Shown here: in pieces, positions 1 to 64,000 of the stretch
Position numbering within the stretch: the stretch's first letter is position 1
How the letters are laid out: each line of letters starts with the position of its first letter
Origin: Halohasta salina
Lineage (GTDB): Archaea; Halobacteriota; Halobacteria; Halobacteriales; Haloferacaceae
Assembly: GCF_024178165.1 (NCBI RefSeq)
Contig: NZ_JAMZIE010000002.1
Location: 310,001-374,000 of the forward strand
Direction of reading: 5' to 3'
DNA: 64,000 bases
Notes under the pieces: model-generated
What the model saw: only the letters and a program-made list of their open reading frames with translations
Databases searched by the model: none
Told to the model about the DNA's origin: nothing
Made by a program: the position numbers and the translations under genes

Positions 1-917
1 CTGACTCCGAGGAGACGGTTCGCTGTCCGGAATGCGGGGGGAACCTCACCACCGACACCGAACGCGGTGAGACGGTGTGTGCAGACTGTGGGCTCGTCGT
101 CGAGGAGGACGAGATAGATCACGGTCCCGAGTGGCGCGCCTTCGACAGCGCCGAGAAGGACCAAAAGTCCCGTGTCGGCGCGCCGACGACGAAAATGATG
201 CACGACAAGGGGCTGAGTACGAACATCGGCTGGCAGGACCGGGATGCCTACGGCAAATCGCTCTCGTCGCGGCAACGCCAGAAGATGCAGCGGCTGCGCA
301 CGTGGAACGAGCGGTTCCGCACCCGGGACAGCAAGGAGCGCAACCTCAAACAGGCCCTCGGCGAGATCGACCGGATGGCCTCGGCGTTGGGACTGCCGGA
401 CAACGTCCGGGAGACCGCCTCGGTCATCTATCGCCGGGCACTGAGCGAAGACCTCCTGCCGGGTCGGTCGATCGAGGGGGTATCGACCGCCTCGCTGTAC
501 GCCGCGGCACGGCAGGCCGGCACCCCGCGGAGCCTCGACGAGCTGACGGGTATCTCGCGGGTCGACAAAGACGAGATCGCCCGCACCTACCGGTATATCG
601 CCCGCGAGCTCTCCCTCGAAATCAAGCCCGCGGATCCCGAACAGTACGTCCCGCGGTTCGCCTCGGATCTCGATCTGAGCGACGAGGCCGAACGCCGAGC
701 CCGCGAGCTGCTGGGGACCGCCAAGGCACAAGGCGTCCACAGCGGCAAATCGCCGGTGGGGCTGGCCGCGGCGGCCATCTACGCCGCCTCGCTGTTGACC
801 AACCAGAAGGTGACCCAGAGCCAGGTCAGCGAGGTCGCCAACATCTCCGAGGTCACGATCCGCAACCGCTACCACGAACTGCTCGAAGCCGACCAGCAGA
901 CCCAGTCGGTCGCCTGA
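1..917 (+). CDS. tfb: Transcription initiation factor IIB (TFB), 5'-truncated by window edge
   Basis: The frame is open from base 3, so the start lies outside the window. TFB bridges TATA-bound TBP and RNA polymerase during archaeal initiation. An N-terminal zinc ribbon is visible as CPEC (bases 24-35) and CADC (bases 78-89), followed by the B-reader/linker with the basic stretch around base 270. Two cyclin-like repeats fill roughly bases 340-610 and 640-900, and the end carries the usual HTH-type helix (VTIRNRY). Haloarchaea carry several TFB paralogues that pair with different TBPs; which paralogue this is cannot be told from sequence alone. Family assignment is very secure. Confidence 0.96.
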   Translation, partial: DSEETVRCPECGGNLTTDTERGETVCADCGLVVEEDEIDHGPEWRAFDSAEKDQKSRVGAPTTKMMHDKGLSTNIGWQDRDAYGKSLSSRQRQKMQRLRTWNERFRTRDSKERNLKQALGEIDRMASALGLPDNVRETASVIYRRALSEDLLPGRSIEGVSTASLYAAARQAGTPRSLDELTGISRVDKDEIARTYRYIARELSLEIKPADPEQYVPRFASDLDLSDEAERRARELLGTAKAQGVHSGKSPVGLAAAAIYAASLLTNQKVTQSQVSEVANISEVTIRNRYHELLEADQQTQSVA

Positions 918-934
918 CGCGGGTTTCGTTTCTG

Positions 935-2290
935 TTAGCCCGTCGACCCGTCCGATACGGCGAAGCTAATCCCGAACCCGTCGAGGGGTGGCTCCGGGGC
1001 TTCCCGCTCTGAGAACTCCGCTTCGAGGAAGCCGACCTGCACGAAGACGTCCTGTTCCAGTCGTTCGGTTAGCTCGTCGTCGAACCGCTGAGCGAGATCC
1101 GGCGGCGTCGGGAAATCACGCGGGATCCCGACCAGTACGTTTACCTTTGGTTCGTTGCCGAGCAGTACGTCGACCGGTTCGTAGTCGACCGTGACATCGA
1201 CCAACTCGACACCCTCGATGTCGGCCTCGTCGAAGGCCGCCTGCAGTTCGGCCTGTGTCTGCTGTTCGAACGTCTGGGTGTGGTAAGTCGCGACGGTCAC
1301 TGTGGCAAGCACCAGCGACAACACCGCGATGCCAGTCGCGACGACCACGATGCGGGAGGCGACCGCCCGCCTGATCGACTCGCCCTCGATAGTGTCGGCT
1401 GGTCGGAACCCCGCAGCGTAGAACAGCACGAGCGCCGAGAGGTTGATCGCCAAGAGGTTAACAGCCACAAGCACGCCTGCGGCGATGGCCGCGCCTACCA
1501 CGCCGAAGGCGATGCCGAGTCCAGCGGTCGCGGCCGGCGGTATCAGTGCGACCGCAATGGCGACACCGACCAGCGTCGACCCCGAGCCGCGCATGATGCT
1601 GATCGCGCCTGCCAACCCCGAACCGAGGGCGAGAAACAGCGACAGGAAGTTCGGACTCGTTCGCTCGGTGATCTGAGGGATCGAGAGAATGTCGAGGGCC
1701 GGCGGAATTAGCACCGTCTGCTGGAGCAGCCAGCCCATGATCGCCGCCGTCAGGATCGCAGCAAGTAGTCCCGTGATCTGCAGTCGCACGCCACGCGATC
1801 GCATCGGCTGGTCGGCGAGGACCGCCCCGACGCTGGCGGAGATGGCCGGCCCCATTAACGGGGCGACCACCATCGCGCCGATGATCGTCGCCGCCGAATC
1901 CAGCAAGAGGCCGGTCGTGGCGATGATTGTACTCAACACGAGAAACGCGAAGAACGTCGAGTTTGCCGGGGCGAGTTCCTCGGCCCGTGTGGTCAGCTCC
2001 TCCCGGGAAATTCGGAGCCCCGGGAAGCGGTCGACCAGCGCCGCGAGCCGCTGGGAGACGACCGTCTCGGTCGGCAGGACGATCGTGTAGACGTCCTCGC
2101 GGATGCCTGCCTCGCGAAGTCGGTCGAGGATCGGCTCGACGCCGCTCGCTGGGACGGGAAACTGGACCATCGCCTCGAAATCGCCGCGGCCGACCTCCTC
2201 GAACAGCGCATAGTCGACGCCCTGCTCGTCGAGCGATTCGAGGACGCGCGCTCGTGTTCCCTCCGGGACGAGTAGTTGAACGAGACGCAT
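935..2290 (-). CDS. DUF389 / TIGR00341 family membrane protein
   Basis: 451 residues. The first ~110 residues form a soluble domain, then about six hydrophobic helices (roughly residues 110-330), including the Gly/Ala/Pro-rich stretches IGAMVVAPLMGP and VALIPPAATAGLG that typify DUF389 proteins. A soluble acidic C-terminal part of ~110 residues follows. The family is widespread in archaea and bacteria, is integral to the membrane, and has no settled function. The chosen ATG gives MRLVQLLVPEG, which matches the usual family start. It is convergent with tfb, only 17 bases apart, so the two probably share a termination zone. Confidence 0.9.
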   Translation of the reverse strand: MRLVQLLVPEGTRARVLESLDEQGVDYALFEEVGRGDFEAMVQFPVPASGVEPILDRLREAGIREDVYTIVLPTETVVSQRLAALVDRFPGLRISREELTTRAEELAPANSTFFAFLVLSTIIATTGLLLDSAATIIGAMVVAPLMGPAISASVGAVLADQPMRSRGVRLQITGLLAAILTAAIMGWLLQQTVLIPPALDILSIPQITERTSPNFLSLFLALGSGLAGAISIMRGSGSTLVGVAIAVALIPPAATAGLGIAFGVVGAAIAAGVLVAVNLLAINLSALVLFYAAGFRPADTIEGESIRRAVASRIVVVATGIAVLSLVLATVTVATYHTQTFEQQTQAELQAAFDEADIEGVELVDVTVDYEPVDVLLGNEPKVNVLVGIPRDFPTPPDLAQRFDDELTERLEQDVFVQVGFLEAEFSEREAPEPPLDGFGISFAVSDGSTG

Positions 2291-2448
2291 ACGAACGGTA
2301 CGTCGACAGTCGGTATAACGTGGCTATGCTCCCGATCCGGACGATTCATTCCATCCGGAGCCACCGGTTGGCCCGGGTGACTACAGGCGATACTGACCGA
2401 GAAACACGGCATCCCGTTTTTACTATCCATCTGTGCTTGCACGCAGCT

Positions 2449-2919
2449 ATGGATGTCAACTTCGATGGACCGTCCGGAACGATCCGGATCGTCGCCGCGC
2501 TACTGGTGGGGCTCGGCACGATGGGCTACGGTGCCTACAGTTACACGGCCCAATCGTCGGCACTGGCGTCGCCGGAGACGGTCGATGCGACCATCGAGTC
2601 GACATCGGTCGAGACCATAGACAAGCGGCACGGCACGGCGTATGCGCCCCAGGCGAGCTTCGAGTACAGCTACCAGGGGGACTCCTACACGTCTTCGAAC
2701 GTGTATCCGGGGCCGCTCTCGAAGGATTTCGGCAGCAAAGCCGACGCTATGGCGCAACTTGACGGCTACGAGACCGGCGATACCGTCACCGCCTACATCC
2801 CGTCGGACAGTCCCGGCAACGCGTTTCTCAAACACGAGCGTAGCAACAAGCCGTTGTTCGTGATCGGCTTCGGTGGGATCCTCACAGTTGGCACACTGCT
2901 CTCCGTGTTCCGTAGTTAG
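2449..2919 (+). CDS. DUF3592-type membrane protein
   Basis: 156 residues from the ATG at 2449. A longer in-frame reading exists upstream, but it runs antisense through the DUF389 gene and has no coding character. Two membrane helices flank an extracytoplasmic domain: residues ~12-32 and the last ~20 residues. The middle part (TYAPQASFEYSYQGDSY-like, then a YPGPLS motif and a GDTVTAYIPSD motif) is the typical DUF3592 pattern. The function is unknown; family members are predicted membrane-anchored beta-domain proteins. It is divergent from DUF389, with an AT-rich promoter-like stretch (GTTTTTACTATCC) about 30 bases before the start. Confidence 0.8.
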   Translation: MDVNFDGPSGTIRIVAALLVGLGTMGYGAYSYTAQSSALASPETVDATIESTSVETIDKRHGTAYAPQASFEYSYQGDSYTSSNVYPGPLSKDFGSKADAMAQLDGYETGDTVTAYIPSDSPGNAFLKHERSNKPLFVIGFGGILTVGTLLSVFRS

Positions 2920-2940
2920 GTCAGCGTCGTCCAGTGCTCG

Positions 2941-4089
2941 TCACGTCTGTCGGTCGTCGCGGTCGGATCCGTCGTCACCGAGTTCGGGTGCGTCGGCGTG
3001 GGTGGAGACGGTATCACTCTCGTTGGTGTCGGGCTCTCGTGGTCTACCATCACCGTCTCGCGGATCGCCCGCGGCTGTTCTCTCGGGAGATTCTCGGACG
3101 ACCATCTCGACGAGGAGTTTCGTCACGCCGAGGACGATCGGGCCGACAAAGAGGCCGACGAAGCCAAAGAGGGCGATCCCGCCGAAGATGCCGAGGATTG
3201 TCAACACGGGGCTGAGTTGCGCGCCGCGTCGCATCACCATCGGCCGGAGAACGTTGTCGACCGTGCTGATGACGACCGCACCGAAGACGGCCAGCGCGAC
3301 GGCGGCCACGGGTCGACCGACGACGAGGAAGTAGACCGACGCCGGAAGCCAGATGATCGAGGCCCCGACCAGCGGCAGCAGGGCCGCGACGAACGTCACG
3401 ACCGTCCAGAAGACGACGTTCTGGAGTCCGACCAACACGAACGCGATCCCGAGCAGCACCGCCTGTACGCCGGCGACGGCCACCGTCCCGACCAGCGAGT
3501 TGTAGAGCAACAGGCTGGTCTCGTCGATCAGATCCTCCCTGATCTCGGGGTCCAGCGGCAGCACGGTACGGAGCCACGCCGCCGCCCGATCACCGTCTTT
3601 CAGCAGATAGTAGACGACGAAGAACATGACGGTGATCCCGATGAACAGTTCGGGAAGCCCGCCGACGATGCTGAAGACGTTGCCGACGACGCCGCGCGCG
3701 CCTGACGAGATCGCCCCGGACAGCGTCTCCTGAAGGTCCATAACGTTGATCTGGATACCGAAGCGGTCGGCGATCAGATCGTCGACCCGAAAGACGACCT
3801 CGGGGTCGAACCCGGTGATGAGTCGGCGCGTCTGGGCGGCGGCGACGCCCAGCACCACGAGTACCGGGAGCACGATCGCAAACAACCCGATGGTGATCGA
3901 AATCCCCGCCGAGAGGCTCGACGGCAGTCGACGCGAGAGCCGACGATCCAGCGGCGCGAGCACGTAGGCGAGGATCACCGCGACGAGAATCCAGTTGAGA
4001 AACGGGAGAACGATCAGCGCCGAGACCGCGCCGGCGAGCAGGCCAATGACGAGCAGAAACCGCCAGGAACGTGTCGCGTCAGTGCTCAT
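2941..4089 (-). CDS. AI-2E family (UPF0118) transporter
   Basis: 382 residues from the ATG at 4089; an alternative start at 4125 would add 12 residues. The layout is that of the AI-2E/PerM superfamily: two N-terminal helices, a soluble amphipathic segment (~residues 75-160), then a run of about five helices ending near residue 335. The conserved PLVGASIIWLP segment and a hydrophilic acidic tail of ~50 residues are visible. Members export diverse small molecules or ions; the AI-2 link is historical and not predicted here. It converges with the DUF3592 gene. Confidence 0.85.
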   Translation of the reverse strand: MSTDATRSWRFLLVIGLLAGAVSALIVLPFLNWILVAVILAYVLAPLDRRLSRRLPSSLSAGISITIGLFAIVLPVLVVLGVAAAQTRRLITGFDPEVVFRVDDLIADRFGIQINVMDLQETLSGAISSGARGVVGNVFSIVGGLPELFIGITVMFFVVYYLLKDGDRAAAWLRTVLPLDPEIREDLIDETSLLLYNSLVGTVAVAGVQAVLLGIAFVLVGLQNVVFWTVVTFVAALLPLVGASIIWLPASVYFLVVGRPVAAVALAVFGAVVISTVDNVLRPMVMRRGAQLSPVLTILGIFGGIALFGFVGLFVGPIVLGVTKLLVEMVVRESPERTAAGDPRDGDGRPREPDTNESDTVSTHADAPELGDDGSDRDDRQT

Positions 4090-4176
4090 GGACACGCAAT
4101 CGAGTCGGAGCCGGAAGGTGACCATTGGCGTCCGTGTCGACTGTCACCCAGCGGAACAAAAGGGAACGACGGCAGC

Positions 4177-4587
4177 CTACGCCCGCGTGCCGACCGATTC
4201 GGTGAGTTCCCGGCGGTCTTTCAACCACGAGCCAAGTGCGCCCCCGAGCGCACCGGGGACGGCGTGGAACGCGAGCATGAGGACGCCGAAGCCGAGGACG
4301 CCGAGCGAGAGGACCACACCACCGAACAGCAGGGTCGTGACCGTAGCGACCGCGAGCACGACGAGCGAGCCGAAGACGGTCGCAAGCCCGCCGTGGATCG
4401 CACCCGAACCGATCTTGCCGCCGACCACGTATCCAGCTGCGAGGCCACCGAGAATCCAGATCACACCCCAGTAGCTGACCACGGTGGTGGCCGTCGACCC
4501 CGTGTACAGGAGGCCGCTGATGACCCCGAGGGCGAGCGTTACAACGAAACCGCTGAGGACGGCCGACCAGTTAATCTTCATAATCAA
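4177..4587 (-). CDS. DUF5518-like small membrane protein
   Basis: 136 residues with four predicted membrane helices rich in Gly, Val and Ala. The sequence starts MIMKINWSAVLSGF and contains GGLAAGYVVGGKIGSGAIHGGLAT, a pattern I recognise from the haloarchaeal DUF5518 family. The last part is a short charged tail (KDRRELTES). The function is unknown. The start could be either of two Met codons two residues apart. The upstream side holds the AT-rich stretch TAATCAATTGTTACT, a likely promoter shared with the short frame on the other strand. Confidence 0.75.
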   Translation of the reverse strand: MIMKINWSAVLSGFVVTLALGVISGLLYTGSTATTVVSYWGVIWILGGLAAGYVVGGKIGSGAIHGGLATVFGSLVVLAVATVTTLLFGGVVLSLGVLGFGVLMLAFHAVPGALGGALGSWLKDRRELTESVGTRA

Positions 4588-4595
4588 TTGTTACT

Positions 4596-4799
4596 ATGCT
4601 GGCTGCGGTATTAACTGTCGTTTCACGGTCGACGGAGTATCCCGCTGGCCGGACTCGGTCCAGCAGTCGTGACCGACGCCCGGACCGTGTCGTCGACGAA
4701 CTCAAACCGTACGATCCCCAACTTCTGGAGACGAATCTGTCGACCGACAATGAAGAAAAACTCCGCGAGGAGTTCGCTGCCGACGGACTGCGTGCCTAA
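4596..4799 (+). pseudogene. Short open frame, possible remnant or small acidic protein
   Basis: A 67-codon frame lies between two divergent real genes. Its last 40 codons read like a genuine acidic haloarchaeal protein tail (VVDELKPYDPQLLE, then NEEKLREEFAADGLRA), whereas the first 25 codons do not. Third-position GC is lower than in neighbouring genes. It may be the end of a degraded gene or an independent small protein with an unrecognised start. I do not recognise a family and would not rely on the start. Confidence 0.3.
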
Positions 4800-4846
4800 T
4801 CGCGTCGACAAACAGGTTTGAATACCGACCCGTCGTTCTCCGCCGT

Positions 4847-5326
4847 ATGGAGACGACCCGGCATTTCACGTCGACCGTTTATATCGTCAACGACGGAGCC
4901 ACCGCGCTCCACCACCACGACCGCCTCGGTATTCGGATTCCACCGGGGGGCCACGTCGACCGCGACGAACTCCCCCACGAGGCCGGCATCCGCGAAGTGC
5001 GGGAAGAAACCGGGCTCGAACCGCGTCTCCTGCGGGAGACCGCGGCCATCGACGCCCCGGCCGGCGAGGTGCTGCCGCAGCCCGCTCACATGATGCTGTA
5101 CGATATCAACGTCCATCCCGACGGGACGGTGGGCCACCAGCACATCGATCACGTCTACTTTGCGGCCGTCGACAGTCGCGGGGTCGACCCCGACGACGGC
5201 GAGGCCGGCGCGGAGGTCTGGGAGTGGTACACCCCCGCGGAGCTACGGGCCAGCGAGATCGATTCGGATACGGTCGACATCGGCTGTGAGGCGATCGCGG
5301 CGGTCGGCGATCACGACGGCTGGTGA
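4847..5326 (+). CDS. NUDIX hydrolase
   Basis: 159 residues. The full Nudix box GX5EX7REUXEEXGU is present at residues 35-57: Gly35, Glu41, then REVREETGL (49-57). These residues bind the divalent metals used to hydrolyse a nucleoside diphosphate linked to another moiety. The substrate cannot be predicted. The region after the box (APAGEVLPQPAHMMLYDINV, then HQHIDHVYFAA) resembles Nudix enzymes acting on nucleotides or sugar nucleotides. It stands alone, 25 bases before the convergent membrane gene. Confidence 0.92.
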   Translation: METTRHFTSTVYIVNDGATALHHHDRLGIRIPPGGHVDRDELPHEAGIREVREETGLEPRLLRETAAIDAPAGEVLPQPAHMMLYDINVHPDGTVGHQHIDHVYFAAVDSRGVDPDDGEAGAEVWEWYTPAELRASEIDSDTVDIGCEAIAAVGDHDGW

Positions 5327-5351
5327 GGAACAGGGGCCGCCTGTCGACTCG

Positions 5352-5735
5352 TCAGTTGACAACGGTGCCGGCGTCCGGGGCCGGCGGCGCGCGCAGGTAC
5401 CGCACGACGGCGGCGACGAGCCCGACCCCGAACGCGGCCACCATACTCGAGACGACACCGACGCCGGCGACGCCGAGGGCGACGACGGCCACGAGGAAGC
5501 CGACGCCGAAGCCGGCAACCGAACCCGCGAGGCGGCGTCGACGGCTCGGGACGCCGTCACCCAGCCCGTAGGAGACGGCCGCCGCGACCAGTGCCCCGGC
5601 CACGATGCCCGCGGGCAGGCCGACGAACAGTGAGAACTCGATCCACGCGCCGACGAGTTCGGTCACGGTCACGCCCACCACGAGGAAGGCGGCGATACCG
5701 GCTGCAAACGCGTATCCGAGTGTTTTGAGTGTCAT
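5352..5735 (-). CDS. Small hypothetical membrane protein (four helices)
   Basis: 127 residues, almost entirely hydrophobic apart from a basic patch (SRRRRL) in the middle and a short tail. Four helices are apparent, arranged as two Gly/Ala/Val-rich hairpins. I do not recognise a named family; similar short proteins are common in haloarchaea. The start at 5735 is supported by a TATA-like TGTATATATCC on the minus strand about 30 bases upstream. Confidence 0.7.
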   Translation of the reverse strand: MTLKTLGYAFAAGIAAFLVVGVTVTELVGAWIEFSLFVGLPAGIVAGALVAAAVSYGLGDGVPSRRRRLAGSVAGFGVGFLVAVVALGVAGVGVVSSMVAAFGVGLVAAVVRYLRAPPAPDAGTVVN

Positions 5736-5812
5736 TGCGTCTCGATAGAGAGTACGACCTGTGAGGATATATACACCGCACCCATTTATTACGCCGTTAG
5801 AACAGCTACAGA

Positions 5813-6958
5813 TTACTCACAGAGCGACCGGATGTACTGGCCGACGTGGTCGTCCATCCGGCGTTTGTAGCCGGCCTGCCGGGCCAGTCGGTCGAGTTCG
5901 CGGCTGACGTAGCTGCCGTACTGGACGGCCTTTTTGTCCGTCGACGCCACGCCCTCGGGCAGCACGTCTTTCCGCCGCGCAAATCGCCGCAGGGCGATTT
6001 TGCGCTCCTCAGCGGTCGCCAACAGTTCGCCGGGCAGCCGGAGCGCGGCGTCGACCACCCGATCCTGCAGGAAGGGGGTCACCGGGTCGACGCCGACGGC
6101 CTGCAGGCCACAGACGTCGCGTTCGAGTTGGGCGGGTAGCGAATCGATGGTCTCGCTGACCGCAGTACGGACGGTGTCGGCCGCGACGCGGTGGTCCTCT
6201 GCGGGGTCGACCACCTTCGAATACCCACCAAAGAGTTCGTCCGCACCCTGTCCGAGCGCCAGTCGGTCGTAGCCGTCCTCGTGGACACGCTCAGCGACGA
6301 GCAGCAGCGGCAGTGCGATCGAAACGTCCATCGGATTAGTCCGGTCGATGGCCGCAGCAACGCGCGGGACGGCCTCCCGAAGCGTCTCGTGATCGAGTTC
6401 GATGACGATGAGGTCGTCGCTGCGACCCATCGCGGCCGCTGCCTCGCGGGCGGCGGCGATGTCGTGGCTCCCCTCGAAGCCGATTACGTACAAGGGCGCA
6501 GTAGGGAGTCCGGCAGCGACGAGCGCGGAGTCGACGCCCCCCGAGAAGGCGACCGCAGTATCGCCCGGCCGACCGTCCGTATCGAGTCCCAACGCGCCGG
6601 TGAGCGCGTCGTCGACCGCCCGTTGGGCCGGTTCGGGCTCGTCGACCGCCGGCTCGGGGAGCGCGAGCCGCTGGCTGTCGCCGGCGGCGGTCCGCACGGT
6701 TCCCGGCGGGACGGCCACCGGCTCGTCAAGGTCACTGGGGGCGAACGCCCACGCGCCCGCCGCGGTCGGATCGTCGGCGTCGGCCTCGGTGTAGACGGGC
6801 TGTCGACCCAGCACGTCGCGGACGACACGGCCGTCGACCACGCCGCCGAACCCGCCCATGTCGGTCGGGCCGCGGCCGCTCGCGCCGGGAAGGGGGTCGG
6901 CAGCGTCGAACGCGCTTCGAACCACCGACGGGCTCGCGCCACGGAGCGGCTCTGTCAT
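5813..6958 (-). CDS. Asparagine synthase C-terminal-type ATP pyrophosphatase, glutaminase-less
   Basis: 381 residues. The PP-loop SGGVDS (residues 139-144) and the downstream LGQGADELFGGYSK motif identify the AsnB C-terminal synthetase domain, which adenylates a carboxylate and displaces AMP with an amine. The first ~130 residues correspond to a shortened amidotransferase domain: there is no Cys2 nucleophile (the protein starts MTEPLRG), so glutamine hydrolysis is not expected and the enzyme would use free ammonia or another amine. It overlaps the upstream PHP gene by four bases (ATGA), implying translational coupling. The true product could be asparagine or something else. Confidence 0.85.
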   Translation of the reverse strand: MTEPLRGASPSVVRSAFDAADPLPGASGRGPTDMGGFGGVVDGRVVRDVLGRQPVYTEADADDPTAAGAWAFAPSDLDEPVAVPPGTVRTAAGDSQRLALPEPAVDEPEPAQRAVDDALTGALGLDTDGRPGDTAVAFSGGVDSALVAAGLPTAPLYVIGFEGSHDIAAAREAAAAMGRSDDLIVIELDHETLREAVPRVAAAIDRTNPMDVSIALPLLLVAERVHEDGYDRLALGQGADELFGGYSKVVDPAEDHRVAADTVRTAVSETIDSLPAQLERDVCGLQAVGVDPVTPFLQDRVVDAALRLPGELLATAEERKIALRRFARRKDVLPEGVASTDKKAVQYGSYVSRELDRLARQAGYKRRMDDHVGQYIRSLCE

Positions 6959-7641
6959 TCAAACAACTCCGCGATCGCCCGCTGCACGCGTCGTTTCGCG
7001 CCGCCACCGAACTGCCGGAGGCTGACGGTCCATGGCGTCCGCTGGCCGATGACACTGGTGCGGCCGTGGCGGATCGCTTCGAGGATCGCCTCGGGAGTAC
7101 GGTCGTCCGCGCCGACCTCGGTGATCGCCTGGCCGACCAACTCGGAAATGTGAGCGTCGCTCCCAGCAGTCATCGGCAGCCCGTGTTCGATGGCGAACCG
7201 CTCGGCCTGTCGGTTCGACCGCCCTGTAAAGAGTCGGGAGTTGTACACTTCGATGGCGTCGGCGCTCGCCAACTGGTCGCCGGTGACGTGCGGGGCGACG
7301 CCGTGGCGGGACTTCTGGAAGGGGTGTGGAATCACGGCGATCCCACCCTGTTCGTGGATGCGTTCGAGCGTCTCGTCGTAGGAGAGGCCGGGCGGTATCA
7401 GTTCCTCGATGCCGAAGGCGAGAATGTGGCCCGCGGCGCTGGAGACCTCCATCCCGACGATGCCGATCAGGCCGTGATCGGCCGCCTGCTCGGCCGCGGC
7501 GATCGAGGCGTCGATCTCGTCGTGGTCGGTGACCGCCAGCGCGTCGAGTCCCACGGCTGCCGCCTGTTCCAACAGCAACTCGACCGGATCGCGGCCGTCG
7601 TGGGAGAGCGCCGAATGGGAGTGGAGCTCAACCGTTAACAC
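6955..7641 (-). CDS. PHP-domain phosphoesterase
   Basis: 228 residues. The N-terminal ELHSHSALSHDGRDP motif supplies metal-binding His residues, followed by AVTDHDEID and the IPHPF motif, all typical of the PHP superfamily (PolIII alpha N-terminus, HisK phosphatases). A PHP-associated segment with AGSDAH closes the metal site. These enzymes hydrolyse phosphate esters, for example of RNA ends, nucleotides or histidinol phosphate; the substrate here is not known. It is first in a two-gene unit with the asparagine-synthase-like gene, overlapping by four bases. Confidence 0.88.
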   Translation of the reverse strand: MLTVELHSHSALSHDGRDPVELLLEQAAAVGLDALAVTDHDEIDASIAAAEQAADHGLIGIVGMEVSSAAGHILAFGIEELIPPGLSYDETLERIHEQGGIAVIPHPFQKSRHGVAPHVTGDQLASADAIEVYNSRLFTGRSNRQAERFAIEHGLPMTAGSDAHISELVGQAITEVGADDRTPEAILEAIRHGRTSVIGQRTPWTVSLRQFGGGAKRRVQRAIAELFE

Positions 7642-7676
7642 GGTCGACTACAGTGAGAGGTCACTAATAAAGCCAC

Positions 7677-7883
7677 TCAGTCGTGGGCGGGGTCGGGCTC
7701 CTTGCGGAAGCTCGGGACGATCGTCAGCACCGTCACCAGCGCCGCGAGCACGACCGCACCGCCGTAGATGACCGGCAGTGGATCGCCCGCGGCAATGCCG
7801 TGTTGGATCTCGGATGCGATGAGGACTGCGCCGATAACTGCGAGGGCGATTCCTGCCCCGCCCCATTTGATGTACTCGTTCAT
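7677..7883 (-). CDS. Small two-helix membrane protein
   Basis: 68 residues from the ATG at 7883; an upstream in-frame Met would add nine residues of poor character. Two membrane helices (residues ~7-24 and ~35-55) are separated by a short polar loop, with a charged tail ending in EPDPAHD. No family is recognised and no function can be given. It ends 35 bases from the PHP gene start and is divergent from purL. Confidence 0.65.
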   Translation of the reverse strand: MNEYIKWGGAGIALAVIGAVLIASEIQHGIAAGDPLPVIYGGAVVLAALVTVLTIVPSFRKEPDPAHD

Positions 7884-8006
7884 AGCCGACTGTATGCGGG
7901 GTGTGTTCAAAAGAGCTATCGGATTCCAACCGGCGCTCGCCGCTCCAGAGGCGACAGTCGGTCACATGGAAAGAGATTAAGCCGGCGCTTTTGAAGGGTC
8001 ACTCGA

Positions 8007-10196
8007 ATGAGTCTCCCGGAGTCAGACCACCAGCTCATCGTCGACGAGCTCGGCCGCGAGCCGACGGCCGCCGAGTCGACGCTGTTCGAAAACCTCTGGA
8101 GCGAGCACTGCGCGTACCGATCATCCCGGCCACTCCTCGGGGCGTTCGACAGCGAGGGCCAGCAGGTCGTCATCGGCCCCGGCGACGACGCCGCGGTCGT
8201 CGCCGTCCCCGAACCCGACGCCGCCAACACGCCTGTCGACGACCGCGAGGCCGGCGACTACTCGGATACCTACATCACCCTCGGCATCGAGAGCCACAAC
8301 CACCCCAGCTACGTCGACCCCTACGACGGCGCGGCCACCGGCGTCGGCGGCATCGTCCGAGATACGATGTCGATGGGTGCCTACCCGATCGCGTTGGCCG
8401 ACAGTCTCTATTTCGGTTCGTTCGACCGCGAACACACCCAGTATCTCTTCGAGGGCGTCGTCGAGGGGATCTCCGATTACGGCAACTCCATCGGCGTCCC
8501 CACCGTCACGGGGAGCGTCGACTTCCACGCCGACTACGTCGGCAACCCGCTGGTCAACGTCGCCTGTATGGGCCTCACGAACGAGGAGCGACTCGTCACC
8601 GCCGAAGCCCAGACGGCCGGCAACAAGCTCGTGCTTGTCGGCAACGGCACCGGCCGCGACGGGCTCGGCGGGGCCTCCTTCGCCAGCGAGGATCTGGCCG
8701 AGGACGCCGAAACCGAAGATCGGCCAGCCGTGCAGGTCGGCGACCCCTACACCGAGAAACTGCTGATCGAGGCCAACGAGACGCTGGTCGACGAGAACCT
8801 GATCAAATCGGCCCGCGACCTCGGCGCGGCCGGGCTCGGCGGCGCATCGTCCGAACTCGTCGCCAAGGGCGGTTTCGGCGCCGAGATCGACCTCGACAGG
8901 GTCCACCAGCACGAACCGAACATGAACGCCCTCGAGATCCTGCTCGCTGAATCCCAAGAGCGGATGTGTTACGAGGTCGCCCCGGAGGACGTCGACCGCG
9001 TCGCCGAGATCGCCGAACGGTTCGACCTCGGTTGTTCGGTGATCGGCGAGGTCCGCGAGGGCAACTACGTCTGTACGTTCGACGGCGAGATCGTCGTCGA
9101 CGTCGACCCGGAATTCCTCGCGGAGGGCGCGCCGATGAACGACCTCAATGCGGTCGAGCCGACCGAAGCCGAGCGGGATCTGCCGGTCGTCGACCTCGAG
9201 GAGGCGATCGAGGCGGTCGTCTCGAGTCCGAACACGGCCTCCAAACGCTGGGTCTACCGACAGTACGACCACGAGGTCGGCGTCCGCACGGCGCTCAAAC
9301 CGGGTGACGACGCCGCAATCATGGCGATCCGGGAGACCAGCGGCGACGCCGACGACACGACCGGTGGAGGCACCGGACTGGCGTTCTCGTCGGGTGCCAA
9401 CCCCAACTGGACCACGGCTGCCCCCTACGAGGGCGCGCAGGCAGTCGCCCTCGAAAACGCGACCAACATCGCGGCCAAGGGCGCGCTGCCGCTGACCGCG
9501 GTCGACTGTCTCAACGGCGGCAACCCCGAGAAACCCGACGTCTACGGCGGCTTCAAAGCCATCGTCGACGGACTCGCGGAGATGTGCGCTGACCTGTCGA
9601 CGCCGGTCGTCGGCGGCAACGTCTCGCTGTACAACGACTCGGAGACGGGACCGATCCCGCCGACGCCGACGCTGGCGATGGTCGGCTCGAAGGCCGGCTA
9701 CGACGCCCCGCCGGCGGCCCTCTCCGGCGAGGGCGAACTGCTGGTCGTCGGGCAGGCGGGCGACGCGCTGGGCGGCTCGGAGTTCCTCGCACAGGTCGGT
9801 GGCAGCGACGCCTTCCCCGCGCTTCCCGACAACCCCAGCGAGATCGTCGAGACGATCGCGGCGGTCGCCAACCGGGAGTCGACGCTCGCCACTCACGACG
9901 TGAGCCACGGCGGACTGGCGGTGACGCTGGCCGAACTCGTTACCGACGAGGCGGGCGCCGACGTGGCGGTCGACGGCGTCGTCGACCTCTTCGACGAGAC
10001 GCCCGGCCGGGTCGTCGTCGAGACGACCGATCCCGATGCGGTCCGGGCGGCCTTCGACGGCGTCGCACCGGTCGAATCGCTCGGCGAGTCGACCGACGAC
10101 GGCACGCTGTCGCTGTCGATCGCCGGCGAGACCGTCAGCTACGACGCCGCGACGATCCGGGCGTTCCGGGACGTCATCGCGTCGACGTTCGACTAG
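8007..10196 (+). CDS. purL: Phosphoribosylformylglycinamidine synthase subunit PurL
   Basis: 729 residues, the usual length of the stand-alone large subunit found in archaea and Gram-positive bacteria. It catalyses ATP-dependent conversion of FGAR to FGAM in purine biosynthesis and works with PurQ and PurS, neither of which lies nearby. The N-terminal [12 protein letters not shown] segment, the [14 protein letters not shown] active-site motif and two AIRS-type halves (boundary near residue 385) are clear. The GGNVSLYND and [11 protein letters not shown] motifs mark the second half. A TATA-like AGATTAAGCC lies about 30 bases before the ATG, so the transcript is probably leaderless or nearly so. 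Confidence 0.97.
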
Positions 10197-10381
10197 TCGG
10201 GCTGTTGGAGTCGGTCTCGAACAGTCGTCGTCGACCGACAGGTCGACCGAGGATACAATCACTCCCGTAGGAGAAACGTCATCTGCAACCACGTCGATAC
10301 GGCACCGATCGGGGTGTGATCGTCGGCGAAACGGCGGCAGCGGCTGACGAGCGTGCGGGACACTGGGACCGAAGCGAGCGG

Positions 10382-11542
10382 CTACCGGTCGGAGAGTGCG
10401 TAGACGGTGCCGTCGATACTGCCAACGTAGAGCGTGCCGTCGACCACCACCGGCGACGAAAGGGACGAATCCCCTGTCTCGAAGCGCCACCGTTCGGTGC
10501 CGTCGCTTGCAGCCAGCGCGTAGACGACCCCGTCTTTGCCACCGACGAACACTGTGTCATCGATCACTGCGGGCGACGAGACAACGGTATCTCCCGTCTC
10601 GAAGGACCACCGTTCGGTGCCATCACGGAGAGCCAGCGCGTAGACGCTCCGGTCGCTGCCGGCGTAGACCGTGTCGTCGTCGACCGCCGGCGGTGCCGAG
10701 CCGAAGGCTCCCCAAAATCCGTCCGTCTCGAAGACCCACTGTTCGGTGCCATCGCGGAGAGCCAGCGCGTAGACCATCTGATCACGTCTGAGGTAAACCA
10801 TGTCGTCGGCCACTGCTGGCGTTGTACCTTCGGCCTGCTGCGTCTCGAACGTCCAGCGTTCAGTGCCATCGTCGATGGCGATCGCATTCACGGTGTTCCC
10901 GCTTCCGATATAGAGTGTGTCGTCGACGACTGCTGGCGATCCACCCACGAAGAGTTTCCCGACGGTCCACTGCTCGGAGCCGTCAGCGGCGTCCAACGCG
11001 TAGAGCGACCCGTCGCCGCTGCCGCTGTACACGGTTCCACCAACGACCGCCGGAGATGACTGGACGAAGCTGTCGGTCTCGAAGGCCCACTGTTCGGTGC
11101 CGTCGCTCGCAGCCACGGCGTAGATGTGCTGGTCGACACTCCCGAAGTAGACGGTGTCATCGAACACTGCCGGCGACGATCCGATCCCACCGCCCGTCTC
11201 GAAGCTCCACCGTTCGGTGCCATCAGTCGCTACCGCGTAGAGATTCCCATCGCTGCTCCCGAAGTAGACGGTATCGTCGACCACCGCAAGCGATCGTCCG
11301 ATCCCCCCACCCGCCTCGAATCGCCACTGTTCGGTACCCGAGTCGGTTGGGCCGCTTCCGTTCCGCGGTCCTCCCGTCCGGGAAGGATTGTACTGAAACG
11401 TCGACACGCCGGGGGCTTCCGTCCCGCCGACGGGTTGACTATCGGCACCAGTCCCGTCGTCGGAACCGACACATCCGGCGAGACCGGCCGCGCCTACCCC
11501 AACGATCCGGAGGGCTCTGCGCCGCGACACGGGGGAATCCAT
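10382..11542 (-). CDS. PQQ-like beta-propeller lipoprotein (Tat-exported)
   Basis: 386 residues from the ATG at 11542; five more codons exist upstream but are less likely. The N-terminus has a twin-arginine motif (SRRRAL) and a lipobox (LAGC), so the protein should be exported by Tat and lipid-anchored outside the cell. The mature part consists of about eight copies of a ~38-residue blade with the pattern SPAVVDDTVYxGSxDG-YAL-DGTExWxFET, as in BamB-like and PQQ-dehydrogenase propellers. There are no catalytic residues typical of quinoprotein dehydrogenases, so a scaffold or binding role is more likely. The DNA shows a matching ~115-base periodicity. Confidence 0.88.
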   Translation of the reverse strand: MDSPVSRRRALRIVGVGAAGLAGCVGSDDGTGADSQPVGGTEAPGVSTFQYNPSRTGGPRNGSGPTDSGTEQWRFEAGGGIGRSLAVVDDTVYFGSSDGNLYAVATDGTERWSFETGGGIGSSPAVFDDTVYFGSVDQHIYAVAASDGTEQWAFETDSFVQSSPAVVGGTVYSGSGDGSLYALDAADGSEQWTVGKLFVGGSPAVVDDTLYIGSGNTVNAIAIDDGTERWTFETQQAEGTTPAVADDMVYLRRDQMVYALALRDGTEQWVFETDGFWGAFGSAPPAVDDDTVYAGSDRSVYALALRDGTERWSFETGDTVVSSPAVIDDTVFVGGKDGVVYALAASDGTERWRFETGDSSLSSPVVVDGTLYVGSIDGTVYALSDR

Positions 11543-11557
11543 GAGTATGCTGACCAT

Positions 11558-11925
11558 CTGATAGGAATAAATCCGGCGGACCGTTGGTTACGGCGTGCGC
11601 CCGCTCGTCGGCTTGGAGAACTGAGCCGTCGACATGGTCGTCCCGTCCAATCCACGATAACGATGTCTCTCGGGTGCTCGCACAGTGGAGCGCTGCCGTG
11701 TCGGTATCCTACGTCGACACGCCGTTGCTCCACCTACTCTGACGCGACAGCCACTGAAAGCAGTATTGATTGGCGGCTCCGCTAACTGACAGCGTATCGC
11801 TGGAAACGGTAGGCTTTTAGGGAGTCCTAAAGAACAGTAGCCTCAACGAATGGGAGTCGGCACCCGGTGGGGAGTCGCGGGCGTGGCTGTCACCGGTGTC
11901 GAACCGGACGGGGTTGGGGAACGCT
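11558..11925. other. Intergenic region between the propeller lipoprotein and the ABC ATPase
   Basis: 368 bases without a convincing gene. On the minus strand a TATA-like GGATTTATTCC lies about 25 bases before the lipoprotein start. The right part carries the 16-base dyad described separately and probably the promoter of the ABC ATPase. The middle has no coding character that I can see. Confidence 0.6.
11816..11831. promoter_or_regulatory. DtxR/SirR-like dyad operator, 6-4-6
   Basis: A perfect inverted repeat TTTAGG-GAGT-CCTAAA lies 95 bases before the ABC ATPase start. The TTAGG...CCTAA core resembles operators of the DtxR family of iron/manganese-dependent repressors (SirR/Idr in haloarchaea). 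Family similarity of the motif is from general knowledge; occupancy is inferred. A second dyad with the same geometry lies before the GDT1-family transporter near 59 kb. Confidence 0.5.
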
Positions 11926-13143
11926 ATGTCGAAACGTAACACACTCACTCAGTCGGTCGAACAGCAGTCGGCGGAGCCTGCCGTCGAGCGGCGGACCGAG
12001 ACGGAGTCGACGGTCGAGGACCCGATCCTCCAGCTCGACGGCGTGAGCAAGGCGTTCGATCAGGAGACCGCCGTCAAGGACCTCTCGGTGGCCGTCGAGC
12101 GCGGCGAACTCCTGACGCTGCTGGGGCCGTCGGGCTGCGGGAAGACGACGACCCTGCGGATGATCGCGGGGCTCGAAACCCCGACCGACGGCGAGATCCG
12201 CATCGAGGACGAGCCCGTCGCCGACGGCGACCACGCCACCGCCCCCGAGAGCCGCGACGTGGGGATCGTCTTTCAGGACTTCGCGCTGTTTCCCCACCTG
12301 ACGGTCAGAGAAAACATCGCCTTCGGGCTGACCGATTGGGACGACGGCGACGTCGAGGCACGAGTCGACGAACTGCTCGAACTCGTGGATATGCCGGACT
12401 ACGGCGACAACTCCCCCGACCAGCTCTCCGGCGGGCAGAAACAGCGGGTCGCACTGGCCCGGTCGCTCGCGCCCGAGCCCGCCGTCCTGCTGTTGGACGA
12501 GCCGTTTTCGAACCTCGATGTCCGGCTGCGGGTCGAGATGCGCGAAGAGGTCCGATCGATCCTCAAGGAGGCCGGCGTCACCGCCATCTCCGTCACCCAC
12601 GACCAGGAGGAGGCGCTGTCGATCTCCGACCGCGTGGCGGTGATGAACGACGGCCGACTCGAACAGCTCGACCGGCCCGAACGGATCTTCGAGCAGCCCA
12701 CCTCGCGGTTCGTCGCCTCCTTCCTCGGGCGGGCGAGCTTCCTGACCTCCTACGTCCACGACGGGACGCTGACCACCGGCCTCGGCCGGTTCGATGCCGC
12801 AACGCTCGACGGCTACACCACCGAGTACGAGGGGATCGCCGTCGACGTCCTCGTCCGGCCCGACGACCTCCGGGCGGGTCGGGCGGCCGACGAACAGACC
12901 GACGGCGAGGTCACCTCCCGGCAGTACGTCGGCCCCTCGTTCATCTACCGGGTCGACCTCGACAGCGGCGATACGGTCCACTGTCTGCACAACCACGTCG
13001 AGGATTTCGAACTCGGCGAGCGCGTCGCGGTCGACCTCGTCGCCGACCACCCGCTGGCGTGGTACCCACGGGAGGGGGCCGACGCCGAGGGCTGTTCGGT
13101 TGACGGCGAGGGCGGCTTCTGTTCGTTCACCGACTCGCTGTAG
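11926..13143 (+). CDS. ABC transporter ATP-binding protein (FbpC/PotA/CysA-like), orphan
   Basis: 405 residues from the ATG at 11926. Walker A GPSGCGKTT starts at residue 67, the Q-loop Gln is at 117, the signature LSGGQ at 167-171, Walker B LLLDE at 188-192 and the switch His at 225. A C-terminal ~130-residue TOBE-type domain follows, placing it in the family that energises import of iron, sulfate, molybdate, spermidine or sugars. An N-terminal extension of ~30 polar residues and a C-terminal tail with two Cys residues are extra. No permease or binding protein is encoded next to it. The dyad upstream favours a metal-related role, but this is inference. Confidence 0.88.
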   Translation: MSKRNTLTQSVEQQSAEPAVERRTETESTVEDPILQLDGVSKAFDQETAVKDLSVAVERGELLTLLGPSGCGKTTTLRMIAGLETPTDGEIRIEDEPVADGDHATAPESRDVGIVFQDFALFPHLTVRENIAFGLTDWDDGDVEARVDELLELVDMPDYGDNSPDQLSGGQKQRVALARSLAPEPAVLLLDEPFSNLDVRLRVEMREEVRSILKEAGVTAISVTHDQEEALSISDRVAVMNDGRLEQLDRPERIFEQPTSRFVASFLGRASFLTSYVHDGTLTTGLGRFDAATLDGYTTEYEGIAVDVLVRPDDLRAGRAADEQTDGEVTSRQYVGPSFIYRVDLDSGDTVHCLHNHVEDFELGERVAVDLVADHPLAWYPREGADAEGCSVDGEGGFCSFTDSL

Positions 13144-13209
13144 TAGCAGGGCCGGTCGGCGGCGGCCGTATCGCTCCGGTGGATGCCTGCCTCACCCGTT
13201 AGCTGACGA

Positions 13210-13911
13210 CTACCGCGTCGACTGCTTCCACGTTTTCAAGTCGATGATCTCGCCGTCGATCTCCTCGGGGGGGGCCTCGCTGGCGACCCACTGGTACATC
13301 GGCGCGATGTCGTCCGGGTCGCGGGCCTTTTCAATACCTGTGAGCTCCGTCGCCACGAGGCCGGGGTCGACGACGCAGACCGAGCTATCGAGGTCGGCCG
13401 CGAAGCCGCGTGCCAGCCCCTCGACGGCGGCCTTCGAGACGGCGTAGGCACCCATGCCGGGTTTGGCCTCGCGGGCGACGCTCCCCGAGGGGATCAGCAC
13501 GCGGGCCGAGGGAGCGAGATACGGGGCGGCCCGTTTGACCGTCGTGAACACGCCGTGGACGTTGGTTTCCATCGTGTCGCGGTAGACGCTGTCGGACTCC
13601 TCGTCCAGCGGCATCTCGCCGGGCGTGCCGTGGTTGACCGCCGCGTTAGCGACCAACACGTCGATCTCGCCGCCGCGGTCGACGGCGTGGTCGATCAACT
13701 CCTCGATGTCGCCGGCGTCCCGCACGTCGGCCCGCAGGCCCGAGACCCGCTCGGAGTCGGTCGACTCGTTGAGCCGGTCGACCGTCCGGTAGACGTCGGC
13801 GTGGTTTCGACCACAGATCACGACCGCCGCGCCGTCGGCGGCGAACGCCTCAGCGACCGCCCGCCCGATGCCACGGGTGCCGCCGGTGATGACGACTGTC
13901 TTGCCTTCCAT
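13210..13911 (-). CDS. SDR-family oxidoreductase
   Basis: 233 residues with a classical short-chain dehydrogenase fold. The nucleotide-binding TGGTRGIG motif is at residues 9-16, an NAA motif follows, and the catalytic Ser, Tyr and Lys are seen as SGSV then YAVSK. The Arg after the second beta strand (CGRN) suggests NADP(H) preference. The substrate is not predictable. It is divergent from the carotenoid operon with 97 bases between the starts, so the two could share regulation, but there is no direct evidence that it takes part in carotenoid synthesis. Confidence 0.9.
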   Translation of the reverse strand: MEGKTVVITGGTRGIGRAVAEAFAADGAAVVICGRNHADVYRTVDRLNESTDSERVSGLRADVRDAGDIEELIDHAVDRGGEIDVLVANAAVNHGTPGEMPLDEESDSVYRDTMETNVHGVFTTVKRAAPYLAPSARVLIPSGSVAREAKPGMGAYAVSKAAVEGLARGFAADLDSSVCVVDPGLVATELTGIEKARDPDDIAPMYQWVASEAPPEEIDGEIIDLKTWKQSTR

Positions 13912-13966
13912 GGGTCGACATCGGCCGGCTTGACCCTAAAGCTACGCCGTGTTGGTGGGGGTCGAA

Positions 13967-14006
13967 GTCCGTTCCTTTTTACGTATGTCCGTCCTATTTG
14001 ACGTAT
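13967..14006. repeat. Tandem 2x20-base direct repeat at the carotenoid operon start
   Basis: Two adjacent 20-base units (13967-13986 and 13987-14006) match at about 16 of 20 positions; both begin GTCCGT and end ACGTAT. The second copy ends two bases before the crtD-type ATG. The T-rich part of the first copy (CTTTTTACG) is the probable TATA element about 30 bases before the ATG. The arrangement suggests a promoter with a duplicated binding site. Confidence 0.6.
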
Positions 14007-14008
14007 AA

Positions 14009-15550
14009 ATGGCCACCGTCTCGAACGACGACACCAGCGGACACGGCGGCAACGAGGGACGATACGACGGCGACCTCTCGGCGGTCGACGGCGAGGACAT
14101 CGTCGTAATCGGCAGCGGGTTCGGCGGCTTGTCTTCGGCCTGCTATCTCGCCGACGCAGGGGCGAACGTGACGGTCGTCGAGAAAAACGAGCAGTTGGGT
14201 GGCCGCGCGAGCCGGCTCGAACGCGACGGCTTCGTCTTCGACATGGGGCCGTCGTGGTATCTGATGCCCGACGTCTTCGAGCGGTTCTTCGGCCACTTCG
14301 GCAAGCGACCCGAGGAGTACTACAGCCTCTCGCGGCTCGATCCGCACTACCGGATCTTCTTCAAGGACGGCGATCAGGTCGACCTCCTGCCGGACGTCGA
14401 GGCCAACAAGGACCTGTTCGAGAGCTACGAGCCCGGCGCGGGCGACGCCTTGGAGCGGTATCTCGACAAGTCCGAGTACACCTACAACGTCGGGATGGAA
14501 CACTTCGTCTACGAGGACCGCCCCCGGCTCCGGGACTACATGGACCTCGACGTGCTGCGCTACTCGTGGGGACTCTCCCTGCTCGGCAAGATGCAGGGCC
14601 ACGTTGAGAACTACTTCGACCACCCGAAACTCCAGCAGATCATGCAGTACACCCTCGTCTTCCTCGGCGGGGCCCCCACGAACACGCCCGCGCTCTACAA
14701 CCTGATGAGCCACGTCGACTTCAACATGGGCGTCTACTACCCCGACGGCGGGATGGGCGCGGTGGTCGACGGGATCGTCGAGATGGCCGAGGAGTTGGGT
14801 GTCGAGTTCGTCACTGACCAGCCAGTCGACGAAATTGCGGGCCGCAAGGGAGCCTTCGCGGTTCGCACCGAAGGCGGCGAGGAGTATCTGGCCGACCGGG
14901 TCGTCTCGAACGCCGACTACGCCCACACCGAACAGGAACTCCTACCGCCCGAAAAGCGACAGTACAGCGCCGACTACTGGGACTCCCGAACCTACGCGCC
15001 CTCGGCGTTTCTGCTCTACTTGGGTGTCGAGGGTGACGTCGACGAACTGGCCCACCACACCCTCGTGCTCCCCACCGACTGGAGCGACCACTTCGAGACC
15101 ATCTTCGACGATCCGGCGTGGCCAGAGGACCCGGCCTACTACCTCTGTGTCCCCTCGGAGACCGACGACTCGGTCGCGCCGGAGGACCACAGCAACCTCT
15201 TTGCGCTCGTCCCGATCGCGGCCGGACTCGACGACACCCCTGAGTTACGCGAGACCTTCCGCGATCTCGTGCTCGACGATATCGCCGACAACACGGGCGT
15301 CGACCTCCGCGACCGGATCGTCGTCGAGGAGACGTTCTGCGTCGACGATTTCACCGACCGCTACAACTCGATGCAGGGCACCGCGCTGGGCATGGCCCAC
15401 ACCCTCAAACAGACCTCGCTGTTCCGTCCATCGCGGAAGTCGGATAAAGTAGACGGCCTCTACTTCACCGGCTCCTACACCACTCCCGGTATCGGTGTCC
15501 CGATGTGTCTGATTAGTGGCCAACTAACTGCCGACGCCGTCGCGGAGTGA
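14009..15550 (+). CDS. crtD: Carotenoid 3,4-desaturase / phytoene desaturase family (CrtD-type)
   Basis: 513 residues. The FAD-binding motif GSGFGG lies at residues 35-40 followed by VVEKNEQLGGRAS, and the C-terminal carotenoid-desaturase signature GSYTTPGIGVPMC is present. In Haloarcula japonica the desaturase immediately before lyeJ and cruF was shown to be CrtD, which introduces the 3,4 double bonds during bacterioruberin synthesis; the same gene order here supports that identity over plain phytoene desaturase (CrtI). Sequence alone does not separate the two well. It overlaps the start of the next gene. Confidence 0.88.
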   Translation: MATVSNDDTSGHGGNEGRYDGDLSAVDGEDIVVIGSGFGGLSSACYLADAGANVTVVEKNEQLGGRASRLERDGFVFDMGPSWYLMPDVFERFFGHFGKRPEEYYSLSRLDPHYRIFFKDGDQVDLLPDVEANKDLFESYEPGAGDALERYLDKSEYTYNVGMEHFVYEDRPRLRDYMDLDVLRYSWGLSLLGKMQGHVENYFDHPKLQQIMQYTLVFLGGAPTNTPALYNLMSHVDFNMGVYYPDGGMGAVVDGIVEMAEELGVEFVTDQPVDEIAGRKGAFAVRTEGGEEYLADRVVSNADYAHTEQELLPPEKRQYSADYWDSRTYAPSAFLLYLGVEGDVDELAHHTLVLPTDWSDHFETIFDDPAWPEDPAYYLCVPSETDDSVAPEDHSNLFALVPIAAGLDDTPELRETFRDLVLDDIADNTGVDLRDRIVVEETFCVDDFTDRYNSMQGTALGMAHTLKQTSLFRPSRKSDKVDGLYFTGSYTTPGIGVPMCLISGQLTADAVAE

Positions 15551-16437
15551 TGTCGACCGTGACCGACGGCTCCGACAGCAACGGGCTGGTCGACCGACTC
15601 ACCTACCTGCTGGTGCTGTCCAGACCGCGGTTCTGGTTCTACCTCGCGGGGCCGATCGTGGTCGGCGTTGCGGTGGGTGCCAGCACGGTCGACGAACTGT
15701 TTCTCCCGACCAACTTCGCCCTCTTCGGCTACTTCCTGCTCCCGGCGAACGTCCTCTTGTATGGGGTCAACGACATCTTCGACGCCGAGGTCGACACCGA
15801 GAACCCGAAGAAGGACGACAGGGAGGTCCGCTGGCAGGGCGACCGACTGGTGACGGCGGCGGTGATTCTCTGCGGGGTCCTCGGGGTCGGAGCGGCCGGC
15901 CTGACGCCACCGGCGGCGTGGCCGTGGCTCGCCGGCTTTCTCTTCTTGGCCGTTGAGTACAGCGCCCCGCCGCTCCGCTTCAAGACGACGCCGTTTCTGG
16001 ACTCGATCTCGAACGGCCTCTACATTCTACCCGGGATCGCGGCCTACGTCGTGGTCGCTGGCACACAGCCGCCGCTGCTGGCGGTCGCCGGGGCGTGGCT
16101 CTGGACGATGGGGATGCACACCTTCTCGGCGATCCCGGATATCGAGCCGGATCGCGCCGCCGGGATTCGGACGACAGCGACCGCCCTCGGCGAGCGCCGA
16201 ACGTACGGCTACGTCGCCGCCTGCTGGCTCGCAGCGGCGCTTGCCTTCGGGGTGGTCGACTTCCGACTCGGCGCGTTACTCGCCGTCTACCCCGCCTTCG
16301 TCGCGTGGGTCGCCGGCTCGTCGGTCGCGGTAGGGAGAGCCTACTGGTGGTTCCCGGCGCTCAACACCGCCGTCGGCACGCTGATCACTCTCGGTGCGCT
16401 CTGGGAGATCGTCCCCCTCTGGGAGGTCCTGCCGTGA
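15550..16437 (+). CDS. lyeJ: Lycopene elongase / hydratase-type prenyltransferase (LyeJ)
   Basis: 295 residues from the ATG at 15550, whose A is the last base of the previous stop; a GTG one codon earlier is also possible. It is a UbiA-superfamily membrane prenyltransferase. The first Asp-rich motif NDIFDAEVD (from residue 74) and the second (IPDIEPD) bind the Mg-diphosphate, within about eight helices. LyeJ adds C5 units from DMAPP to lycopene and hydrates it, giving C50 intermediates of bacterioruberin. Its position between the desaturase and cruF is the known haloarchaeal arrangement. Confidence 0.92.
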   Translation: MSTVTDGSDSNGLVDRLTYLLVLSRPRFWFYLAGPIVVGVAVGASTVDELFLPTNFALFGYFLLPANVLLYGVNDIFDAEVDTENPKKDDREVRWQGDRLVTAAVILCGVLGVGAAGLTPPAAWPWLAGFLFLAVEYSAPPLRFKTTPFLDSISNGLYILPGIAAYVVVAGTQPPLLAVAGAWLWTMGMHTFSAIPDIEPDRAAGIRTTATALGERRTYGYVAACWLAAALAFGVVDFRLGALLAVYPAFVAWVAGSSVAVGRAYWWFPALNTAVGTLITLGALWEIVPLWEVLP

Positions 16438-17378
16438 GCGAGTCGGTCGCCGACGGGGAGACGCCTTCCGAGCCACGAATCCGTGAGGCAGAGGGACTGT
16501 CAGCCGTCCTCTCGGGGCTGCCGCGAACCCGCCGGGAGACCGAGGCGTGGCTGGATGCCTTCGTCGACGGCAACCGGTTCACCATCGCGGTCTTCTTCCC
16601 ACTGATCGGCGCGATCATGCTACTGGGGAGTGCCGAAGGCTGGTCGTTCATCCCCGCTCCGCTCCGGTTCAACGCGCCGCTGATCCTCTTTGGTACAGTG
16701 GTGATGGCCGCCCCGCTGCTCGTCGGCGTGCTTCCGGCGATCGACCGACGGGCGATGGGTGGGGTCGGCTTACTGGTAGGCTACACCTACCTGATCGAGT
16801 ACGTCGGGGTGTCGACCGGCTGGCCATACGGGGAGTTCGCCTACGGGATCAGCCTCGGGCCGATGGTCGGCGAGATTCCGGCAGCACTGCCCGTCTTCTT
16901 CCTGCCGATCGTGCTCAACACCTACGTCCTCTCGTTGCTGTTGCTCGGCGAGCGGCGGGACTCGCGGTGGCTCCGTCTGGGGGTCGTTATTCCAGCGGTC
17001 GTGGCGATGGACGTAGTGCTCGATCCGGCCGCCGTCTCGCTGGGATTCTGGGCCTACCTCGACGGCGGCGTCTTCTACGGTGTGCCGGTGTCGAACTACG
17101 CGGGCTGGGTGCTGAGCGCGGCCGTTTCGGTCGGCGTTCTCGACTGGACACTCAACCGTGGCGTCCTCGAAACCCGATTGGCCGAGTGTGGATTCCTGCT
17201 GGACGATCTGGTCAGTTTCGTGATCCTCTGGGGAGTGATCAACGCGTGGTTCGGCAACTGGGTGCCGGTTGGCGTCGCCGCGCTGTTCGGCGTGGCGATC
17301 CTGCGGGCCAAACGGTTCGATTCGGGGCTGTTGCGACCCTCGTCGGGGGTCTACATCCCCCGTATCGACCACCGGTAG
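16434..17378 (+). CDS. cruF: Bisanhydrobacterioruberin hydratase CruF
   Basis: 314 residues from the GTG at 16434, which overlaps the lyeJ stop by four bases; the reading frame is open further upstream but only as an antiframe of lyeJ. It belongs to the carotenoid biosynthesis/DUF422 membrane family with about eight helices. Motifs GVSTGWPYGEFAYG and NYAGWVLSA are characteristic. CruF adds water to the C3',4' type bonds of bisanhydrobacterioruberin to form bacterioruberin, the C50 membrane pigment. Start choice rests on coupling with lyeJ and on the loss of similarity upstream. Confidence 0.92.
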   Translation: MSESVADGETPSEPRIREAEGLSAVLSGLPRTRRETEAWLDAFVDGNRFTIAVFFPLIGAIMLLGSAEGWSFIPAPLRFNAPLILFGTVVMAAPLLVGVLPAIDRRAMGGVGLLVGYTYLIEYVGVSTGWPYGEFAYGISLGPMVGEIPAALPVFFLPIVLNTYVLSLLLLGERRDSRWLRLGVVIPAVVAMDVVLDPAAVSLGFWAYLDGGVFYGVPVSNYAGWVLSAAVSVGVLDWTLNRGVLETRLAECGFLLDDLVSFVILWGVINAWFGNWVPVGVAALFGVAILRAKRFDSGLLRPSSGVYIPRIDHR

Positions 17379-17447
17379 TCGGTGCCTACTGTCGTTCGAG
17401 ACGGACGAAACGGGAAACGTAATGAGCACCGGTCCCTATCGAAACGT

Positions 17448-17582
17448 ATGGAAACCGCCGACGCCGACGAGCCGCCGGGTCGACCCTGCCCGCTCTGTGG
17501 GGCGTCGATGACCCATCGTCACTGCAAGTACGTCTGTCCGACCCACGGTGTGGTGTACGACTGTTCGGATACCTTCTACTGA
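17448..17582 (+). CDS. Tiny zinc-finger protein within the carotenoid block
   Basis: 44 residues from the ATG at 17448. Two CPxCG-like knuckles can be seen: CPLCG near residue 13 and CPTHG / CKYVC near residue 29, with further His and Cys residues, so a single zinc site is likely. Haloarchaeal genomes encode many such very small zinc-finger proteins, some affecting motility, biofilm or stress responses; a role here is not known. It lies between cruF and crtB on the same strand, 69 bases after cruF, and is probably co-transcribed with the pigment genes. Confidence 0.75.
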   Translation: METADADEPPGRPCPLCGASMTHRHCKYVCPTHGVVYDCSDTFY

Positions 17583-17718
17583 CGGTTCCGCGATGTCGCC
17601 AAATATCAGTTACAATCACTCTGTGTACGAACTGTTATGTTGATTGCGTCCGTATGTCAGCGTATATGCTGTGCCGCCGGAACCGGCCGACGAGACGACC
17701 GATGGCTCCCGGAGAGCT

Positions 17719-18675
17719 ATGGTAAAAGACAGACAGATCGCTCGGAGCAAGGCGATCCAACAGCGGACCGGCAAAACCTTCCATCTCGCCACGCGGTTGT
17801 TGCCCCAGCGGATGCGCGAGGCGACCTACGTGTTGTACGCCTTCTTCCGTGTCGCCGACGAGGTGGTCGACGACCCCGGCGACCGGACGCCAGCCGAACA
17901 GCGCGCCGAACTCGAAGCGATTCGTGCGGCCGCCCTCGGCGAACGTGAGACCGACGACCCGGTGTTGGCAGCGTTCGCCGAACTGCGTGAGACCTACGAG
18001 ATCGACCCCGCCGACGTCGACGTCTTCATTGACGCGATGATCTCGGATATCGACACCGACCGCTACGAAACCTACGCCGAGCTCGAAGCCTACATGGACG
18101 GCTCGGCCTCCGCCGTCGGGCGGATGATGACTGCGGTCATGGATCCCGACGACCCCGAGCGGGCGCTGCCACACGCCACGGCCCTCGGCGAAGCCTTCCA
18201 ACTGACGAACTTTATTCGGGACGTCCGCGAAGACATCGTCGAGCGGGACCGGATCTATCTCCCGCAGTCGACCCTCGAACGCCACGGCGTCACCGACGAC
18301 CAACTCATGGCCTTCGAGATGGACGCCAGCGTCCGGGCTGTCGTTCAGGACGAACTCGCCCGCGCCGAACGCCTCTACGAGGAGGGTGTCGCCGGCATCA
18401 AATACCTCCCCGAGGACTGCCAACTGGCGGTGCTGCTGGCGGCGGTCCTCTATGCGGACCACCATCGACTCATCCGTAACCGGGAGTACGACGTCCTCTC
18501 GGAGACCCCCCAGCTCACGACCGCCCGCAAACTCGCACTGCTGGCCCGGACCCGCTGGCAGTGGGTCTGGAACAAGGACCCCGAGGCCGTCTTCCGCAAC
18601 ATCACCGAGGGGAAGGGCCGCGGCGGAATGTTCACCCGCGGTGCGGAACTGGTCGACCGGCTGCCGGTCCGATAG
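17719..18675 (+). CDS. crtB: Phytoene synthase
   Basis: 318 residues from the ATG at 17719; TTG and GTG codons further upstream are in frame but the added residues look unlike the family. The enzyme condenses two geranylgeranyl diphosphates to phytoene, the first committed carotenoid step. Both Asp-rich Mg-binding motifs are present: DEVVDD (residues 47-52) and DVREDIVERDRIYLP. It is the last gene of the carotenoid block. The 136-base gap before it contains AT-rich stretches (GTTACAATCAC, CTGTTATGTTG) that may form an internal promoter. Confidence 0.95.
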   Translation: MVKDRQIARSKAIQQRTGKTFHLATRLLPQRMREATYVLYAFFRVADEVVDDPGDRTPAEQRAELEAIRAAALGERETDDPVLAAFAELRETYEIDPADVDVFIDAMISDIDTDRYETYAELEAYMDGSASAVGRMMTAVMDPDDPERALPHATALGEAFQLTNFIRDVREDIVERDRIYLPQSTLERHGVTDDQLMAFEMDASVRAVVQDELARAERLYEEGVAGIKYLPEDCQLAVLLAAVLYADHHRLIRNREYDVLSETPQLTTARKLALLARTRWQWVWNKDPEAVFRNITEGKGRGGMFTRGAELVDRLPVR

Positions 18676-18864
18676 CCGGTCGACCGGACGGGATCGACCA
18701 CGACACCGCGAAACGAGTGTTCGTATCACATGCGTGAGTCGACACCACGACCGGTTTGGTTCCTCTAGTGTTTCGGATACGAACGGACCAATAGCCGATG
18801 ATATTCAGGTAATTGTTACTAGTCTTCCATCGGATTTATGAACGGTCCGCCCCAAACGGCTTCC

Positions 18865-19398
18865 ATGTCATCGATTGAGCTCACACCAAGCCAAAAAACG
18901 ATCTTGACAGCGCTCACCAATCTCCACCGCGAGACCGAGGACGCTGTCAAAGGCGAGGACATCGCCGACGAAGTAGACCGCAACCCCGGCACCATCCGCA
19001 ACCAGATGCAGAGCCTCAAAGCCCTCCAGCTCGTCGAAGGGGTCCCCGGCCCGAAGGGCGGCTATAAGCCAACCGCCGACGCCTACGAAGCCCTCGACGT
19101 CGACCAGATGGACGAGCCGGCGACGGTACCGCTGACCCACGAGGGCGACACCGTCGAGACCGCCAACGTCGAGAGCATCGACCTCTCGAGCGTCCACCAC
19201 CCGGAACTCTGCCGCGCGGAGATCCACCTGCAGGGGTCGGTACGTGACTTCCACGAGGGCGACGAGGTTATCGTCGGGCCGACGCCGCTGTCGAAACTCC
19301 AGATTACGGGCACCCTCGACGCCAAAGACGACACCAACAACATCCTCATTCTGCAGATCGACGAGATGGTCGCGCCGGCCGAAGAACCGGCTCACTGA
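18865..19398 (+). CDS. Winged-helix transcriptional regulator (Rrf2/TrmB-like)
   Basis: 177 residues from the ATG at 18865; an in-frame ATG at 18838 is an alternative. The N-terminal ~75 residues form a winged helix (SQKTILTAL ... VDRNPGTIRNQMQSLKAL ... GPKGGYKPT). The C-terminal ~100 residues are beta-rich with no recognised ligand site and only one Cys, so an Fe-S cluster as in bacterial Rrf2 proteins is unlikely. Related haloarchaeal proteins are annotated as Rrf2-family regulators. It follows crtB after 190 bases with its own TATA-like TAATTGTTAC, so control of the pigment genes is possible but unproven. Confidence 0.78.
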   Translation: MSSIELTPSQKTILTALTNLHRETEDAVKGEDIADEVDRNPGTIRNQMQSLKALQLVEGVPGPKGGYKPTADAYEALDVDQMDEPATVPLTHEGDTVETANVESIDLSSVHHPELCRAEIHLQGSVRDFHEGDEVIVGPTPLSKLQITGTLDAKDDTNNILILQIDEMVAPAEEPAH

Positions 19399-19574
19399 TC
19401 CGTCGATCGGTCGTTTCGTCCCCGCTCGGTACGACAGCGACAGTTTCCTGTTTCGTGGCCCAGTCGCCTCTCGTTTCCCGGTCGCCTCTCGTTCAATCGG
19501 TGGGAGTCGACCGTCGGGCTCGATCCCGGCGTCGCGTCGTTATCTGTGGACGGTTTTGTTGTTGCTGACCCGCC

Positions 19575-20741
19575 TCACATGTCGCTCCAGCAACTCGCGG
19601 CGCGTTTGACCGTCGTGACGTCCGAGATCCAGCGACAGGCGATCGCCTTTTTGAGCGTTCTGGCGGCCGGTCCACCGAAGGTGTTGATCGGGATGCCCAT
19701 GACGTCGTGGGCGACCGCGTCGTGGCCGACCGAGATGACGGTGCCTTTGTCCTTGTACTTCCACGATTTCAGCGGCGCCCCGCGGACTGCACGGGCGAGA
19801 TTCTCGCCGGCGACCTCGGCGGCGGTCCAGGCTGCCTGGGCGGTCGGCGGCGCGTTGTCGTCGCTACCCTGGTCGACGAGGGCAGCATCGCCGATGGCGA
19901 AGACGCGCTCGTCGCTGGTCTGGAAGTCCGACTCCGCGAAGACGCGGTTCGACCGGTCGTCCTTATCGAGGTCGGTGTCGGCGACCTCTTCGTGGCCGGT
20001 GATGCCGCCGGTCCAGACGAGGACGTCGTACTCCATGGCGGTGTCCTCGCCGAGATAGACCTGCTCGTCGTCGACTTCCGAGATGAAATCGCCGGTGAGG
20101 ATCTCGACGTCCCGGTCCAGCAGGCGTTTTTTGAGCGCGCCCTGAACCTCCGGATCGTTGCCGGGGAAGATCTCGTCGAGCCCCTCGATGAGTGTGATAT
20201 CCAGCGGCGAGCGGGTGTCGTCGCGGTAGCCAGCGATCTCGCCGGCGACCTGAATGCCCGACAGCCCCGCCCCGCCGACGAGCACGTTGGCGGGATCGCT
20301 CTGGGTGGCCTCCTCGCCGGCGGTCCGGATCGCCTCGTGGATCTCGCGGGCGTCGTCGAGGCTCTTCATCGTCAGCGAGTGCTCTTCGAGGCCGTCGATG
20401 CCGAAGAAGGCGGTCGAACTCCCGACCCCGAGCAGCAGGTAGTCGTACTCGACGTCCTCGCCGTCCTGCAGTTCGAGCCGTCGCTCGTCGGTGTCGACGC
20501 CGGTAACGCGGTCCCGAATGAAGTTCGTCGTCGGGGCCTTGATGTCGTCTACGGGGATAGCGACTTTCGATTCGGCCTGTGGGTTGCGGATCACGCGGTG
20601 GGTCTCGTGGAGCACGAGGTGGTAGTCCTGCTCCGAGATCCAGGTGAGTTCGGCCTCCCCGGCATCGATCTCGTCTTCGAACGATTTGACCGTGCCGGCA
20701 CCGGCGTAGCCAGCACCAACGACGACGACATGATCTGTCAT
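19575..20741 (-). CDS. ndh: Type II NADH dehydrogenase (NDH-2-like FAD oxidoreductase)
   Basis: 388 residues. Two Rossmann folds are evident: FAD-binding GAGYAG (residues 9-14) and NAD-binding VGGAGLSGIQVAGE in the middle. The FAIGDAALVD motif near residue 285 completes the FAD site. The family passes electrons from NADH to quinone at the membrane surface without pumping protons; sulfide:quinone reductases are related, but the Cys pattern expected for SQR is absent. It stands alone and converges with the HTH regulator gene. The start MTDHVVVVG is well supported. Confidence 0.88.
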   Translation of the reverse strand: MTDHVVVVGAGYAGAGTVKSFEDEIDAGEAELTWISEQDYHLVLHETHRVIRNPQAESKVAIPVDDIKAPTTNFIRDRVTGVDTDERRLELQDGEDVEYDYLLLGVGSSTAFFGIDGLEEHSLTMKSLDDAREIHEAIRTAGEEATQSDPANVLVGGAGLSGIQVAGEIAGYRDDTRSPLDITLIEGLDEIFPGNDPEVQGALKKRLLDRDVEILTGDFISEVDDEQVYLGEDTAMEYDVLVWTGGITGHEEVADTDLDKDDRSNRVFAESDFQTSDERVFAIGDAALVDQGSDDNAPPTAQAAWTAAEVAGENLARAVRGAPLKSWKYKDKGTVISVGHDAVAHDVMGIPINTFGGPAARTLKKAIACRWISDVTTVKRAASCWSDM

Positions 20742-20862
20742 GTGTCTCTCTCCGGTGGCATCGGATAAATCGGCTTTGAAACAGTGGTCCAGAACACGCG
20801 TCGACAGGCTGACCCGAACTCCCCGATTTGACCGTCAGTGAGCCCCAAAACGACCGATTTGC

Positions 20863-21744
20863 TCAATCGAGGTCCAAGCCAGCATGCCACGTACTCACAC
20901 CCGCCTCGCGTTTCCGCTCGTCCATCCGCGCCAGCAGGTCGACCGCGAGGCTCGCGGTCTCGGCGGCCCGCCGGTCGCCCTCGGTGCGGAACTCACCCGT
21001 CTGGCGGTTGGCGTAGACCGCACAGACCGCCCCTGCCCGGAGGCCGTAGATCGATGCCAGCGTCAGGATGGTCGCGGCCTCCATCTCGATGTTGGTGACG
21101 TTGGCGTTCCGTAAGCTGTCGACCAACTCGTCGCTACCGGGGGCCTCGTAGCCGTCGAAGCCGGGTCGACCCTGTCCGGCGTAGAACCCGTCGGCGCTCA
21201 TCGTCAGTCCGACGTGGTAGTCGTAGCCTAACCGCTCGGCGGCAGCGACCAGCGCCGAGACGACCTCGTGGCTGGCCACCGCCGGGTAGTCCGTGCGGAT
21301 GTACTCCTTGCTGGTGCCCTCCTGTCGGACCGCCCCCGAGGTGATGACCAGATCGCCGACCGACACCTCGGGTTGGATCGCCCCACAGGAGCCGACCCGG
21401 ATGAGCGTCTCCGCGCCAGCCCGGGCGAGTTCCTCGACCGCGATCGCCGTTGAGGGACCCCCGATCCCGGTCGAGGTCGCCGAGATCGGTGTTCCCTCGT
21501 AGCGACCGGTCGACGTCCGGTACTCCCGGTGGCTGGCGACCGTGGTCGCGTCGTCCCACAGTTCGGTGATGGTCCCGATACGCTCGGGGTTGCCCGGCAG
21601 CAGTACGCTGTCGGCCATGTCGTCGCCGGTGACTTCGAGGTGGTACTGGCGGTCGGCGTTGGGATCTTCGCTATTACCTGGGACCTCCGTGTCGGTCTCG
21701 GCCTCGGTCGGGGCCGATTCGTCGACGTCCGAGGGGTGGGTCAT
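20863..21744 (-). CDS. udp: Uridine/nucleoside phosphorylase
   Basis: 293 residues from the ATG at 21744; the frame extends upstream only as an antiframe of cdd. The LLPGNPERI motif near residue 42 binds phosphate, and the GIGGPSTAIAVEELARAGAETLIRVGSCG stretch is the classical nucleoside phosphorylase signature; NIEMEAATI contributes the ribose-binding Glu. It cleaves nucleosides with phosphate to base and ribose-1-phosphate. The start overlaps the cdd stop by four bases, giving a pyrimidine salvage pair in which cytidine is deaminated to uridine and then phosphorolysed. Confidence 0.92.
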   Translation of the reverse strand: MTHPSDVDESAPTEAETDTEVPGNSEDPNADRQYHLEVTGDDMADSVLLPGNPERIGTITELWDDATTVASHREYRTSTGRYEGTPISATSTGIGGPSTAIAVEELARAGAETLIRVGSCGAIQPEVSVGDLVITSGAVRQEGTSKEYIRTDYPAVASHEVVSALVAAAERLGYDYHVGLTMSADGFYAGQGRPGFDGYEAPGSDELVDSLRNANVTNIEMEAATILTLASIYGLRAGAVCAVYANRQTGEFRTEGDRRAAETASLAVDLLARMDERKREAGVSTWHAGLDLD

Positions 21745-22163
21745 CGGTCGACCCCCTCGCGCCGTTCGCTCGCCGCGTCGAGCGTTTCCCCCGAGATCGT
21801 CGTCGGCAGCAGTTCGCCCAGCGTGTAGGTGTCGACCGCGTCGCCGCGGTCGCAGACGATTTCGAGATCGTCGCCGGCGAACTCCGCGAGCGTCTGTCGA
21901 CACATCCCACAGGGGGTGACCCCATCGCGGGCCGCCGAAGCGACGGCCAGCCGTTCGAACGCAGTGTGGCCGGTCTTGACGGCTTCGGCGACGGCGACTT
22001 CCTCGGCGTGGAGGCTGTTGGAGTAGTTGGCGTTCTCGATGTTACAGCCGACGAAGACGCTGCCGTCGGCGGTTCGCAGCGCCGCACCCACGGGGTACTC
22101 GGAGTAGGGGACGTGGGCCGCCGCCAGCGCCTCGCGGGCCCGGTCGATCAGTCGGTCGGTCAT
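21741..22163 (-). CDS. cdd: Cytidine deaminase
   Basis: 140 residues from the ATG at 22163. The zinc site is clear: HAEEVAVAEA supplies a ligand at the position filled by Cys or His plus the catalytic Glu, and PCGMCRQTLAEF supplies two Cys ligands. NIENANYSNSLHAEE is the substrate-binding region. This is the short tetrameric form of the enzyme, converting cytidine to uridine. It is the first gene of a two-gene unit with udp. A TATA-like GGTATTTATATAC lies about 25 bases upstream on the minus strand. Confidence 0.95.
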   Translation of the reverse strand: MTDRLIDRAREALAAAHVPYSEYPVGAALRTADGSVFVGCNIENANYSNSLHAEEVAVAEAVKTGHTAFERLAVASAARDGVTPCGMCRQTLAEFAGDDLEIVCDRGDAVDTYTLGELLPTTISGETLDAASERREGVDR

Positions 22164-22242
22164 ACCGGAAGCGTGGTACGAGATGTATATAAATACCGGC
22201 GCGAACGACAGGTTTCTACACCGCCACCGATTTATATGTGGT

Positions 22243-22518
22243 ATGGGAGACGAATCGACCCCCGGTGTCTCCGGACGGGGACGGCGAATTCTGCTCGGAC
22301 TCGGTGCGGGTGGGGTCCTCTTGGGCGGCGTACTGGGATTCTTCGTCGGTGCCAACGGCGGCGAGGCACTGACCGAGGTGACGCCGTTTGGGGTCCTGAC
22401 CGTTCCAATCTCGCCGGCGGCGATGACACTCTACGGTATGATCGTCGTCGGGGTTGCGATCGGGCTGCTCTACGGGGCGGTGTCGCTGGCCTCGCGGTTC
22501 GACACCAACGCGCGGTGA
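22243..22518 (+). CDS. Small two-helix membrane protein (DUF7520-like)
   Basis: 91 residues from the ATG at 22243. A polar N-terminus of ~17 residues is followed by two membrane helices (about residues 18-38 and 60-82). The pattern resembles haloarchaeal DUF7520 proteins found near respiratory gene clusters, though I am not certain. The function is unknown. It is divergent from cdd, with TATA-like elements on both strands in the 80-base spacer, and 41 bases before the next small membrane gene. Confidence 0.65.
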   Translation: MGDESTPGVSGRGRRILLGLGAGGVLLGGVLGFFVGANGGEALTEVTPFGVLTVPISPAAMTLYGMIVVGVAIGLLYGAVSLASRFDTNAR

Positions 22519-22559
22519 GAGGTAGGACGGTTTTTGAGTCTCCGCCCCGTAGGGCCGGT

Positions 22560-22850
22560 ATGGAAACGCCGACCGGAGACCCCGATCCGGACGAGCAGTC
22601 GACCGAGGGACCCAGCCGCGAGGAACTCCTCGACGACGATGTGCTCGACTCGGGACGGAAACGGAAACGGGCGGCGCTCTACTCGCTGCCGTTCTTGCTG
22701 CTCGGCCTCGGCAACGTGGCGTTGATCCTCGGCTGGGGGCTGGAGCCGCTGTGGGCCTTCCTACTGCTGCCGCCGATCCTGTTCTGTACCGTGTTGACCT
22801 ACATCGTCTTCAGTACGGACTTCCTCGACGGCCGGGCCGGGGTGGAGTAA
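22560..22850 (+). CDS. Small membrane protein with acidic N-terminus
   Basis: 96 residues from the ATG at 22560; the frame is open far upstream but only as an antiframe of other genes. About 35 acidic residues precede a basic RKRKRAA stop-transfer patch and two helices (residues ~40-60 and 63-85). No recognised family. It follows the previous two-helix gene closely on the same strand, suggesting a small operon, and converges with the membrane-anchored HTH gene, whose stop lies one base beyond its own. Confidence 0.65.
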   Translation: METPTGDPDPDEQSTEGPSREELLDDDVLDSGRKRKRAALYSLPFLLLGLGNVALILGWGLEPLWAFLLLPPILFCTVLTYIVFSTDFLDGRAGVE

Positions 22851-22851
22851 G

Positions 22852-23409
22852 TCAGCCGCCGGTGGCCGGTCGTCGACGCCACCATCGGTGGACGCGGTGG
22901 GAGAACGTGGTTGCGACGACGAACACGACGAGCCAGAACGTCATCGCAATGGCTGTGACGAGGTACTCCGACTGGGTGATCGGTCCATGGGCGTCGCGTG
23001 GAACGACCATCAACGATCCCCACATGAGCCAGAACGGCAGCGTCAGGATTGCCCAGATCGCCGTCGACATACCTAACACCCCGACGATGCCCCACCGAGT
23101 ACTATCGAACACGGCGAACAGATGCCGAAGGCCGGCCCGTACCTGATACCGAGCCGGCGGAACGATGTCCTCGGCCAACTGGTAGGCCTTCCGCTGCTCA
23201 CCGTACGACTGCAGTATCCCCTCCTCGGTCAACGCCGTCAGATAGTTTCTGATCTGTCCCTGTCCGACACCCAACTCATCGCCGAGTTCGGATTCGACTT
23301 CCGTGACATCGAACCGCTTTGCGGGCCGCTGCTGAAACCAGTTGACAACGGGCAGCTTCTTCTCGTCGGAGGTTCCGTCGACCGGATAGTCGTCGATCAC
23401 ATCATCCAT
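22852..23409 (-). CDS. Membrane-anchored winged-helix protein
   Basis: 185 residues from the ATG at 23409. The first ~90 residues are soluble and contain a winged helix (KRFDVTEVESELGDELGVG, then IRNYLTALTEEGILQ). Two membrane helices (about residues 108-130 and 150-172) follow, with a basic C-terminus (HRVHRWWRRR). The arrangement suggests a DNA-binding protein tethered to the membrane, but no sensor domain is visible outside. Targets are unknown. The upstream region carries a 19-base dyad that could be an autoregulatory site. Confidence 0.75.
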   Translation of the reverse strand: MDDVIDDYPVDGTSDEKKLPVVNWFQQRPAKRFDVTEVESELGDELGVGQGQIRNYLTALTEEGILQSYGEQRKAYQLAEDIVPPARYQVRAGLRHLFAVFDSTRWGIVGVLGMSTAIWAILTLPFWLMWGSLMVVPRDAHGPITQSEYLVTAIAMTFWLVVFVVATTFSHRVHRWWRRRPATGG

Positions 23410-23723
23410 GTGGCGCACGGCAAATCACCGGACTCCGACCGATTTTGTGTAGTTGAAATCCGGGTTGAGATACGTGGAATCGATTTCGGTTGTGAATCGT
23501 CGTGGGCTACTATTGTGGAGACGCCCGATGAACGAACTGCAATGTGGAAGCATTGTAACTCACAGGTCAGAAGCAGGTGACACAAGGATTGTGGTTCCCA
23601 CAATCGATCACGTATCGAGGACCTGTAACGACCGCTGATTACGTCGGTCCCCGCTGACGCGACAGCGCCGACATATCGCTTGCCCCCCTCCACCCCTCGA
23701 TACGGTTTCTCGACGGCCGGCGA
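23410..23723. other. Intergenic region with dyad
   Basis: 314 bases between the membrane-anchored HTH gene and the GNAT gene. Base composition is less GC-rich than in the neighbours. It holds the 19-base dyad at 23587-23605 and two related TTGTGG elements near 23514 and 23541. A 36-codon frame starting at 23528 on the plus strand is open but has no family resemblance, and I do not call it a gene. Confidence 0.55.
23587..23605. promoter_or_regulatory. Perfect dyad GATTGTGG-TTC-CCACAATC
   Basis: Eight-base arms around a three-base centre. It lies about 180 bases before the membrane-anchored HTH gene (minus strand). It could be an operator or a short hairpin; no T-run follows on either strand, so a terminator is unlikely. 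Confidence 0.45.
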
Positions 23724-24302
23724 TCACTGTCCGGTATCGTATTTATACGTGGCCGTCTCCGGATCGATACCGAAATCCTCGGGCGTCTCCGGATTCTCGT
23801 CGGTATCGGCGTCGGCGGCAGCGGTTTTGAACGCCTCCCGGAGCCGGGGTGGCATCTCGAAGGCCTCGACGTCGATCGCCAGCGGGACGACGGCGTCGTC
23901 GACCGCCTCGCGTTTGCGCTCCAGTCGGGCGAGCAACTGCTCCGGCAGCGTCTCGGCGTCGACCTGCTCGAAGCCGAACTGGGTGAGGTAGTCGGGCTGG
24001 TCGGTCAACACGGAGACCGTTTCGAATGCTTGGTCGCCGGCCTCGGCGACCAGCCGCTCGACGACGTGTGCGCCGACGCCCTGCCCGCGCCACGGCTCGA
24101 CCACGCCGATGCTGGTGAGCTCACAGACCTCTGGGTCGCCGGTGTGGATCCGGAGCCGGCCGAACCCCACCCGCTCGTTTGACTCCTCGTCGACCGCGAG
24201 CACGTAGTCGCGCGACCGAAACGCCTCGGCGTCGACGCCTAGCGCGTCGATCCGGTCCAATAGCCACGCCTCGTCCCGGTTTTTGGCATCGCGGACGTAC
24301 AT
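23724..24302 (-). CDS. GNAT-family N-acetyltransferase
   Basis: 192 residues from the ATG at 24302. The acetyl-CoA-binding motif is WRGQGVGAHVVERL in the middle of the protein, preceded by the beta-strand ELTSIGVVEP. An extra ~60 acidic residues follow the GNAT core, ending in YKYDTGQ. The substrate cannot be predicted; family members acetylate amino acids, antibiotics, polyamines or protein N-termini. It stands alone, divergent from the DUF7116-like gene. Confidence 0.88.
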   Translation of the reverse strand: MYVRDAKNRDEAWLLDRIDALGVDAEAFRSRDYVLAVDEESNERVGFGRLRIHTGDPEVCELTSIGVVEPWRGQGVGAHVVERLVAEAGDQAFETVSVLTDQPDYLTQFGFEQVDAETLPEQLLARLERKREAVDDAVVPLAIDVEAFEMPPRLREAFKTAAADADTDENPETPEDFGIDPETATYKYDTGQ

Positions 24303-24441
24303 GTGGTACTCGTAGACACCCCCGGACAATAAACCTCTCCGGTGGGTAAAACCGGCCCGTCCGGGCCGGCATACGACGGCCGCGAAACTGGCGGAATACT
24401 GTGGTAACATTTATCATGGATGGTGACGTACGCCCAACTGG

Positions 24442-24795
24442 ATGGCCCCTGTTACCATACCACCGACCGAAGCGGCCAGGACCGTGTTCCGACGGCTCGG
24501 CTACGCCATCAGCGAGGAGGGCAGCGAGTTCGTCGCCGAGCGAAAGTGGCGTCGCGTCCGAGTCACACCGCTGTGTGTCGACGACGCCGTCGACCCCGAA
24601 TCGGCCCTCGACGACGAGGACGACGACGGGCTTCGACTGCGATGTTTCGTCACTTGGATGGAGTGTACAGGGGAGTTGCGCGAGTATCTCCGGTCGGCCA
24701 AACCGCCGTACGACTGGGCGATTATCGGCATCGAGGAGGACGACGACGAGACGTTCGAGGTCGTCCATCCCGACACGACACTCGCACCGGCATAG
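24442..24795 (+). CDS. DUF7116-like haloarchaeal protein
   Basis: 117 residues, soluble and acidic. The sequence begins MAPVTIPPTEAARTVFRRLGY and contains AERKWRRVRVTPL and the late Trp-containing segment PYDWAIIGIE, a pattern I recognise from a conserved haloarchaeal family of unknown function. A TATA-like ACATTTATCATGG is ~30 bases upstream. No enzymatic motif is visible. Two Cys residues (CVDD, CFVTWMEC) are not arranged as a metal knuckle. Confidence 0.72.
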   Translation: MAPVTIPPTEAARTVFRRLGYAISEEGSEFVAERKWRRVRVTPLCVDDAVDPESALDDEDDDGLRLRCFVTWMECTGELREYLRSAKPPYDWAIIGIEEDDDETFEVVHPDTTLAPA

Positions 24796-24846
24796 CTGTC
24801 AGTAGCGGGTGATTTTTTGAGGGCGTGCGTCGAAGGAATAGCTGCG

Positions 24847-25047
24847 ATGGTACACAAAAAGGTCACACTGATCGGGAAGAGTACCGAGAGCTTCGATGCA
24901 GCCGTCGACGACGCCATCGACCGTGCCCAGGCCACCCTCGATAACGTCCACTGGATCGAAGTCGAGGAGCTTGGCGTCGAGTTGGCGACCGTCGACGACC
25001 GGGAGTATCAGGCGGAAGTCGAGGTCGCCTTCCAGCTCGAAGAGTAG
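24847..25047 (+). CDS. Dodecin (flavin-binding)
   Basis: 66 residues from the ATG at 24847. The sequence [19 protein letters not shown], the [11 protein letters not shown] segment with the flavin-stacking Trp, and the Gln-containing tail match archaeal dodecin, a hollow dodecamer that stores riboflavin or lumichrome and protects against photodamage. The Halobacterium salinarum protein is the structural prototype. A T-rich element (GATTTTTTGAG) about 32 bases before the start is the likely TATA box. It precedes the universal stress protein on the same strand. Confidence 0.92.
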
Positions 25048-25140
25048 CCGAACCGCCGCCGCGGACCCCTCTCGCGGCTTGCAGCCTCCGTTTTATTGGA
25101 ACGATACTCTCTTTGCCCGGAGCCGTCGATACCGAGACAG

Positions 25141-25560
25141 ATGACGCTCGTCGTGGTCCCGGTCCGGTACCCGCTTACTGCCCACTCGAAGGCGACACTC
25201 CGCGAGGCGATCCGCATCAGCGACGACCGCGGTGGGGAGCTGTCGGTGCTCCACGTCGACCTCTATCAGGATAGCAACCACGTCAGCCGGACCGAACTGA
25301 AACGGGCGGTCGAACGCGAGTTCGGCGACCTCCAGCAGGCCCGTTACGTCGTCCGCCGTGGCTTCCTGGTCGAGGAGACGATCCTCGAAGAGATCGCCGC
25401 CGAGAATGCCGATATCGTCGTGATCGGCTCCGGACAGGCCAGCCAGTGGAAGCGGATGGTCCGCAAACTCCTTTCGGACCCCGACATCGGATCCTACCTC
25501 CGCGAGAAACTCGACTGTACGGTGATCACGGTCGACGCGGACGGACACACCGACGAGTAG
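25141..25560 (+). CDS. Universal stress protein (UspA family)
   Basis: 139 residues from the ATG at 25141; 15 codons more are open upstream. The N-terminal strand MTLVVVPVRYP and the end motif IVVIGSGQASQWKRM...LDCTVITV show the Usp alpha/beta fold. The ATP-binding Gx2Gx9GS/T motif is only partly kept (GSGQASQW), so nucleotide binding is uncertain. It lies 93 bases after the dodecin gene. Role: unspecified stress response. Confidence 0.85.
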   Translation: MTLVVVPVRYPLTAHSKATLREAIRISDDRGGELSVLHVDLYQDSNHVSRTELKRAVEREFGDLQQARYVVRRGFLVEETILEEIAAENADIVVIGSGQASQWKRMVRKLLSDPDIGSYLREKLDCTVITVDADGHTDE

Positions 25561-25606
25561 CCACCAGCTACGGCGGCGGTAGCCGCCGCCTACTTATATA
25601 CCGTCT

Positions 25607-26758
25607 TCAGACGCCGAACGTCGCCCGGAGCATGTCACGGGTGCCGGGGCCGAGGCCGACCGCGACGACCGCGACCAACAGGAGGTAGGTGTACCGCGGA
25701 CTCTCCTCGAACAGTTCCTCGTTGAACACCCACACGAGGACGGCTGCCGCCGCCAGCTTCACCAGCAGGAACGGCCACGCGTCGCCGGTTACCTCAAGCA
25801 CTGACGCCGGGAGCACCAGTCCAGTAATGTCGACGACGGCGGCGTTGACCGGGTGTTTCGGCACGAGGTTCGCGCCCGCACCGAGGGCTGGCATCCAGTC
25901 GAGGCCGACGACGTTGGCCACCCCGTCGACCGCGTGGGCCCAGATGACGACGAAGCCGATGAATCCGGTGCCGGCGTGGAGTGCTGGCCGGCCGATATCG
26001 ATGGCGTACCAGACGGCCACCGTCGAGAGCGTCGCCCCGACGAGGACGACCGCCGCGACCTGTGGGTAGATCGTCACGTACGTGGTTGTGACGCCGAGGA
26101 AGGCCAGATAGCCGACCGAACCCGCCACCAGCGCAGTGCCGATAGCAGCAAGCGGATAGGGGTAGGCGTCGACGAGACCGGCCGATTCGAGTCGGACGCT
26201 CACCAGTACCGCCGCGAGGGTGAGCACGAACACCGTGACGTAGATGAACGGGCTGATGATCAGCGCGCTCCACGGAAAGGCGACGAGCGGTTCGGCGCCG
26301 GCCCGGACCGCCGCGACGCCGGCGTCCTCGATGGTCCGGAGCGCGCCGCCGAACAGCATGAACGGGAACAGCGCGTAGAAGAACCGCCGGTCGGTGGCGA
26401 GATCGAGTCGGCGGAGCAGCAGGATGACGCCGAACAGCGCGAACAGCAGGGCGACGATGTAGCCGACCTCCGAGACCAGCGTGTAGCCCGGATAGGCGAC
26501 GATCTCGCCGGCGGCCTCGGCCCGCGAGCAGGCGGCCGCACTCCCGGCGAACTCGACAGTGCCGCCCGAGCGGATCGCACACTGTGCGCCGTTGCCGTCG
26601 GCGACGACCGGTCCCCAGAAGTACTGCCAGAGGAACCGACCGTAGAAGAGGTCCCGGAACAGCAGCGACCCCAACACCAGCAGGGCGACGAGGGTGCCCG
26701 TGGCACCGATCCACAGGCGTTCAGGGGAGGAATCGAGTCGATCGGAGACAGTAGCCAT
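25607..26758 (-). CDS. DUF63 family membrane protein
   Basis: 383 residues with about ten membrane helices. The [12 protein letters not shown] segment, RTIEDAG in the loop, and the [12 protein letters not shown] helix are typical of DUF63 proteins, which are archaeal and of unknown function. The N-terminus has one short cytoplasmic stretch ([16 protein letters not shown]) before the first helix. It stands between the Usp gene (convergent) and the inositol phosphatase gene (same strand, 76 bases upstream). Confidence 0.88.
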
Positions 26759-26834
26759 TGGGTTTCCCTGTGGCCGTCAGTAAATTGAGCGTTCCGGTCG
26801 ACTGTACGTTGGGTGGCCGACAGGCTCGATCGTC

Positions 26835-27641
26835 CTAGTCGCCCGCACCGTCGACGATCCCGTCGGTGGCCGCCTGCACCGCCTCGTGGACCTCGCCGTT
26901 CGAGATGACCAGTCCCGTCGAGTCGTGTCGCCACCGATCGCCGTTGACGTCGGTCACCCGGCCGCCGGCCTGCCGAACCAGATGGACGCCGGCGACGCTG
27001 TCCCACGGATGGGCCTGCAGATCGGTGATCCCGCCCTCGATCGAGCCGTCGGCGATCAGTGCGAGGGTGGCCTGTGCGGAGCCGAACCGACGGAGGTCGT
27101 CGAACCGCTCGACGATCTCGCGGGTCGCGGCGGCATAGGCCCCGCGGCTGTCGGTGTCCCACCACAGCATCGGTGCGACCGTCGACAGCGCGGCCTCGTT
27201 CGTCTCGCTTACTGCTATCTCGGTGCCGTTCCGATAGGCGGCCGTCCGGTCGGCGGTGTAGCTGTCGTCGAGCGCCGGCAAGACGACCGCCGAGCCGACG
27301 GGCTCGCCGTCGATCACCGCCGCGACCGCGGTGCCCCACACCCGGATCCCGTCGACGAAGTTGTTGGTGCCGTCGATCGGGTCGACGATCCACGCCGGCC
27401 CCTCGTCGGGCACCGTTTTGGCGGCGTCCTCCTCCTCGCCGACGACCGGTTCGGCCGCGAACTGCGATTCGATCACCTCGATCACCCGGCGCTGGGCCGC
27501 CCGGTCGGCCTCGGTGACGAGATCGGTCGCCGAGGTCTTCGTCTCGACGGCGATCCCGGTTCGGAACTGCTCGTAGGCGAGGGTCGCACCAGCGGTCGCG
27601 GCCCGCTCGGCGACGGCTGCCCGCGTCTCGTTGTCACTCAC
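26835..27641 (-). CDS. Inositol monophosphatase family protein
   Basis: 268 residues. Metal-binding motifs are intact: GEEED near residue 73, DPIDGTNNFVDG near residue 92, and HPWDSVAG near residue 216. The family hydrolyses inositol-1-phosphate, fructose-1,6-bisphosphate or NADP; archaeal members often act on more than one. Which applies here is not clear. The start MSDNETRAAV is a good match to the family; an NAD-kinase-like gene lies 476 bases away on the other strand, so a link to NAD(P) turnover is conceivable but not shown. Confidence 0.9.
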   Translation of the reverse strand: MSDNETRAAVAERAATAGATLAYEQFRTGIAVETKTSATDLVTEADRAAQRRVIEVIESQFAAEPVVGEEEDAAKTVPDEGPAWIVDPIDGTNNFVDGIRVWGTAVAAVIDGEPVGSAVVLPALDDSYTADRTAAYRNGTEIAVSETNEAALSTVAPMLWWDTDSRGAYAAATREIVERFDDLRRFGSAQATLALIADGSIEGGITDLQAHPWDSVAGVHLVRQAGGRVTDVNGDRWRHDSTGLVISNGEVHEAVQAATDGIVDGAGD

Positions 27642-27724
27642 AGTAGCTACCCTGGACCGACCGCCCCTATAGCCGTCGGTCGACCCGCCACGATCCGACA
27701 GCCGGCTGCAACGCTCGTCAAAAT

Positions 27725-27748
27725 TTACTCGATTACGAATTCGAGTAA
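27725..27748. promoter_or_regulatory. Dyad TTACTCGA-N8-TCGAGTAA next to a TATA box
   Basis: Perfect eight-base arms with an eight-base centre. The dyad abuts a haloarchaeal BRE/TATA-like AACTATTTAACC (27747-27758), which lies about 30 bases before the ATG at 27782. A regulator bound here would sit directly upstream of TBP/TFB. Confidence 0.5.
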
Positions 27749-27781
27749 CTATTTAACCCCGTCTCCTGTACGTCGTCGTGT

Positions 27782-28045
27782 ATGCAACCCGAAGACGCCG
27801 TCAAACAGGTCCAGTGTGTCGCCAACGCATCGCTTGCCGAAACCGGTCAGCGGGTTGCGCCGCTGTACGAGCCGACCTTCCAGCGGGTCGCCGACGAGGG
27901 AACGGGGACGGACGTGACCCAGCTGGCCGATCGACTGTGTACGGCGATCAGTTCCGGCGACCGACCGAACGTCGACGAGGCCGAGGGGATGGCCACCGAC
28001 CTGCTCAGCCAACAGCGCGCACTGACTGACGGCGGCCGACAGTAG
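27782..28045 (+). CDS. Small haloarchaeal protein of unknown function
   Basis: 87 residues, acidic and soluble, predicted mostly helical (MQPEDAVKQVQCVANASLAETG, then TQLADRLCTAISSG). Two Cys residues, no metal motif. No recognised family. Its promoter is unusually clear: a TATA element 25-35 bases upstream and the 24-base dyad just before it, so expression is probably tightly regulated and the transcript leaderless. It precedes the NAD-kinase-like gene by 71 bases, which has its own TATA-like CCTTTTTATCC. Confidence 0.75.
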   Translation: MQPEDAVKQVQCVANASLAETGQRVAPLYEPTFQRVADEGTGTDVTQLADRLCTAISSGDRPNVDEAEGMATDLLSQQRALTDGGRQ

Positions 28046-28116
28046 TCCGTATCTACTCGAGTCGGTCGTCGACCGCGGTCGCGGTCCTTTTTATCCTACG
28101 GCACCGGTGTGTAGCT

Positions 28117-29175
28117 ATGCGCATCGGCCTCGTCGTCAATCCGATCGCCGGGATGGGTGGTCGCGTCGGCCTCAAAGGCACCGACGGGAAGGTCGACGAG
28201 GCTCGTGATCGCGGGGCCGAACCGCGAGCCCCCGACCGTGCCGCCCGGATGCTCGATCGGCTGGCCGACCTCGCAGACGGGATCGAACTGCTGGCCGCCG
28301 GCGAGCCGATGGGGGCGGTGCTGGCCCGCGAGGCCGGTTTCGAGCCGACTGTCGTCTCCGAGCCGGCCGGGACCGAGACGACCGCCGCGGACACGGCGGC
28401 GGCGGTGGCGGCGTTCGTCCGCGAGGCCGTCGACCTCGTCTGCTTCGTCGGCGGCGACGGGACCGCCGCGGACGTGGCCGAGGCCCTTTCGGAGACGGAG
28501 ATTCCGATGCTCGGCGTGCCTGCGGGTGTCAAGGTCTACTCGTCGGTGTTCGCGGTCTCGCCGGAGGACGCCGCCGACGTCATCGTCGGCTTCGACCGGA
28601 CCGAGCGCCGGGAAGTGATGGACATCGACGAGGACGACTACCGCGAAGGCGAGGTCAATCCGCGACTCCGGGCGGTCGCCCGCGTCCCCGTCACCGACGA
28701 GCTCCAGTCGTCAAAACAGTTGGGGGGCGGTACCGTCGACGCGCTTGCGGCGGCGGTCGCCGACGGCGTCGACCCCGGTCGGACTTACGTGCTCGGGCCG
28801 GGGTCGACGGTCGGAGCGATCAAGGCCGCCTTGGGCTTCGAGGGGTCGCCAATCGGCGTGGATGTCTGGCGCGACGGCGAGGTCCTCGCGCTGGACGCCA
28901 GCGAAACCGACATTCTCGACGCGCTCGGCGAGGACAATGTGATCGTGGTCTCGCCGATCGGCGGGCAGGGGTTCGTCTTCGGCCGCGGGAACCCACAGCT
29001 CTCGCCGGCGGTCATTCGGCGATGCGAGGTCGAGATCGTCGCCTCCCGCTCGAAACTCGACGGGCTGTCGGTGCTCCGGGTCGACACCGACGACCCCGAT
29101 CTCGACGCGGCGCTTCGAGGGTGGCGGAAGGTCCGGGTCGGCCGGTTCGAGCGACGGATGATGAAGGTGGTTTAG
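28117..29175 (+). CDS. ATP-NAD kinase-like protein (COG3199 type)
   Basis: 352 residues. The N-terminal MRIGLVVNPIAGMGGRVG and GGDGT (residues 112-116) motifs are those of the NAD kinase/diacylglycerol kinase fold, which bind the phosphate donor. The C-terminal half (GPGSTVGAIKAALGF, SPIGGQGFVFGRGNPQLSP) is characteristic of the archaeal/bacterial COG3199 group, distinct from the housekeeping NAD kinase. The acceptor may be NAD or another small molecule. An insertion of acidic residues between residues 20 and 60 is typical of haloarchaeal members. Confidence 0.85.
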   Translation: MRIGLVVNPIAGMGGRVGLKGTDGKVDEARDRGAEPRAPDRAARMLDRLADLADGIELLAAGEPMGAVLAREAGFEPTVVSEPAGTETTAADTAAAVAAFVREAVDLVCFVGGDGTAADVAEALSETEIPMLGVPAGVKVYSSVFAVSPEDAADVIVGFDRTERREVMDIDEDDYREGEVNPRLRAVARVPVTDELQSSKQLGGGTVDALAAAVADGVDPGRTYVLGPGSTVGAIKAALGFEGSPIGVDVWRDGEVLALDASETDILDALGEDNVIVVSPIGGQGFVFGRGNPQLSPAVIRRCEVEIVASRSKLDGLSVLRVDTDDPDLDAALRGWRKVRVGRFERRMMKVV

Positions 29176-29307
29176 GTCACCGCGGGGCGGCGGGCGGCTA
29201 TACAATCACATACCCATCGCGCGGGTCGGGTGGTCGTCTGTTCTGTTTTTCGCCCGAAATACTATGTGTATGAACAAGATTAAGGAGATACAAAGCCCAC
29301 AGCAGGT

Positions 29308-30339
29308 ATGGAAACGCGGAAAGTCCAACGGCTCGGTCCCTCGACGCTGGCGATGACGCTCCCGGCGGCGTGGGCCAAGGAGCACAACGTCGAGAAGGGA
29401 GACGAGGTCTCGATTCGCATGGGCGGTAAGGGAACGCTCACCGTGTTGCCGGAGTCCGCCAGCACCGAGGAAAGCGAGGCGATCATCCGCGCCGACAACC
29501 TCGATGCCGGCGCGCTCGAACGCGCGATCGTCGCCCAGTACGTGTTGGGCCGACGCGTGATCCACGTCGAGAAATCCGAGGGCGCACTCGACTCCGAACA
29601 CATCAACGCCGTCTACAAGGCCGAAACCCAGCTGATGGGACTGGGCGTGATCGAGGAGACCCCCGAGTCGATCGCGATCCGGTGTTCGGTCGACCCCGAG
29701 GACTTCACCCTCGACAACCTCTTAGAGCGACTGGAAAATACCGGCAGCACGATGCGCGGGGAGGCGGTCAAGGCGCTGGCCCACGGGAACACGGATCTCG
29801 CCCAGCGGTCGCTCAACCGCGAGCGGCAGGCCAACAAGATCTTCGTGCTCCTGTTGCGGCTGATCTTCTCGGCCTACCAGAACCCCAACCTCTGCCGGGC
29901 GGTCGGTTTGGAGTCGAGTTTCCCGCTGATCGGCTACCGGTCGGTGGCCAAGAACCTCGAACTCACCGCCGACAACGCCGAGGATATCGCCGACATCGTA
30001 ATGGAGACCGGCGGCGAGGAGCTCGACATCGACTCCTCGACGATGCGACGGATCCGGGAGTTCACCGATCAGGTCGACGAGATGACCAGCCTGGCGGTGC
30101 GGGCGGTCGTCGAGCGGGACTACGACCTGACGATCAAATGCCGGTACATGTTCCACGAGATCAAGGACCGCGAACAGGAGATCCTCGACGATCTACCGGA
30201 GCTGTCGAACACCAACCTCCTCCGTGTTCGAGAGGTACTCGTGAGCCTCCAGCAGACCGCCGAGTACGCCGTCCGGAACGCCGAGATCGCCGCCAACCTC
30301 GCGCTCGACGAGGCCTCCGAACACGTCGAGATCATCTAG
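29308..30339 (+). CDS. phoU: PhoU-type phosphate regulator with AbrB-like N-terminus
   Basis: 343 residues. The first ~45 residues (METRKVQRLGPSTLAMTLPAAW, then KGDEVSIRMGGKGTL) form an AbrB/SpoVT swapped-hairpin DNA-binding domain. Two PhoU three-helix repeats follow (about residues 120-220 and 230-330) with acidic metal-binding positions. Archaeal PhoU proteins of this architecture may both bind DNA and interact with phosphate uptake components. No pst genes are next to it. The 130-base upstream region is AT-rich (ATACTATGTGTATG) and may hold a phosphate-responsive promoter. Confidence 0.9.
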   Translation: METRKVQRLGPSTLAMTLPAAWAKEHNVEKGDEVSIRMGGKGTLTVLPESASTEESEAIIRADNLDAGALERAIVAQYVLGRRVIHVEKSEGALDSEHINAVYKAETQLMGLGVIEETPESIAIRCSVDPEDFTLDNLLERLENTGSTMRGEAVKALAHGNTDLAQRSLNRERQANKIFVLLLRLIFSAYQNPNLCRAVGLESSFPLIGYRSVAKNLELTADNAEDIADIVMETGGEELDIDSSTMRRIREFTDQVDEMTSLAVRAVVERDYDLTIKCRYMFHEIKDREQEILDDLPELSNTNLLRVREVLVSLQQTAEYAVRNAEIAANLALDEASEHVEII

Positions 30340-30383
30340 CCGGTCGACGAATGAGTTAAGTGGTCGCCGTCGAAGCCTTCGGT

Positions 30384-30566
30384 ATGGAAACCGGCTCTGT
30401 CAGCTCCGACAAGGCGATCGGCGTCTCGATGGCCTTCGGCGCGCTCGCGGTGATCGGCGCACTGCTCATGTTCGGCGGCTCCTCACAGCTCATGAAAGCC
30501 TGGGGGTTCGCCGCCGCGATGATCACGGCAGCGCTCTGTGTGGTCGCCGTTCAACTGTACGAGTAG
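30384..30566 (+). CDS. Small two-helix membrane protein (DUF7525-like)
   Basis: 60 residues from the ATG at 30384. Two hydrophobic helices (residues ~12-31 and 38-57) with a short polar connection and an N-terminal METGSVSSDK. The pattern resembles a conserved haloarchaeal small membrane protein family; assignment is tentative and there is no known function. It follows phoU by 44 bases and may be transcribed with it, although a TTAAGTGG element just before it may be a separate TATA box. Confidence 0.65.
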   Translation: METGSVSSDKAIGVSMAFGALAVIGALLMFGGSSQLMKAWGFAAAMITAALCVVAVQLYE

Positions 30567-30626
30567 GCTCCTGTCGCCGGCTGTGGGACGCAATCGTTAA
30601 GCCCGTCACAGCCCAACATGGGAGCA

Positions 30627-30851
30627 ATGACATCCTACACCGACGAGGAACAACGGATCGTCGCCTACCTCCGTGACAGCGTCGCGCGTGGCGAGCGCTA
30701 CTTTCGGGCGAAGACGATCGCCGAGGCCATCGGCCTCTCCTCGAAGCAGGTCGGTGTGCGGCTGCCGCAGCTCGCCGAGAAGTCCGACGACGTCCAGATC
30801 GAAAAGTGGAGCCGCGCGAAGTCGACGACCTGGCGTGTTACCCCGGAGTAG
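30627..30851 (+). CDS. Small winged-helix protein (DUF7123-like)
   Basis: 74 residues from the ATG at 30627. The sequence reads as one complete winged helix: TDEEQRIVAYLRDSV, then the HTH (AKTIAEAIGLSSKQVGVRL) and a wing (WSRAKSTTWRV). Conserved across haloarchaea, probably a DNA- or RNA-binding protein, but no target is known. A TATA-like CGTTAAGCCC is about 32 bases upstream. It is followed by the SRPBCC gene, which has its own T-rich promoter-like element. Confidence 0.78.
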   Translation: MTSYTDEEQRIVAYLRDSVARGERYFRAKTIAEAIGLSSKQVGVRLPQLAEKSDDVQIEKWSRAKSTTWRVTPE

Positions 30852-30905
30852 CCGCGTGGCGACGTTTCCGCGCCCTTTTTACCCCCACCAGTCGACCAGT
30901 TACCA

Positions 30906-31331
30906 ATGACAGTCCGTGTATCACGGACCTTCGAGTTCGACGTGCCCGGCGATCGGATCTGGGCGTTCATCTCCGACCCCGAAAAGCGGGCCGGCGCGAT
31001 CAGCGTCGTCGACTCCTACGAGCTTCGCGGCGACAATCGGGCGGTCTGGCAGGTCAAGCTACCGATCCCGCTGATCAACTCCACGGTACAGGTCAAAACC
31101 GAGGACGTCAGCCGGGAGCCACCCACCCGCGTCAAGTTCTCCGGGCGCTCGAAGGCCCTCGATGTGACCGGCGAACACACCATCACCGAGACCGACACCG
31201 GCTGTACGCTCACAAACGAGTTCGTCGTCGACGGTAAACTGCCGGGGGTCGAACGCTTCTTCAAGCGGAACCTCGATACCGAGATGGACAACCTCGAAAC
31301 CGCCCTCCGAGCGGATCTCGCTGAGAACTGA
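30906..31331 (+). CDS. SRPBCC / CoxG-like protein
   Basis: 141 residues with a START/SRPBCC ligand-binding fold: VSRTFEFDVPGDRIWAFISD at the N-terminus, the middle strands (VKTEDVSREPPTRVKFSG) and a long C-terminal helix. CoxG-family members help in carbon monoxide dehydrogenase maturation or bind hydrophobic ligands, but no cox genes are nearby, so the role is unknown. It ends two bases before the nitrilase-family gene, so the two should be one transcript with coupled translation. Confidence 0.82.
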   Translation: MTVRVSRTFEFDVPGDRIWAFISDPEKRAGAISVVDSYELRGDNRAVWQVKLPIPLINSTVQVKTEDVSREPPTRVKFSGRSKALDVTGEHTITETDTGCTLTNEFVVDGKLPGVERFFKRNLDTEMDNLETALRADLAEN

Positions 31332-31333
31332 GG

Positions 31334-32149
31334 ATGGAACTCGCTCTCGCACAGCTCGCGATCGAGCCGGGCGACGTCGACGGAAACCTCACTCGGGCCC
31401 AGGAAGCTGTCGCGGCCGCCGCGGCCGACGGCGCGGATCTGGTCGTCCTCCCCGAACAGTTCGTGGTCGGTTTTTTCGCCTTCGACGACTACCCGACCCA
31501 CGCTGCGGGACTCGACGACCAGCTTTTCGACCGCCTCGCGAAGATGGCCGCCGACAACGACGTCGGGTTGGTCGCCGGTACCACCGTCGAGGACCTCGCC
31601 GCCAGCGCGGCGGCGGGCTACGAGGTCCCGGCCGACGACGGCTACGCGAACACGGCCGCCTTTTTCGACCGCGAGGGGAGCCGGCGCGGCATCTACCGTA
31701 AACACCACCTGTTCGGCTACGAGTCGGCGGAATCCGAGCTGTTGGTCGCCGGCGATCGGCTCCCGACCGTCGACTTCGAGGGGCTCACCGTCGGGATAAC
31801 GACCTGCTACGACCTGCGGTTTCCCGCGCTCTACCGCCGGCTGGTCGACCGGGGTGCGGAACTGATCGTCGTCCCGAGCGCGTGGCCCTACCCGCGGATC
31901 GAACACTGGCGGACCCTCGGCCGGGCCCGTGCCATCGAGAACCTCTGTTATGTGGCGACTACTAACGGGGCTGGAACGTTTCCCGACGCCGACGCCACCC
32001 TCTGTGGCCGGTCGACCGTCTACGACCCGTGGGGGACGACACTGGCCAGCACCGGCGACGAGCCCGGCCGGCTCACTGCCACCGTCGAGGCCGACCGCGT
32101 TCGATCGGTCCGGGAGGGGTTCCCCGCCCTGCGGGACCGCCGCAACTGA
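31334..32149 (+). CDS. Carbon-nitrogen hydrolase (nitrilase superfamily)
   Basis: 271 residues with the intact Glu-Lys-Cys triad: Glu41 in LPEQF, Lys123 in YRKHHLF, Cys158 in TTCYDLRFP. This predicts an amidase or related C-N hydrolase; the sequence is closest in pattern to omega-amidase/Nit-type enzymes (deaminated glutathione or 2-oxoglutaramate amidase), but the substrate is not certain. The protein is cytosolic. Upstream, the CoxG-like stop is two bases away. Confidence 0.9.
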   Translation: MELALAQLAIEPGDVDGNLTRAQEAVAAAAADGADLVVLPEQFVVGFFAFDDYPTHAAGLDDQLFDRLAKMAADNDVGLVAGTTVEDLAASAAAGYEVPADDGYANTAAFFDREGSRRGIYRKHHLFGYESAESELLVAGDRLPTVDFEGLTVGITTCYDLRFPALYRRLVDRGAELIVVPSAWPYPRIEHWRTLGRARAIENLCYVATTNGAGTFPDADATLCGRSTVYDPWGTTLASTGDEPGRLTATVEADRVRSVREGFPALRDRRN

Positions 32150-32804
32150 CCACCGTTGCCGGAGGACGGTGGGTTTATTAATGGCAGCGGTTAATATCGA
32201 GTGCCGACGAACCGACGCTTTTCTCGTCGACGTCGGCACGAACGCTGCCGCGCCCACCCCACTCGCTGTCGGGTTTGGTCGGACCTGACGTAACGGGTCG
32301 AGGGATCGGGGGCCACCTCGGCTCGTTCTCGCCCATCGAACTGTACTCCACTCCCGTAGCGTTCGCCGTCGACATCCGAAACTATTGTTTACATTTGTCT
32401 ATCTAAACACAGTATATATTGTTTAATGTAGTTCACAACAGGTTATAACCCAGAGTATATATTGCAGAATGCCGTGATACCATACAACATCGACACAAGG
32501 AGGTGAGAACACGACGAAACACGTTCGGTACGACAGTACCACTACTGGGTCACCGGCACCCCAGACGATGCGTCATACTGTTGTAGATGGTCGTTTCCGA
32601 CCCCCCACCATCAGTGGCCGTTCGACGGGGTCGGTCGTCCGTCCTGCGGCGGTCGACCGGACCCGCGTCCGGCGGCCACCGTCGGATCCACCGTCGACGT
32701 GGCCCCTCCGGGCGGTTCTCCCGGCGGCGGAACCGTCCCGTACCGCGTCACCGACCCGACCGCCGCCGCCCACCCCTGACTTTCGGCCCGCGGCTCGTTT
32801 TCGG
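32150..32804. other. Gene-free region with AT-rich core
   Basis: 655 bases between the nitrilase gene and the acylphosphatase gene. The first 200 and last 200 bases are GC-rich with no convincing gene; open frames there are arginine/proline-rich shadows. The core (about 32375-32480) is markedly AT-rich and carries an 11-base direct repeat, a 10-base palindrome GGTTATAACC (32441-32450) and, downstream, a full Shine-Dalgarno-like AGGAGGTGA (32498-32506) with no start codon in the right place. It could hold a non-coding RNA promoter or be the scar of a lost element. Confidence 0.6.
32411..32464. repeat. 11-base direct repeat pair AGTATATATTG
   Basis: Perfect copies at 32411-32421 and 32454-32464, 43 bases apart. 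Each includes a TATA-like TATATAT, and the palindrome GGTTATAACC lies between them. This is the most promoter-like stretch of the gene-free region. Confidence 0.6.
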
Positions 32805-33089
32805 CTACCACCTGACCTCGAACCCCTCGACTCCCTCGGGCGGTTCGGTCGTCACGTCGACGGCCTCGACCTCGGCGGCCCGGCTACCGGTCTCACACCA
32901 CTCGATCATCGCCTCGACTGCCTGCTGGGGGCCCTCGAAGACGGCTTCGACGCGGCCGTCGTCGAGGTTGCGGACCCAGCCGTCGACGCCCGTCTCGCGG
33001 GCCTCGTCGCGCGTACTGGCTCGGTAGTAGACGCCCTGTACGCGGCCACTAACAAAGACATGCGCACGAACGCGGTCTTCGTCGCTCAT
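32805..33089 (-). CDS. acyP: Acylphosphatase
   Basis: 94 residues from the ATG at 33089; the frame is open 22 codons further but without similarity. The signature GRVQGVYYR (residues 15-23) contains the catalytic Arg23, and Asn41 in VRNLDDGRVE is the second catalytic residue. It hydrolyses acyl phosphates such as acetyl or carbamoyl phosphate. It stands alone, 126 bases from the divergent phosphohexomutase gene. Confidence 0.95.
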   Translation of the reverse strand: MSDEDRVRAHVFVSGRVQGVYYRASTRDEARETGVDGWVRNLDDGRVEAVFEGPQQAVEAMIEWCETGSRAAEVEAVDVTTEPPEGVEGFEVRW

Positions 33090-33215
33090 CGCCACCGGGT
33101 TCGGCCGCCGATTACATAAACGGTCGACACCCGTGGCGGTCGCACACGCCCCCAATCGAGCGGGAACCCGGCAGTCGACCGGCGGCTTCTAAACCCGGCC
33201 CCCGAATGGTAGCGT

Positions 33216-34598
33216 ATGGTTCAGTTCGGAACGGCGGGTGTGCGAGGGAGCGTCGTCGACCGCGTCACCCCCGCGGTGGCGCTCGCAGTCGGGCAGGCAG
33301 TGGGGCGACTCGTCGTCGAAAGCCAGTCTGCGGAGTCCTCGGTTCCACAGGTGGTCATCGGCCGTGACGGCCGAACGACTGGCCCGGCGCTGGCCGCAGC
33401 CGTCGAGGCCGGGGTGGCGTCGACGGGCGCGCGGCCGGTCCGGATCGGTCAGGTCCCGACGCCGACGCTCGCGTTCGCCTCCCGCGGTCGACATGGGGTG
33501 ATGCTGACCGCCTCCCACAACCCACCGACCGACAACGGGATCAAGTGTTTCGCCGACGGCTCGGAGTTCGACCGCGAACAGGAGCGCCAAATCGAGGCGT
33601 TCGTCGAAACCGAGGCCCCACCCGCCGACTGGGATCGGTGGCAGTCGCCGACACGGAGCGATCCGCTGCCGGAGTACCGTGAGGCCGTCATCGACTACGC
33701 CAGCCGGTTCGGAGCCGCCCTCACCGAGCTGCGGATCGCGGTCGACTGCGGGACGGGGATGGCTTCGGTGGCCACACCCGCAGTACTCGATAGGCTCGGT
33801 GCATCCGTGACGGCGGTCAACGCCAGCGTCGACGGCCACTTCCCGGCCCGCCCGAGCAAGCCGACCCCCGAGACACTCACCGAGTTCCGGTCGTTCCTCG
33901 GGGACGGCGCGTTCGACCTCGGCATCGCTCACGACGGCGACGCCGACCGGATCGTGATCCTCGACGGCGACGGCGAAATCGTCCACGAGGATACGATCGT
34001 TGCGATCCTTGCGGGCTACTACACGCGTCGATACGTCGACGAACACGGCGAGGACGCACCGACGCCGGTCGTCGTCACCACGCCGAACGCCTCGGGCCGG
34101 ATCGACGAGCAGGTGACCGCCGCGGGAGGACGGGTCGACCGCGTCCACCTCGGCGGGCTCCACGAGGGGATCGCCGCGGTCGAAGCGGGACCGGTCGTCT
34201 TCGCCGCCGAACCGTGGAAACACATCCACCCCGAGTTCGGTGGCTGGATCGATGGTGTCGTCAGCGCGGCCCTCCTCTCGCGGCTGGTCGCCGCCGAGGG
34301 GCTGGCCGCACTCCGCGAACCGATCACCGAACGCCCCTACCGGAAGGTGAGCGTCGACTGTCCCGACGAACGGAAATCACCCGCAATGGAACAGCTCGAA
34401 GACACTCTTCCCGAGACGTTCCCCAAGGCCGACGTCTCGCTCGACCACGGCGTTCGGCTGACGTTCCCCGACGACTCGTGGCTTCTCGTTCGCCCGTCGG
34501 GGACCGAGCCCTACGTTCGGCTCTACGCCGAAAGCGACGATGTCGACGCACTCGTCGCCGAGGCCGAAACCGTGATCCGATCAGTAGTCGACGCCTAA
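33216..34598 (+). CDS. glmM: Phosphohexomutase (GlmM/ManB family)
   Basis: 460 residues of the alpha-D-phosphohexomutase superfamily. The phosphoserine loop TASHNPPTDNG places the catalytic serine at residue 100; the metal-binding DGDADR loop, the sugar-binding region, and the phosphate-binding PSGTEPYVR near the end are all present. It interconverts hexose-1- and hexose-6-phosphates; phosphoglucosamine mutase is the commonest annotation for archaeal members, but phosphomannomutase or phosphoglucomutase activity is possible. It feeds nucleotide-sugar synthesis for glycoproteins. Confidence 0.9.
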   Translation: MVQFGTAGVRGSVVDRVTPAVALAVGQAVGRLVVESQSAESSVPQVVIGRDGRTTGPALAAAVEAGVASTGARPVRIGQVPTPTLAFASRGRHGVMLTASHNPPTDNGIKCFADGSEFDREQERQIEAFVETEAPPADWDRWQSPTRSDPLPEYREAVIDYASRFGAALTELRIAVDCGTGMASVATPAVLDRLGASVTAVNASVDGHFPARPSKPTPETLTEFRSFLGDGAFDLGIAHDGDADRIVILDGDGEIVHEDTIVAILAGYYTRRYVDEHGEDAPTPVVVTTPNASGRIDEQVTAAGGRVDRVHLGGLHEGIAAVEAGPVVFAAEPWKHIHPEFGGWIDGVVSAALLSRLVAAEGLAALREPITERPYRKVSVDCPDERKSPAMEQLEDTLPETFPKADVSLDHGVRLTFPDDSWLLVRPSGTEPYVRLYAESDDVDALVAEAETVIRSVVDA

Positions 34599-34604
34599 CG
34601 GCGA

Positions 34605-35249
34605 TTAGAAAGCGTCTACGATGTCGACCGCCGCATCGAGATCCGCGGCCGTGATATCGCCGTGCCGGAGGATGGTCGGCTCCGGCGAGGTGAGGTCGAC
34701 GATGGTACTCGACTGTGTCGTCCCCGCTGGTTCGGCCTCAAGCACGTAGTCGACCCGGTCGCCGACCTGTTCGGTAGCGAGATCGAGGTCGACCAGTTGG
34801 TCGTCGGCCTGACCCGTGAGATTGGCGGAGGTCATACAGAGCGGCTGGTCGACGGCTGTCGACAGTTTGCGCCACGTAGGGTTGCCCAGACAACCGAGCG
34901 CGACCGTCTCACCACCGGCAACGACGCGGTCCGGTACAGCCGCAGTCTTCTCGACGATGATGTTGAGCGGACCGGGCCAGAAGGCATCGATGAGCGCGTC
35001 GACGATGTCGGATCGCTCGGTCGTTCCCCACGCGGTCCAGTCGTCGGGATCGCGGATGAACAGCGTCAGAGGGTCGACCGGCTCGCGGTTCTTGATCCGA
35101 AAGGCGCGTTCGATGGCCGCCTCGTCCCACGGATCGATCGTCAACGCGAGGTTGGTGTCGCTGGGGGCGACGATCACGCCACCACCGCGGATACAGTCGG
35201 CGGCCGTTTCGATCCCCTTCGGCGTCGGCTCCAACAGTGTGGCCTCCAT
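34605..35249 (-). CDS. Sua5/YciO/YrdC-type threonylcarbamoyl-AMP synthase family protein
   Basis: 214 residues of YrdC-like fold: GGGVIVAPSDTNLALTIDP at the start, the KNREPVDPLTLFI motif and the CMTSANLTGQAD motif near residue 140. YrdC/Sua5 makes threonylcarbamoyl-AMP for the tRNA t6A modification. The canonical PTDTVYGL motif appears as APSDTNLAL, so this is a diverged member, and the C-terminal Sua5 domain is absent. Haloarchaea often have more than one YrdC-family gene; this may be the YciO-like one rather than the essential enzyme. It converges with glmM. Confidence 0.82.
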   Translation of the reverse strand: MEATLLEPTPKGIETAADCIRGGGVIVAPSDTNLALTIDPWDEAAIERAFRIKNREPVDPLTLFIRDPDDWTAWGTTERSDIVDALIDAFWPGPLNIIVEKTAAVPDRVVAGGETVALGCLGNPTWRKLSTAVDQPLCMTSANLTGQADDQLVDLDLATEQVGDRVDYVLEAEPAGTTQSSTIVDLTSPEPTILRHGDITAADLDAAVDIVDAF

Positions 35250-35390
35250 CGCCTCCCATATCTGGCTGACTGGTAATATGAGTTTGCTGTCAGCTTCGCA
35301 GTCCCAACACGGTCGAGTCGGGACATCGTCCCGTTTTCAGAACCAGCATCGAGTCCAAACAGTCAAGAAACCCGATCTGACAGTATCTGT

Positions 35391-36122
35391 ATGGGGGGCG
35401 AAACCACCAGCCAGCAGGGCGACGCGGCGGGCTCGGAGTCGACCACGTTCTCGCTCGCGGGGGCTTGGAAGGGCTTTATTGCCTGTGTACCGGTCGCGCT
35501 CGGCGTCGCGGGCTACGGCGTACTGTTCGGCGTGCTCGCCCGGCAGGCGGGGTTGAGCGTCGCCGAGTCGACGCTGATGAGCGCCACCGTCGTGGCGGGC
35601 GCGGCCCAAGTGATCGCCATCGGGGTGTGGGACCAGCCGATTCCCGTCGCTGTGGTCGTCGGCACGGTGTTCGTCGTGAACCTCCGATACCTGTTGATGG
35701 GCGCGTCGCTCCGCCCGTGGTTCGAGGAGCTGTCGCCACTGCAGGCCTACGGCAGCGTGTTCGTCATGGCCGACGAGAACTGGGCGCTGACGATGCAGGA
35801 GCTCCGATCCGGGAACTCGGCCGGCGCGTTCCTGCTGGGCTCGGGAATCGCGATCTGGCTGTTCTGGGTCCTTTCGACGGTGCTGGGTGCGGCCGCCGGC
35901 GGCGTGATCGACGAGCCCGCGACCTACGGGCTCGACTTCATGCTGACGGCGGTGTTCGTCACCATCGCGGTCGGGCTCTGGGAAGGGCGGTCGGATCTCG
36001 TCCCGTGGCTCGTCGCCGCTGGCGTCGCGGGTGGGACCGCACACCTGCTCGGCGGTCAGTGGTACATCCTGTTCGGCGGGCTCGCGGGAGCGGGCGTGGA
36101 GATGATCCGGTATGATGGGTGA
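35391..36122 (+). CDS. azlC: AzlC-type branched-chain amino acid exporter subunit
   Basis: 243 residues with about six or seven membrane helices. Motifs GFIACVPVALGVAGYGVLFG-like and NLRYLLMGASLRPW are characteristic of AzlC/YgaZ. With AzlD it exports valine or other branched-chain amino acids. It overlaps the azlD gene by 11 bases, a common arrangement. The N-terminus has ~20 polar residues before the first helix. Confidence 0.9.
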   Translation: MGGETTSQQGDAAGSESTTFSLAGAWKGFIACVPVALGVAGYGVLFGVLARQAGLSVAESTLMSATVVAGAAQVIAIGVWDQPIPVAVVVGTVFVVNLRYLLMGASLRPWFEELSPLQAYGSVFVMADENWALTMQELRSGNSAGAFLLGSGIAIWLFWVLSTVLGAAAGGVIDEPATYGLDFMLTAVFVTIAVGLWEGRSDLVPWLVAAGVAGGTAHLLGGQWYILFGGLAGAGVEMIRYDG

Positions 36123-36420
36123 GCTGGATCCGTTTGTCGTCGCGGTCATCGCCGCGATGGGCGTCGCTACCTACGTGACGAAAGCCGGGGGGCTGTGGCT
36201 GCTTGGACGCGTCGACCTCTCGCCGCGGGTCGAATCCGGGCTGGAAATCCTGCCCGGTGCGATCATCGTCTCGATTCTGGCTCCCGAACTGATCGGCGGC
36301 ACGCTCGCGACGTGGATCGCCGCCGGGATCGTCTTCCTTGTCGCGTGGCGAACCGACAGCATCACGATCTCACTGGGGACTGGTGTCGTCGCGATCCTCG
36401 CGCTTCGGGCGATGCTGTAG
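36112..36420 (+). CDS. azlD: AzlD-type exporter subunit
   Basis: 102 residues with four membrane helices; TYVTKAGGLWLLGRV near residue 20 is a recognisable AzlD/YgaH feature. It is the small partner of AzlC. Start ambiguity: two Met codons in tandem (36112 and 36115), both overlapping the azlC end. It converges with the methyltransferase gene 36 bases away. Confidence 0.9.
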   Translation: MMGELDPFVVAVIAAMGVATYVTKAGGLWLLGRVDLSPRVESGLEILPGAIIVSILAPELIGGTLATWIAAGIVFLVAWRTDSITISLGTGVVAILALRAML

Positions 36421-36456
36421 GTCGACGCAGCAGTGGCCGCGGCACGGAGCAGTCTG

Positions 36457-37056
36457 TTACGATTCGAGACGCCCAAAGACGAACTCGCTGCTGGAGCCGA
36501 GTGGATCGGCCGCGGTCTCGGTGCGGAGATCGGTGAACCCAGCCTCGCGGAGTTGGGCGAGCGTTTCCTGCCGGCCCGGCGCGGCAAAGAACATCTGGCC
36601 GCCCATCCAGCCACGGCGGACGGTCTGGAACCGGCCCGATGGCAGCGTCATCAGCAGCGTGCCGCCGGGCTGGAGTATCCTCGCAAACTCCCGGTAGACG
36701 GCCGGCTGGCGGTCTCGGGGAACGTGAAACACCGCATAGTAGGCGGTGATCCCGTCGACCGACCCCTCAGCCAGCGGGATCGCCGTCATGTCGGCCTGCA
36801 AAAGTCGACTGTCAGGGACGGTCTCGGCCGCAAGCGAGAGTCCCTCGCGAGCGAAATCGAGTCCGAGACTGCCGGACGGGAGGTTGGCGAGCGTCCGCGC
36901 GCCGTCGCCACAGCCCACGTCGAGGACAAGCGGATCGGGCGGCAGTGCCGCCAGTAGGTCGTCGATCAGGTCGGCGTCGGTCCCGGTCGGATCCCGGCGC
37001 TCGGCGTACGTCTGCGAGAGTTCTTCCCACGCCTCGCGGCGCTGGTTGCGGTCCAT
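36457..37056 (-). CDS. Class I SAM-dependent methyltransferase
   Basis: 199 residues. The SAM-binding motif LDVGCGDGART (around residue 46) and the later ADMTAIPLAEGSVDGI motif place it in the methyltransferase-11 group. The substrate is not evident; the last part has no zinc or RNA-binding domain. Its start is 114 bases from the geranylgeranyl reductase gene, which is divergent. No lipid or cofactor pathway gene is directly beside it apart from that reductase. Confidence 0.85.
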   Translation of the reverse strand: MDRNQRREAWEELSQTYAERRDPTGTDADLIDDLLAALPPDPLVLDVGCGDGARTLANLPSGSLGLDFAREGLSLAAETVPDSRLLQADMTAIPLAEGSVDGITAYYAVFHVPRDRQPAVYREFARILQPGGTLLMTLPSGRFQTVRRGWMGGQMFFAAPGRQETLAQLREAGFTDLRTETAADPLGSSSEFVFGRLES

Positions 37057-37170
37057 GTCGACCCGACGACCCCCACAGCAATCAGTGTGTTTGCGACCGG
37101 ATATGCGTCGGATAGGAGACGACTAATTTCGAGATAAAGAGTTTTCGCCACGGAGTGTGGATTTGGGCCA

Positions 37171-38541
37171 ATGACTACCCACGAGTACGATATCGCCGTT
37201 GTCGGCGCTGGGACCTCCGGCTGTTATGCCGCGGCGACCGCCGCCAACGCCGGCCTCGATGTCGTCGTCGTCGAGCGGAAAGACGCCGAGGAAGCCGGCC
37301 ACATCGCCTGTGGCGACGCCCTCAAAGGCGCCAACGACTTCCCCGAGTCGATCCCGAAATCCAAGATCGAACCCGCCTTCACCAACACCGACGTCGACCA
37401 CGGCCGCTTCGAGATCCCGAGCCACGACACGGTGCTGGAGATCCCGGTGCCCGGCGAACTCGCCGTGATCGACCGGCTGAAGTACGGGAAGCTTCTCATC
37501 GAGGGGGCGGAGGAATCCGGCGTCGAGTTCCACTACGACACCGTCGTGCAGGACGTCACGCAGGCCGACGACGGCACCGTGACGGGCGTGACGGGAATTC
37601 ACAAGGGCGAGCCCGTGGAGTACGACGCCGAAATCGTCATCGACGGCGCGGGGGCGCTGTCGCTGCTGCAGGACAAAGTCGACTTCGAGGGGTCGACCTT
37701 CGACACCAACGTCCAGTACTCGCAGTTCTGTTCGGCCTACCGGGAGATCGTCGAAGTCGAAGAGGAGGTCGAGTGGGACGACGCCCTCGTCTTCAAGCCG
37801 ACCAAGCGGGCGGCGGGCTATCTCTGGTACTTCCCGCGGACGTCGACCACGATCAACGCCGGCCTCGGCTTCCAGATGTACGAAGAGCCGATGCAGATGA
37901 TCGACGATCTCAAAGAGGATCTCAAGAACCGCGAGGAGTTCGAGGGCGCGGAGGTCACCGACAAACTCGGGGCGGCCCTCCCCACACGGCGGGTCTACGA
38001 CTCGGCGGTCGCGCCGGGCTACATGGCGGTCGGCGACGCCGCCGCCCACGTCAACCCCACTACCGGCGGCGGGATCGCTGGGGCGGCCTACGCCGGCCAG
38101 TACGCCGCCGAGCAGGCCATCGAGGCCATCGACGCCGGCGACGTCAGCGAGGACGCGCTGTGGCACTACAACGAGCGCGTGATGGACCACTTCGGGGCCA
38201 AGTACGCCGCCCTCGATGTCTACAACATCCTCTCGACGGCGGTCGACATCGACGATTTGATGGGGCTGTTGGCTGCGCTGCCGGGTGAAAAACTCGCCGA
38301 GGCGCTCTACACCGGCAAAACCTCGATGGGGCCACTCCTCGCAGCGCGGACCGCCATCGACAGCTTCGGCTACTGGCGGCAGATCCTCGATTTCTACCGG
38401 ATCAAACAGCTCGCCGAGAAACTGATCAACCACTACCACCGGTATCCGTCGACGCCCGCAGCGCTCGAAGCGTGGCAGCGCCAGCGCGACGAACTGATGG
38501 ACGAAATCTACGAGACGACCGGCGCAGAGCCGAAATACTGA
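37171..38541 (+). CDS. Geranylgeranyl reductase family flavoprotein (digeranylgeranylglycerophospholipid reductase type)
   Basis: 456 residues. The FAD motif GAGTSGCYAA follows the first strand, the mid-protein CGDALKGAN loop, and the VGDAAAHVNPTTGGGIAGA motif binds FAD, all as in archaeal GGR. The enzyme saturates the geranylgeranyl chains of archaeal membrane lipids. Haloarchaea have several paralogues (some for menaquinone or carotenoid side chains), and which one this is cannot be settled. A long ~120-residue helical C-terminus is typical. Confidence 0.9.
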   Translation: MTTHEYDIAVVGAGTSGCYAAATAANAGLDVVVVERKDAEEAGHIACGDALKGANDFPESIPKSKIEPAFTNTDVDHGRFEIPSHDTVLEIPVPGELAVIDRLKYGKLLIEGAEESGVEFHYDTVVQDVTQADDGTVTGVTGIHKGEPVEYDAEIVIDGAGALSLLQDKVDFEGSTFDTNVQYSQFCSAYREIVEVEEEVEWDDALVFKPTKRAAGYLWYFPRTSTTINAGLGFQMYEEPMQMIDDLKEDLKNREEFEGAEVTDKLGAALPTRRVYDSAVAPGYMAVGDAAAHVNPTTGGGIAGAAYAGQYAAEQAIEAIDAGDVSEDALWHYNERVMDHFGAKYAALDVYNILSTAVDIDDLMGLLAALPGEKLAEALYTGKTSMGPLLAARTAIDSFGYWRQILDFYRIKQLAEKLINHYHRYPSTPAALEAWQRQRDELMDEIYETTGAEPKY

Positions 38542-38663
38542 TTTTCGAGATACGGGCAGGTTGCACCCCGTCTCCGAAGCCCCTCGGGTGTGATCCCGAG
38601 TGGGTCACACGGGGAGAACAGTAGCGAACGAGTGTGGCTCGTCGACCGAGTGCCGGGAGCCGG

Positions 38664-39827
38664 CTACGGGCCGGGAATCTGTTCGAGCGCGTGGGTCAAC
38701 TCGTTGCGATCCGGCAGCACGTAGATCCGACACTGTGTCTCGCGGCCCCCGATTTCGATGGCGGAGTCGATCGTAAACGCGGACTCTTGGCTGCCGTCCA
38801 GCCGGTCGACGATGTCGTGGATCACCGCGGCTCCCTCGTCGCGGACGTACTCCGGCGGCGAGTGTTCGATGGTCGTCTTGAGCGTGTTCGCCCAGCCGTC
38901 GACGAACCCGCTGGTGAGGATGTTGCCGAGCTCCTCGATCGCCGGCTTCATCGCCGACTCGTCGACCGCGCCGTCGCCGGGCATCATCGCCGAGGCGACG
39001 GATTTGGCCGACCCCAGATCGAACAGCAACAGGAAGTAGCCGCTCGGGAGGCCGTCCATCTCGAAGACCGAGCCGACGTGGGTCTCGGTGCCGATGTTGT
39101 CGGCCATCTCCGATAACGACATGAACCGCAACTGGCTCACGTCGACGTCGGTGGCGAGCCCGGTGAGCATCGCGATCTGCTCGGAGGCGCGGTTCGCGCT
39201 CTGCTCGGCGAAGTCGTTGAAGATGGTGAGTTTTTCGGCCGGCACTGACGGGCCGTTCGACCGCCCGGCGAGCAGACTGACGAACTCGTCGTACTCCGGG
39301 ATCAGGTACATCGGCACCGAGAGATCGGTGTCTTTCGCCTCGAGTTGGCTCTGGAAGAGGAACACGCCCTCGTCGGCGGCCTCCCGCCGGGTCAGCCGCG
39401 GGAGGATCCGCGTGCCGGTCGCTTCGAGGTACGTCGGCGGCGTGATATCGACCGTGACGCCGAGATGGTTGGCCCAGCCGTCGACGAAGCCGCCGATCAT
39501 GATGTTGCCGATCTCGGCGAACGCGCTGCCGGTCATCGAGCCGGCGGCCGACGCGCCGGGGATCTGTTGTTTGATCTGGGCCGCCGAGTCGGGTTCCAGA
39601 ATCAGCACGGTTTCCCCCGAGAGCCCTCCATCGAGTCCGACCTGTACCCCGACGTACTGCTGGCCGGTGAAGATCTCCTGCAGCGCCGACTCCGTGACGA
39701 GGCTGACGCTGGTCATCTCGTCGCGAATCGTGAGACCGGTGAGCTGTGTGAGCGACGACGCGGCCTGACTGGCTCCGCGGGAGGCGAGGTGGTTGAACTG
39801 TTCGAGTTGGTTGATTTCGATTCTCAT
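38664..39827 (-). CDS. cheC: Tandem CheC-type chemotaxis protein
   Basis: 387 residues made of two CheC-like units (roughly 1-190 and 191-387). CheC/CheX proteins dephosphorylate CheY-P using E-x-x-N pairs on two helices. Here the pairs are Glu9/Asn12 and Glu105/Asn108 in unit one, and Glu299/Asn302 in unit two; the first site of unit two has Asn204 but Ile in place of the Glu usually expected. Both units share the duplicated pattern GNI...GFVDGWAN. In haloarchaea CheC acts with CheD and CheF in adapting the taxis response. No other che gene is adjacent. Confidence 0.88.
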   Translation of the reverse strand: MRIEINQLEQFNHLASRGASQAASSLTQLTGLTIRDEMTSVSLVTESALQEIFTGQQYVGVQVGLDGGLSGETVLILEPDSAAQIKQQIPGASAAGSMTGSAFAEIGNIMIGGFVDGWANHLGVTVDITPPTYLEATGTRILPRLTRREAADEGVFLFQSQLEAKDTDLSVPMYLIPEYDEFVSLLAGRSNGPSVPAEKLTIFNDFAEQSANRASEQIAMLTGLATDVDVSQLRFMSLSEMADNIGTETHVGSVFEMDGLPSGYFLLLFDLGSAKSVASAMMPGDGAVDESAMKPAIEELGNILTSGFVDGWANTLKTTIEHSPPEYVRDEGAAVIHDIVDRLDGSQESAFTIDSAIEIGGRETQCRIYVLPDRNELTHALEQIPGP

Positions 39828-40148
39828 CGGTAAGCGCCTCCCCCAAGCGGTTGCCAGCTACCGACCGGCGGGAAACCCACGGTAGATCGGGAGTAACGAC
39901 TCCGCCTCCGCAGACGAGAACGGCCGATGTAGCCAATTTGCATGATCGTCCGTTACGCCGGAGGGTAAATCAACATATTGGTCGCCACACACACTCCACC
40001 CATACAGCGGAAACCGGGAGGCCGCCCGGTATCCCACGGGAACCGGCCGGAAACGGCCACCTGAGGACCTTCCGAGACGCGTAACGACGCTGGCACGGCA
40101 CTCCGCCGTCAGCAACCGTCGACCGGATCACGTCGTCCGGTGCTCCCA
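39828..40148. other. Intergenic region, nothing recognised
   Basis: 321 bases between the CheC gene start and the DUF309 gene end. A short AT-richer patch (CCAATTTGCATGATC, GTAAATCAACATATT) around 39935-39985 may hold the CheC promoter on the minus strand. I see no gene, RNA or repeat. Confidence 0.5.
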
Positions 40149-40775
40149 CTACTCGTCGTCGGCATCGAACAGCCCGGCGACGTCCTGCCGCTTCCGTCGT
40201 CGACGCTCGACCTGCGCGGCCAACCGGTCGTAGACGATCCCTCGATGGGTCGACTCGTCGACGAACGTCGTCAGCAGCCCGGCAAAGCGGGTTCGCCCGC
40301 TGTCGACCTCCCGTCGTGCGTAGTCGGCCGCGGTGTCGACGACGCTCGCGTCGTATTCCTCGCCGTTCGCGGCGACCACGTCCGCCGCGACGACGATCCC
40401 GTCGAGTTCTAGGTCGGCCGCCGACAACGATCGGCCCCGGTACCTGAGCGCGGGCGGCGAGGCGCGTTCGATCCGCTCGGGATCGTTTTGGAGCGCTTGT
40501 AAGTAGTCGGTGACTACCGACAGGTCGACGCCGCGGTAGGTAGGGGGTAACTCGGCGAGATACCCCCGTCCGCTCTCGGAGAGGCCGACCGCTCCGCTCC
40601 AGTTGCGCTGCTGGGCGTGGAAGACGGCAGCGGTGAACTGGATCAGGCCGTGGAGCAGTCGCTCGTCGTCCGATCCGGTGGGGAGATCGAGCCAGCGGTC
40701 CTCCCAGGCGTCGTGAGCCGCGTGGGTAGCCCCCGCGTTGTAGACGGCGACCCCGGCCCGGAGGTGTGTCTCCAT
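40149..40775 (-). CDS. DUF309 domain protein
   Basis: 208 residues from the ATG at 40775. The N-terminal ~110 residues contain AHDAWEDRWLD and LLHGLIQFTAAVFH, the helical His-containing core of DUF309, with an unknown function but a possible metal site. The C-terminal part is an acidic/basic region (VERRRRKRQDVAG). The start is supported by family pattern. It is divergent from the Yip1-family gene, 88 bases apart. Confidence 0.82.
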   Translation of the reverse strand: METHLRAGVAVYNAGATHAAHDAWEDRWLDLPTGSDDERLLHGLIQFTAAVFHAQQRNWSGAVGLSESGRGYLAELPPTYRGVDLSVVTDYLQALQNDPERIERASPPALRYRGRSLSAADLELDGIVVAADVVAANGEEYDASVVDTAADYARREVDSGRTRFAGLLTTFVDESTHRGIVYDRLAAQVERRRRKRQDVAGLFDADDE

Positions 40776-40863
40776 ACCGACAGGGGGCTGTCGGCGGGGA
40801 AAAAGCCGTGGACTCCGCACGGCGATAGTAACGCTGATAGCGCCGTCGGCCCTCCAGTCGACC

Positions 40864-41481
40864 GTGACTACGTGGGTCGAGACGCCGGGCGGCGGCCGTG
40901 ACCGTGGCCCGAGCGGCATGGTTCGGGCGTGGGTCGAGGTTCTCGTTCGCCCGCGTCGATTTTTCCAAAACGGCGTCGCGCCGGGCGATCAGGCACCGGG
41001 GCTGAGTTTCGCCATCGCGATCGCACTGATCTACGTCGGCGGCCTGCTGTCGACCCAGCCCGCCAGAGTGCTCGGCGACGACCGGATCCCGGTGTTGGCC
41101 GACAGCGTCGGGCTCACCGCCGTCTTTATCGGTCTGGTGACAGCGGTCGTCGCCGCGCCAGCCATGCTGCATCTCGTGTCGGCGATCCAAACCGTGCTGT
41201 TGATGTTCACCGTCGACGACCGGGCGGGCGTCAGCGAGACGGTCCAGGTGGTCGGCTACGCCACCGCGCCCTGTGTGTTCGCGTGGCTGCCGATACCGGG
41301 CGTGGCGGCGGTCTGTGGGCTGTATGCCACCGGACTGCTGATCGTCGGGCTCGCGGTCGTCCACCGGACGACGCTGCTACGGGCCGGTCTCGCCGGGGTG
41401 CTGCCGGCGGTGCTGGTGTTCGGCGTCGTCTTCGGCGGCCTCGTCGACGCCAGCGCGGTCGCCGAGCTGGTGGCCGGCTAA
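40864..41481 (+). CDS. Yip1-family membrane protein
   Basis: 205 residues from the GTG at 40864; an ATG at 40918 is possible, but MTTWVETPGGG fits the family better. Five membrane helices follow an amphipathic N-terminus (VEVLVRPRRFFQNGVAPGDQ), a hallmark of haloarchaeal Yip1-like proteins. The function is unknown. It lies 54 bases before the RecJ-like gene. Confidence 0.82.
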   Translation: MTTWVETPGGGRDRGPSGMVRAWVEVLVRPRRFFQNGVAPGDQAPGLSFAIAIALIYVGGLLSTQPARVLGDDRIPVLADSVGLTAVFIGLVTAVVAAPAMLHLVSAIQTVLLMFTVDDRAGVSETVQVVGYATAPCVFAWLPIPGVAAVCGLYATGLLIVGLAVVHRTTLLRAGLAGVLPAVLVFGVVFGGLVDASAVAELVAG

Positions 41482-41535
41482 CACCTGAGCGCGTTTCGAC
41501 AACCGTTAAAGGGTGGCCCCATATCGTTCTACCAA

Positions 41536-43719
41536 ATGGGTTCGTGTATCATTTGTGGCATCCCTGTCGATGGCGGTCACGTCTGTGACAGCCACCAAGA
41601 GGACGTCCTCTTCGAGTTCCGCGGCAACCACGCATCGCAGCTTATCGACAACCGGTTCTACGAGGGAACGGTCGACGGCTACGCCGATTTCGGCGTCTTC
41701 ATCGACCTCGCGCCCGGCGTTACCGGACTCCTGCACCGCAGCGAGTTGGACCGCCGCCTCGAGAGCCTCGACTGGGAGCCCGGCGACACCGTCTGTGTCC
41801 GGGTGAACAACGTCCGTGACAACGGGAACATCGATCTCGGCAAGTCGATCCGCCAGTCCGACCGCGAGTTCCGCGGCAAACTGATCCTCGACGGCAGCGA
41901 GGAGAAACTCCCCGCCGAACTCGACGGCGACGACGAGGCCGTCGACACAGGGTCCGAGACCCCCGACGAGGCGACGGACGGTTCGGACGAGCCGAGCGAG
42001 ACCGCAACCGAGCCGACTGACTCCGAACCAGCCGACTCCGAGGAGGCCGACACAGAGACGGACGCGGCACCGGCCGACGACTCGGTGACCCCGAGCCACG
42101 GTGCCGACACCGCAAGCGAGACCGAAGCCGCCGTCAGCGAGACAGTCGACGCCGGCGGCTCGGGCGGCAGCGCGGGCGCAGTCACCGTTACCGAACGCGA
42201 CGCCGACTCCGAGACCGCAGAGGCGTACGCCGACGCCGAGATCGGGAGCCTCGAGGACCGCGTCGACGAGCGCGTCCGGCTCGACGGCGAGATCGTCTCG
42301 ATCCGCCAGACCGGCGGCCCGACCGTCTTCGAACTCCGCGACGAAACCGGCGTCGTCGACTGCGCAGCGTTCGTCGAGGCCGGCGTTCGGGCCTATCCCG
42401 AGGTCGAACTCGGCGATATCGTCCGGCTCGACGGCGAGGTCGAACGCCGCCGCGGCGAACTGCAGGTCGAAACCGACGACCTGGTCGTCCTCGAAGCCGA
42501 CGACCGCGAGGCAGTCGAACAGCGACTCGCCGACGCGTTGACCGACCGCGCCCGACCGGACGGCGTCGACCCGATCGGCGACCACGACGCCGTCGCGGCG
42601 ATGGAGGAGTCGCTGCTCGACGTGGCCGAGGCGATCCGCCGCGCAGTGCTGGAATCCCGGCCGGTGGTCATCCGCCACCCCGCGACCGCCGACGGCTACG
42701 TCGCCGGCGCGGCCATCGAGCGCGCCGTCCTCCCGCTGGTCCGTGAGGAACACGCCCGCTCGGACGCGGAGTACCACTACATCGTCCGTCGACCGCTCGA
42801 CGACGCCGTCTACGGGATGGATGCGGCGACCAAGGACGCCACCCGAATGCTGCAGGACCGCGATCGGCACGACGAGAAACTGCCGCTGTTCTGCTTCGTT
42901 GGGGCCGCAAGCACCGCCGATTCGGCCGACGGACTCGGCCTGCTGGGCGTCTATGGGGCCGAGCGGATCGTCCTCGATTCGATCGCTGCCGAGACGGACG
43001 TCGACGACGCCGCCGAACAGGTCGTCACCGCCGGCGGGGACGCCGCGGATCTCTCGGTCGGCGCGTTGACGGCGACGCTCGCCGCGGCGCTCAACCCCGA
43101 GGTTAGCGAGGACATGCAACATCTCCCCGCAGTGAGCTACTGGGAGGACACGCCCGAAGCCTACACTGCGGCGGCCGAGGCGGCGGGTTACGACGCCGAG
43201 CAGGTGACGAACATCCGTGAGGCGGTCGCCCTTGAGGCCTACTACCAGTCGTATCAGGACAAACGCGAACTCATCACAGATCTGTTGTTCGACGACGCCG
43301 GCGGCGTCGCGGGCCACATCGCCGAGCAGTTCCGCGAGAAGCTCGATACGGAGCTGTCGACGGCCCAAGCCAACCTCGAAACCGAGGAACGGGACGGCGT
43401 CGGGATGGCGGTGCTCGACACCGAGCAGTTCAGCCATCGCTTCGACTTCCCGTCGACCGAACTCCTGTTGGACGAACTCCATTTCACCGAACGCGAGGGT
43501 GAGGCGTTCGTCACCGCCGGCGTCGGGATGGACGAGCTCTATCTCCGGAGCAGCCGGCCGCTCGATATCCGTGCGGTCGCCGAGGCTGCCGCCGAAGCCG
43601 TTCCGGAGGCCGGTATCGCCGCCCGCGGGATCCGCGAGGGCCGCATCGAGTTCCTCGCCGGCAGACGCGAGGCCGCGCGTGATGCGGTGCTCGATGCCGC
43701 CGCCGAACAGTTCGACTGA
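41536..43719 (+). CDS. RecJ/DHH-family protein with S1 and OB domains, catalytically degenerate
   Basis: 727 residues. N-terminal zinc-knuckle-like residues Cys4, Cys7, Cys17, His20; an S1-type RNA-binding domain (about 40-110; DFGVFIDLAPGVTGLLHRSEL); an acidic linker (~125-215); an OB-fold (~240-320); then a DHH-type domain (~370-600) and DHHA1-like end. The nuclease motifs are lost: motif I reads ATADG rather than DADG, the DHH triplet position reads DSI, and no GGGH is visible near the end. It is therefore probably a nucleic-acid-binding protein rather than a nuclease, reminiscent of how Cdc45 derives from RecJ. A GINS or MCM link is inference only. Confidence 0.82.
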   Translation: MGSCIICGIPVDGGHVCDSHQEDVLFEFRGNHASQLIDNRFYEGTVDGYADFGVFIDLAPGVTGLLHRSELDRRLESLDWEPGDTVCVRVNNVRDNGNIDLGKSIRQSDREFRGKLILDGSEEKLPAELDGDDEAVDTGSETPDEATDGSDEPSETATEPTDSEPADSEEADTETDAAPADDSVTPSHGADTASETEAAVSETVDAGGSGGSAGAVTVTERDADSETAEAYADAEIGSLEDRVDERVRLDGEIVSIRQTGGPTVFELRDETGVVDCAAFVEAGVRAYPEVELGDIVRLDGEVERRRGELQVETDDLVVLEADDREAVEQRLADALTDRARPDGVDPIGDHDAVAAMEESLLDVAEAIRRAVLESRPVVIRHPATADGYVAGAAIERAVLPLVREEHARSDAEYHYIVRRPLDDAVYGMDAATKDATRMLQDRDRHDEKLPLFCFVGAASTADSADGLGLLGVYGAERIVLDSIAAETDVDDAAEQVVTAGGDAADLSVGALTATLAAALNPEVSEDMQHLPAVSYWEDTPEAYTAAAEAAGYDAEQVTNIREAVALEAYYQSYQDKRELITDLLFDDAGGVAGHIAEQFREKLDTELSTAQANLETEERDGVGMAVLDTEQFSHRFDFPSTELLLDELHFTEREGEAFVTAGVGMDELYLRSSRPLDIRAVAEAAAEAVPEAGIAARGIREGRIEFLAGRREAARDAVLDAAAEQFD

Positions 43720-43924
43720 GCGACCCGACGCGGTTCTCTTCGTCCGTCGACCGGCGAGCGACAGCGCCGACACGATCGACCGACCGCCGAGCGGGAGCGC
43801 TAGCCGAGCCGAGAGAGCAGAGACGACGGCCGTCGACCGCCCGCCCATCCATCGGGGTATCTACCGCAATTTATTAATAATAATTCCAATAATACATTGG
43901 CGTAATACAGTACGGTAGACATGT

Positions 43925-46060
43925 ATGGCTTCACGTAATCTACGGGCCGCCGAGCCAGCCGCGGCGTCGATCCGGCCGGCTGCGGCGCTCGAACCGTCGG
44001 CGTTCTACAGCGTGTATCGGGGCGGGCTGTCGTTGCCCGACGATCAACAGCGGCTCCGGGCCAGCGCCGTGGTGCTGTTGAGCGGGCGACTCGGGCTGTA
44101 TCCGGGCGAGATCCAGCATCTCCACGAGGCGTGGGTCGACTGGGGTCGCGGTGAGCTGGTCGTGCCGGAGCGTGATCCCTGTGCCTGCCAGCAGTGTTGG
44201 GAGGCCGCCCGACGCGCCCAGCGGCTGGGCGACGGCCGGTCGCTGCTGGAGATCATCGGCGAGTCGACGTGGTCGCCGCCGGGCGGTGGCCGAACGATCC
44301 CCTTCGGCTGGTCGGAGCGGCTGACCGCAGTGATCGGGGCGTTGGTCGAAGAGGCCGACCCGCTGGCGCTCTCGGCGGAGGCGATGACCCGGCTGGTCGA
44401 CCGGAGCGCCCGGCGGGCCGAAGGGGTCGACCACGAGGCGGTCGGCTTCGACAGCCTGCGGGCGACGGCGATCTCGTTTTTCGCCGACGCGGGGTTCCCG
44501 GCCGCACGGATCGCCCACCTCGCTGGCACCGACCCCGAGACGGCCCGGGCGTTCACCGGCCGGGAGGGTGGCGACGCCCGCGAACGGCTGTCCGAACTGT
44601 TCGACGGCGGGATCGCCGACCCCGGCGGGAGCTACGGGCTCGTGGCCGACCCCGAGCCGTTCGACGCCGAACCGGTCGATCCACGGGAGTACGACGACGA
44701 GTGGCGACAGCGGCGGATGCGACAGCGAGCCAACGCCCCCGAGGCGCTACAGAACCCCCGGCCGGTCGCCGACGCACTGAACCGGCGGCTCGATCCGAGC
44801 GACCTCGGCACGCGGCGGGCGCTCGACGCCGACAGCGACCTCGTCGACCCCGACAGCGCCACCGCGCGGCTCGACGAATGGGTCCACCGACGGGAGGCCG
44901 ACCGCCGGGGGACCGCGGGAACCGCCCACACAGCGGAGGCGTCGGCCACCCCATCGACGGGAAAGGAGTCGGGCGGTTCCAGTGGGACCACCGGCGAGCC
45001 GGCCGGTGTCGGCGCACGCAGTGCCGGAGCGGCCGATAACGCTGCGGCCGCCGACACAACGGCCGCCGCAACGGGTGGAAGCGGTGCGGCCGGGTCGACC
45101 GCCGATTTGGGAGCCAACGCGGAGGAGACGGCCGTCGAGGAGGCGGCGGTGTTCAACCCACGGGAGGAACTCAGCGGCCCGCCGGAGCTGACCGTCGAGA
45201 CCACCGTCGCCTGCTCGGAGTTCGCCGGCGGTCGGCCGACCGAAACGCGGGTGTTCCTCGGACCAGAGGAGCTGCTGTTGGTTCAGGCTGACGACTCGAT
45301 GGCCCCCGAGTACACCCGGATCGAGCTGTCGGGGGTCGTCGACCTCTCGCCGGACTACATCCCCGAAGAGCTTGCCGACAGCATCGAGTCGGCGGTCACC
45401 GTCGCCTACGAACGGGGCGGCGACCAGCGGCTCGCGGTGGTCGAACTCCGGGGCAACAGGCGGGTCGGCTTCGCCAACGCCGTCTTCAAGGCGATCCTCA
45501 CGGGATGTGACGCCATCGTCACCCACCCCGCCCGGCGTGGGGGTCGCGTGCTGAACACCGAGCCGGTCGAGGCGCGGCTCTCGGTCGACGACCGGTCGGT
45601 GTCGATCACCCCCGACGACGGCGAGCGGCTCGGGATCACGCTCTCGGAGATCATCCATTTCGAACTTGAAAAACAGGACTTCGAGGACAAACGGTATCGG
45701 GGGCTCTCCGTCCGTCACCTTGGCGACGGCGGGATGGCGACCAAGACGACGATCGCGCTCGAAGACGACCGGAAACACAAGCTCTTCCAGCGGTTCGTCC
45801 GGCGTGGCTACCGGGAGCGGAAGGCGAAGATCGAGGAGATCAGCCTCGAAGACGCACACAAGGAGGTGTTGGTCGCACTCTACTCGGCGGGCGATCAGTT
45901 CGACATCTCGATGATCGTCGACAAGTCGGCCGACAAACTCCAGCAGCTGTTGGGCTCGCTGGGCGAGATGGGACTGGTCCGAATCGGCGACAGTGGAGCC
46001 ACTCTGACCGGGCTCGGCCGGATCGTCGTCAACGAGAAACTCGACGACGTCAATATGTAG
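43925..46060 (+). CDS. cheF: CheF taxis protein with N-terminal tyrosine-recombinase-like domain
   Basis: 711 residues. Residues ~420-711 form a CheF domain (DUF439): RVFLGPEELLLV, GVVDLSPDYIPEELADSIE, CDAIVTHPARRGGRV, and an HTH-like end. CheF links the Che system (CheY, CheD, CheC) to the archaellum motor. Residues ~40-225 look like a haloarchaeal integrase catalytic domain: box I SGRLGLYPGEIQHL (Arg55), a cysteine cluster CACQQC (86-91), RTIPFGWSERL, box II DSLRATAISFFADAG (Arg179). The HxxR His is Asp176, and the Tyr position reads Phe210, so recombination is not expected. A ~190-residue linker rich in Ala/Gly/Thr joins the halves. The upstream region has an AT-rich TTTATTAATAATAATT promoter. 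Confidence 0.85.
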   Translation: MASRNLRAAEPAAASIRPAAALEPSAFYSVYRGGLSLPDDQQRLRASAVVLLSGRLGLYPGEIQHLHEAWVDWGRGELVVPERDPCACQQCWEAARRAQRLGDGRSLLEIIGESTWSPPGGGRTIPFGWSERLTAVIGALVEEADPLALSAEAMTRLVDRSARRAEGVDHEAVGFDSLRATAISFFADAGFPAARIAHLAGTDPETARAFTGREGGDARERLSELFDGGIADPGGSYGLVADPEPFDAEPVDPREYDDEWRQRRMRQRANAPEALQNPRPVADALNRRLDPSDLGTRRALDADSDLVDPDSATARLDEWVHRREADRRGTAGTAHTAEASATPSTGKESGGSSGTTGEPAGVGARSAGAADNAAAADTTAAATGGSGAAGSTADLGANAEETAVEEAAVFNPREELSGPPELTVETTVACSEFAGGRPTETRVFLGPEELLLVQADDSMAPEYTRIELSGVVDLSPDYIPEELADSIESAVTVAYERGGDQRLAVVELRGNRRVGFANAVFKAILTGCDAIVTHPARRGGRVLNTEPVEARLSVDDRSVSITPDDGERLGITLSEIIHFELEKQDFEDKRYRGLSVRHLGDGGMATKTTIALEDDRKHKLFQRFVRRGYRERKAKIEEISLEDAHKEVLVALYSAGDQFDISMIVDKSADKLQQLLGSLGEMGLVRIGDSGATLTGLGRIVVNEKLDDVNM

Positions 46061-46092
46061 CTCGCCGCCGGTTCAGTCGTGAACTGTGGGGG

Positions 46093-46878
46093 TCAGACCG
46101 CCAGTCCGACGTCGACGCCGACCATGATCCCGAAGCCGAGGATGAAGGTGATCGTCGCCGTATCGGCGTAACCGTGACTGTGACTTTCGGGGATGAGTTC
46201 GCGGAAGACGACCGCCATCATCGCGCCGGCAGCGAACCCCGCGGCGACGGGGAAGATCCCGGTGACAACGGCGACCAAGGCGAACCCCGCCGCCGCGGCG
46301 ATCGGTTCGGGAACTGCCCCCGAAAGCGTCGTATAGAGGATCGTTTTGGCCTTCGAGAGCCCGGTCTGGCTCGCGGGGACCGCCATCGCAAAGCCGTCGG
46401 GGACGTTCTGGACGGCGATCGCCCCCGCGAGTGCGATGCCGACCTCCTCGAAGCCGCTGGCGAAGGCGATACCGATGGCGAGTCCCTCTGGCACGTTGTG
46501 GATCGTGATCGAACTGCCGATGAGGACCGCCTGCCGGAGATCGTCGTCGACGGCTTCGACCGGGCTCGATTCCGGAAACTCGTCGCCGTTGGAGCCGCCG
46601 AACAGCATGTGGGCGTGGGGGATCGCCCAGTTCGCTGCGAGCAGAAAGCCGCCGCCGACCAGCAGTCCACCGGTGACCTCCGGGAGCGTCCCGAGTTCGA
46701 GACCGGGGACCACGAGCGCGAAGACGGCCGCCCCGACCATGATCCCCGCCGCGAGGCCGAGCGCGCCGTCGTAGAGCCGGTGGCTCACCCGACCGGTCAC
46801 GAGGATCGGCAGCGCGCCGATACCGGTGGCCGCGCCGGCCAACAGGGCGATGAGCGTCACGTCGACCACCGTTACCAT
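46093..46878 (-). CDS. ZIP family metal transporter
   Basis: 261 residues with eight predicted helices. The metal-binding motifs HNVPEG (residues 127-132, helix 4) and QNVPDG (157-162, helix 5) are intact in form, although Asn/Gln changes at the second site may alter metal preference. A His/acidic loop between helices 3 and 4 (PHAHMLFGG then DEFPESSP) is typical. It imports zinc or other divalent metals. It converges with the CheF fusion gene. Confidence 0.9.
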   Translation of the reverse strand: MVTVVDVTLIALLAGAATGIGALPILVTGRVSHRLYDGALGLAAGIMVGAAVFALVVPGLELGTLPEVTGGLLVGGGFLLAANWAIPHAHMLFGGSNGDEFPESSPVEAVDDDLRQAVLIGSSITIHNVPEGLAIGIAFASGFEEVGIALAGAIAVQNVPDGFAMAVPASQTGLSKAKTILYTTLSGAVPEPIAAAAGFALVAVVTGIFPVAAGFAAGAMMAVVFRELIPESHSHGYADTATITFILGFGIMVGVDVGLAV

Positions 46879-47037
46879 CTATACTCCGACTGGCGTATTC
46901 ACGTGGTAAAAAACGTCTGATACAGCCTGTCGGAGCCGGCTCACACTCGACCGCCCGACGGTGTCAGCCGAGCCGAGACCCGTCCGAGACGGCGACCGGA
47001 GCGACACCCCTTTTGTACGCCGTGGTGAAGCCACGCC

Positions 47038-49170
47038 ATGGACCCCAAGCGGGAGCTTTCGAGCATCGACCTCGCCGCACTCGTCACCGAGTTGGGCCGG
47101 TACGAGGGCGCGAAGGTCGACAAGGCGTATCTCTACGGCGAGGATCTGTTGCGGCTCAAGATGCGGGATTACGACCGAGGCCGAGTCGAGTTGATGATCG
47201 AGGTCGGCGACGTCAAGCGCGCCCACATGGCCGACCCCGACCACGTCTCGGACGCGCCGGGTCGACCGCCCAACTTCGCCAAGATGCTGCGGAACCGCCT
47301 CGGCGGCGCGGATTTCGCCGGCGTCTCCCAGTACGAGTTCGACCGCATCCTCGTCTTCGAGTTCGAGCGCCCCGACGCCAACACGACGATCGTCGCCGAA
47401 TTGTTTGGTCAAGGGAATATCGCGGTGCTCGACGAACACGGCGAGGTCGTCCAGAGCCTCGAGACGGTCCGGCTCAAATCCCGGACGGTCGCCCCCGGAG
47501 CCCAATACGAGTTCCCGGATTCGCGGGTCGACCCCTTGACTGTCGGCTACGAGGCCTTCGAGCGGGAGATGGCCGCCTCGACCACCGACGTGGTGCGGAC
47601 CCTCGCAACGCAACTCAACCTCGGCGGGCTGTACGCCGAGGAGGTCTGTACCCGCGCGGGCGTCGACAAGGAACTCGACATCGAGGAAGCCGACGAGTCG
47701 ACCTTCCGCGATATCTACGACGCGCTCGACGATCTCGCCACTCGTGTTCGCGCCGGCGACTTCGACCCGCGGCTGTATCTCGACGACGAGCGGGTGGTCG
47801 ACGTCACGCCCTTCCCGCTGGCCGAACGCGAGGCCGAAGGGCTCGACGAAGAGGGGTACGACAGCTTCAACGACGCCGTCGACGAGTACTTCTACCGCTT
47901 CGACCGCTCCGACGACGAGACCGACGACACCGAACCCACCACGAGCAAGCCCGATTTCGAAAGCGAGATCGCCAAACAGAAGCGGATCATCGAACAGCAA
48001 CAGCAGGCCATCGAGGGGTTCGACGAGCAGGCCGACGCAGAGCGCGCGAAGGCCGAGGCGCTGTATGCCAACTACGATCTGGTCGACGAGATCCTGACGA
48101 CGATCCAAAGCGCGAGAAGTGAGGGCGTTCCGTGGGACGAGATCGGCGAGACCCTGCAGGCTGGAGCCGAACAGGGGATCGAGGCGGCCGCGGCCGTCGT
48201 CGACGTCGACGGCTCCAATGGAACGGTGACGATCGATCTCGGCGAGACGCGGGCGACGGTCGACGCGACCACCGGCGTCGAGAAGAACGCCGACGAACTC
48301 TACAAGGAGGCCAAACGCGTCGAAGAGAAGAAAGAGGGCGCGAAGGCGGCTATCGAGAACACCCGCGAGGATCTCGAAGCCGTCAAAGCCCGCCGGGAGG
48401 CGTGGGAGGCCGACGACGACGAGGGCGAGGGCGACGGCGACGAGGATGCGGAGGCCGACGGCGAAGACGAGTACGAGGAGGTCGACTGGACGGCCCGTCA
48501 GTCGGTCCCGATCAAGCGCAACGAGCAGTGGTACGAGCGGTTCCGCTGGTTCCACACCACCGATGGCTTTCTGGTCATCGGCGGCCGGAACGCCGACCAG
48601 AACGAGGAACTGGTCAAGAAGTACATGAGCCGCGGAGACAAGTTCTTCCACGCACAGGCTCACGGCGCGCCGGTGACGATCCTCAAGGCCACGGGGCCCA
48701 GCGAAGCGGCCAAGGAGATCGACTTCCCCGAGTCGACCTTACAGCAGGCTGCGACCTTTGCGGTCTCACATTCGTCGGTCTGGAAGGCCGGCCAGTATTC
48801 GGGCGACGTCTACATGGTCGACCCCGATCAGGTCTCGAAGACCCCAGAGAGCGGCGAGTACATCGAAAAGGGGAGCTTCGTGATTCGGGGCGACCGAACC
48901 TACTTCGACGACACGGCGGTCGACCTCGCGGTCGGCATCCAGTGTGAGCCTCAGACGCGTGTGGTCGGCGGACCGACCCCGGCGGTCGAGGAGAACGCCG
49001 CGACGCATCTCCGGCTCCAACCCGGCAAGTTCGCCCAAAACGATGCCGCAAAGCGGTGTTACCGCGAGCTCAAAGCACGGTTCGCCGACGAAGGGTTCGT
49101 CCGAAAGGTCGCCAGCGCCGACCTGATTCAGGAACATCTGCCGGCCGGCGGCAGCGAACTGGTCGACTAG
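47038..49170 (+). CDS. rqcH: Ribosome quality control protein RqcH (NFACT family)
   Basis: 710 residues. Order: NFACT-N domain (1-~280), coiled-coil middle (about 310-480, with KQKRIIEQQQQAIEGFDE and an acidic DDDEGEGDGDEDAEAD stretch), then the NFACT-R domain (~500-620; FRWFHTTDGFLVIGGRNADQN). RqcH binds the obstructed large subunit with peptidyl-tRNA; in bacteria it adds Ala tails. The archaeal role is inferred from homology. A TATA-like CTTTTGTACG is about 28 bases upstream. Confidence 0.94.
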   Translation: MDPKRELSSIDLAALVTELGRYEGAKVDKAYLYGEDLLRLKMRDYDRGRVELMIEVGDVKRAHMADPDHVSDAPGRPPNFAKMLRNRLGGADFAGVSQYEFDRILVFEFERPDANTTIVAELFGQGNIAVLDEHGEVVQSLETVRLKSRTVAPGAQYEFPDSRVDPLTVGYEAFEREMAASTTDVVRTLATQLNLGGLYAEEVCTRAGVDKELDIEEADESTFRDIYDALDDLATRVRAGDFDPRLYLDDERVVDVTPFPLAEREAEGLDEEGYDSFNDAVDEYFYRFDRSDDETDDTEPTTSKPDFESEIAKQKRIIEQQQQAIEGFDEQADAERAKAEALYANYDLVDEILTTIQSARSEGVPWDEIGETLQAGAEQGIEAAAAVVDVDGSNGTVTIDLGETRATVDATTGVEKNADELYKEAKRVEEKKEGAKAAIENTREDLEAVKARREAWEADDDEGEGDGDEDAEADGEDEYEEVDWTARQSVPIKRNEQWYERFRWFHTTDGFLVIGGRNADQNEELVKKYMSRGDKFFHAQAHGAPVTILKATGPSEAAKEIDFPESTLQQAATFAVSHSSVWKAGQYSGDVYMVDPDQVSKTPESGEYIEKGSFVIRGDRTYFDDTAVDLAVGIQCEPQTRVVGGPTPAVEENAATHLRLQPGKFAQNDAAKRCYRELKARFADEGFVRKVASADLIQEHLPAGGSELVD

Positions 49171-49239
49171 TCGCCAGCGGTGTCGACCGAGTGGTGACAG
49201 GATGGGGTTTATTTCCGTCCACAATAATCCTTACAGAGT

Positions 49240-50232
49240 ATGACGTTCCGTGGCGGTTCCGACCTGGCGACGGTGTACGACGACGCCCTCGAAGAGGGGT
49301 TCGGTCTGATCGCAAGCAACATCGCCGAACCGAACGTGCTGATCGGCCTGATCAAGGGGGCGGCACGCGTCGACTCCGATCTCCTCCTCCAGATGAGCAA
49401 TGGGGCCTGTAGCTTCGCGGGCAACGGCGATCCGATCGCTGGACTGCGAGTGATGGGCACCTATATCGAACGCATTGCCGCCCCCTACGATATCGGGGTG
49501 TTCCTGAACATGGACCATCAGACCGATCTCAACACCATCGAGCGACAGATCGAGCTCGAAATCCCCTCCTCGATCATGATCGACGCCTCCCACGACTCCT
49601 TCGAGGAGAACGTCGAAAAGAGCAAACAGGTCGTCGACTGGGTCGAAGCCGCCGACGCCGACATCCTCGTTGAGGCCGAACTCGGGACGATCAAGGGGGT
49701 CGAAGACGAGATCGTCGCCGAGGAGGCCTTCTACACCGACCCCGAGCAGGCCGTCGAGTTCGTCGACCGGACGGGCTGTGATCTGCTGGCGATCTCGGTC
49801 GGCACCCAGCACGGCGTCGCCAAGGGGAAGGATCTCGAACTCCGGCCGGATCTGACCGAGGAGATCCGGGACGCCCTGCGGGACCACGGGCTCGACACGC
49901 CACTGGTCCTCCATGGCTCGTCGGGTGTCCAGTCCGACCAGCTTCAGGAGATGTTACAGCACGGCATCTGCAAGGTCAACAAGGACACCCGGTATCAGTA
50001 CGAGTACACCCGGACGGCCTTCGACCGCTACCGCGAGGCGGCCGACGAGATCGTCCCGCCGGAGGGGATCGAAGACCACCGCGACAGCTTCTTCAACGAC
50101 GTCGACTGGGCCCCCAACAAGGACCGGTTCGATCCCCGTGTGGCCGGCCGTGACATCCGCGAGCGCATCGCCGACGTCTACGCCGCCCTCGCCGAAGTCG
50201 CCGGGAGCGCCGGTCGGAGCGAATTTAGCTAG
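49240..50232 (+). CDS. fba: Class II fructose-bisphosphate aldolase family protein
   Basis: 330 residues. The zinc-binding and catalytic pattern of class II aldolases is visible: [10 protein letters not shown] (metal/catalytic Asp region), [28 protein letters not shown], and the [22 protein letters not shown] phosphate-binding loops. The enzyme cleaves fructose-1,6-bisphosphate to triose phosphates; haloarchaea use class II aldolase in gluconeogenesis and fructose breakdown. Convergent with sopI, overlapping its end by four bases. Confidence 0.9.
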
Positions 50233-50975
50233 CTGGGATCGGCGCTCGCTGCCGGTGTGTCGGTCGACTCGGGTTCGGTTCCCCCGGATTCGGCTGCCAG
50301 CGGTTCGGTGCGGAACGCCGTTCGTTCCCGATAGACGAAGTAGACGTACGGCGTCTTGGCGACCACGTCAAGATAGGCGATGATCATCGCAGTGCCGGTG
50401 ACCGAAACGTACCCAACCCCGGCAGGACTGGCTATCCAGATCACCGGGTAGGCGATCCACAGCAGTCCAACGTGGTTCTGAAGGATGCGGAACAGCCGCC
50501 GCCGGCTGGGATTGTCCTGAACGTACCTCGGGAAGACGAGATAGAGGATGGCCAGCAACACGAGGTGGAACGCCGCCGAGATGCCGAACCCGATCCACGT
50601 CCCGATCCCGGTCGCGAGCGTCGCAGCGAGTCCCGTGGCGATCATCAGCGCGTCGGCGAGCCCGACGCCGACGACCCACTTTCTGGGTGCGCCGGCGACG
50701 TAACCGGCGTAGCCGACCAGGATCGGCGTCGTCACGATCCAGTCGATGTATCTGAACAGGTACACCTCGTTTTCGCCGACCGTGATCACGCCGACCTCCA
50801 AGACCATCAACAGGTAGGAGATCGCCGCGAAGCCGGGGATGACCAAGAGCCACTTGAACTGGCCGGTGGCGTTGTCGACCGTCTCTTCGCGGAGCAACTT
50901 GAGGGCGATCCAGATCCCCACGAGCAGGCCGACGAAGCTCGTCGTGTAGGCGGCGGTCACTGCCGGATCGGCCAT
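50229..50975 (-). CDS. sopI: Sensory rhodopsin I
   Basis: 248 residues, seven helices. Retinal Lys207 lies in [13 protein letters not shown] with Asp203 four residues before; the helix C motif [18 protein letters not shown] carries Asp78 (Asp76 of the Halobacterium protein). The proton-donor Asp of pumps is replaced by Tyr, as in sensory types. His168 in NHVGLLW matches the SRI hallmark His166, and [15 protein letters not shown] is the SRI helix G end, so SRI rather than SRII or bacteriorhodopsin. It signals orange/UV light to HtrI. TGATG overlap with htrI (one base) indicates coupled translation. Confidence 0.95.
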
Positions 50976-52504
50976 CAGAACCCGCCTCCCCTGGTCGCGC
51001 CCGTCGAACGACGTCTCCCGAGGTCGAACGTGTCGAGTTCACCGACCAGCTCGCGGGCGTTGCTATCGAACTCCTGGATGCGGCTCTCGATCCGCATGAA
51101 CCCATCGCGCTGGTCGGTGATCGCGTCGGCGACGCTGGTCGCGGTCGACTCCAGTTCCCGACTCATCTCGGAGACGTCGTTGGTACCGGCCGCAATCGTC
51201 TGGACGGTCTCGGCCTGATCGCCGGTCGCATCGCTGATCTCGGCGACCCCGTTGTCGATCTCCTCGACGGCGTCGCCGATCCGGTGGAGGTTCTCGACGG
51301 CCTCCTCGACGGTGTCGGTCCCCCGAGTCACGCGCTCGCGGGTCGACCGCACCGAGTCGGCGGCGTCGTCGGTCTGCTCGCGGAGGTCGGCGATCATCGT
51401 GGCGATCTCGTCGGCCCGCGTGCGGGTCTCCTCGGAAAGGCTCTTGACCTCGTTGGCAACGACCGCGAAGCTCTCGCCGGCGTTCCCGCTGCCGCTGGCG
51501 CGGGCGGCCTCCGTCGAGGCGTTGAGCGCGAGCATGTTGGTCTGGTCGGCGATGTCGTCGATTACCTCGACGATATCGGTGATCTCCGCGGTGGTCTCGG
51601 TGAGCGATTCGATCGTCTCGACGGTCTCGGTCGTCTCCCGTTCGATGGCCTCCATCTCCTCGATCGCTTCGGTCGCGGCCTCGCGTGCGTCGGCACTCGC
51701 CGTCGTCGTATCGTCGGTGATCTCCGAGAGATCGTCGGTCGTCGCGGCGATCTGTTCGGCCGCCGCCGACATGTTGTCGGTGTCCATCGCGATCTCTTCG
51801 AGCCGCTCGCGCTGTCGGTTGGCGTTGTCGGTGATCTCGTCGGTCGTCTCGACGGCTTGGTCGATCGAGCGCCGCATCTCGTCGCTCAGCCCGGCGATCT
51901 CGTCGGTGTCCCGCTGGATCTCGGTGGCGAACTCGTCGACCGCTCGCAGTGCCGTCGTGAGATCCTCGATAGCGCGGTTGAACTCCCGGCCGATGGTCGC
52001 CATCGCGGCGCGGTCTTCGTCGACGTCGACGCGCTGTGTCAGATCACCGCCGGCGACCTGCTGCATCGTCTCGGCGTAGCGTTCGGCCGTCTGCTGGTAG
52101 GCCGTCGCCAGCTGCTTTGCGTCCTGTTCAGCCTCTCTGGCCTCCTGTTGGGCCTGTTCTGCGGCCGACCGAGCCTCGCTTGCCCGGTCGATCTCCTCGG
52201 CCAGTGACCCACGCATCGTGTCGATAGCCGAGAACAGCCGCCCGAACTCGTCGTAGCGGTTCGACTCGATCTCGGTGTCGAGTTCGCCCTCGGCGATCGC
52301 TATCGCCCGGGTTTCGAGCTCCTCGATCGACGCGATCGTGTTCGTTCCCGTAATAGATCCCAACGCCAGCAGCCCGGCCCACGTCATCATGACCGCCGCC
52401 GCCACGCTCCCGGTGACGACCCCCACGACGGTTGTCATGCTCCCGGTGATGACGTACCCCAGAACCAGCTTCGTCCCGTACGAACCTCGCAACGCATGCC
52501 CCAT
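50975..52504 (-). CDS. htrI: Sensory rhodopsin I transducer HtrI
   Basis: 509 residues. Two membrane helices (about 11-31 and 35-52) with almost no extracellular loop, as in HtrI; HAMP-type signal-relay segments follow (~50-190, DLTQRVDVDEDRAAM), then a long coiled coil and the MCP hairpin tip (~319-361, with NMLALNAS and FAVVANEVKSLSEET). The region around residue 50 reads LGSITGTNTIASI; the residue equivalent to Glu56 of H. salinarum HtrI is Asn55. It forms a 2:2 complex with SRI, the gene directly downstream, and controls CheA. The start is near a TATA element at -27. Confidence 0.93.
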   Translation of the reverse strand: MGHALRGSYGTKLVLGYVITGSMTTVVGVVTGSVAAAVMMTWAGLLALGSITGTNTIASIEELETRAIAIAEGELDTEIESNRYDEFGRLFSAIDTMRGSLAEEIDRASEARSAAEQAQQEAREAEQDAKQLATAYQQTAERYAETMQQVAGGDLTQRVDVDEDRAAMATIGREFNRAIEDLTTALRAVDEFATEIQRDTDEIAGLSDEMRRSIDQAVETTDEITDNANRQRERLEEIAMDTDNMSAAAEQIAATTDDLSEITDDTTTASADAREAATEAIEEMEAIERETTETVETIESLTETTAEITDIVEVIDDIADQTNMLALNASTEAARASGSGNAGESFAVVANEVKSLSEETRTRADEIATMIADLREQTDDAADSVRSTRERVTRGTDTVEEAVENLHRIGDAVEEIDNGVAEISDATGDQAETVQTIAAGTNDVSEMSRELESTATSVADAITDQRDGFMRIESRIQEFDSNARELVGELDTFDLGRRRSTGATRGGGF

Positions 52505-52846
52505 GTGTGGGCCCTACTCGATGTCGGTAAATATCCGTATTGATCATTATCGTTGTTGATAACTATCCTGTCAGTAGTCTGTTTTTGATTCGAGCCATAC
52601 CCGTACTGCGATTTTTGCGATACTCTCGCACACAATTACCAAAGTAAAATCACTTTTCGATGATGTTTGACAGGAGCTATCGATCGAGTGGTGCCGCCGT
52701 GCGGGTCGATTCCGGGAACGGCATCGGCTCTGCCGACTCAGCTTTGGGGGGGTCTGCACCAGTAGCTACCGACGAGCAAGACTCCTCTGAGCATAGCCCT
52801 CACGTGGATCCCGTCGTCGACGCAGTCGTCCGGGTGTAGCCAGCGG
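52505..52846. other. Intergenic region upstream of htrI
   Basis: 342 bases. On the minus strand CGGATATTTACC (52526-52536) is a TATA-like element 27 bases before htrI, with the dyad at 52547-52562 right upstream. A short hairpin TGCGA-TACTC-TCGCA is at 52616-52630. The remainder near the kinase gene is GC-rich, with no gene seen. Confidence 0.55.
52547..52562. promoter_or_regulatory. Dyad TTATC-GTTGTT-GATAA upstream of htrI
   Basis: Perfect five-base arms, six-base centre, placed 43-58 bases upstream of the htrI start and next to a TGATCA palindrome (52541-52546). The position, just upstream of the TATA box, fits an activator or repressor site for the light-sensor operon. No known factor is assigned. 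Confidence 0.45.
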
Positions 52847-54382
52847 TTACTGGTCGGGATGTCCGGCCCGAACCCGGCTGACGATGAGGTGGTGACCGGG
52901 GACGATGTCTCTCGTGGCGGTGTACTCGACCGGTCGACGGGTGCCGTCGGCACCGACAACCGCTACGGTATCACGTTCGGACTGGTTGGCTCGGAACCGC
53001 TCCCAAGCGGCTTCGAAATCGAACTCCTCGGGGAGGAACTCGGCGATCGATCGCCCCAACAGTTCCCGGTGGTCGAGGCCGAAAATGTCGGCCGCCGCCG
53101 GGTTCGCCTCGACGATTCGGCTGTCGGCGTCGACAATGACCATGGCATCGGAGCAGGCTTCGAAGGCGGCCTGATACTGGTCGTGGGCGCTGGCGAGTTC
53201 GGTGACTTTCGCGTCGACCGCCTGATCGACCGCCTGCGGCAGCCGGACGGTCATCGTCGTCCCGGTTTCGGCAGTCGTCGCCTCGATCGAGCCGCCGTGA
53301 CCGGTGACGATCCAGTGAGCGAGCCACAACCCCAGCCCGCTGCCGTGGATCAGCGGCGTTTCGGCACCCGATTCGAGCACTGCCACCTCGTGGTCGGCGA
53401 TCCCCGGACCGTCGTCGCTGATCTGTATCTCGATGTCGTTGGAGACGATCCGGAGCCGCACCGTTACCGTGGGGGCCTCGCCGCCGTGTTTGGCAGCGTT
53501 TTCGACCAACTCGGTCAGCGCCCGTTCGAGACTCGGCACCACCTGTCCGGTGACCGATTCCTCGCCGTCGACCCTGACGGTCGCCGCGGGATACTGGGCG
53601 TCGACGGTCTCGGCAACCGAGGTGACGAGCGCCGACAGATCGATCGGTTCGGGGTCGGTCTCGGAGCCGACGATCCGGTCGAGTTTCCGGGCCTTCTCAC
53701 AGAGTTCAATGAGGTCGTCGACGGTGTCGATGGCGGTCCCGCTGGCGGCGGCGAGGTCCTCGTCGCCGGTCCGGTCGGCCAGCAGTTGGGTGTAGCCGCG
53801 GACGACCGAGAGCTTGTTCCGGAGGTTATGCCGCAACACCCGGTTGAGCACGGTCGAGAGGTTGGTCTGTCTGGTCAGTTCGGTCTCGTAGGTGTGGCGC
53901 TCGAGTTCGCGTTCGAGTAGCCGAGCGACCAGTTCGGCGAACAGGCTCTCGCACTCGGAGAACTGCTCGCGGGGGGCTTCGGCCACGAAACACACCGTTC
54001 CGTACGGCTCGCCGTCGACGACGATCCGCGTTCCGTGGTAACAGTGCAATCCCTGTGCCTCGAAGGCCGGATCGTCGGCCCACCCCTGCGTGGGCGCGTC
54101 GTGGAGGACGACGGTCCCCTCCGTGAGGGTGCGCCGGCAGTAGCTCATCTCGTAGTCCAGCCCCGACTCCGGCTGGCTAGCGTCGCCCGGTCCCGCGGTG
54201 GCCAACACCTCCCAGTACTCGGTATCGGCGTCGACGCGGGCGAGATAGCCACGGTCGGCGTCCAGAAACGCCCGCCCGACATCGAGGGCCTGTCGGGCCT
54301 TCGACTCGAAGGGATCATCGCTCCGAATGATCTCGTAGAGGGTCTCTCTGGCCGCCGCAGCGGTGTCGGGCTCCGGGGTCAT
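52847..54382 (-). CDS. Sensor histidine kinase with GAF and C-terminal PAS
   Basis: 511 residues from the ATG at 54382. Order: GAF domain (~10-165, with YCRRTLTEGTVVLHDA), HisKA-like helices with phospho-acceptor His185 (VLRHNLRNKLS), ATPase with Asn294 (N box), DDGPGI (323-328) and GSGLGLWLA, then a PAS domain (~398-505; CSDAMVIVDAD) after the kinase core. PAS after the catalytic domain is unusual. No membrane segment, so it is cytosolic. It lies 342 bases before htrI on the same strand; no response regulator is adjacent. Confidence 0.87.
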   Translation of the reverse strand: MTPEPDTAAAARETLYEIIRSDDPFESKARQALDVGRAFLDADRGYLARVDADTEYWEVLATAGPGDASQPESGLDYEMSYCRRTLTEGTVVLHDAPTQGWADDPAFEAQGLHCYHGTRIVVDGEPYGTVCFVAEAPREQFSECESLFAELVARLLERELERHTYETELTRQTNLSTVLNRVLRHNLRNKLSVVRGYTQLLADRTGDEDLAAASGTAIDTVDDLIELCEKARKLDRIVGSETDPEPIDLSALVTSVAETVDAQYPAATVRVDGEESVTGQVVPSLERALTELVENAAKHGGEAPTVTVRLRIVSNDIEIQISDDGPGIADHEVAVLESGAETPLIHGSGLGLWLAHWIVTGHGGSIEATTAETGTTMTVRLPQAVDQAVDAKVTELASAHDQYQAAFEACSDAMVIVDADSRIVEANPAAADIFGLDHRELLGRSIAEFLPEEFDFEAAWERFRANQSERDTVAVVGADGTRRPVEYTATRDIVPGHHLIVSRVRAGHPDQ

Positions 54383-54693
54383 GTCAGGCCTCCACAACCG
54401 GCGCTACTCGACGGGACTGTTCGGGGACTGCCCGGAGGGAGAGTGTCTATGGAGGGACGGAGCACAATCATAGTTGGTTACTAGTCGATAAATATGTACA
54501 TCCTGTTTGTCCCCAATCGTTAGTGGAATTCGTTACAGTCGGTAGATTGCTGTCGGCGGCGGATGGCTGTCGACAGCGCGTGGGTGGCGGTGGCGGATGG
54601 CTGTCGACAGCATGTAGGTGTCGGCAGTGGGCAGCCACCGGGGCATCGGCCCCACCCAAGTACCTAATACCGGTGGGGTACTGGATACAGTCG
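54383..54693. other. Intergenic region with repeated palindromes
   Basis: 311 bases between the kinase and the DUF4013 gene. The kinase side has a TATA-like CATATTTATCG on the minus strand. The other side (54548-54630) contains the short repeats and palindromes described in the next entry. No gene is apparent; an open frame starting at 54523 continues into the DUF4013 gene, but its extra residues are low complexity. Confidence 0.55.
54558..54611. repeat. 20-base direct repeat with 12-base palindromes
   Basis: The 20-mer beginning GGCGGATGG and ending TGTCGACAGC occurs at 54558-54577 and 54592-54611 (34 bases apart, about three helical turns). Each copy contains the perfect palindrome GCTGTCGACAGC (54566-54577, 54600-54611). 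Weaker GCTGTCGGC and TGTCGGCAG copies flank them. They lie 80-140 bases before the DUF4013 gene; a tandem operator is likely. Confidence 0.55.
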
Positions 54694-55866
54694 ATGCTGA
54701 GTGAGTCGCTCCGGGTGCCCTACCGGACCGACGACGCTATCGGAACGACCGCCGTCGGCTCGGTGTTGACCGCGCTGGTCGGCATCGGGAGTGTGGTCTG
54801 GATCGTCTTGCTAGCGGTGTGGCTTCCAGTCGGTCTCGCGGTCACGCCGGTCGTGGCGCTGCCGAGTCTGGTGTTGCGAGGGTATCTGCTCGACGTCGTC
54901 GACGGCGGTGTTCGCGGGCAGATCACCGCTCCCTCCTTCGTCCGGTGGGGCTCGCTGGCCCGCCGGGGGGCGGGTTCGGCGTTGCTTTCGGCGGTCTACC
55001 TGCTGCCGGCGGCGGTGTGTGTCGGCCTCGTCATCGGCGCAGGCGTCGCGACCGTGGTGTCGCCACCGGGGTTCGAGGGCGCGCTGCAGGCGCTGACCGG
55101 TGTCGTGATCATGGTCGCCGGCTTCGGGTTGCTCGTCTACGGGCTCGTCTACCTCTACGTCCGGCCGGCAGCCCGGGCGGTCTTCGCCACGACGGGGTCG
55201 GTTCGGGCGGCCCTCGGCGTCCGACGCGTCGCCCGAGTGGCCGTGACTGCCGACTACCTCACCGGCTGGCTGATCGCCATGGGGGTGTTGGCGGTCGGGC
55301 CGGCCCTCCTCCTGCCGCTCTTCGTCGTCGCCGGCGTCGTCGGCGTCGTCTCGCCGCCGGCCGGAGCGCTGCTGGTGGTGGCGACGCTGCTGTTGGGCGT
55401 CGTCTCGGGGTTCGTCTTCCGGGTGTCGGCGGCGTGGTCGACCGGCCGAGGAGCCGCGACCGGCCTCGAAACGCAGTTTCCGGCCGCGACTGCGACCGAC
55501 GACGAGCCGGGTGTGACTCCCCGCGGTCGACCGACCCCCGACGGCGACACGCCCGGCGAGGCCATCGCGCCGGTCCAAACTGGCCGCACCGTCGGGAAGC
55601 GGGCAACCCCCGAGCCCGAACCCGAAATCCCGGCACACGATGCCGAACCGACGGCCGACGAGACAGCCGACAGCGACGCCGAGTCGACCTCGAAACACGA
55701 CACCGAAGCGACCTCGGAATCCGACACCGAGACCGACGCCGAAGCGACCTCGGAATCCGACACCGAGACCGACGCCGAAGCGACCTCGAAATCCGACGCC
55801 GAGTCGACGGCCGACGAGGACGACTCGGCGTTCGTCTGGGGTGTCGATGACGCCGACCCGCGGTAG
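54694..55866 (+). CDS. DUF4013 membrane protein with acidic repeat tail
   Basis: 390 residues from the ATG at 54694, giving MLSESLRVPYRTDD, a DUF4013-like start. About six membrane helices fill residues 25-255. The C-terminal ~130 residues are cytosolic or external, very acidic and Ser/Thr-rich, with a 12-residue repeat ATSESDTETDAE encoded by 36-base units (see repeat entry), ending FVWGVDDADPR. DUF4013 proteins have no known function. The upstream palindromes may control it. Confidence 0.82.
   Translation: MLSESLRVPYRTDDAIGTTAVGSVLTALVGIGSVVWIVLLAVWLPVGLAVTPVVALPSLVLRGYLLDVVDGGVRGQITAPSFVRWGSLARRGAGSALLSAVYLLPAAVCVGLVIGAGVATVVSPPGFEGALQALTGVVIMVAGFGLLVYGLVYLYVRPAARAVFATTGSVRAALGVRRVARVAVTADYLTGWLIAMGVLAVGPALLLPLFVVAGVVGVVSPPAGALLVVATLLLGVVSGFVFRVSAAWSTGRGAATGLETQFPAATATDDEPGVTPRGRPTPDGDTPGEAIAPVQTGRTVGKRATPEPEPEIPAHDAEPTADETADSDAESTSKHDTEATSESDTETDAEATSESDTETDAEATSKSDAESTADEDDSAFVWGVDDADPR
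55705..55800 (+). repeat. 36-base tandem repeat within the DUF4013 gene
   Basis: Copies start at 55705, 55741 and 55777 (GAAGCGACCTCG...), the third incomplete and varied (AAATCC). Each encodes the 12 residues EATSESDTETDA. Such repeats change length by slippage, so the tail may vary between strains. Confidence 0.75.
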
Positions 55867-55919
55867 TCGCCCGGCGATCCAAACGGAAGGGTTGTTAGCC
55901 GGCCGGCTGAAGGGCAGGT

Positions 55920-56987
55920 ATGCGAATCGCGAGCCGCGGTCGCGGCGAGGCGGGGCGAGAGCGGCTGACGCTCGTTCCCGAAACCGTCGACGACCTCTGG
56001 CATCTCTCCTACGTCCTCGAACCCGGCGATCTCGTCTCCGGCGACACCACCCGGCGGATCCAGCGCAACGACGACCAGATGCGGGACACCGGCGGCCAGC
56101 GGGAACACCTCTCGGTCACCCTCGAAGTCGAGAGCGTCGAGTTCGCCCGCTTCGCCAACCGACTGCGCGTCGGCGGCGTCATCACCGGCTGCTCGCGGGA
56201 GGACCAACTCGGCCTCCATCACACGCTCAACGTCGAGCCGCACGAGGAGCTGACGATCGAAAAACGGTTCAAGCCGGACCAGATCGAACGCATCGAGGAC
56301 GCCGAAGCGGCGGCCGACAACCCCGAGGTCGCGGTCGCCACCGTCGAGGAGGGCGAAGCCTACATCCACCTCGTCAAGGAGTACGGCGTCGAGGAGTACG
56401 CCTCGTTCACCAAACCCACCGGGAAAGGCGAGTACTCCCGCCCCCGCGCGGAACTGTTCGGGGAACTCGGCGACGCGCTGAGCCACCTTGAGGTGGCGGC
56501 GATCATCCTTGCCGGCCCCGGCTTCACCAAACAGGACGCCCACGACTACATCGCCGAGGAGTACCGGGATCTCGCGGACCTCATCACCGTGGTCGACACC
56601 TCGGCGGCAGGGGGCCGAGGGGTCCACGAGGTGCTCAAACGCGGGGCGGTCGAGGAGGTCCAGGACGAAACCCGGATCGCCCGCGAGGCCGAGACGATCG
56701 ACGAGCTGATGGAACGGATCGCCGACGGCGCGAAGGCGGCCTACGGGATCGAGGCGGTCGCCGAGGCCACGGAGTTCGGCGCGGTCGAGGAGCTACTGGT
56801 GCTCGACGAGCGGCTCCGGGAGGAGCGACAGGGTGACGGCGAATGGACGGTCGACGTCAACGAGGTCATCAAAACAGTCGAACAGAAGGGCGGCGAGATT
56901 ACGGTGTTCTCCAAGGAGTTCCAGCCCGGCCAGCAGTTGAAAAACCTCGGCGGGATCGCCGCGCTGCTCCGCTACCGCCTGCAGTGA
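55920..56987 (+). CDS. pelA: mRNA surveillance protein pelota
   Basis: 355 residues, three-domain archaeal pelota/Dom34. Domain A (1-~130) includes [16 protein letters not shown] and the [18 protein letters not shown] segment with [11 protein letters not shown]; domains B (~135-260) and C (~260-355, [26 protein letters not shown]) follow. It enters the A site of stalled ribosomes with aEF1A/ABCE1 and splits them. The GGQ motif of RF1 is absent, as expected. It is 53 bases after the DUF4013 gene. Confidence 0.95.
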
Positions 56988-57028
56988 CTGTCGGAACGGT
57001 TTAATCGCCGGCCCGTCTGGCTCCGGTC

Positions 57029-57457
57029 GTGAGCGATACCGCGACACCGGGCCGGAGCCTGATCGGACGGGTCGAACGCTGGCTGGAGTACATCTTCTAC
57101 AGCGGCGTCGAACTCGCCGTCCTCGCCAGCCCAGCGCTGCTCGCCCTGCTGTACTGGCCGGCCTACGACATCGACGCGAGTTCGATCGCCGGCCTGTCGA
57201 CGGTCGCCTTCGGGACGGCGTGGCTGGCGCTGTTCCGCGGTGGCTACCTCCCGGTCGGCGAGTTCCCTCGGTTCGGCAACCTCGGCTCGCTGCCGCTGCG
57301 ACTCGGCTACTACTCCGCGACTGTCCTCGGAGCGACGTGGCTCGGCGGCCTCGGCTGGCGGCTCTCGGGGTCGCTGGCGGCCGCCGCCCTGCTGCCGATC
57401 GGGGCGACGTGGCTCGCCTTCGCGGCGTTTCCCCGTCTCCACCGGCGCCTGCAGTAG
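57029..57457 (+). CDS. Small membrane protein, haloarchaeal, unknown
   Basis: 142 residues from a GTG at 57029. Four hydrophobic helices; the N-terminal amphipathic GRSLIGRVERWLEYIFYSGVE part is conserved-looking, and GGYLPVGEFPRFGNLGSLPLR forms a loop. No named family recognised. It follows pelota by 41 bases, probably as the next gene of the same transcript (TTTAATCGCC before it may also be a TATA box). Confidence 0.65.
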   Translation: MSDTATPGRSLIGRVERWLEYIFYSGVELAVLASPALLALLYWPAYDIDASSIAGLSTVAFGTAWLALFRGGYLPVGEFPRFGNLGSLPLRLGYYSATVLGATWLGGLGWRLSGSLAAAALLPIGATWLAFAAFPRLHRRLQ

Positions 57458-57474
57458 CCCGGAGTAATCACTTC

Positions 57475-58473
57475 CTACCGCCCGGTTAGGGACTCACTAG
57501 CCGGCGCGAACTGGATCGTCGACCCCAGACCCTGCTCGGTGGCTCGCTCGTAGAGCATGCCGGCGGCCGCGACGGTCTCGATTCCCGTCCCGCCGCTGTC
57601 GAAGACCGTGATCTCCGCGTCGGTTTCCCGGCCGGCGGCGGAGCCGGCGACGACCTCGCCGAGTTCGGCGTGGACGTGGCGCTCGTCGACGACCCCCTCG
57701 TCGACCGCGTGGATGAACGAGCCGGCGTCCTGCATGACCCGCTTGCGGAGGTCCGGCACGTATTTCGATCGCTTGATCGTCGTCGTATCGAGTTCCCGTT
57801 TGTTTGGGGAGTACTGCCCCATCGCAGTGACGTGGGTGCCGGGAGCCAGCCGGTCGCCGTCGAACACCGGTTCGGCGGCGTTCGTGGCCGTGATGACGAT
57901 ATCCGCATCGGAGACGGCGGCGGCGCTGTCGTCGACGGCCCGCACCTCGCAGTCGAGGGTGGCGTCCATTTCGGCGGCGAAGGACTCGCGGTGCTCCCGT
58001 GTCGGCGAGTAGACCCGAACGTCGGAGAGATCCCGAACCGTGGCAGTCGACCGAAGCTGGCCGCGGGCCTGCGGCCCCGAGCCGATGAGTCCGACCGTCT
58101 CCGCGTCGGCGCGGGCGAGGTAGTCGACGCCGACGGCCCCAGCCGCCCCCGTCTTAAACGGGTTCATGCTCGCGCCGTCGAGGAGGGCCAGCGGCTCGCC
58201 GGTCTCGGCATCGAACAGCGGCGTCACGAACCACGCATCCCGCTCGCCGAAGCCGGCCGCGTAGGTGTAGCCGCCCATGTAGCCCGACTCGGGGAGGATC
58301 GCCGCGTACGTCGTGAGCATACCGGGTGGCGACTCGTTGACGAGCTTGGTTCGCGGCTCGGCGGTCCCGCCCGCACCGTGCTGGCGGTAGCCCGCCTCGA
58401 CCGCCGCAACGTAGTCGACCGGCTCGGCGAGGTCCGCGATCTCGTCGCTCCGCAAAAACAGGGTGTCGGTCAT
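57475..58473 (-). CDS. Ornithine cyclodeaminase/mu-crystallin family dehydrogenase
   Basis: 332 residues. NAD-binding GLIGSGPQARGQLRS near residue 125, the substrate-side PPGMLTTYAA and DGASMNPFKTGAAGAVG, and TATNAAEPVFDGDRLAPGTHV match the OCD family, which includes ornithine cyclodeaminase, archaeal alanine dehydrogenase and lysine cyclodeaminase. The exact substrate is uncertain; alanine dehydrogenase is a common function in archaea. It converges with the membrane protein gene 17 bases away. Confidence 0.88.
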   Translation of the reverse strand: MTDTLFLRSDEIADLAEPVDYVAAVEAGYRQHGAGGTAEPRTKLVNESPPGMLTTYAAILPESGYMGGYTYAAGFGERDAWFVTPLFDAETGEPLALLDGASMNPFKTGAAGAVGVDYLARADAETVGLIGSGPQARGQLRSTATVRDLSDVRVYSPTREHRESFAAEMDATLDCEVRAVDDSAAAVSDADIVITATNAAEPVFDGDRLAPGTHVTAMGQYSPNKRELDTTTIKRSKYVPDLRKRVMQDAGSFIHAVDEGVVDERHVHAELGEVVAGSAAGRETDAEITVFDSGGTGIETVAAAGMLYERATEQGLGSTIQFAPASESLTGR

Positions 58474-58534
58474 CGTGGCTCACTCCACGGCGTGAGCCAC
58501 AAAAAGCCCTCCCGGTCGACGCCGAACGGCACCG

Positions 58535-58756
58535 CTAGTCGCTGGTGGGTGGCCGAACGGTCGACCGCTGGTCGGCCATCGGATCGGTCTCGCCGGGAAC
58601 GTTGACGAACAGCGCGTGTCCGATCACCAACACCGATGCCCCGGCTCCGACCGGCACGGCCAGTGTCAACTGTACGCCCGCCAGAAACAGGAGGGCGGTC
58701 AGTCCGAACAGCACAGCCGGAATCAGGCCAAGCACGTAGTCGTAGTACCGGGTCAT
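58535..58756 (-). CDS. Small two-helix membrane protein
   Basis: 73 residues from the ATG at 58756; a longer frame upstream is antisense to other sequence and lacks coding character. It starts MTRYYDYVLGLIPAVLFG, with two helices (~8-28 and 33-52) and a polar tail. Similar Tyr-rich starts occur in other haloarchaeal small membrane proteins. Function unknown. TATA-like AAATTATATGCC on the minus strand is about 30 bases upstream. Confidence 0.68.
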   Translation of the reverse strand: MTRYYDYVLGLIPAVLFGLTALLFLAGVQLTLAVPVGAGASVLVIGHALFVNVPGETDPMADQRSTVRPPTSD

Positions 58757-58840
58757 AATACATGACATACTATGGATGGGTGGCATATAATTTTTTCCAG
58801 TGGGCAACACACAGCCACGAGAGCTCATCGTCAAATGCGA

Positions 58841-58855
58841 CTCATAACTTATGAG
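58841..58855. promoter_or_regulatory. Perfect dyad CTCATAA-C-TTATGAG
   Basis: Seven-base arms around one base, 85 bases from the left gene and 214 from the right gene. Possible operator for either promoter; no factor is assigned. Confidence 0.4.
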
Positions 58856-59005
58856 ATGCAGCCGGCCGGAAACCGGCCAACGGAGCGGATTTCGTCGGGA
58901 CTGAGTCACTGACCAGCCGGGAATACTCGGTCGGACGGCTCCCGACGGTAGCTGGTCGGCACGGAGAGTCGACGAAACGTGGAGATTATAATCACAAAGA
59001 AATAG

Positions 59006-59021
59006 ATTAGAAATATCTAAT
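59006..59021. promoter_or_regulatory. DtxR/SirR-like dyad ATTAGA-AATA-TCTAAT
   Basis: Perfect 6-4-6 inverted repeat 48 bases before the GDT1-family start, overlapping a TATA-like AAATATC. Same geometry and related core (TTAGA versus TTAGG) as the dyad before the ABC ATPase. Overlap with the TATA element suggests repression when bound. Confidence 0.5.
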
Positions 59022-59068
59022 AGTCGCATGCACCGACGAGTCGACCGACGCTGGCACTGGAGGAACCC

Positions 59069-59761
59069 ATGGCTGGCTGGGTAGAGGTTCTGACCGTCGC
59101 GTTCGTCCTCCAACTGTCGGTGTTGCCCGGCGAGAAGGTCCAGTTCATCATCGCGGGGCTGTCGACGCAATACGATCCGTGGCTCGTGGTTGCAGCCGCG
59201 GGGACTGCGTTTGCCGGCTGGACCGGTCTGGAGATCCTCCTCGGGGAGGCGCTGAACACCGCACTTGAGCCCGTCTATCTCGACGCCATCACCGCCGCTT
59301 TCTTCGTGCTCTTCGCGGTACAGCTTCTCCGGTCGACCCCCGACCCGAACGGGCCGTCGGTCGATGACGGCGCGGTCGCTGACCCCACCGAAATCGACGT
59401 CTCGATTCGGGGCTACGAGGTGCCGGCGGCGCTTCGGGGGTTCCTCCCGATCTTCGCGCTGATGGCCGCCGGGGAGTTCGGTGACAAGACCCAACTCGTC
59501 ACGATCGGGCTCGCCGCACAGTACGGGGCCCATCCGGCGATCTGGGCGGGCGAGATGCTCGCCATTATTCCAGTGAGTGCCACCAACGCGCTGTTTTTCC
59601 ACCGGTTTTCCGGCCGATTCGACCGCCGGAAAGCCCATTTCGTGGGGGCAGGAATATTCGGACTGTTCGCCGTCGATACGATCCTCCAGATCGCCACGGG
59701 CTTTTCGATCTGGGAGACTGTCGTCGACCGGATTACAGCCGTCGTCTCGACACTCGTATGA
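59069..59761 (+). CDS. GDT1/TMEM165 (UPF0016) family cation transporter
   Basis: 230 residues, six to seven helices in two halves. The second half has the family motif E-x-G-D-K-T (Glu136-Thr141, GEFGDKTQL). The first half is degenerate (LPGEKVQF, Glu22-Lys23), lacking the Gly-Asp. UPF0016 proteins move manganese or calcium against protons; bacterial members export Mn. The asymmetry may reduce or change transport. The upstream dyad supports metal-linked control, though this is inferred. Confidence 0.85.
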   Translation: MAGWVEVLTVAFVLQLSVLPGEKVQFIIAGLSTQYDPWLVVAAAGTAFAGWTGLEILLGEALNTALEPVYLDAITAAFFVLFAVQLLRSTPDPNGPSVDDGAVADPTEIDVSIRGYEVPAALRGFLPIFALMAAGEFGDKTQLVTIGLAAQYGAHPAIWAGEMLAIIPVSATNALFFHRFSGRFDRRKAHFVGAGIFGLFAVDTILQIATGFSIWETVVDRITAVVSTLV

Positions 59762-59782
59762 ACTGCTGTCGACCCGCAGGCC

Positions 59783-60013
59783 TCAGGCGTCGGCGAGCCA
59801 GTGTCCCCTTCGCAGCCGCGCGATGAGATTGATCGTAACGACCGCGGTGACGAACACGACCGTCGTCAACACGCCGACCAGTATCGATTCCCACTCTAAT
59901 GGTGCCGACACAGGTGCCCAGTCGACGAGCGTTGCTCCGATCACCCCGGCAAGCCCGCCGAATACAGCAGTATACAACCGGTTCGGGAGATAGAACAGTT
60001 GGTACAGCTTCAT
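59783..60013 (-). CDS. Small two-helix membrane protein
   Basis: 76 residues, MKLYQLFYLPNRLYTAVFGG then two helices (~14-33 and 42-64) and a basic C-terminus (ARLRRGHW). No recognised family. It converges with the GDT1-family gene (21 bases apart) and lies 60 bases downstream of the alaS stop on the same strand. Confidence 0.62.
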   Translation of the reverse strand: MKLYQLFYLPNRLYTAVFGGLAGVIGATLVDWAPVSAPLEWESILVGVLTTVVFVTAVVTINLIARLRRGHWLADA

Positions 60014-60073
60014 ACCGAATTCGTATCAGAATCTCAGTATAACTGGTACCGGATTACCCACCGGTTGGTCGAC

Positions 60074-62842
60074 TCAGGCGTTCAGCACGCCGCGGAGGAT
60101 CTCGGGGGCGTCGTCGAGAGCATCGTCGAGGGCGTCGACGTTCGGTCCCCCTCCTTGGGCGAAGTCCGGCGGGCCGCCACCGCCGCCGCCGACCTTGCCC
60201 GCGAGTTCGCCGACGACCTCGCCGGCGTTGATGCCCGCATCGTCCGGGACACCGACGACGAACACCGCGCTGCCGCCCTCGCCGCTGCCGAGGACCGCAA
60301 TCGTGCCGTCGTCGACGAGGGCGTTGGCAGTCGCGCGGAGTTCACTCACGTCGGCGTCGAGCCGCTGGACGACTGCCGACTGGTCGCCGACCGCGATTTC
60401 GTCGGCCTCTGCGGCGGCGCGGGCCTCCGCGAGTTCGTCCTTCAGTCGGTCGATCTGCTTGCCGCGTTCCTTCCACTCGGTGAAGAACCGCTCGGCGGTC
60501 TCGGGAACCTCTTGTGGGTTCACATCGAGCACGTCGGCGGCCTCGTACAGCGCGTCCTCGGTGCGCTGGGTCGACTCGATGGCCGCCGCGCCCGCCGCGA
60601 AGACGAGCCGTTCGACGCCGTCCTGAACGGGCTCGGTTTTCAGCACCTTGATCGCACCGACCTTGCCGGTCCGGGCGACGTGGGTGCCTCCGCAGGCCTG
60701 CACGTCGTCGCCGATGTGAATGAGCCGGATGTTGGTTCCCGGCGGAATCCCGCCCTGATAGAGGTCGAAGCCGTGTTCCTCCTGAGCGTCGTTGCGGTGT
60801 GGCCACTCCTGTCGGACCGAGATATCTTCCCGTACCATCTCGTTGGCGATGCGTTCGATCTCCCGGACGTCCTCGCGGGTGATCCGCTCGTAGTGGCGCA
60901 CGTCGAGCCGCGAGGAGTCGACGCCCTTCTGGGCGCCGGCCTGCCGGATGTGGTCGCCCAACACCTGCCGGGTCGCGTGGCCGATGATGTGGGTCGCCGT
61001 GTGGTGGGCCATCAGTCGGCGGCGGCGCTCGGCGTCGACCTGCCCGCGGACGAACTCGCCTTTGCCGGGGTCCCGATCCGTCCGGTGGAGGACGATGCCG
61101 TCTTCGATCTGGACGTCGGTCACCTCGGCGGTGGTCTCCTCGCTGGCCAGCGTCCCGTGGTCGGCGGGCTGACCGCCGCCTTCGGGGTAGAACATCGTCT
61201 GATCGAGCACGACGTCGTACCCCTCCTCGGCCTCGAAGACGTCGAGAACGACCGCCTCGAACTCCATGCGGTCTTGGTTCTCGTAGTAGAGTTTGTCCGT
61301 CTCGGGGAGGTCACCGAGTCGCTCGTCACGCTCGGCGTCGACCGCCGCCCCGCCGGCGTCGTCGTGGCGCGCGGCGACGAGCGAGTAGAAGTCGTCGGGG
61401 ATCTCGACAGCGGCGTCGCGTTCGGCGGCGATCTCGGCGACCATATCCGGCTGGATGCCGTGGGAGTCGTAGAGTTCGATCAGCTGGTCGACCGGGATCG
61501 GCTCGTCAGTGTCGGCGTACTCCGCGGCCAACTGTTCGACCTTTCGGGAGCCTCGTTCGAGCGTCTCGCGGTATTTGGCCTCCTCAGTCCGGACGATGTC
61601 GCGGATCGTATCGCGGTTGTCGTACTCTAGTCGTTTGGCCTGCATGTCGACGAGTTCGTCGAGCGGCGCGTCGACGCCGACGTTGTCGACGAGTCGCTTG
61701 GTGCGCCGGAGCACCATCCGGGCGAGGTAGCCCGTCCCGACGTTCGAAGGGACGATCCCGTCGCCGAACATGTAGGCGAGGGCTCGGCAGTGGTCGGCAA
61801 TCGCGTAGATGTCCTCCAGTGGCTCCATGAGGTCGGTGAGGTGGTCGACCGAGACATCGAGTCGGTCGGCGATTTCGCCTCGCGCCGTCTCCATGTCCTC
61901 GGCCTCGTCGATATCCATGTGGCCCGCGAGTTTGGCGGTCCGGTGGATCAACTCGGCCTCCTCGTCTGTGTGCTCGATTCCGGCGTGTTCTTTGAGGAAG
62001 GCGATCATCTCGGGGTAGACCGCCTCGTAGACCGTTGGGGTCCCTTGGCTCATCCACGTCCAGCGTTCGAGCCCGTAGCCGGTGTCGACGATGTAGGTGT
62101 CCATCGGGCTGTACCGGTTGCCGTCCTTCATTTCGTACTCGCCGTCGGGGTCCTGCTCCATCGACATGAAGACGAGCGTGGCCAACTCCGCGCCCTTGTA
62201 GATGACCTCGATGGCGGGCCCGGCGTTGCCGCCGCCGACCCACGGATCCTCGATGTAGGTGATCTCCTCTAAGTCGGCGCCGAGGGACTCGAAGAGGCCG
62301 TCGCAGTATTCGACGGTTTCGTCCTTCCAGTAGACCTCGCCCTCGTAGGCGTACTCCTCGTCGGCGTCCTCGCGAGTGTTGAACGCGTGGTGGGCCATCA
62401 TCTCGAAGGCCATCGTGTGTCGACCGGTCTTGCCGACGTTGTCGATGTCCTGCATCCGGATACAGGGCTGGCTGATCGTCAGTGGGTTGGCCGGCGGCGG
62501 CGTCTGACCGCTGGTGACCAGCGGCTGGAAGTCGTAGATAGAGGCTTGGGTCAACAGCACGTCGTCCCGCCAGCGGTTGGCAGCGACCGGGTAGGGGTCG
62601 ATGCGCTCGTGGTCGTGGTCTTCGAAGTACGAGAGGAACGCCTCGCGCATCTCTTCGAGGGTGTACTCCTCGTCGAAGCTTTGGTCGTCGATAAAGCGAT
62701 AGTCCTCGCACGGCGGCTCACCGCAGAGTTCGCGGTCGTGGTCGCGCGTCCAGAAGTGGGCTCCGCACGACGAACACTCCCGGCGCACGAAGTCCTCGGC
62801 CTCGAAGTAGTCGAGACGGTACTCCTGCTCTAGGCTACTCAT
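60074..62842 (-). CDS. alaS: Alanyl-tRNA synthetase (archaeal type)
   Basis: 922 residues from the ATG at 62842 (six codons more are open). The archaeal form: an N-terminal zinc ribbon ([23 protein letters not shown]), class II aminoacylation core ([25 protein letters not shown]-like region), tRNA-binding middle, editing domain with [11 protein letters not shown] and [10 protein letters not shown], and an oligomerisation tail ending [15 protein letters not shown]. It charges tRNA-Ala and clears Ser-tRNA-Ala. It is divergent from the aminopeptidase gene. Confidence 0.97.
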
Positions 62843-62954
62843 TACTTTCTTGTGGCCCATGACGCTCTAAAAGCGTTCCGACGACGGGCTGACGCCGGTC
62901 GACAAACCTCCGTTAGACAACGCCTATTTCAGCCAGCAACCCGCCACACAGGGT

Positions 62955-64000
62955 ATGGACCCACGAATCCGCGAACACGCCGAGACGATCGTCGACCACT
63001 CGGTCGACATCGAGGAAGGGGATCGCGTCGTCATTCAGATGCCGGGGGAAGCCGAGGATCTGGCGGTCGCACTCCACGAACTGTGCGGCGAACGCGGCGC
63101 GATCCCGATCTGGATTGCCCACTCCGACCGGGCCTCGCGGGCGTATCTCCGCGCGGGTGGCGAGGAGTACGAAACCCCCGACCACCAGCAGGCGCTCTAC
63201 GAGGAGACCGACGCGTTCATTATCGCCCGCGGCGGCGCGAACATCACCGAGACCAGCGACGTCCCGCCCGAAAACAACGCCGCCTACCGCCGAGCCGTGA
63301 AGCCGGTCCAGGAGGAACGGCTCTCGAAACGCTGGTGTCTGACCCAGTTCCCGACCAGCGGTCACGCCCAGCTGGCAGGCATGAGCACCGAGGGCTACGA
63401 GAACTTCGTCTGGGACGCCGTGGGCCTCGACTGGGATGCCCAGCGGGAGTTTCAGGCCCAGATGGTCGACCATCTCGATGCGGCGAGCGAGATTCGGATC
63501 GTCGCCGGCGAGGAGACCGACCTGACGTTCTCTATCGAAGGCAACGAGACGCTGAACGACTACGGCGAGAAGAACTTGCCGGGTGGCGAGGTCTTCACCG
63601 CACCGGTCGCCGACAGCGTCGACGGAACGGTCTTTTTCGACGTGCCGCGCTACCGCCAAGGCCGGGAGATCGACGACGTGCGACTCGACTTCGAGGACGG
63701 CGAAGTGGTCGACTACAGCGCGGGTCGCGGCGAGGACCTCGTCGGCGAGATCCTCGAAACCGACGAGGGGGCCCGCCGCATCGGCGAGTTCGGCGTCGGG
63801 ATGAACCGCGCGATCGACCAGCCGACCTACAACATGCTGTTCGACGAAAAGATGGGTGACACGATCCACCTCGCGGTGGGGTCGGCCTACGAGGAGACCG
63901 TCGGCGAGGACAACGAGCGCAACGAGTCGGCCGAACACGTCGACATGATCGTCGACATGAGCCGGGATTCGAAAATCGAACTCGACGGCGAGATCGTGCA
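62955..64000 (+). CDS. M29 family aminopeptidase, 3'-truncated by window edge
   Basis: Open frame from the ATG at 62955 to the end of the window (about 348 codons); the stop lies beyond base 64000, so only ~20 residues are expected to be missing. The sequence runs MDPRIREHAETIVDHSVDIEEG, then EFGVGMNRAI, HLAVGSAY and HVDMIVDM, matching the M29 thermophilic aminopeptidase (AmpS/PepII) metal sites with Glu, His and Asp ligands. It removes N-terminal amino acids from peptides in the cytosol. Divergent from alaS, 112 bases apart. Confidence 0.9.
   Translation, partial: MDPRIREHAETIVDHSVDIEEGDRVVIQMPGEAEDLAVALHELCGERGAIPIWIAHSDRASRAYLRAGGEEYETPDHQQALYEETDAFIIARGGANITETSDVPPENNAAYRRAVKPVQEERLSKRWCLTQFPTSGHAQLAGMSTEGYENFVWDAVGLDWDAQREFQAQMVDHLDAASEIRIVAGEETDLTFSIEGNETLNDYGEKNLPGGEVFTAPVADSVDGTVFFDVPRYRQGREIDDVRLDFEDGEVVDYSAGRGEDLVGEILETDEGARRIGEFGVGMNRAIDQPTYNMLFDEKMGDTIHLAVGSAYEETVGEDNERNESAEHVDMIVDMSRDSKIELDGEIV

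Follow-up and report, generated by a model that had tools for sequence, protein, structure and literature searches.

Haloarchaeal CheF was reported to dimerize via its C-terminal tail, where it binds CheY-P, and to dock to ArlCDE probably via its PH-like domains (PMC9126983). In Haloferax volcanii, GFP-CheF complements but CheF-GFP does not (PMC9126983), so that an N-terminal fusion sits at the end which CheF tolerates. The 2009 CheF paper noted two Haloarcula marismortui CheF paralogs located outside the che region, whose role was left open (PMC2666748). Int1, a haloviral recombinase, is an integrase encoded within an invertible tail-fiber segment (PMC6210493). MrpR/YopR, the master repressor of the SPbeta prophage, is a dead tyrosine recombinase retained for a different function (PMC10516654).

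The protein described here, denoted rec-CheF, is a new architecture constructed from two known parts; a search of the open-access literature gave no earlier description of a CheF with a recombinase domain. It shares the PH-like region and C-terminal tail with the CheF1-type adaptors (PF04283; H. volcanii CheF, OE2402F, PDB 7ovp), whereas its N-terminal extension of approximately 418 residues, its own clade, its location outside the che region, and its presence as an additional copy rather than a replacement distinguish it from them. Its N-terminal domain resembles haloviral Int1 (PhiCh1, PhiH1) and plasmid integrases (PF00589), which are likewise single-domain and carry the His65 and CxCxxC residues (29–34% identity, E 1e-11 to 7e-21). 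The aligned free Int1-type relatives keep R-K-H-R-W-Y, stand alone, and are often borne on plasmids or viruses; the domain in question is missing K, H, W, and Y, is fused to CheF, and is chromosomal. MrpR possesses a core-binding domain as well as the Lys and Tyr residues and is a DNA-binding repressor, whereas this domain is without these and is joined to a signaling partner. A further comparison is provided by haloarchaeal recombinases with C-terminal hydrophobic helices (TM-type), which have the recombinase domain and post-domain segment in common with rec-CheF but mostly intact catalytic residues, and the helices in place of CheF.

The window, i.e., the whole 64,000-nucleotide stretch of Halohasta salina DNA that was analyzed, belongs to a 3.04 Mb genome of 25 contigs. 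The rec-CheF gene forms one open frame of 711 codons, whose ATG follows the upstream stop after a gap of only two codons. Its features are as follows.

43868..43886, + strand: TATA-like element AATTTATTAATAATAATTC, approximately 40–57 bp 5′ of the rec-CheF ATG, from sequence comparison
43925..46060, + strand: rec-CheF gene, 711 aa, single ORF, with relatives in 11 other genomes
43961..44599, + strand: tyrosine-recombinase-like domain, residues 13–225, from the AF2 model, fold searches, and homology to integrases
44087..44089, + strand: Arg55 as catalytic Arg I, retained by 12/12 fusions (alignment)
44117..44119, + strand: His65, invariant in 12/12 fusions (alignment)
44180..44197, + strand: Cys86-x-Cys88-x2-Cys91 (CxCxxC) cluster, in 12/12 fusions and 32/32 other rows (alignment)
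44279..44281, + strand: Pro119 at the β-hairpin Lys position; Lys lost in 12/12 fusions (alignment)
44450..44461, + strand: Asp176-Ser-Leu-Arg179, the HxxR motif; His lost in 12/12 fusions, Arg II kept in 9/12 (alignment)
44552..44554, + strand: Phe210 at the catalytic Tyr position; Tyr lost in 9/12 fusions (alignment)
44627..44914, + strand: conserved post-recombinase segment, residues 235–330 (PxPF..EP.DP, NPRP), common to the TM-type proteins (alignments)
44915..45178, + strand: low-complexity linker, residues 331–418, with pLDDT below 50 nearly throughout the model
45179..46057, + strand: CheF module, residues 419–711, comprising the PH-like region and C-terminal tail domain (Pfam; domain roles from PMC9126983)

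The closest named relative is that of Halohasta litorea R30, with an N-terminal part 66% identical. On comparison of the two upstream sequences, the TATA-like 19-mer appeared in identical letters, and it is assumed to be the putative promoter of the rec-CheF gene. The neighboring genes encode an S1/OB-fold protein and a ZIP transporter, and the locus lies outside any che gene region; the che genes of this genome are located on contig C23, where cheA-, cheB-, and cheW-like genes were read from the ORFs together with an ArlD/E match. Neighborhood comparison showed the gene position to be conserved among Halohasta species only, and no conserved taxis neighbor was found beyond the genus across the fusion genomes. 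A second PF04659 gene was considered as a partner of the fusion and rejected, since it occurs in fusion-free genomes too. Around the locus, a CheC/CheX-type gene (window 38664–39827, − strand) lies approximately 4 kb from the fused CheF and is missing at the equivalent place in H. litorea and in a complete second Halohasta genome (G021). A gene pair made up of a sensory-rhodopsin-like gene and, after it, a short HAMP-MCP transducer (window 50229–52504, − strand) is also not at the equivalent place in either genome, indicating that several taxis genes are scattered around the locus in the window genome.

The N-terminal region of approximately 225 residues had been assigned to the tyrosine recombinases by a sequence-only reading, and this assignment is borne out by profile homology, predicted fold, catalytic columns, and trees. 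Residues 1–248 match approximately 40 shorter proteins within the family at 30–35% identity (E down to 1e-26), and homologous haloarchaeal and haloviral integrases were detected at E 1e-11 to 1e-26. Among them, the plasmid relatives are annotated as site-specific integrases, and those in phage records include Int1 of PhiCh1 and PhiH1 and the HCTV-5 integrase (E 7e-21). Pfam gave no integrase match in residues 1–248, the protein falling short of the PF00589 curated cut-off, which was passed by 4/4 free forms and 2/3 TM-type forms scanned. A profile of this domain and its viral relatives matched XerD at 2e-8 when searched against PDB sequences. The AlphaFold model of residues 1–258, built from 15 sequences, exhibited a mean pLDDT of 77, which rose to approximately 90 across most of residues 21–210. 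Its best solved matches in the fold search were the integrase 3nkh (Z 16.3 over 179 residues) and XerA (Z 16.2), followed by Tn1549 Int (Z 15.7) and XerH (Z 15.0); YopR (8bj6, Z 12.1) and MrpR (8a0a, Z 11.7) were matched more weakly. The recombinase fold was hence predicted confidently, contrary to the possibility raised in advance that structure prediction might give no such fold. Ancestry and predicted fold both place the N-terminal domain among the tyrosine recombinases.

The catalytic columns were aligned for 44 domains, comprising 12 fusions and 32 other rows. Every residue named in the sequence-only reading (R55, C86/C88/C91, TIPFGW, L178-R179-A-T, D176, and F210) had been placed correctly, and the alignment adds two losses to its list, namely the replacement of the β-hairpin Lys by P119 and of the W/H after G201 by T202. 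This Lys is kept in 32/32 other rows, and the hairpin is usually shortened in the fusions. The Trp of the GW motif is lost in 12/12 fusions, and the catalytic Tyr is still present in three of them (G054, G311, and G375). In the window domain, P119, D176, T202, and F210 break the R-K-H-R-H/W-Y set of active enzymes, and its loss of catalytic residues with retention of the fold corresponds to the situation of MrpR. From these residue losses, we infer that the recombinase domain of the fusions is catalytically dead. His65 is speculated to be a possible fourth zinc ligand next to the three cysteines. Residues Y31, A87, T124, W129, A135, F185, and A197 are near-invariant in the fusions and rare or absent in the free enzymes, suggesting a new conserved interface. 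The free enzymes have 16 conserved basic columns; at 9 of them, no fusion carries a basic residue, and 5 of these 9 losses are common to the TM-type relatives that keep catalytic residues; acidic residues were gained at 11 columns. Net charge was also considered as a case against DNA binding. This is weakened by the overlap between the fused domains and the free enzymes, and the domain on the whole is less acidic than the CheF part.

The C-terminal part had been described as a normal CheF. Its identity as a CheF holds, with a Pfam CheF-arch match (PF04283) at residues 439–630 (E 8.3e-31, 107.9 bits against a cut-off of 25), while the word normal does not, as it represents a divergent, CheF1-like third class. 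The window copy keeps 37 of the 54 CheF1-conserved columns, compared with means of 66% for the fusions and 49% for CheF2. Nearly all of the CheF1-conserved columns are kept in its tail (647 to 710); by these residues the tail domain is of the CheY-P-binding kind, and binding is predicted. The full-length AF2 model (pLDDT 56) was built on a shallow CheF alignment and holds no inter-domain information, and its CheF half gave PH-domain matches. Two more CheF genes are present in the same genome on contigs C19 and C23, and its CheF1-type protein is 32% identical to the CheF part of rec-CheF. A plasmid search gave no match for the CheF part. All 12 fusion genomes carry other, ordinary CheF genes and ArlD/E. 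The former makes rec-CheF an accessory CheF; the latter is weak support for a role in motility, because ArlD/E is common regardless of the fusion (84/99 genomes of the family).

A search of other haloarchaeal genomes, with the catalytic columns aligned, had been proposed together with the original assignment, and the same fusion indeed recurs: it was detected in 12 genomes including the window genome, spread over 6 genera in 2 Halobacteriales families, which is more than chance. Its own family contributes H. litorea (744 aa), G021, G072, G054, G035, and G009 in addition to the window copy, and the second family G150, G304, G363, G311, and G375. No match to the module was found outside Halobacteriales among the 295 genomes of the phylum searched, and a scan of viral contigs found neither the fusion nor the TM form. 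In the recombinase tree, all 12 fusion domains form one clade (100/98), including the very divergent domain of G150, which indicates that the fusion arose once. The CheF halves group on the CheF1 side, separate from CheF2, in a clade (100/100) that also takes in two unfused CheF-like pieces with long branches, one of them next to the G304 fusion and the other in G023. The simplest reading of these trees is a single fusion event, which would have occurred once in Halobacteriales. Several individual loci show peculiarities. The G021 gene (L064:9546-11635) contains a frame change in the linker, which may reflect a sequencing error, a pseudogene, or a split gene. The second CheF-like gene adjoining the G304 rec-CheF gene (L128:11224-12183, − strand) has a C-terminus weakly resembling the N-terminal domain of HVO_A0261. 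G072 gave eight CheF-arch matches, some of them short pieces, and several CheF-like matches came from G023 of the same genus (g23), suggesting multiplication of CheF within the genus.

The TM-type proteins (G038, G096, G114, G418, G428, and G243) consist of the recombinase domain, the post-domain segment, and hydrophobic C-terminal helices, while G033 carries the post-domain segment but, by the measure used, no clear TM helix. Most of them keep R-K-H-R-W-Y, with His changed to Arg in G428 and G243, and in the tree they take an intermediate position, with the CheF fusions on one side and the free enzymes on the other. With this midpoint-rooted tree as the sole guide, the probable course is initial gain of the extension, loss of catalysis in the lineage of the CheF fusions, and different C-terminal partners on different branches. 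The six loci (L071:9375-10811, L073:8703-10139, L072:10838-12274, L134:9024-10460, L130:3904-5556, and L133:8980-10347), four of which encode intact catalytic residues, have C-terminal helices that are probably transmembrane. If the TM-type forms are membrane-anchored recombinases, they would be unusual in their own right. The near-identity of the G038, G096, and G418 proteins, despite their different genus or family, raises the question of a mobile element.

Pairwise NG86 dN/dS values were 0.20–0.55 for the recombinase part and 0.15–0.64 for the CheF part, which are rough values, most pairs being close to saturation at synonymous sites. The low-divergence pair G311/G375 gave 0.20 and 0.15, respectively. 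Judging from these substitutions, we show here that the recombinase domain evolves under purifying selection, i.e., it appears dead but maintained.

The explanation to which we give about an even chance is that rec-CheF is a third, accessory CheF class, in which the dead recombinase is an interaction or oligomerization module on a linker. A single-domain Int1-type recombinase with a conserved C-terminal extension would have become fused N-terminally to a CheF1-type adaptor. The CheF half would then use its PH-like domains to dock to ArlCDE, the archaellum switch, and/or its tail to bind CheY-P, and the dead recombinase, held on a long flexible linker, may act as a protein-interaction or self-association module. 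Such a module could add a second input or a localizing signal to the taxis output, or let the protein compete with ordinary CheF. Protein interaction or self-association is preferred because of the 9 lost basic columns and the 11 more acidic ones. The same changes, the former weighing mildly, speak together with the loss of the hairpin Lys in all fusions against a DNA-tethered CheF, that is, a transcription or nucleoid-associated factor in which the CheF part detects CheY-P or ties up the adaptor. We regard this as rather unlikely, although the phosphate-contacting Arg I (12/12) and Arg II (9/12) were kept along with the fold, which fits residual DNA contact and counts against the preferred explanation. 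The dead DNA-binding repressor MrpR (PMC10516654) is also among the structural matches, and the lower acidity of the domain relative to the CheF part points the same way. The specific idea of a taxis adaptor that binds DNA via a domesticated viral-type recombinase, coupling CheY-P or the motor state to a chromosomal site, is doubtful. If true, such a DNA-binding adaptor would permit, for example, control of archaellum and taxis genes, or polar positioning of motor and chromosome.

The recombinase part may instead be a neutral or decaying appendage, a frozen leftover of the fusion, with the CheF half doing all the work. The frameshifted G021 copy, the divergent G150 domain, and the G023 CheF-like piece, which lacks the recombinase half and falls beside the Halohasta-type fusions, would all agree with decay. 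We consider it improbable, however, given dN/dS values close to those of the CheF half, invariant His65 and C86/88/91, the fusion-specific near-invariant residues, and retention across 6 genera. Tyrosine recombinases work as tetramers, in which dead subunits can be dominant negative. Close kinship with haloviral Int1 and the HCTV-5 integrase would suit an anti-recombinase or immunity role, where the dead domain enters and poisons the tetramers formed by viral invertases or integrases of the Int1 type, and CheF is only the carrier or regulator. This would leave CheF as the conserved partner unexplained, no link to defense genes was seen in the neighborhoods examined, and we find it very unlikely. 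It is scarcely to be expected, lastly, that one gene gives two proteins by translation of a separate CheF from an internal start, an outcome which had been named in advance as one that would overturn the fusion. The window copy does contain a GTG (Val409) after GAGGAGG just before the CheF part, and the G021 copy runs in two frames. Against these, several copies (G072, G009, and G304) have no NTG near the domain boundary, no Shine-Dalgarno-like start is conserved among the fusion copies, and the TATA-like element precedes the recombinase part; no internal CheF start is conserved across the family.

The rec-CheF family presents a clear instance of a mobile-element enzyme captured by a signaling pathway, in which catalysis was lost, the fold and metal-type cluster were kept, and the partner was changed. 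The stages can be viewed as a graded series in living genomes, running from free recombinases through TM-type forms with mostly kept catalytic residues to the dead CheF-fused forms. As a third kind of CheF in haloarchaea, it may also bear on the extra CheF copies found outside che regions (PMC2666748).

Follow-up and report, generated by a model that had tools for sequence, protein, structure and literature searches.

The htrI-sopI Locus

The window, by which we mean the whole stretch of 64,000 nucleotides of Halohasta salina DNA that was analyzed, is part of contig C18 of a genome of 3.04 Mb in 25 contigs that contains seven opsin-family matches. The minus strand of positions 50229-52504 holds two overlapping genes, first htrI (50975-52504), encoding a transducer of 509 aa, and then sopI (50229-50975), encoding an SRI-type opsin of 248 aa; at the junction, TGATG, the stop codon of htrI shares one base with the start codon of sopI. 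The pair is intact and probably translationally coupled. The opsin was assigned from its match to the Pfam model Bac_rhodopsin (PF01036, 1.4e-36), from its structural match and from its grouping with SRI in the trees described below, and the transducer was assigned from its Pfam HAMP (2.2e-9) and MCPsignal (3.1e-43) domains and from the structural match of its N-terminal membrane part. For both proteins the top match among solved structures was the SRI-HtrI fusion 9wxr, which was matched by the window SRI at 6.8e-61 and by residues 1-64 of the window HtrI at 1.2e-8 without gaps (LGSITGTNTIAS over LGSINAAETVAS). In NCBIfam the opsin had no match, and for HtrI no model scored above its cut-off.

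The window opsin has the lysine and the aspartate of a type-1 opsin, with Lys207 (50355-50357; this and all codons below are on the minus strand) at the retinal-binding Lys205 position and Asp78 (50742-50744) at the Asp76 position, and it has the histidine of SRI, His168 (50472-50474), at the His166 position. The sequence-only reading had already paired Asp78 and His168 with Asp76 and His166, and the alignment agrees; SRI positions 73, 76, 106, 165, 166, 201, 205 and 210 are all kept in the window. A protein of this type would further be expected to absorb at long wavelengths, to have a slow photocycle and to give a two-photon near-UV signal. The transducer combines a membrane part, a HAMP domain and an MCP signaling domain with an adjoining sopI, and from this gene pairing and these domains we infer that it would bind its SRI and control CheA.

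The GC3 values of the two genes (0.86 and 0.88) are like those of most neighboring genes. The locus has one promoter pattern and one terminator pattern, compared with 0.5 and 1.1 in shuffled sequences. A class II aldolase gene on the plus strand (49240-50232) overlaps sopI tail to tail by 4 bases (50229-50232). Elsewhere in the window, the frame at 58535-59638 has a GC3 of 0.66 versus 0.83-0.89 in the 11 other measured genes and is possibly foreign or not a gene.

Sampling of Related Loci

We searched for SRI relatives in 391 genomes of the class, 54 of which had a match at 1e-30, and also in the family of the window (170 genomes), in four other families (146, 125, 26 and 3 genomes) and in three genera (18, 20 and 4 genomes); all of these sets overlap. 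The class search gave 62 places including the window, and 51 of the other 61 were fetched, the 10 left out having scores of 107-117 bits and 8 of them turning up again as SRII matches. Seven more places were fetched from the family and genus searches, and L095, L096 and L105 were excluded as repeats of L038, L039 and L097. The 59 loci that were read comprise 4 that are SRII-like and 55 that the trees place with SRI. In 52 of these 55 the HtrI residue could be read, the exceptions being L042 (no such part), L097 (contig end) and L102, where no htrI frame was found and the SRI match holds a stop. At L055 htrI is split over two frames, and its N-terminal piece was used for the residue count. For the HtrII sample, an SRII match at 1e-45 was present in 68 of 242 genomes and 40 of the 68 places were fetched; the 28 left out consist of 21 from one many-hit genus, 2 (G021 and G026) that are the loci L085 and L088, and 5 dropped for number. 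A plasmid collection gave two records with 49% and 30% identity, and a scan of named genomes gave three window-type loci and one distant opsin. In the titles and abstract openings of the open-access literature searched, we recognized no report of a non-Glu HtrI.

The Glu56 Column of HtrI

In an alignment of 56 HtrI and HtrII rows, window residue Asn55 (codon AAC, 52340-52342) shares a column, without gaps, with Glu56 of L072 (LGSINAAETVASI), which we take to be the H. salinarum-type HtrI. This is where the sequence-only reading had placed the residue. Asn is found at this position in all five readable HtrI of the window's own clade, so Asn55 is not a sequencing or alignment accident. Across the 52 readable SRI-linked HtrI the column contains Glu in 29, Asn in 13, Ala in 6, Thr in 2 and Ser in 2, and the block Asn53-Ala-Ala-Glu56 occurs in all 29 Glu rows and in none of the 23 others, every one of which reads x-Gly-Thr-x. 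The window block is Thr-Gly-Thr-Asn, which lacks the Asn53-Ala-Ala-Glu56 of the classical clade; its Thr52 (52349-52351) stands at the Asn53 position, a suppressor site listed in a review (PMC3274258).

The 40 fetched HtrII have Asn (29), Thr (4), Arg (4), Gln (2) or Asp (1) in this column and the four earlier SRII-like rows have Thr (3) or Ser (1), which gives Glu in 0 of 44 SRII-linked HtrII and Asn in 29 of 44. Asn is the most frequent residue of HtrII at the position and is present in 13 of 52 SRI-linked HtrI, including 5 of 5 in the window clade. The column is not freely variable, since it varies between clades and is constant within the Glu clade (29/29) and within the window clade (5/5 readable). 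The HtrII of Halohasta salina itself (L107, contig C21) has Gln at the Glu56 position. Four HtrII (L129, L130, L135 and L137) have Arg there, in the form GSRT or GSRS, a charge opposite to that of HtrI Glu56.

Phylogeny and the History of Glu56

The joined tree contained 57 rows, with HtrI column 56 and SRI column 215 removed and L097 and L102 excluded. On this tree the 29 Glu rows form one clade (100/100), the window forms another with L038, L039, L040, L041 and L042 (100/100) outside the Glu clade, and a single change explains Glu versus not-Glu. The opsin-only tree (99 rows, quick method) also has a single Glu/not-Glu change, and it still does when six long rows are removed. The window SRI groups with SRI and apart from SRII with a support of 100/99 on the joined tree and 99 on the opsin tree, the outgroup branch being long; the root of both trees rests on SRII, which are joined by long branches. 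Under an equal-rates model on the opsin tree, the reconstructed residue is Asn for the SRI ancestor (0.94) and for the ancestor of the window and the Glu clade (0.84), and Glu for the ancestor of the Glu clade (0.99). The test did not reject (p-AU 0.154) a clade that unites the Glu and window-type rows and excludes the Ala-type ones, so we are unsure of the branch order of the window-type and Ala-type lineages.

As judged from these trees, the window pair is an early-branching SRI subfamily, a sister lineage outside the Glu clade, and Glu56 was acquired later, a single time, on the branch that leads to the classical SRI-HtrI clade. Asn55 looks like a retained, HtrII-like state. The description of the pair in the sequence-only reading as a clear orthologue of the Halobacterium system was right in that this is a real SRI-HtrI relative, but it goes too far, since the Glu clade does not include the window. 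Relative to the history implied by that reading the order is reversed, with Asn55 looking old and Glu56 looking new.

The Receptor Side and Interface Charges

Of the 55 opsins on the SRI side, 47 have His at position 166 and 8 have Gln, and in all 44 SRII the position holds Leu, Ile or Val; this pattern suggests an earlier origin for His166 than for Glu56. Position 199 is Tyr in all 44 SRII and in the window clade and Phe in all 29 Glu-clade SRI. The SRI of the window-type subfamily have an acidic residue at the Arg215 position, where the window has Glu217 (50325-50327): six of the seven have Glu, and the one with a broken htrI has Asp. This position is another of the suppressor sites listed in PMC3274258. 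It is Arg in 28 of the 29 Glu rows and His in 8 of 8 in the other Asn clade.

HtrI position 67 is Gln in all 29 Glu rows and Arg in all five window-type rows (Arg66 in the window, 52307-52309, at the Gln67 position); it is Glu in the Ala rows L043 and L044, both with SRI Arg215, and Gln in the third Arg215 Ala row, L099. Opposite charges are found at HtrI 67 and SRI 215 in the window clade (Arg/Glu, 5/5) and at HtrI 56 and SRI 215 in 28 of the 29 Glu-clade pairs. The counts at HtrI 56 and SRI 215 are strongly associated (Glu with Arg in 28/29, window-type Asn with Glu in 5/5, Asn of the other clade with His in 8/8), but the association runs along clade lines and Glu has a single origin, so it gives no independent evidence of contact. 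The residues at HtrI 67 and SRI 215 look as if opposite charges had been exchanged at the interface, close to its cytoplasmic end; this pattern is clade-bound, has an exception and is only suggestive. Among the 29 Glu rows the one without Arg at SRI 215 is L082 (G366), which combines a Glu56 HtrI with SRI Tyr215 and has a long branch; its genome also contains an Ala-type pair, L046. We also considered that SRI Glu215 compensates for a lost Glu56, and this is unsupported because on these trees the window lineage never had Glu56.

Eight loci (L058, L059, L069, L076, L078, L079, L083 and L084) form a separate SRI-side clade with HtrI Asn56, in which SRI residues 166, 210 and 215 are Gln, Trp and His in all eight, against His, Tyr and Arg in H. 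salinarum. This clade is changed at two of the listed inverting sites at once.

Distribution and Genomic Neighborhood

The window-type SRI was found in 7 genomes, which include that of the window, Natronomonas aquatica, Halovenus carboxidivorans and a Halovenus MAG, and the nearest relatives of the pair are in other families; three other genomes of the window's genus had no window-type SRI at 1e-40. When 10 neighboring window genes were searched for in stretches from five window-type relatives, only a histidine kinase matched, weakly, in two of them. Histidine kinases of that sort are common. That only this gene matched fits a putative mobile two-gene cassette, and lateral transfer of htrI-sopI is likely on this comparative evidence; the GC3 of the pair is not odd for its genome stretch.

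In the genus of N. aquatica, the locus L042/L092 (G040) keeps its SRI, with Asp at position 215, and upstream of it only HtrI residues 322-495 are detectable. The host genome of the window also contains, at C19:82925-83572, an opsin-like gene (L006) that by eye lacks the Schiff-base lysine and has Thr instead, and that lies close to a gene taken for a lycopene cyclase. Such opsin-related proteins are a known class (PMC4915679).

Predicted Signaling and Alternative Readings

According to the review PMC3274258, the dark SRI-HtrI complex consists of cytoplasm-connected (attractant) and extracellular-connected (repellent) conformers, inverting changes at HtrI Glu56, SRI Asn165 and His166 favor the extracellular-connected, repellent conformer, and suppressors at HtrI Asn53, SRI 'Arg84' and Arg215 restore the cytoplasm-connected one. 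SRI 84 is Leu in our alignment, so the 'Arg84' of PMC3274258 may be the mutant letter. Inverted orange-light mutants are also mentioned in a modeling paper (PMC2857822). The sequence-only reading had taken the sign of the phototaxis signal to be altered by Glu56 changes, and this much is stated in PMC3274258; the trees and the ancestral model indicate that the Asn of the window is not a change away from Glu56. Sign or color discrimination may differ here, but the residue at SRI 215, one of the listed suppressor sites, is different as well. The primary papers, which the review includes among its references, are Jung and Spudich (1998) and Sineshchekov et al. (2008).

By analogy with Halobacterium, light would isomerize the retinal in SRI, and the TM2-HAMP junction of HtrI would then move and change the activity of CheA. 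Glu56 in H. salinarum favors the cytoplasm-connected dark conformer; without it the dark complex might be mainly extracellular-connected, and one-photon long-wavelength light might produce a repellent, weak or mixed signal. For the window pair we tentatively predict that the dark state is extracellular-connected and that long-wavelength light evokes a repellent or mixed response. The pair looks like a natural intermediate because His166 is present and Glu56 is absent. Against this prediction, the other listed inverting sites, His166 and Asn165, are unchanged, and the listed suppressor sites HtrI 53 and SRI 215 have other residues that could restore the attractant state.

Almost as likely as a repellent or mixed response is that the pair has the same ancestry and is an ordinary orange-light attractant receptor, in which SRI Glu217 and HtrI Thr52 and Arg66 would hold the cytoplasm-connected dark state, Glu56 being just one means among several of setting that state. 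The conserved Asp76, Asn165, His166 and Tyr210 positions argue for this, as do the different residues at two listed suppressor sites and the opposite charges at HtrI 67 and SRI 215, which parallel those at HtrI 56 and SRI 215 in the Glu clade. These residue groups are clade-bound, however, so that the charges cannot serve as independent evidence for a contact, and Glu56 changes are reported to be inverting in H. salinarum (PMC3274258). The genome of the host points the same way as the conserved positions. It also has an SRII-HtrII pair and opsins that are, in our reading of their motifs, ion pumps; with pump-type opsins and SRII-HtrII present, a receptor that attracts cells to orange light would be of more use than a second repellent one.

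That the pair is silent or in decay, with Asn55 having no consequence, we consider very unlikely. The patchy spread over 7 genomes, with none in three others of the genus, and the relative L042/L092 without a detectable N-terminal part of htrI are what decay might leave, but both window frames are intact with GC3 values that match most neighbors, and the chromophore residues and signaling domains are conserved. Least credible of all is the history implied by the sequence-only reading, in which a pair that is classical in other respects lost Glu56 recently: few base changes are needed from Glu to Asn and the flanks (LGSI, TIASI) are alike, but Glu changes once on both trees with the window outside the Glu clade, the three preceding residues are also unlike the Asn-Ala-Ala of that clade, and the trees, including the opsin tree without the six long rows, give no support.

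The prediction of a repellent or mixed response could be extended into a broader evolutionary scheme, which we regard as possible but doubtful. Orange attraction would have arisen in steps, starting from a repellent receptor of the SRII-like kind, with His166 first and Glu56 later and once; non-Glu pairs such as that of the window would be natural 'inverted' receptors that make cells avoid green-orange light, and the ancestral state would be the one that the H. salinarum mutants inverted at Glu56 resemble. HtrI Glu56 is a residue whose change reportedly flips the sign of phototaxis (PMC3274258). If its gain was a single event and there are intact pairs that have His166 and lack Glu56, natural before-and-after pairs are available, and, if true, the origin of an attractant sensor from a repellent one would be testable with unmodified genes. 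A caution is that annotated SRI-HtrI pairs need not all signal like those of Halobacterium.

Comparison with Known Systems

The window pair is like the Glu56 inverting mutants of H. salinarum HtrI, as described in PMC3274258, in that Glu56 is absent and SRI His166 is kept. Unlike these mutants it is a natural lineage in which other interface residues differ too, above all SRI 215.

With the H. salinarum type (L072) and with 9wxr the window shares the htrI-sopI order with overlap, the HAMP and MCP domains, and the Asp76, Asn165, His166, Asp201, Lys205 and Tyr210 positions. It differs from the H. salinarum type in that its HtrI has Asn for Glu56 and Thr-Gly-Thr for Asn53-Ala-Ala, its SRI has Glu for Arg215 and Tyr for Phe199, and it falls outside the Glu clade of 29. 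With SRII-HtrII it shares a non-Glu residue at the Glu56 position (44/44 HtrII, 29 with Asn) and Tyr199 (44/44 SRII). It does not belong with SRII-HtrII: the window occupies a separate branch on the SRI side of the tree, and at position 166 it has His, whereas all 44 SRII have the hydrophobic Leu, Ile or Val.
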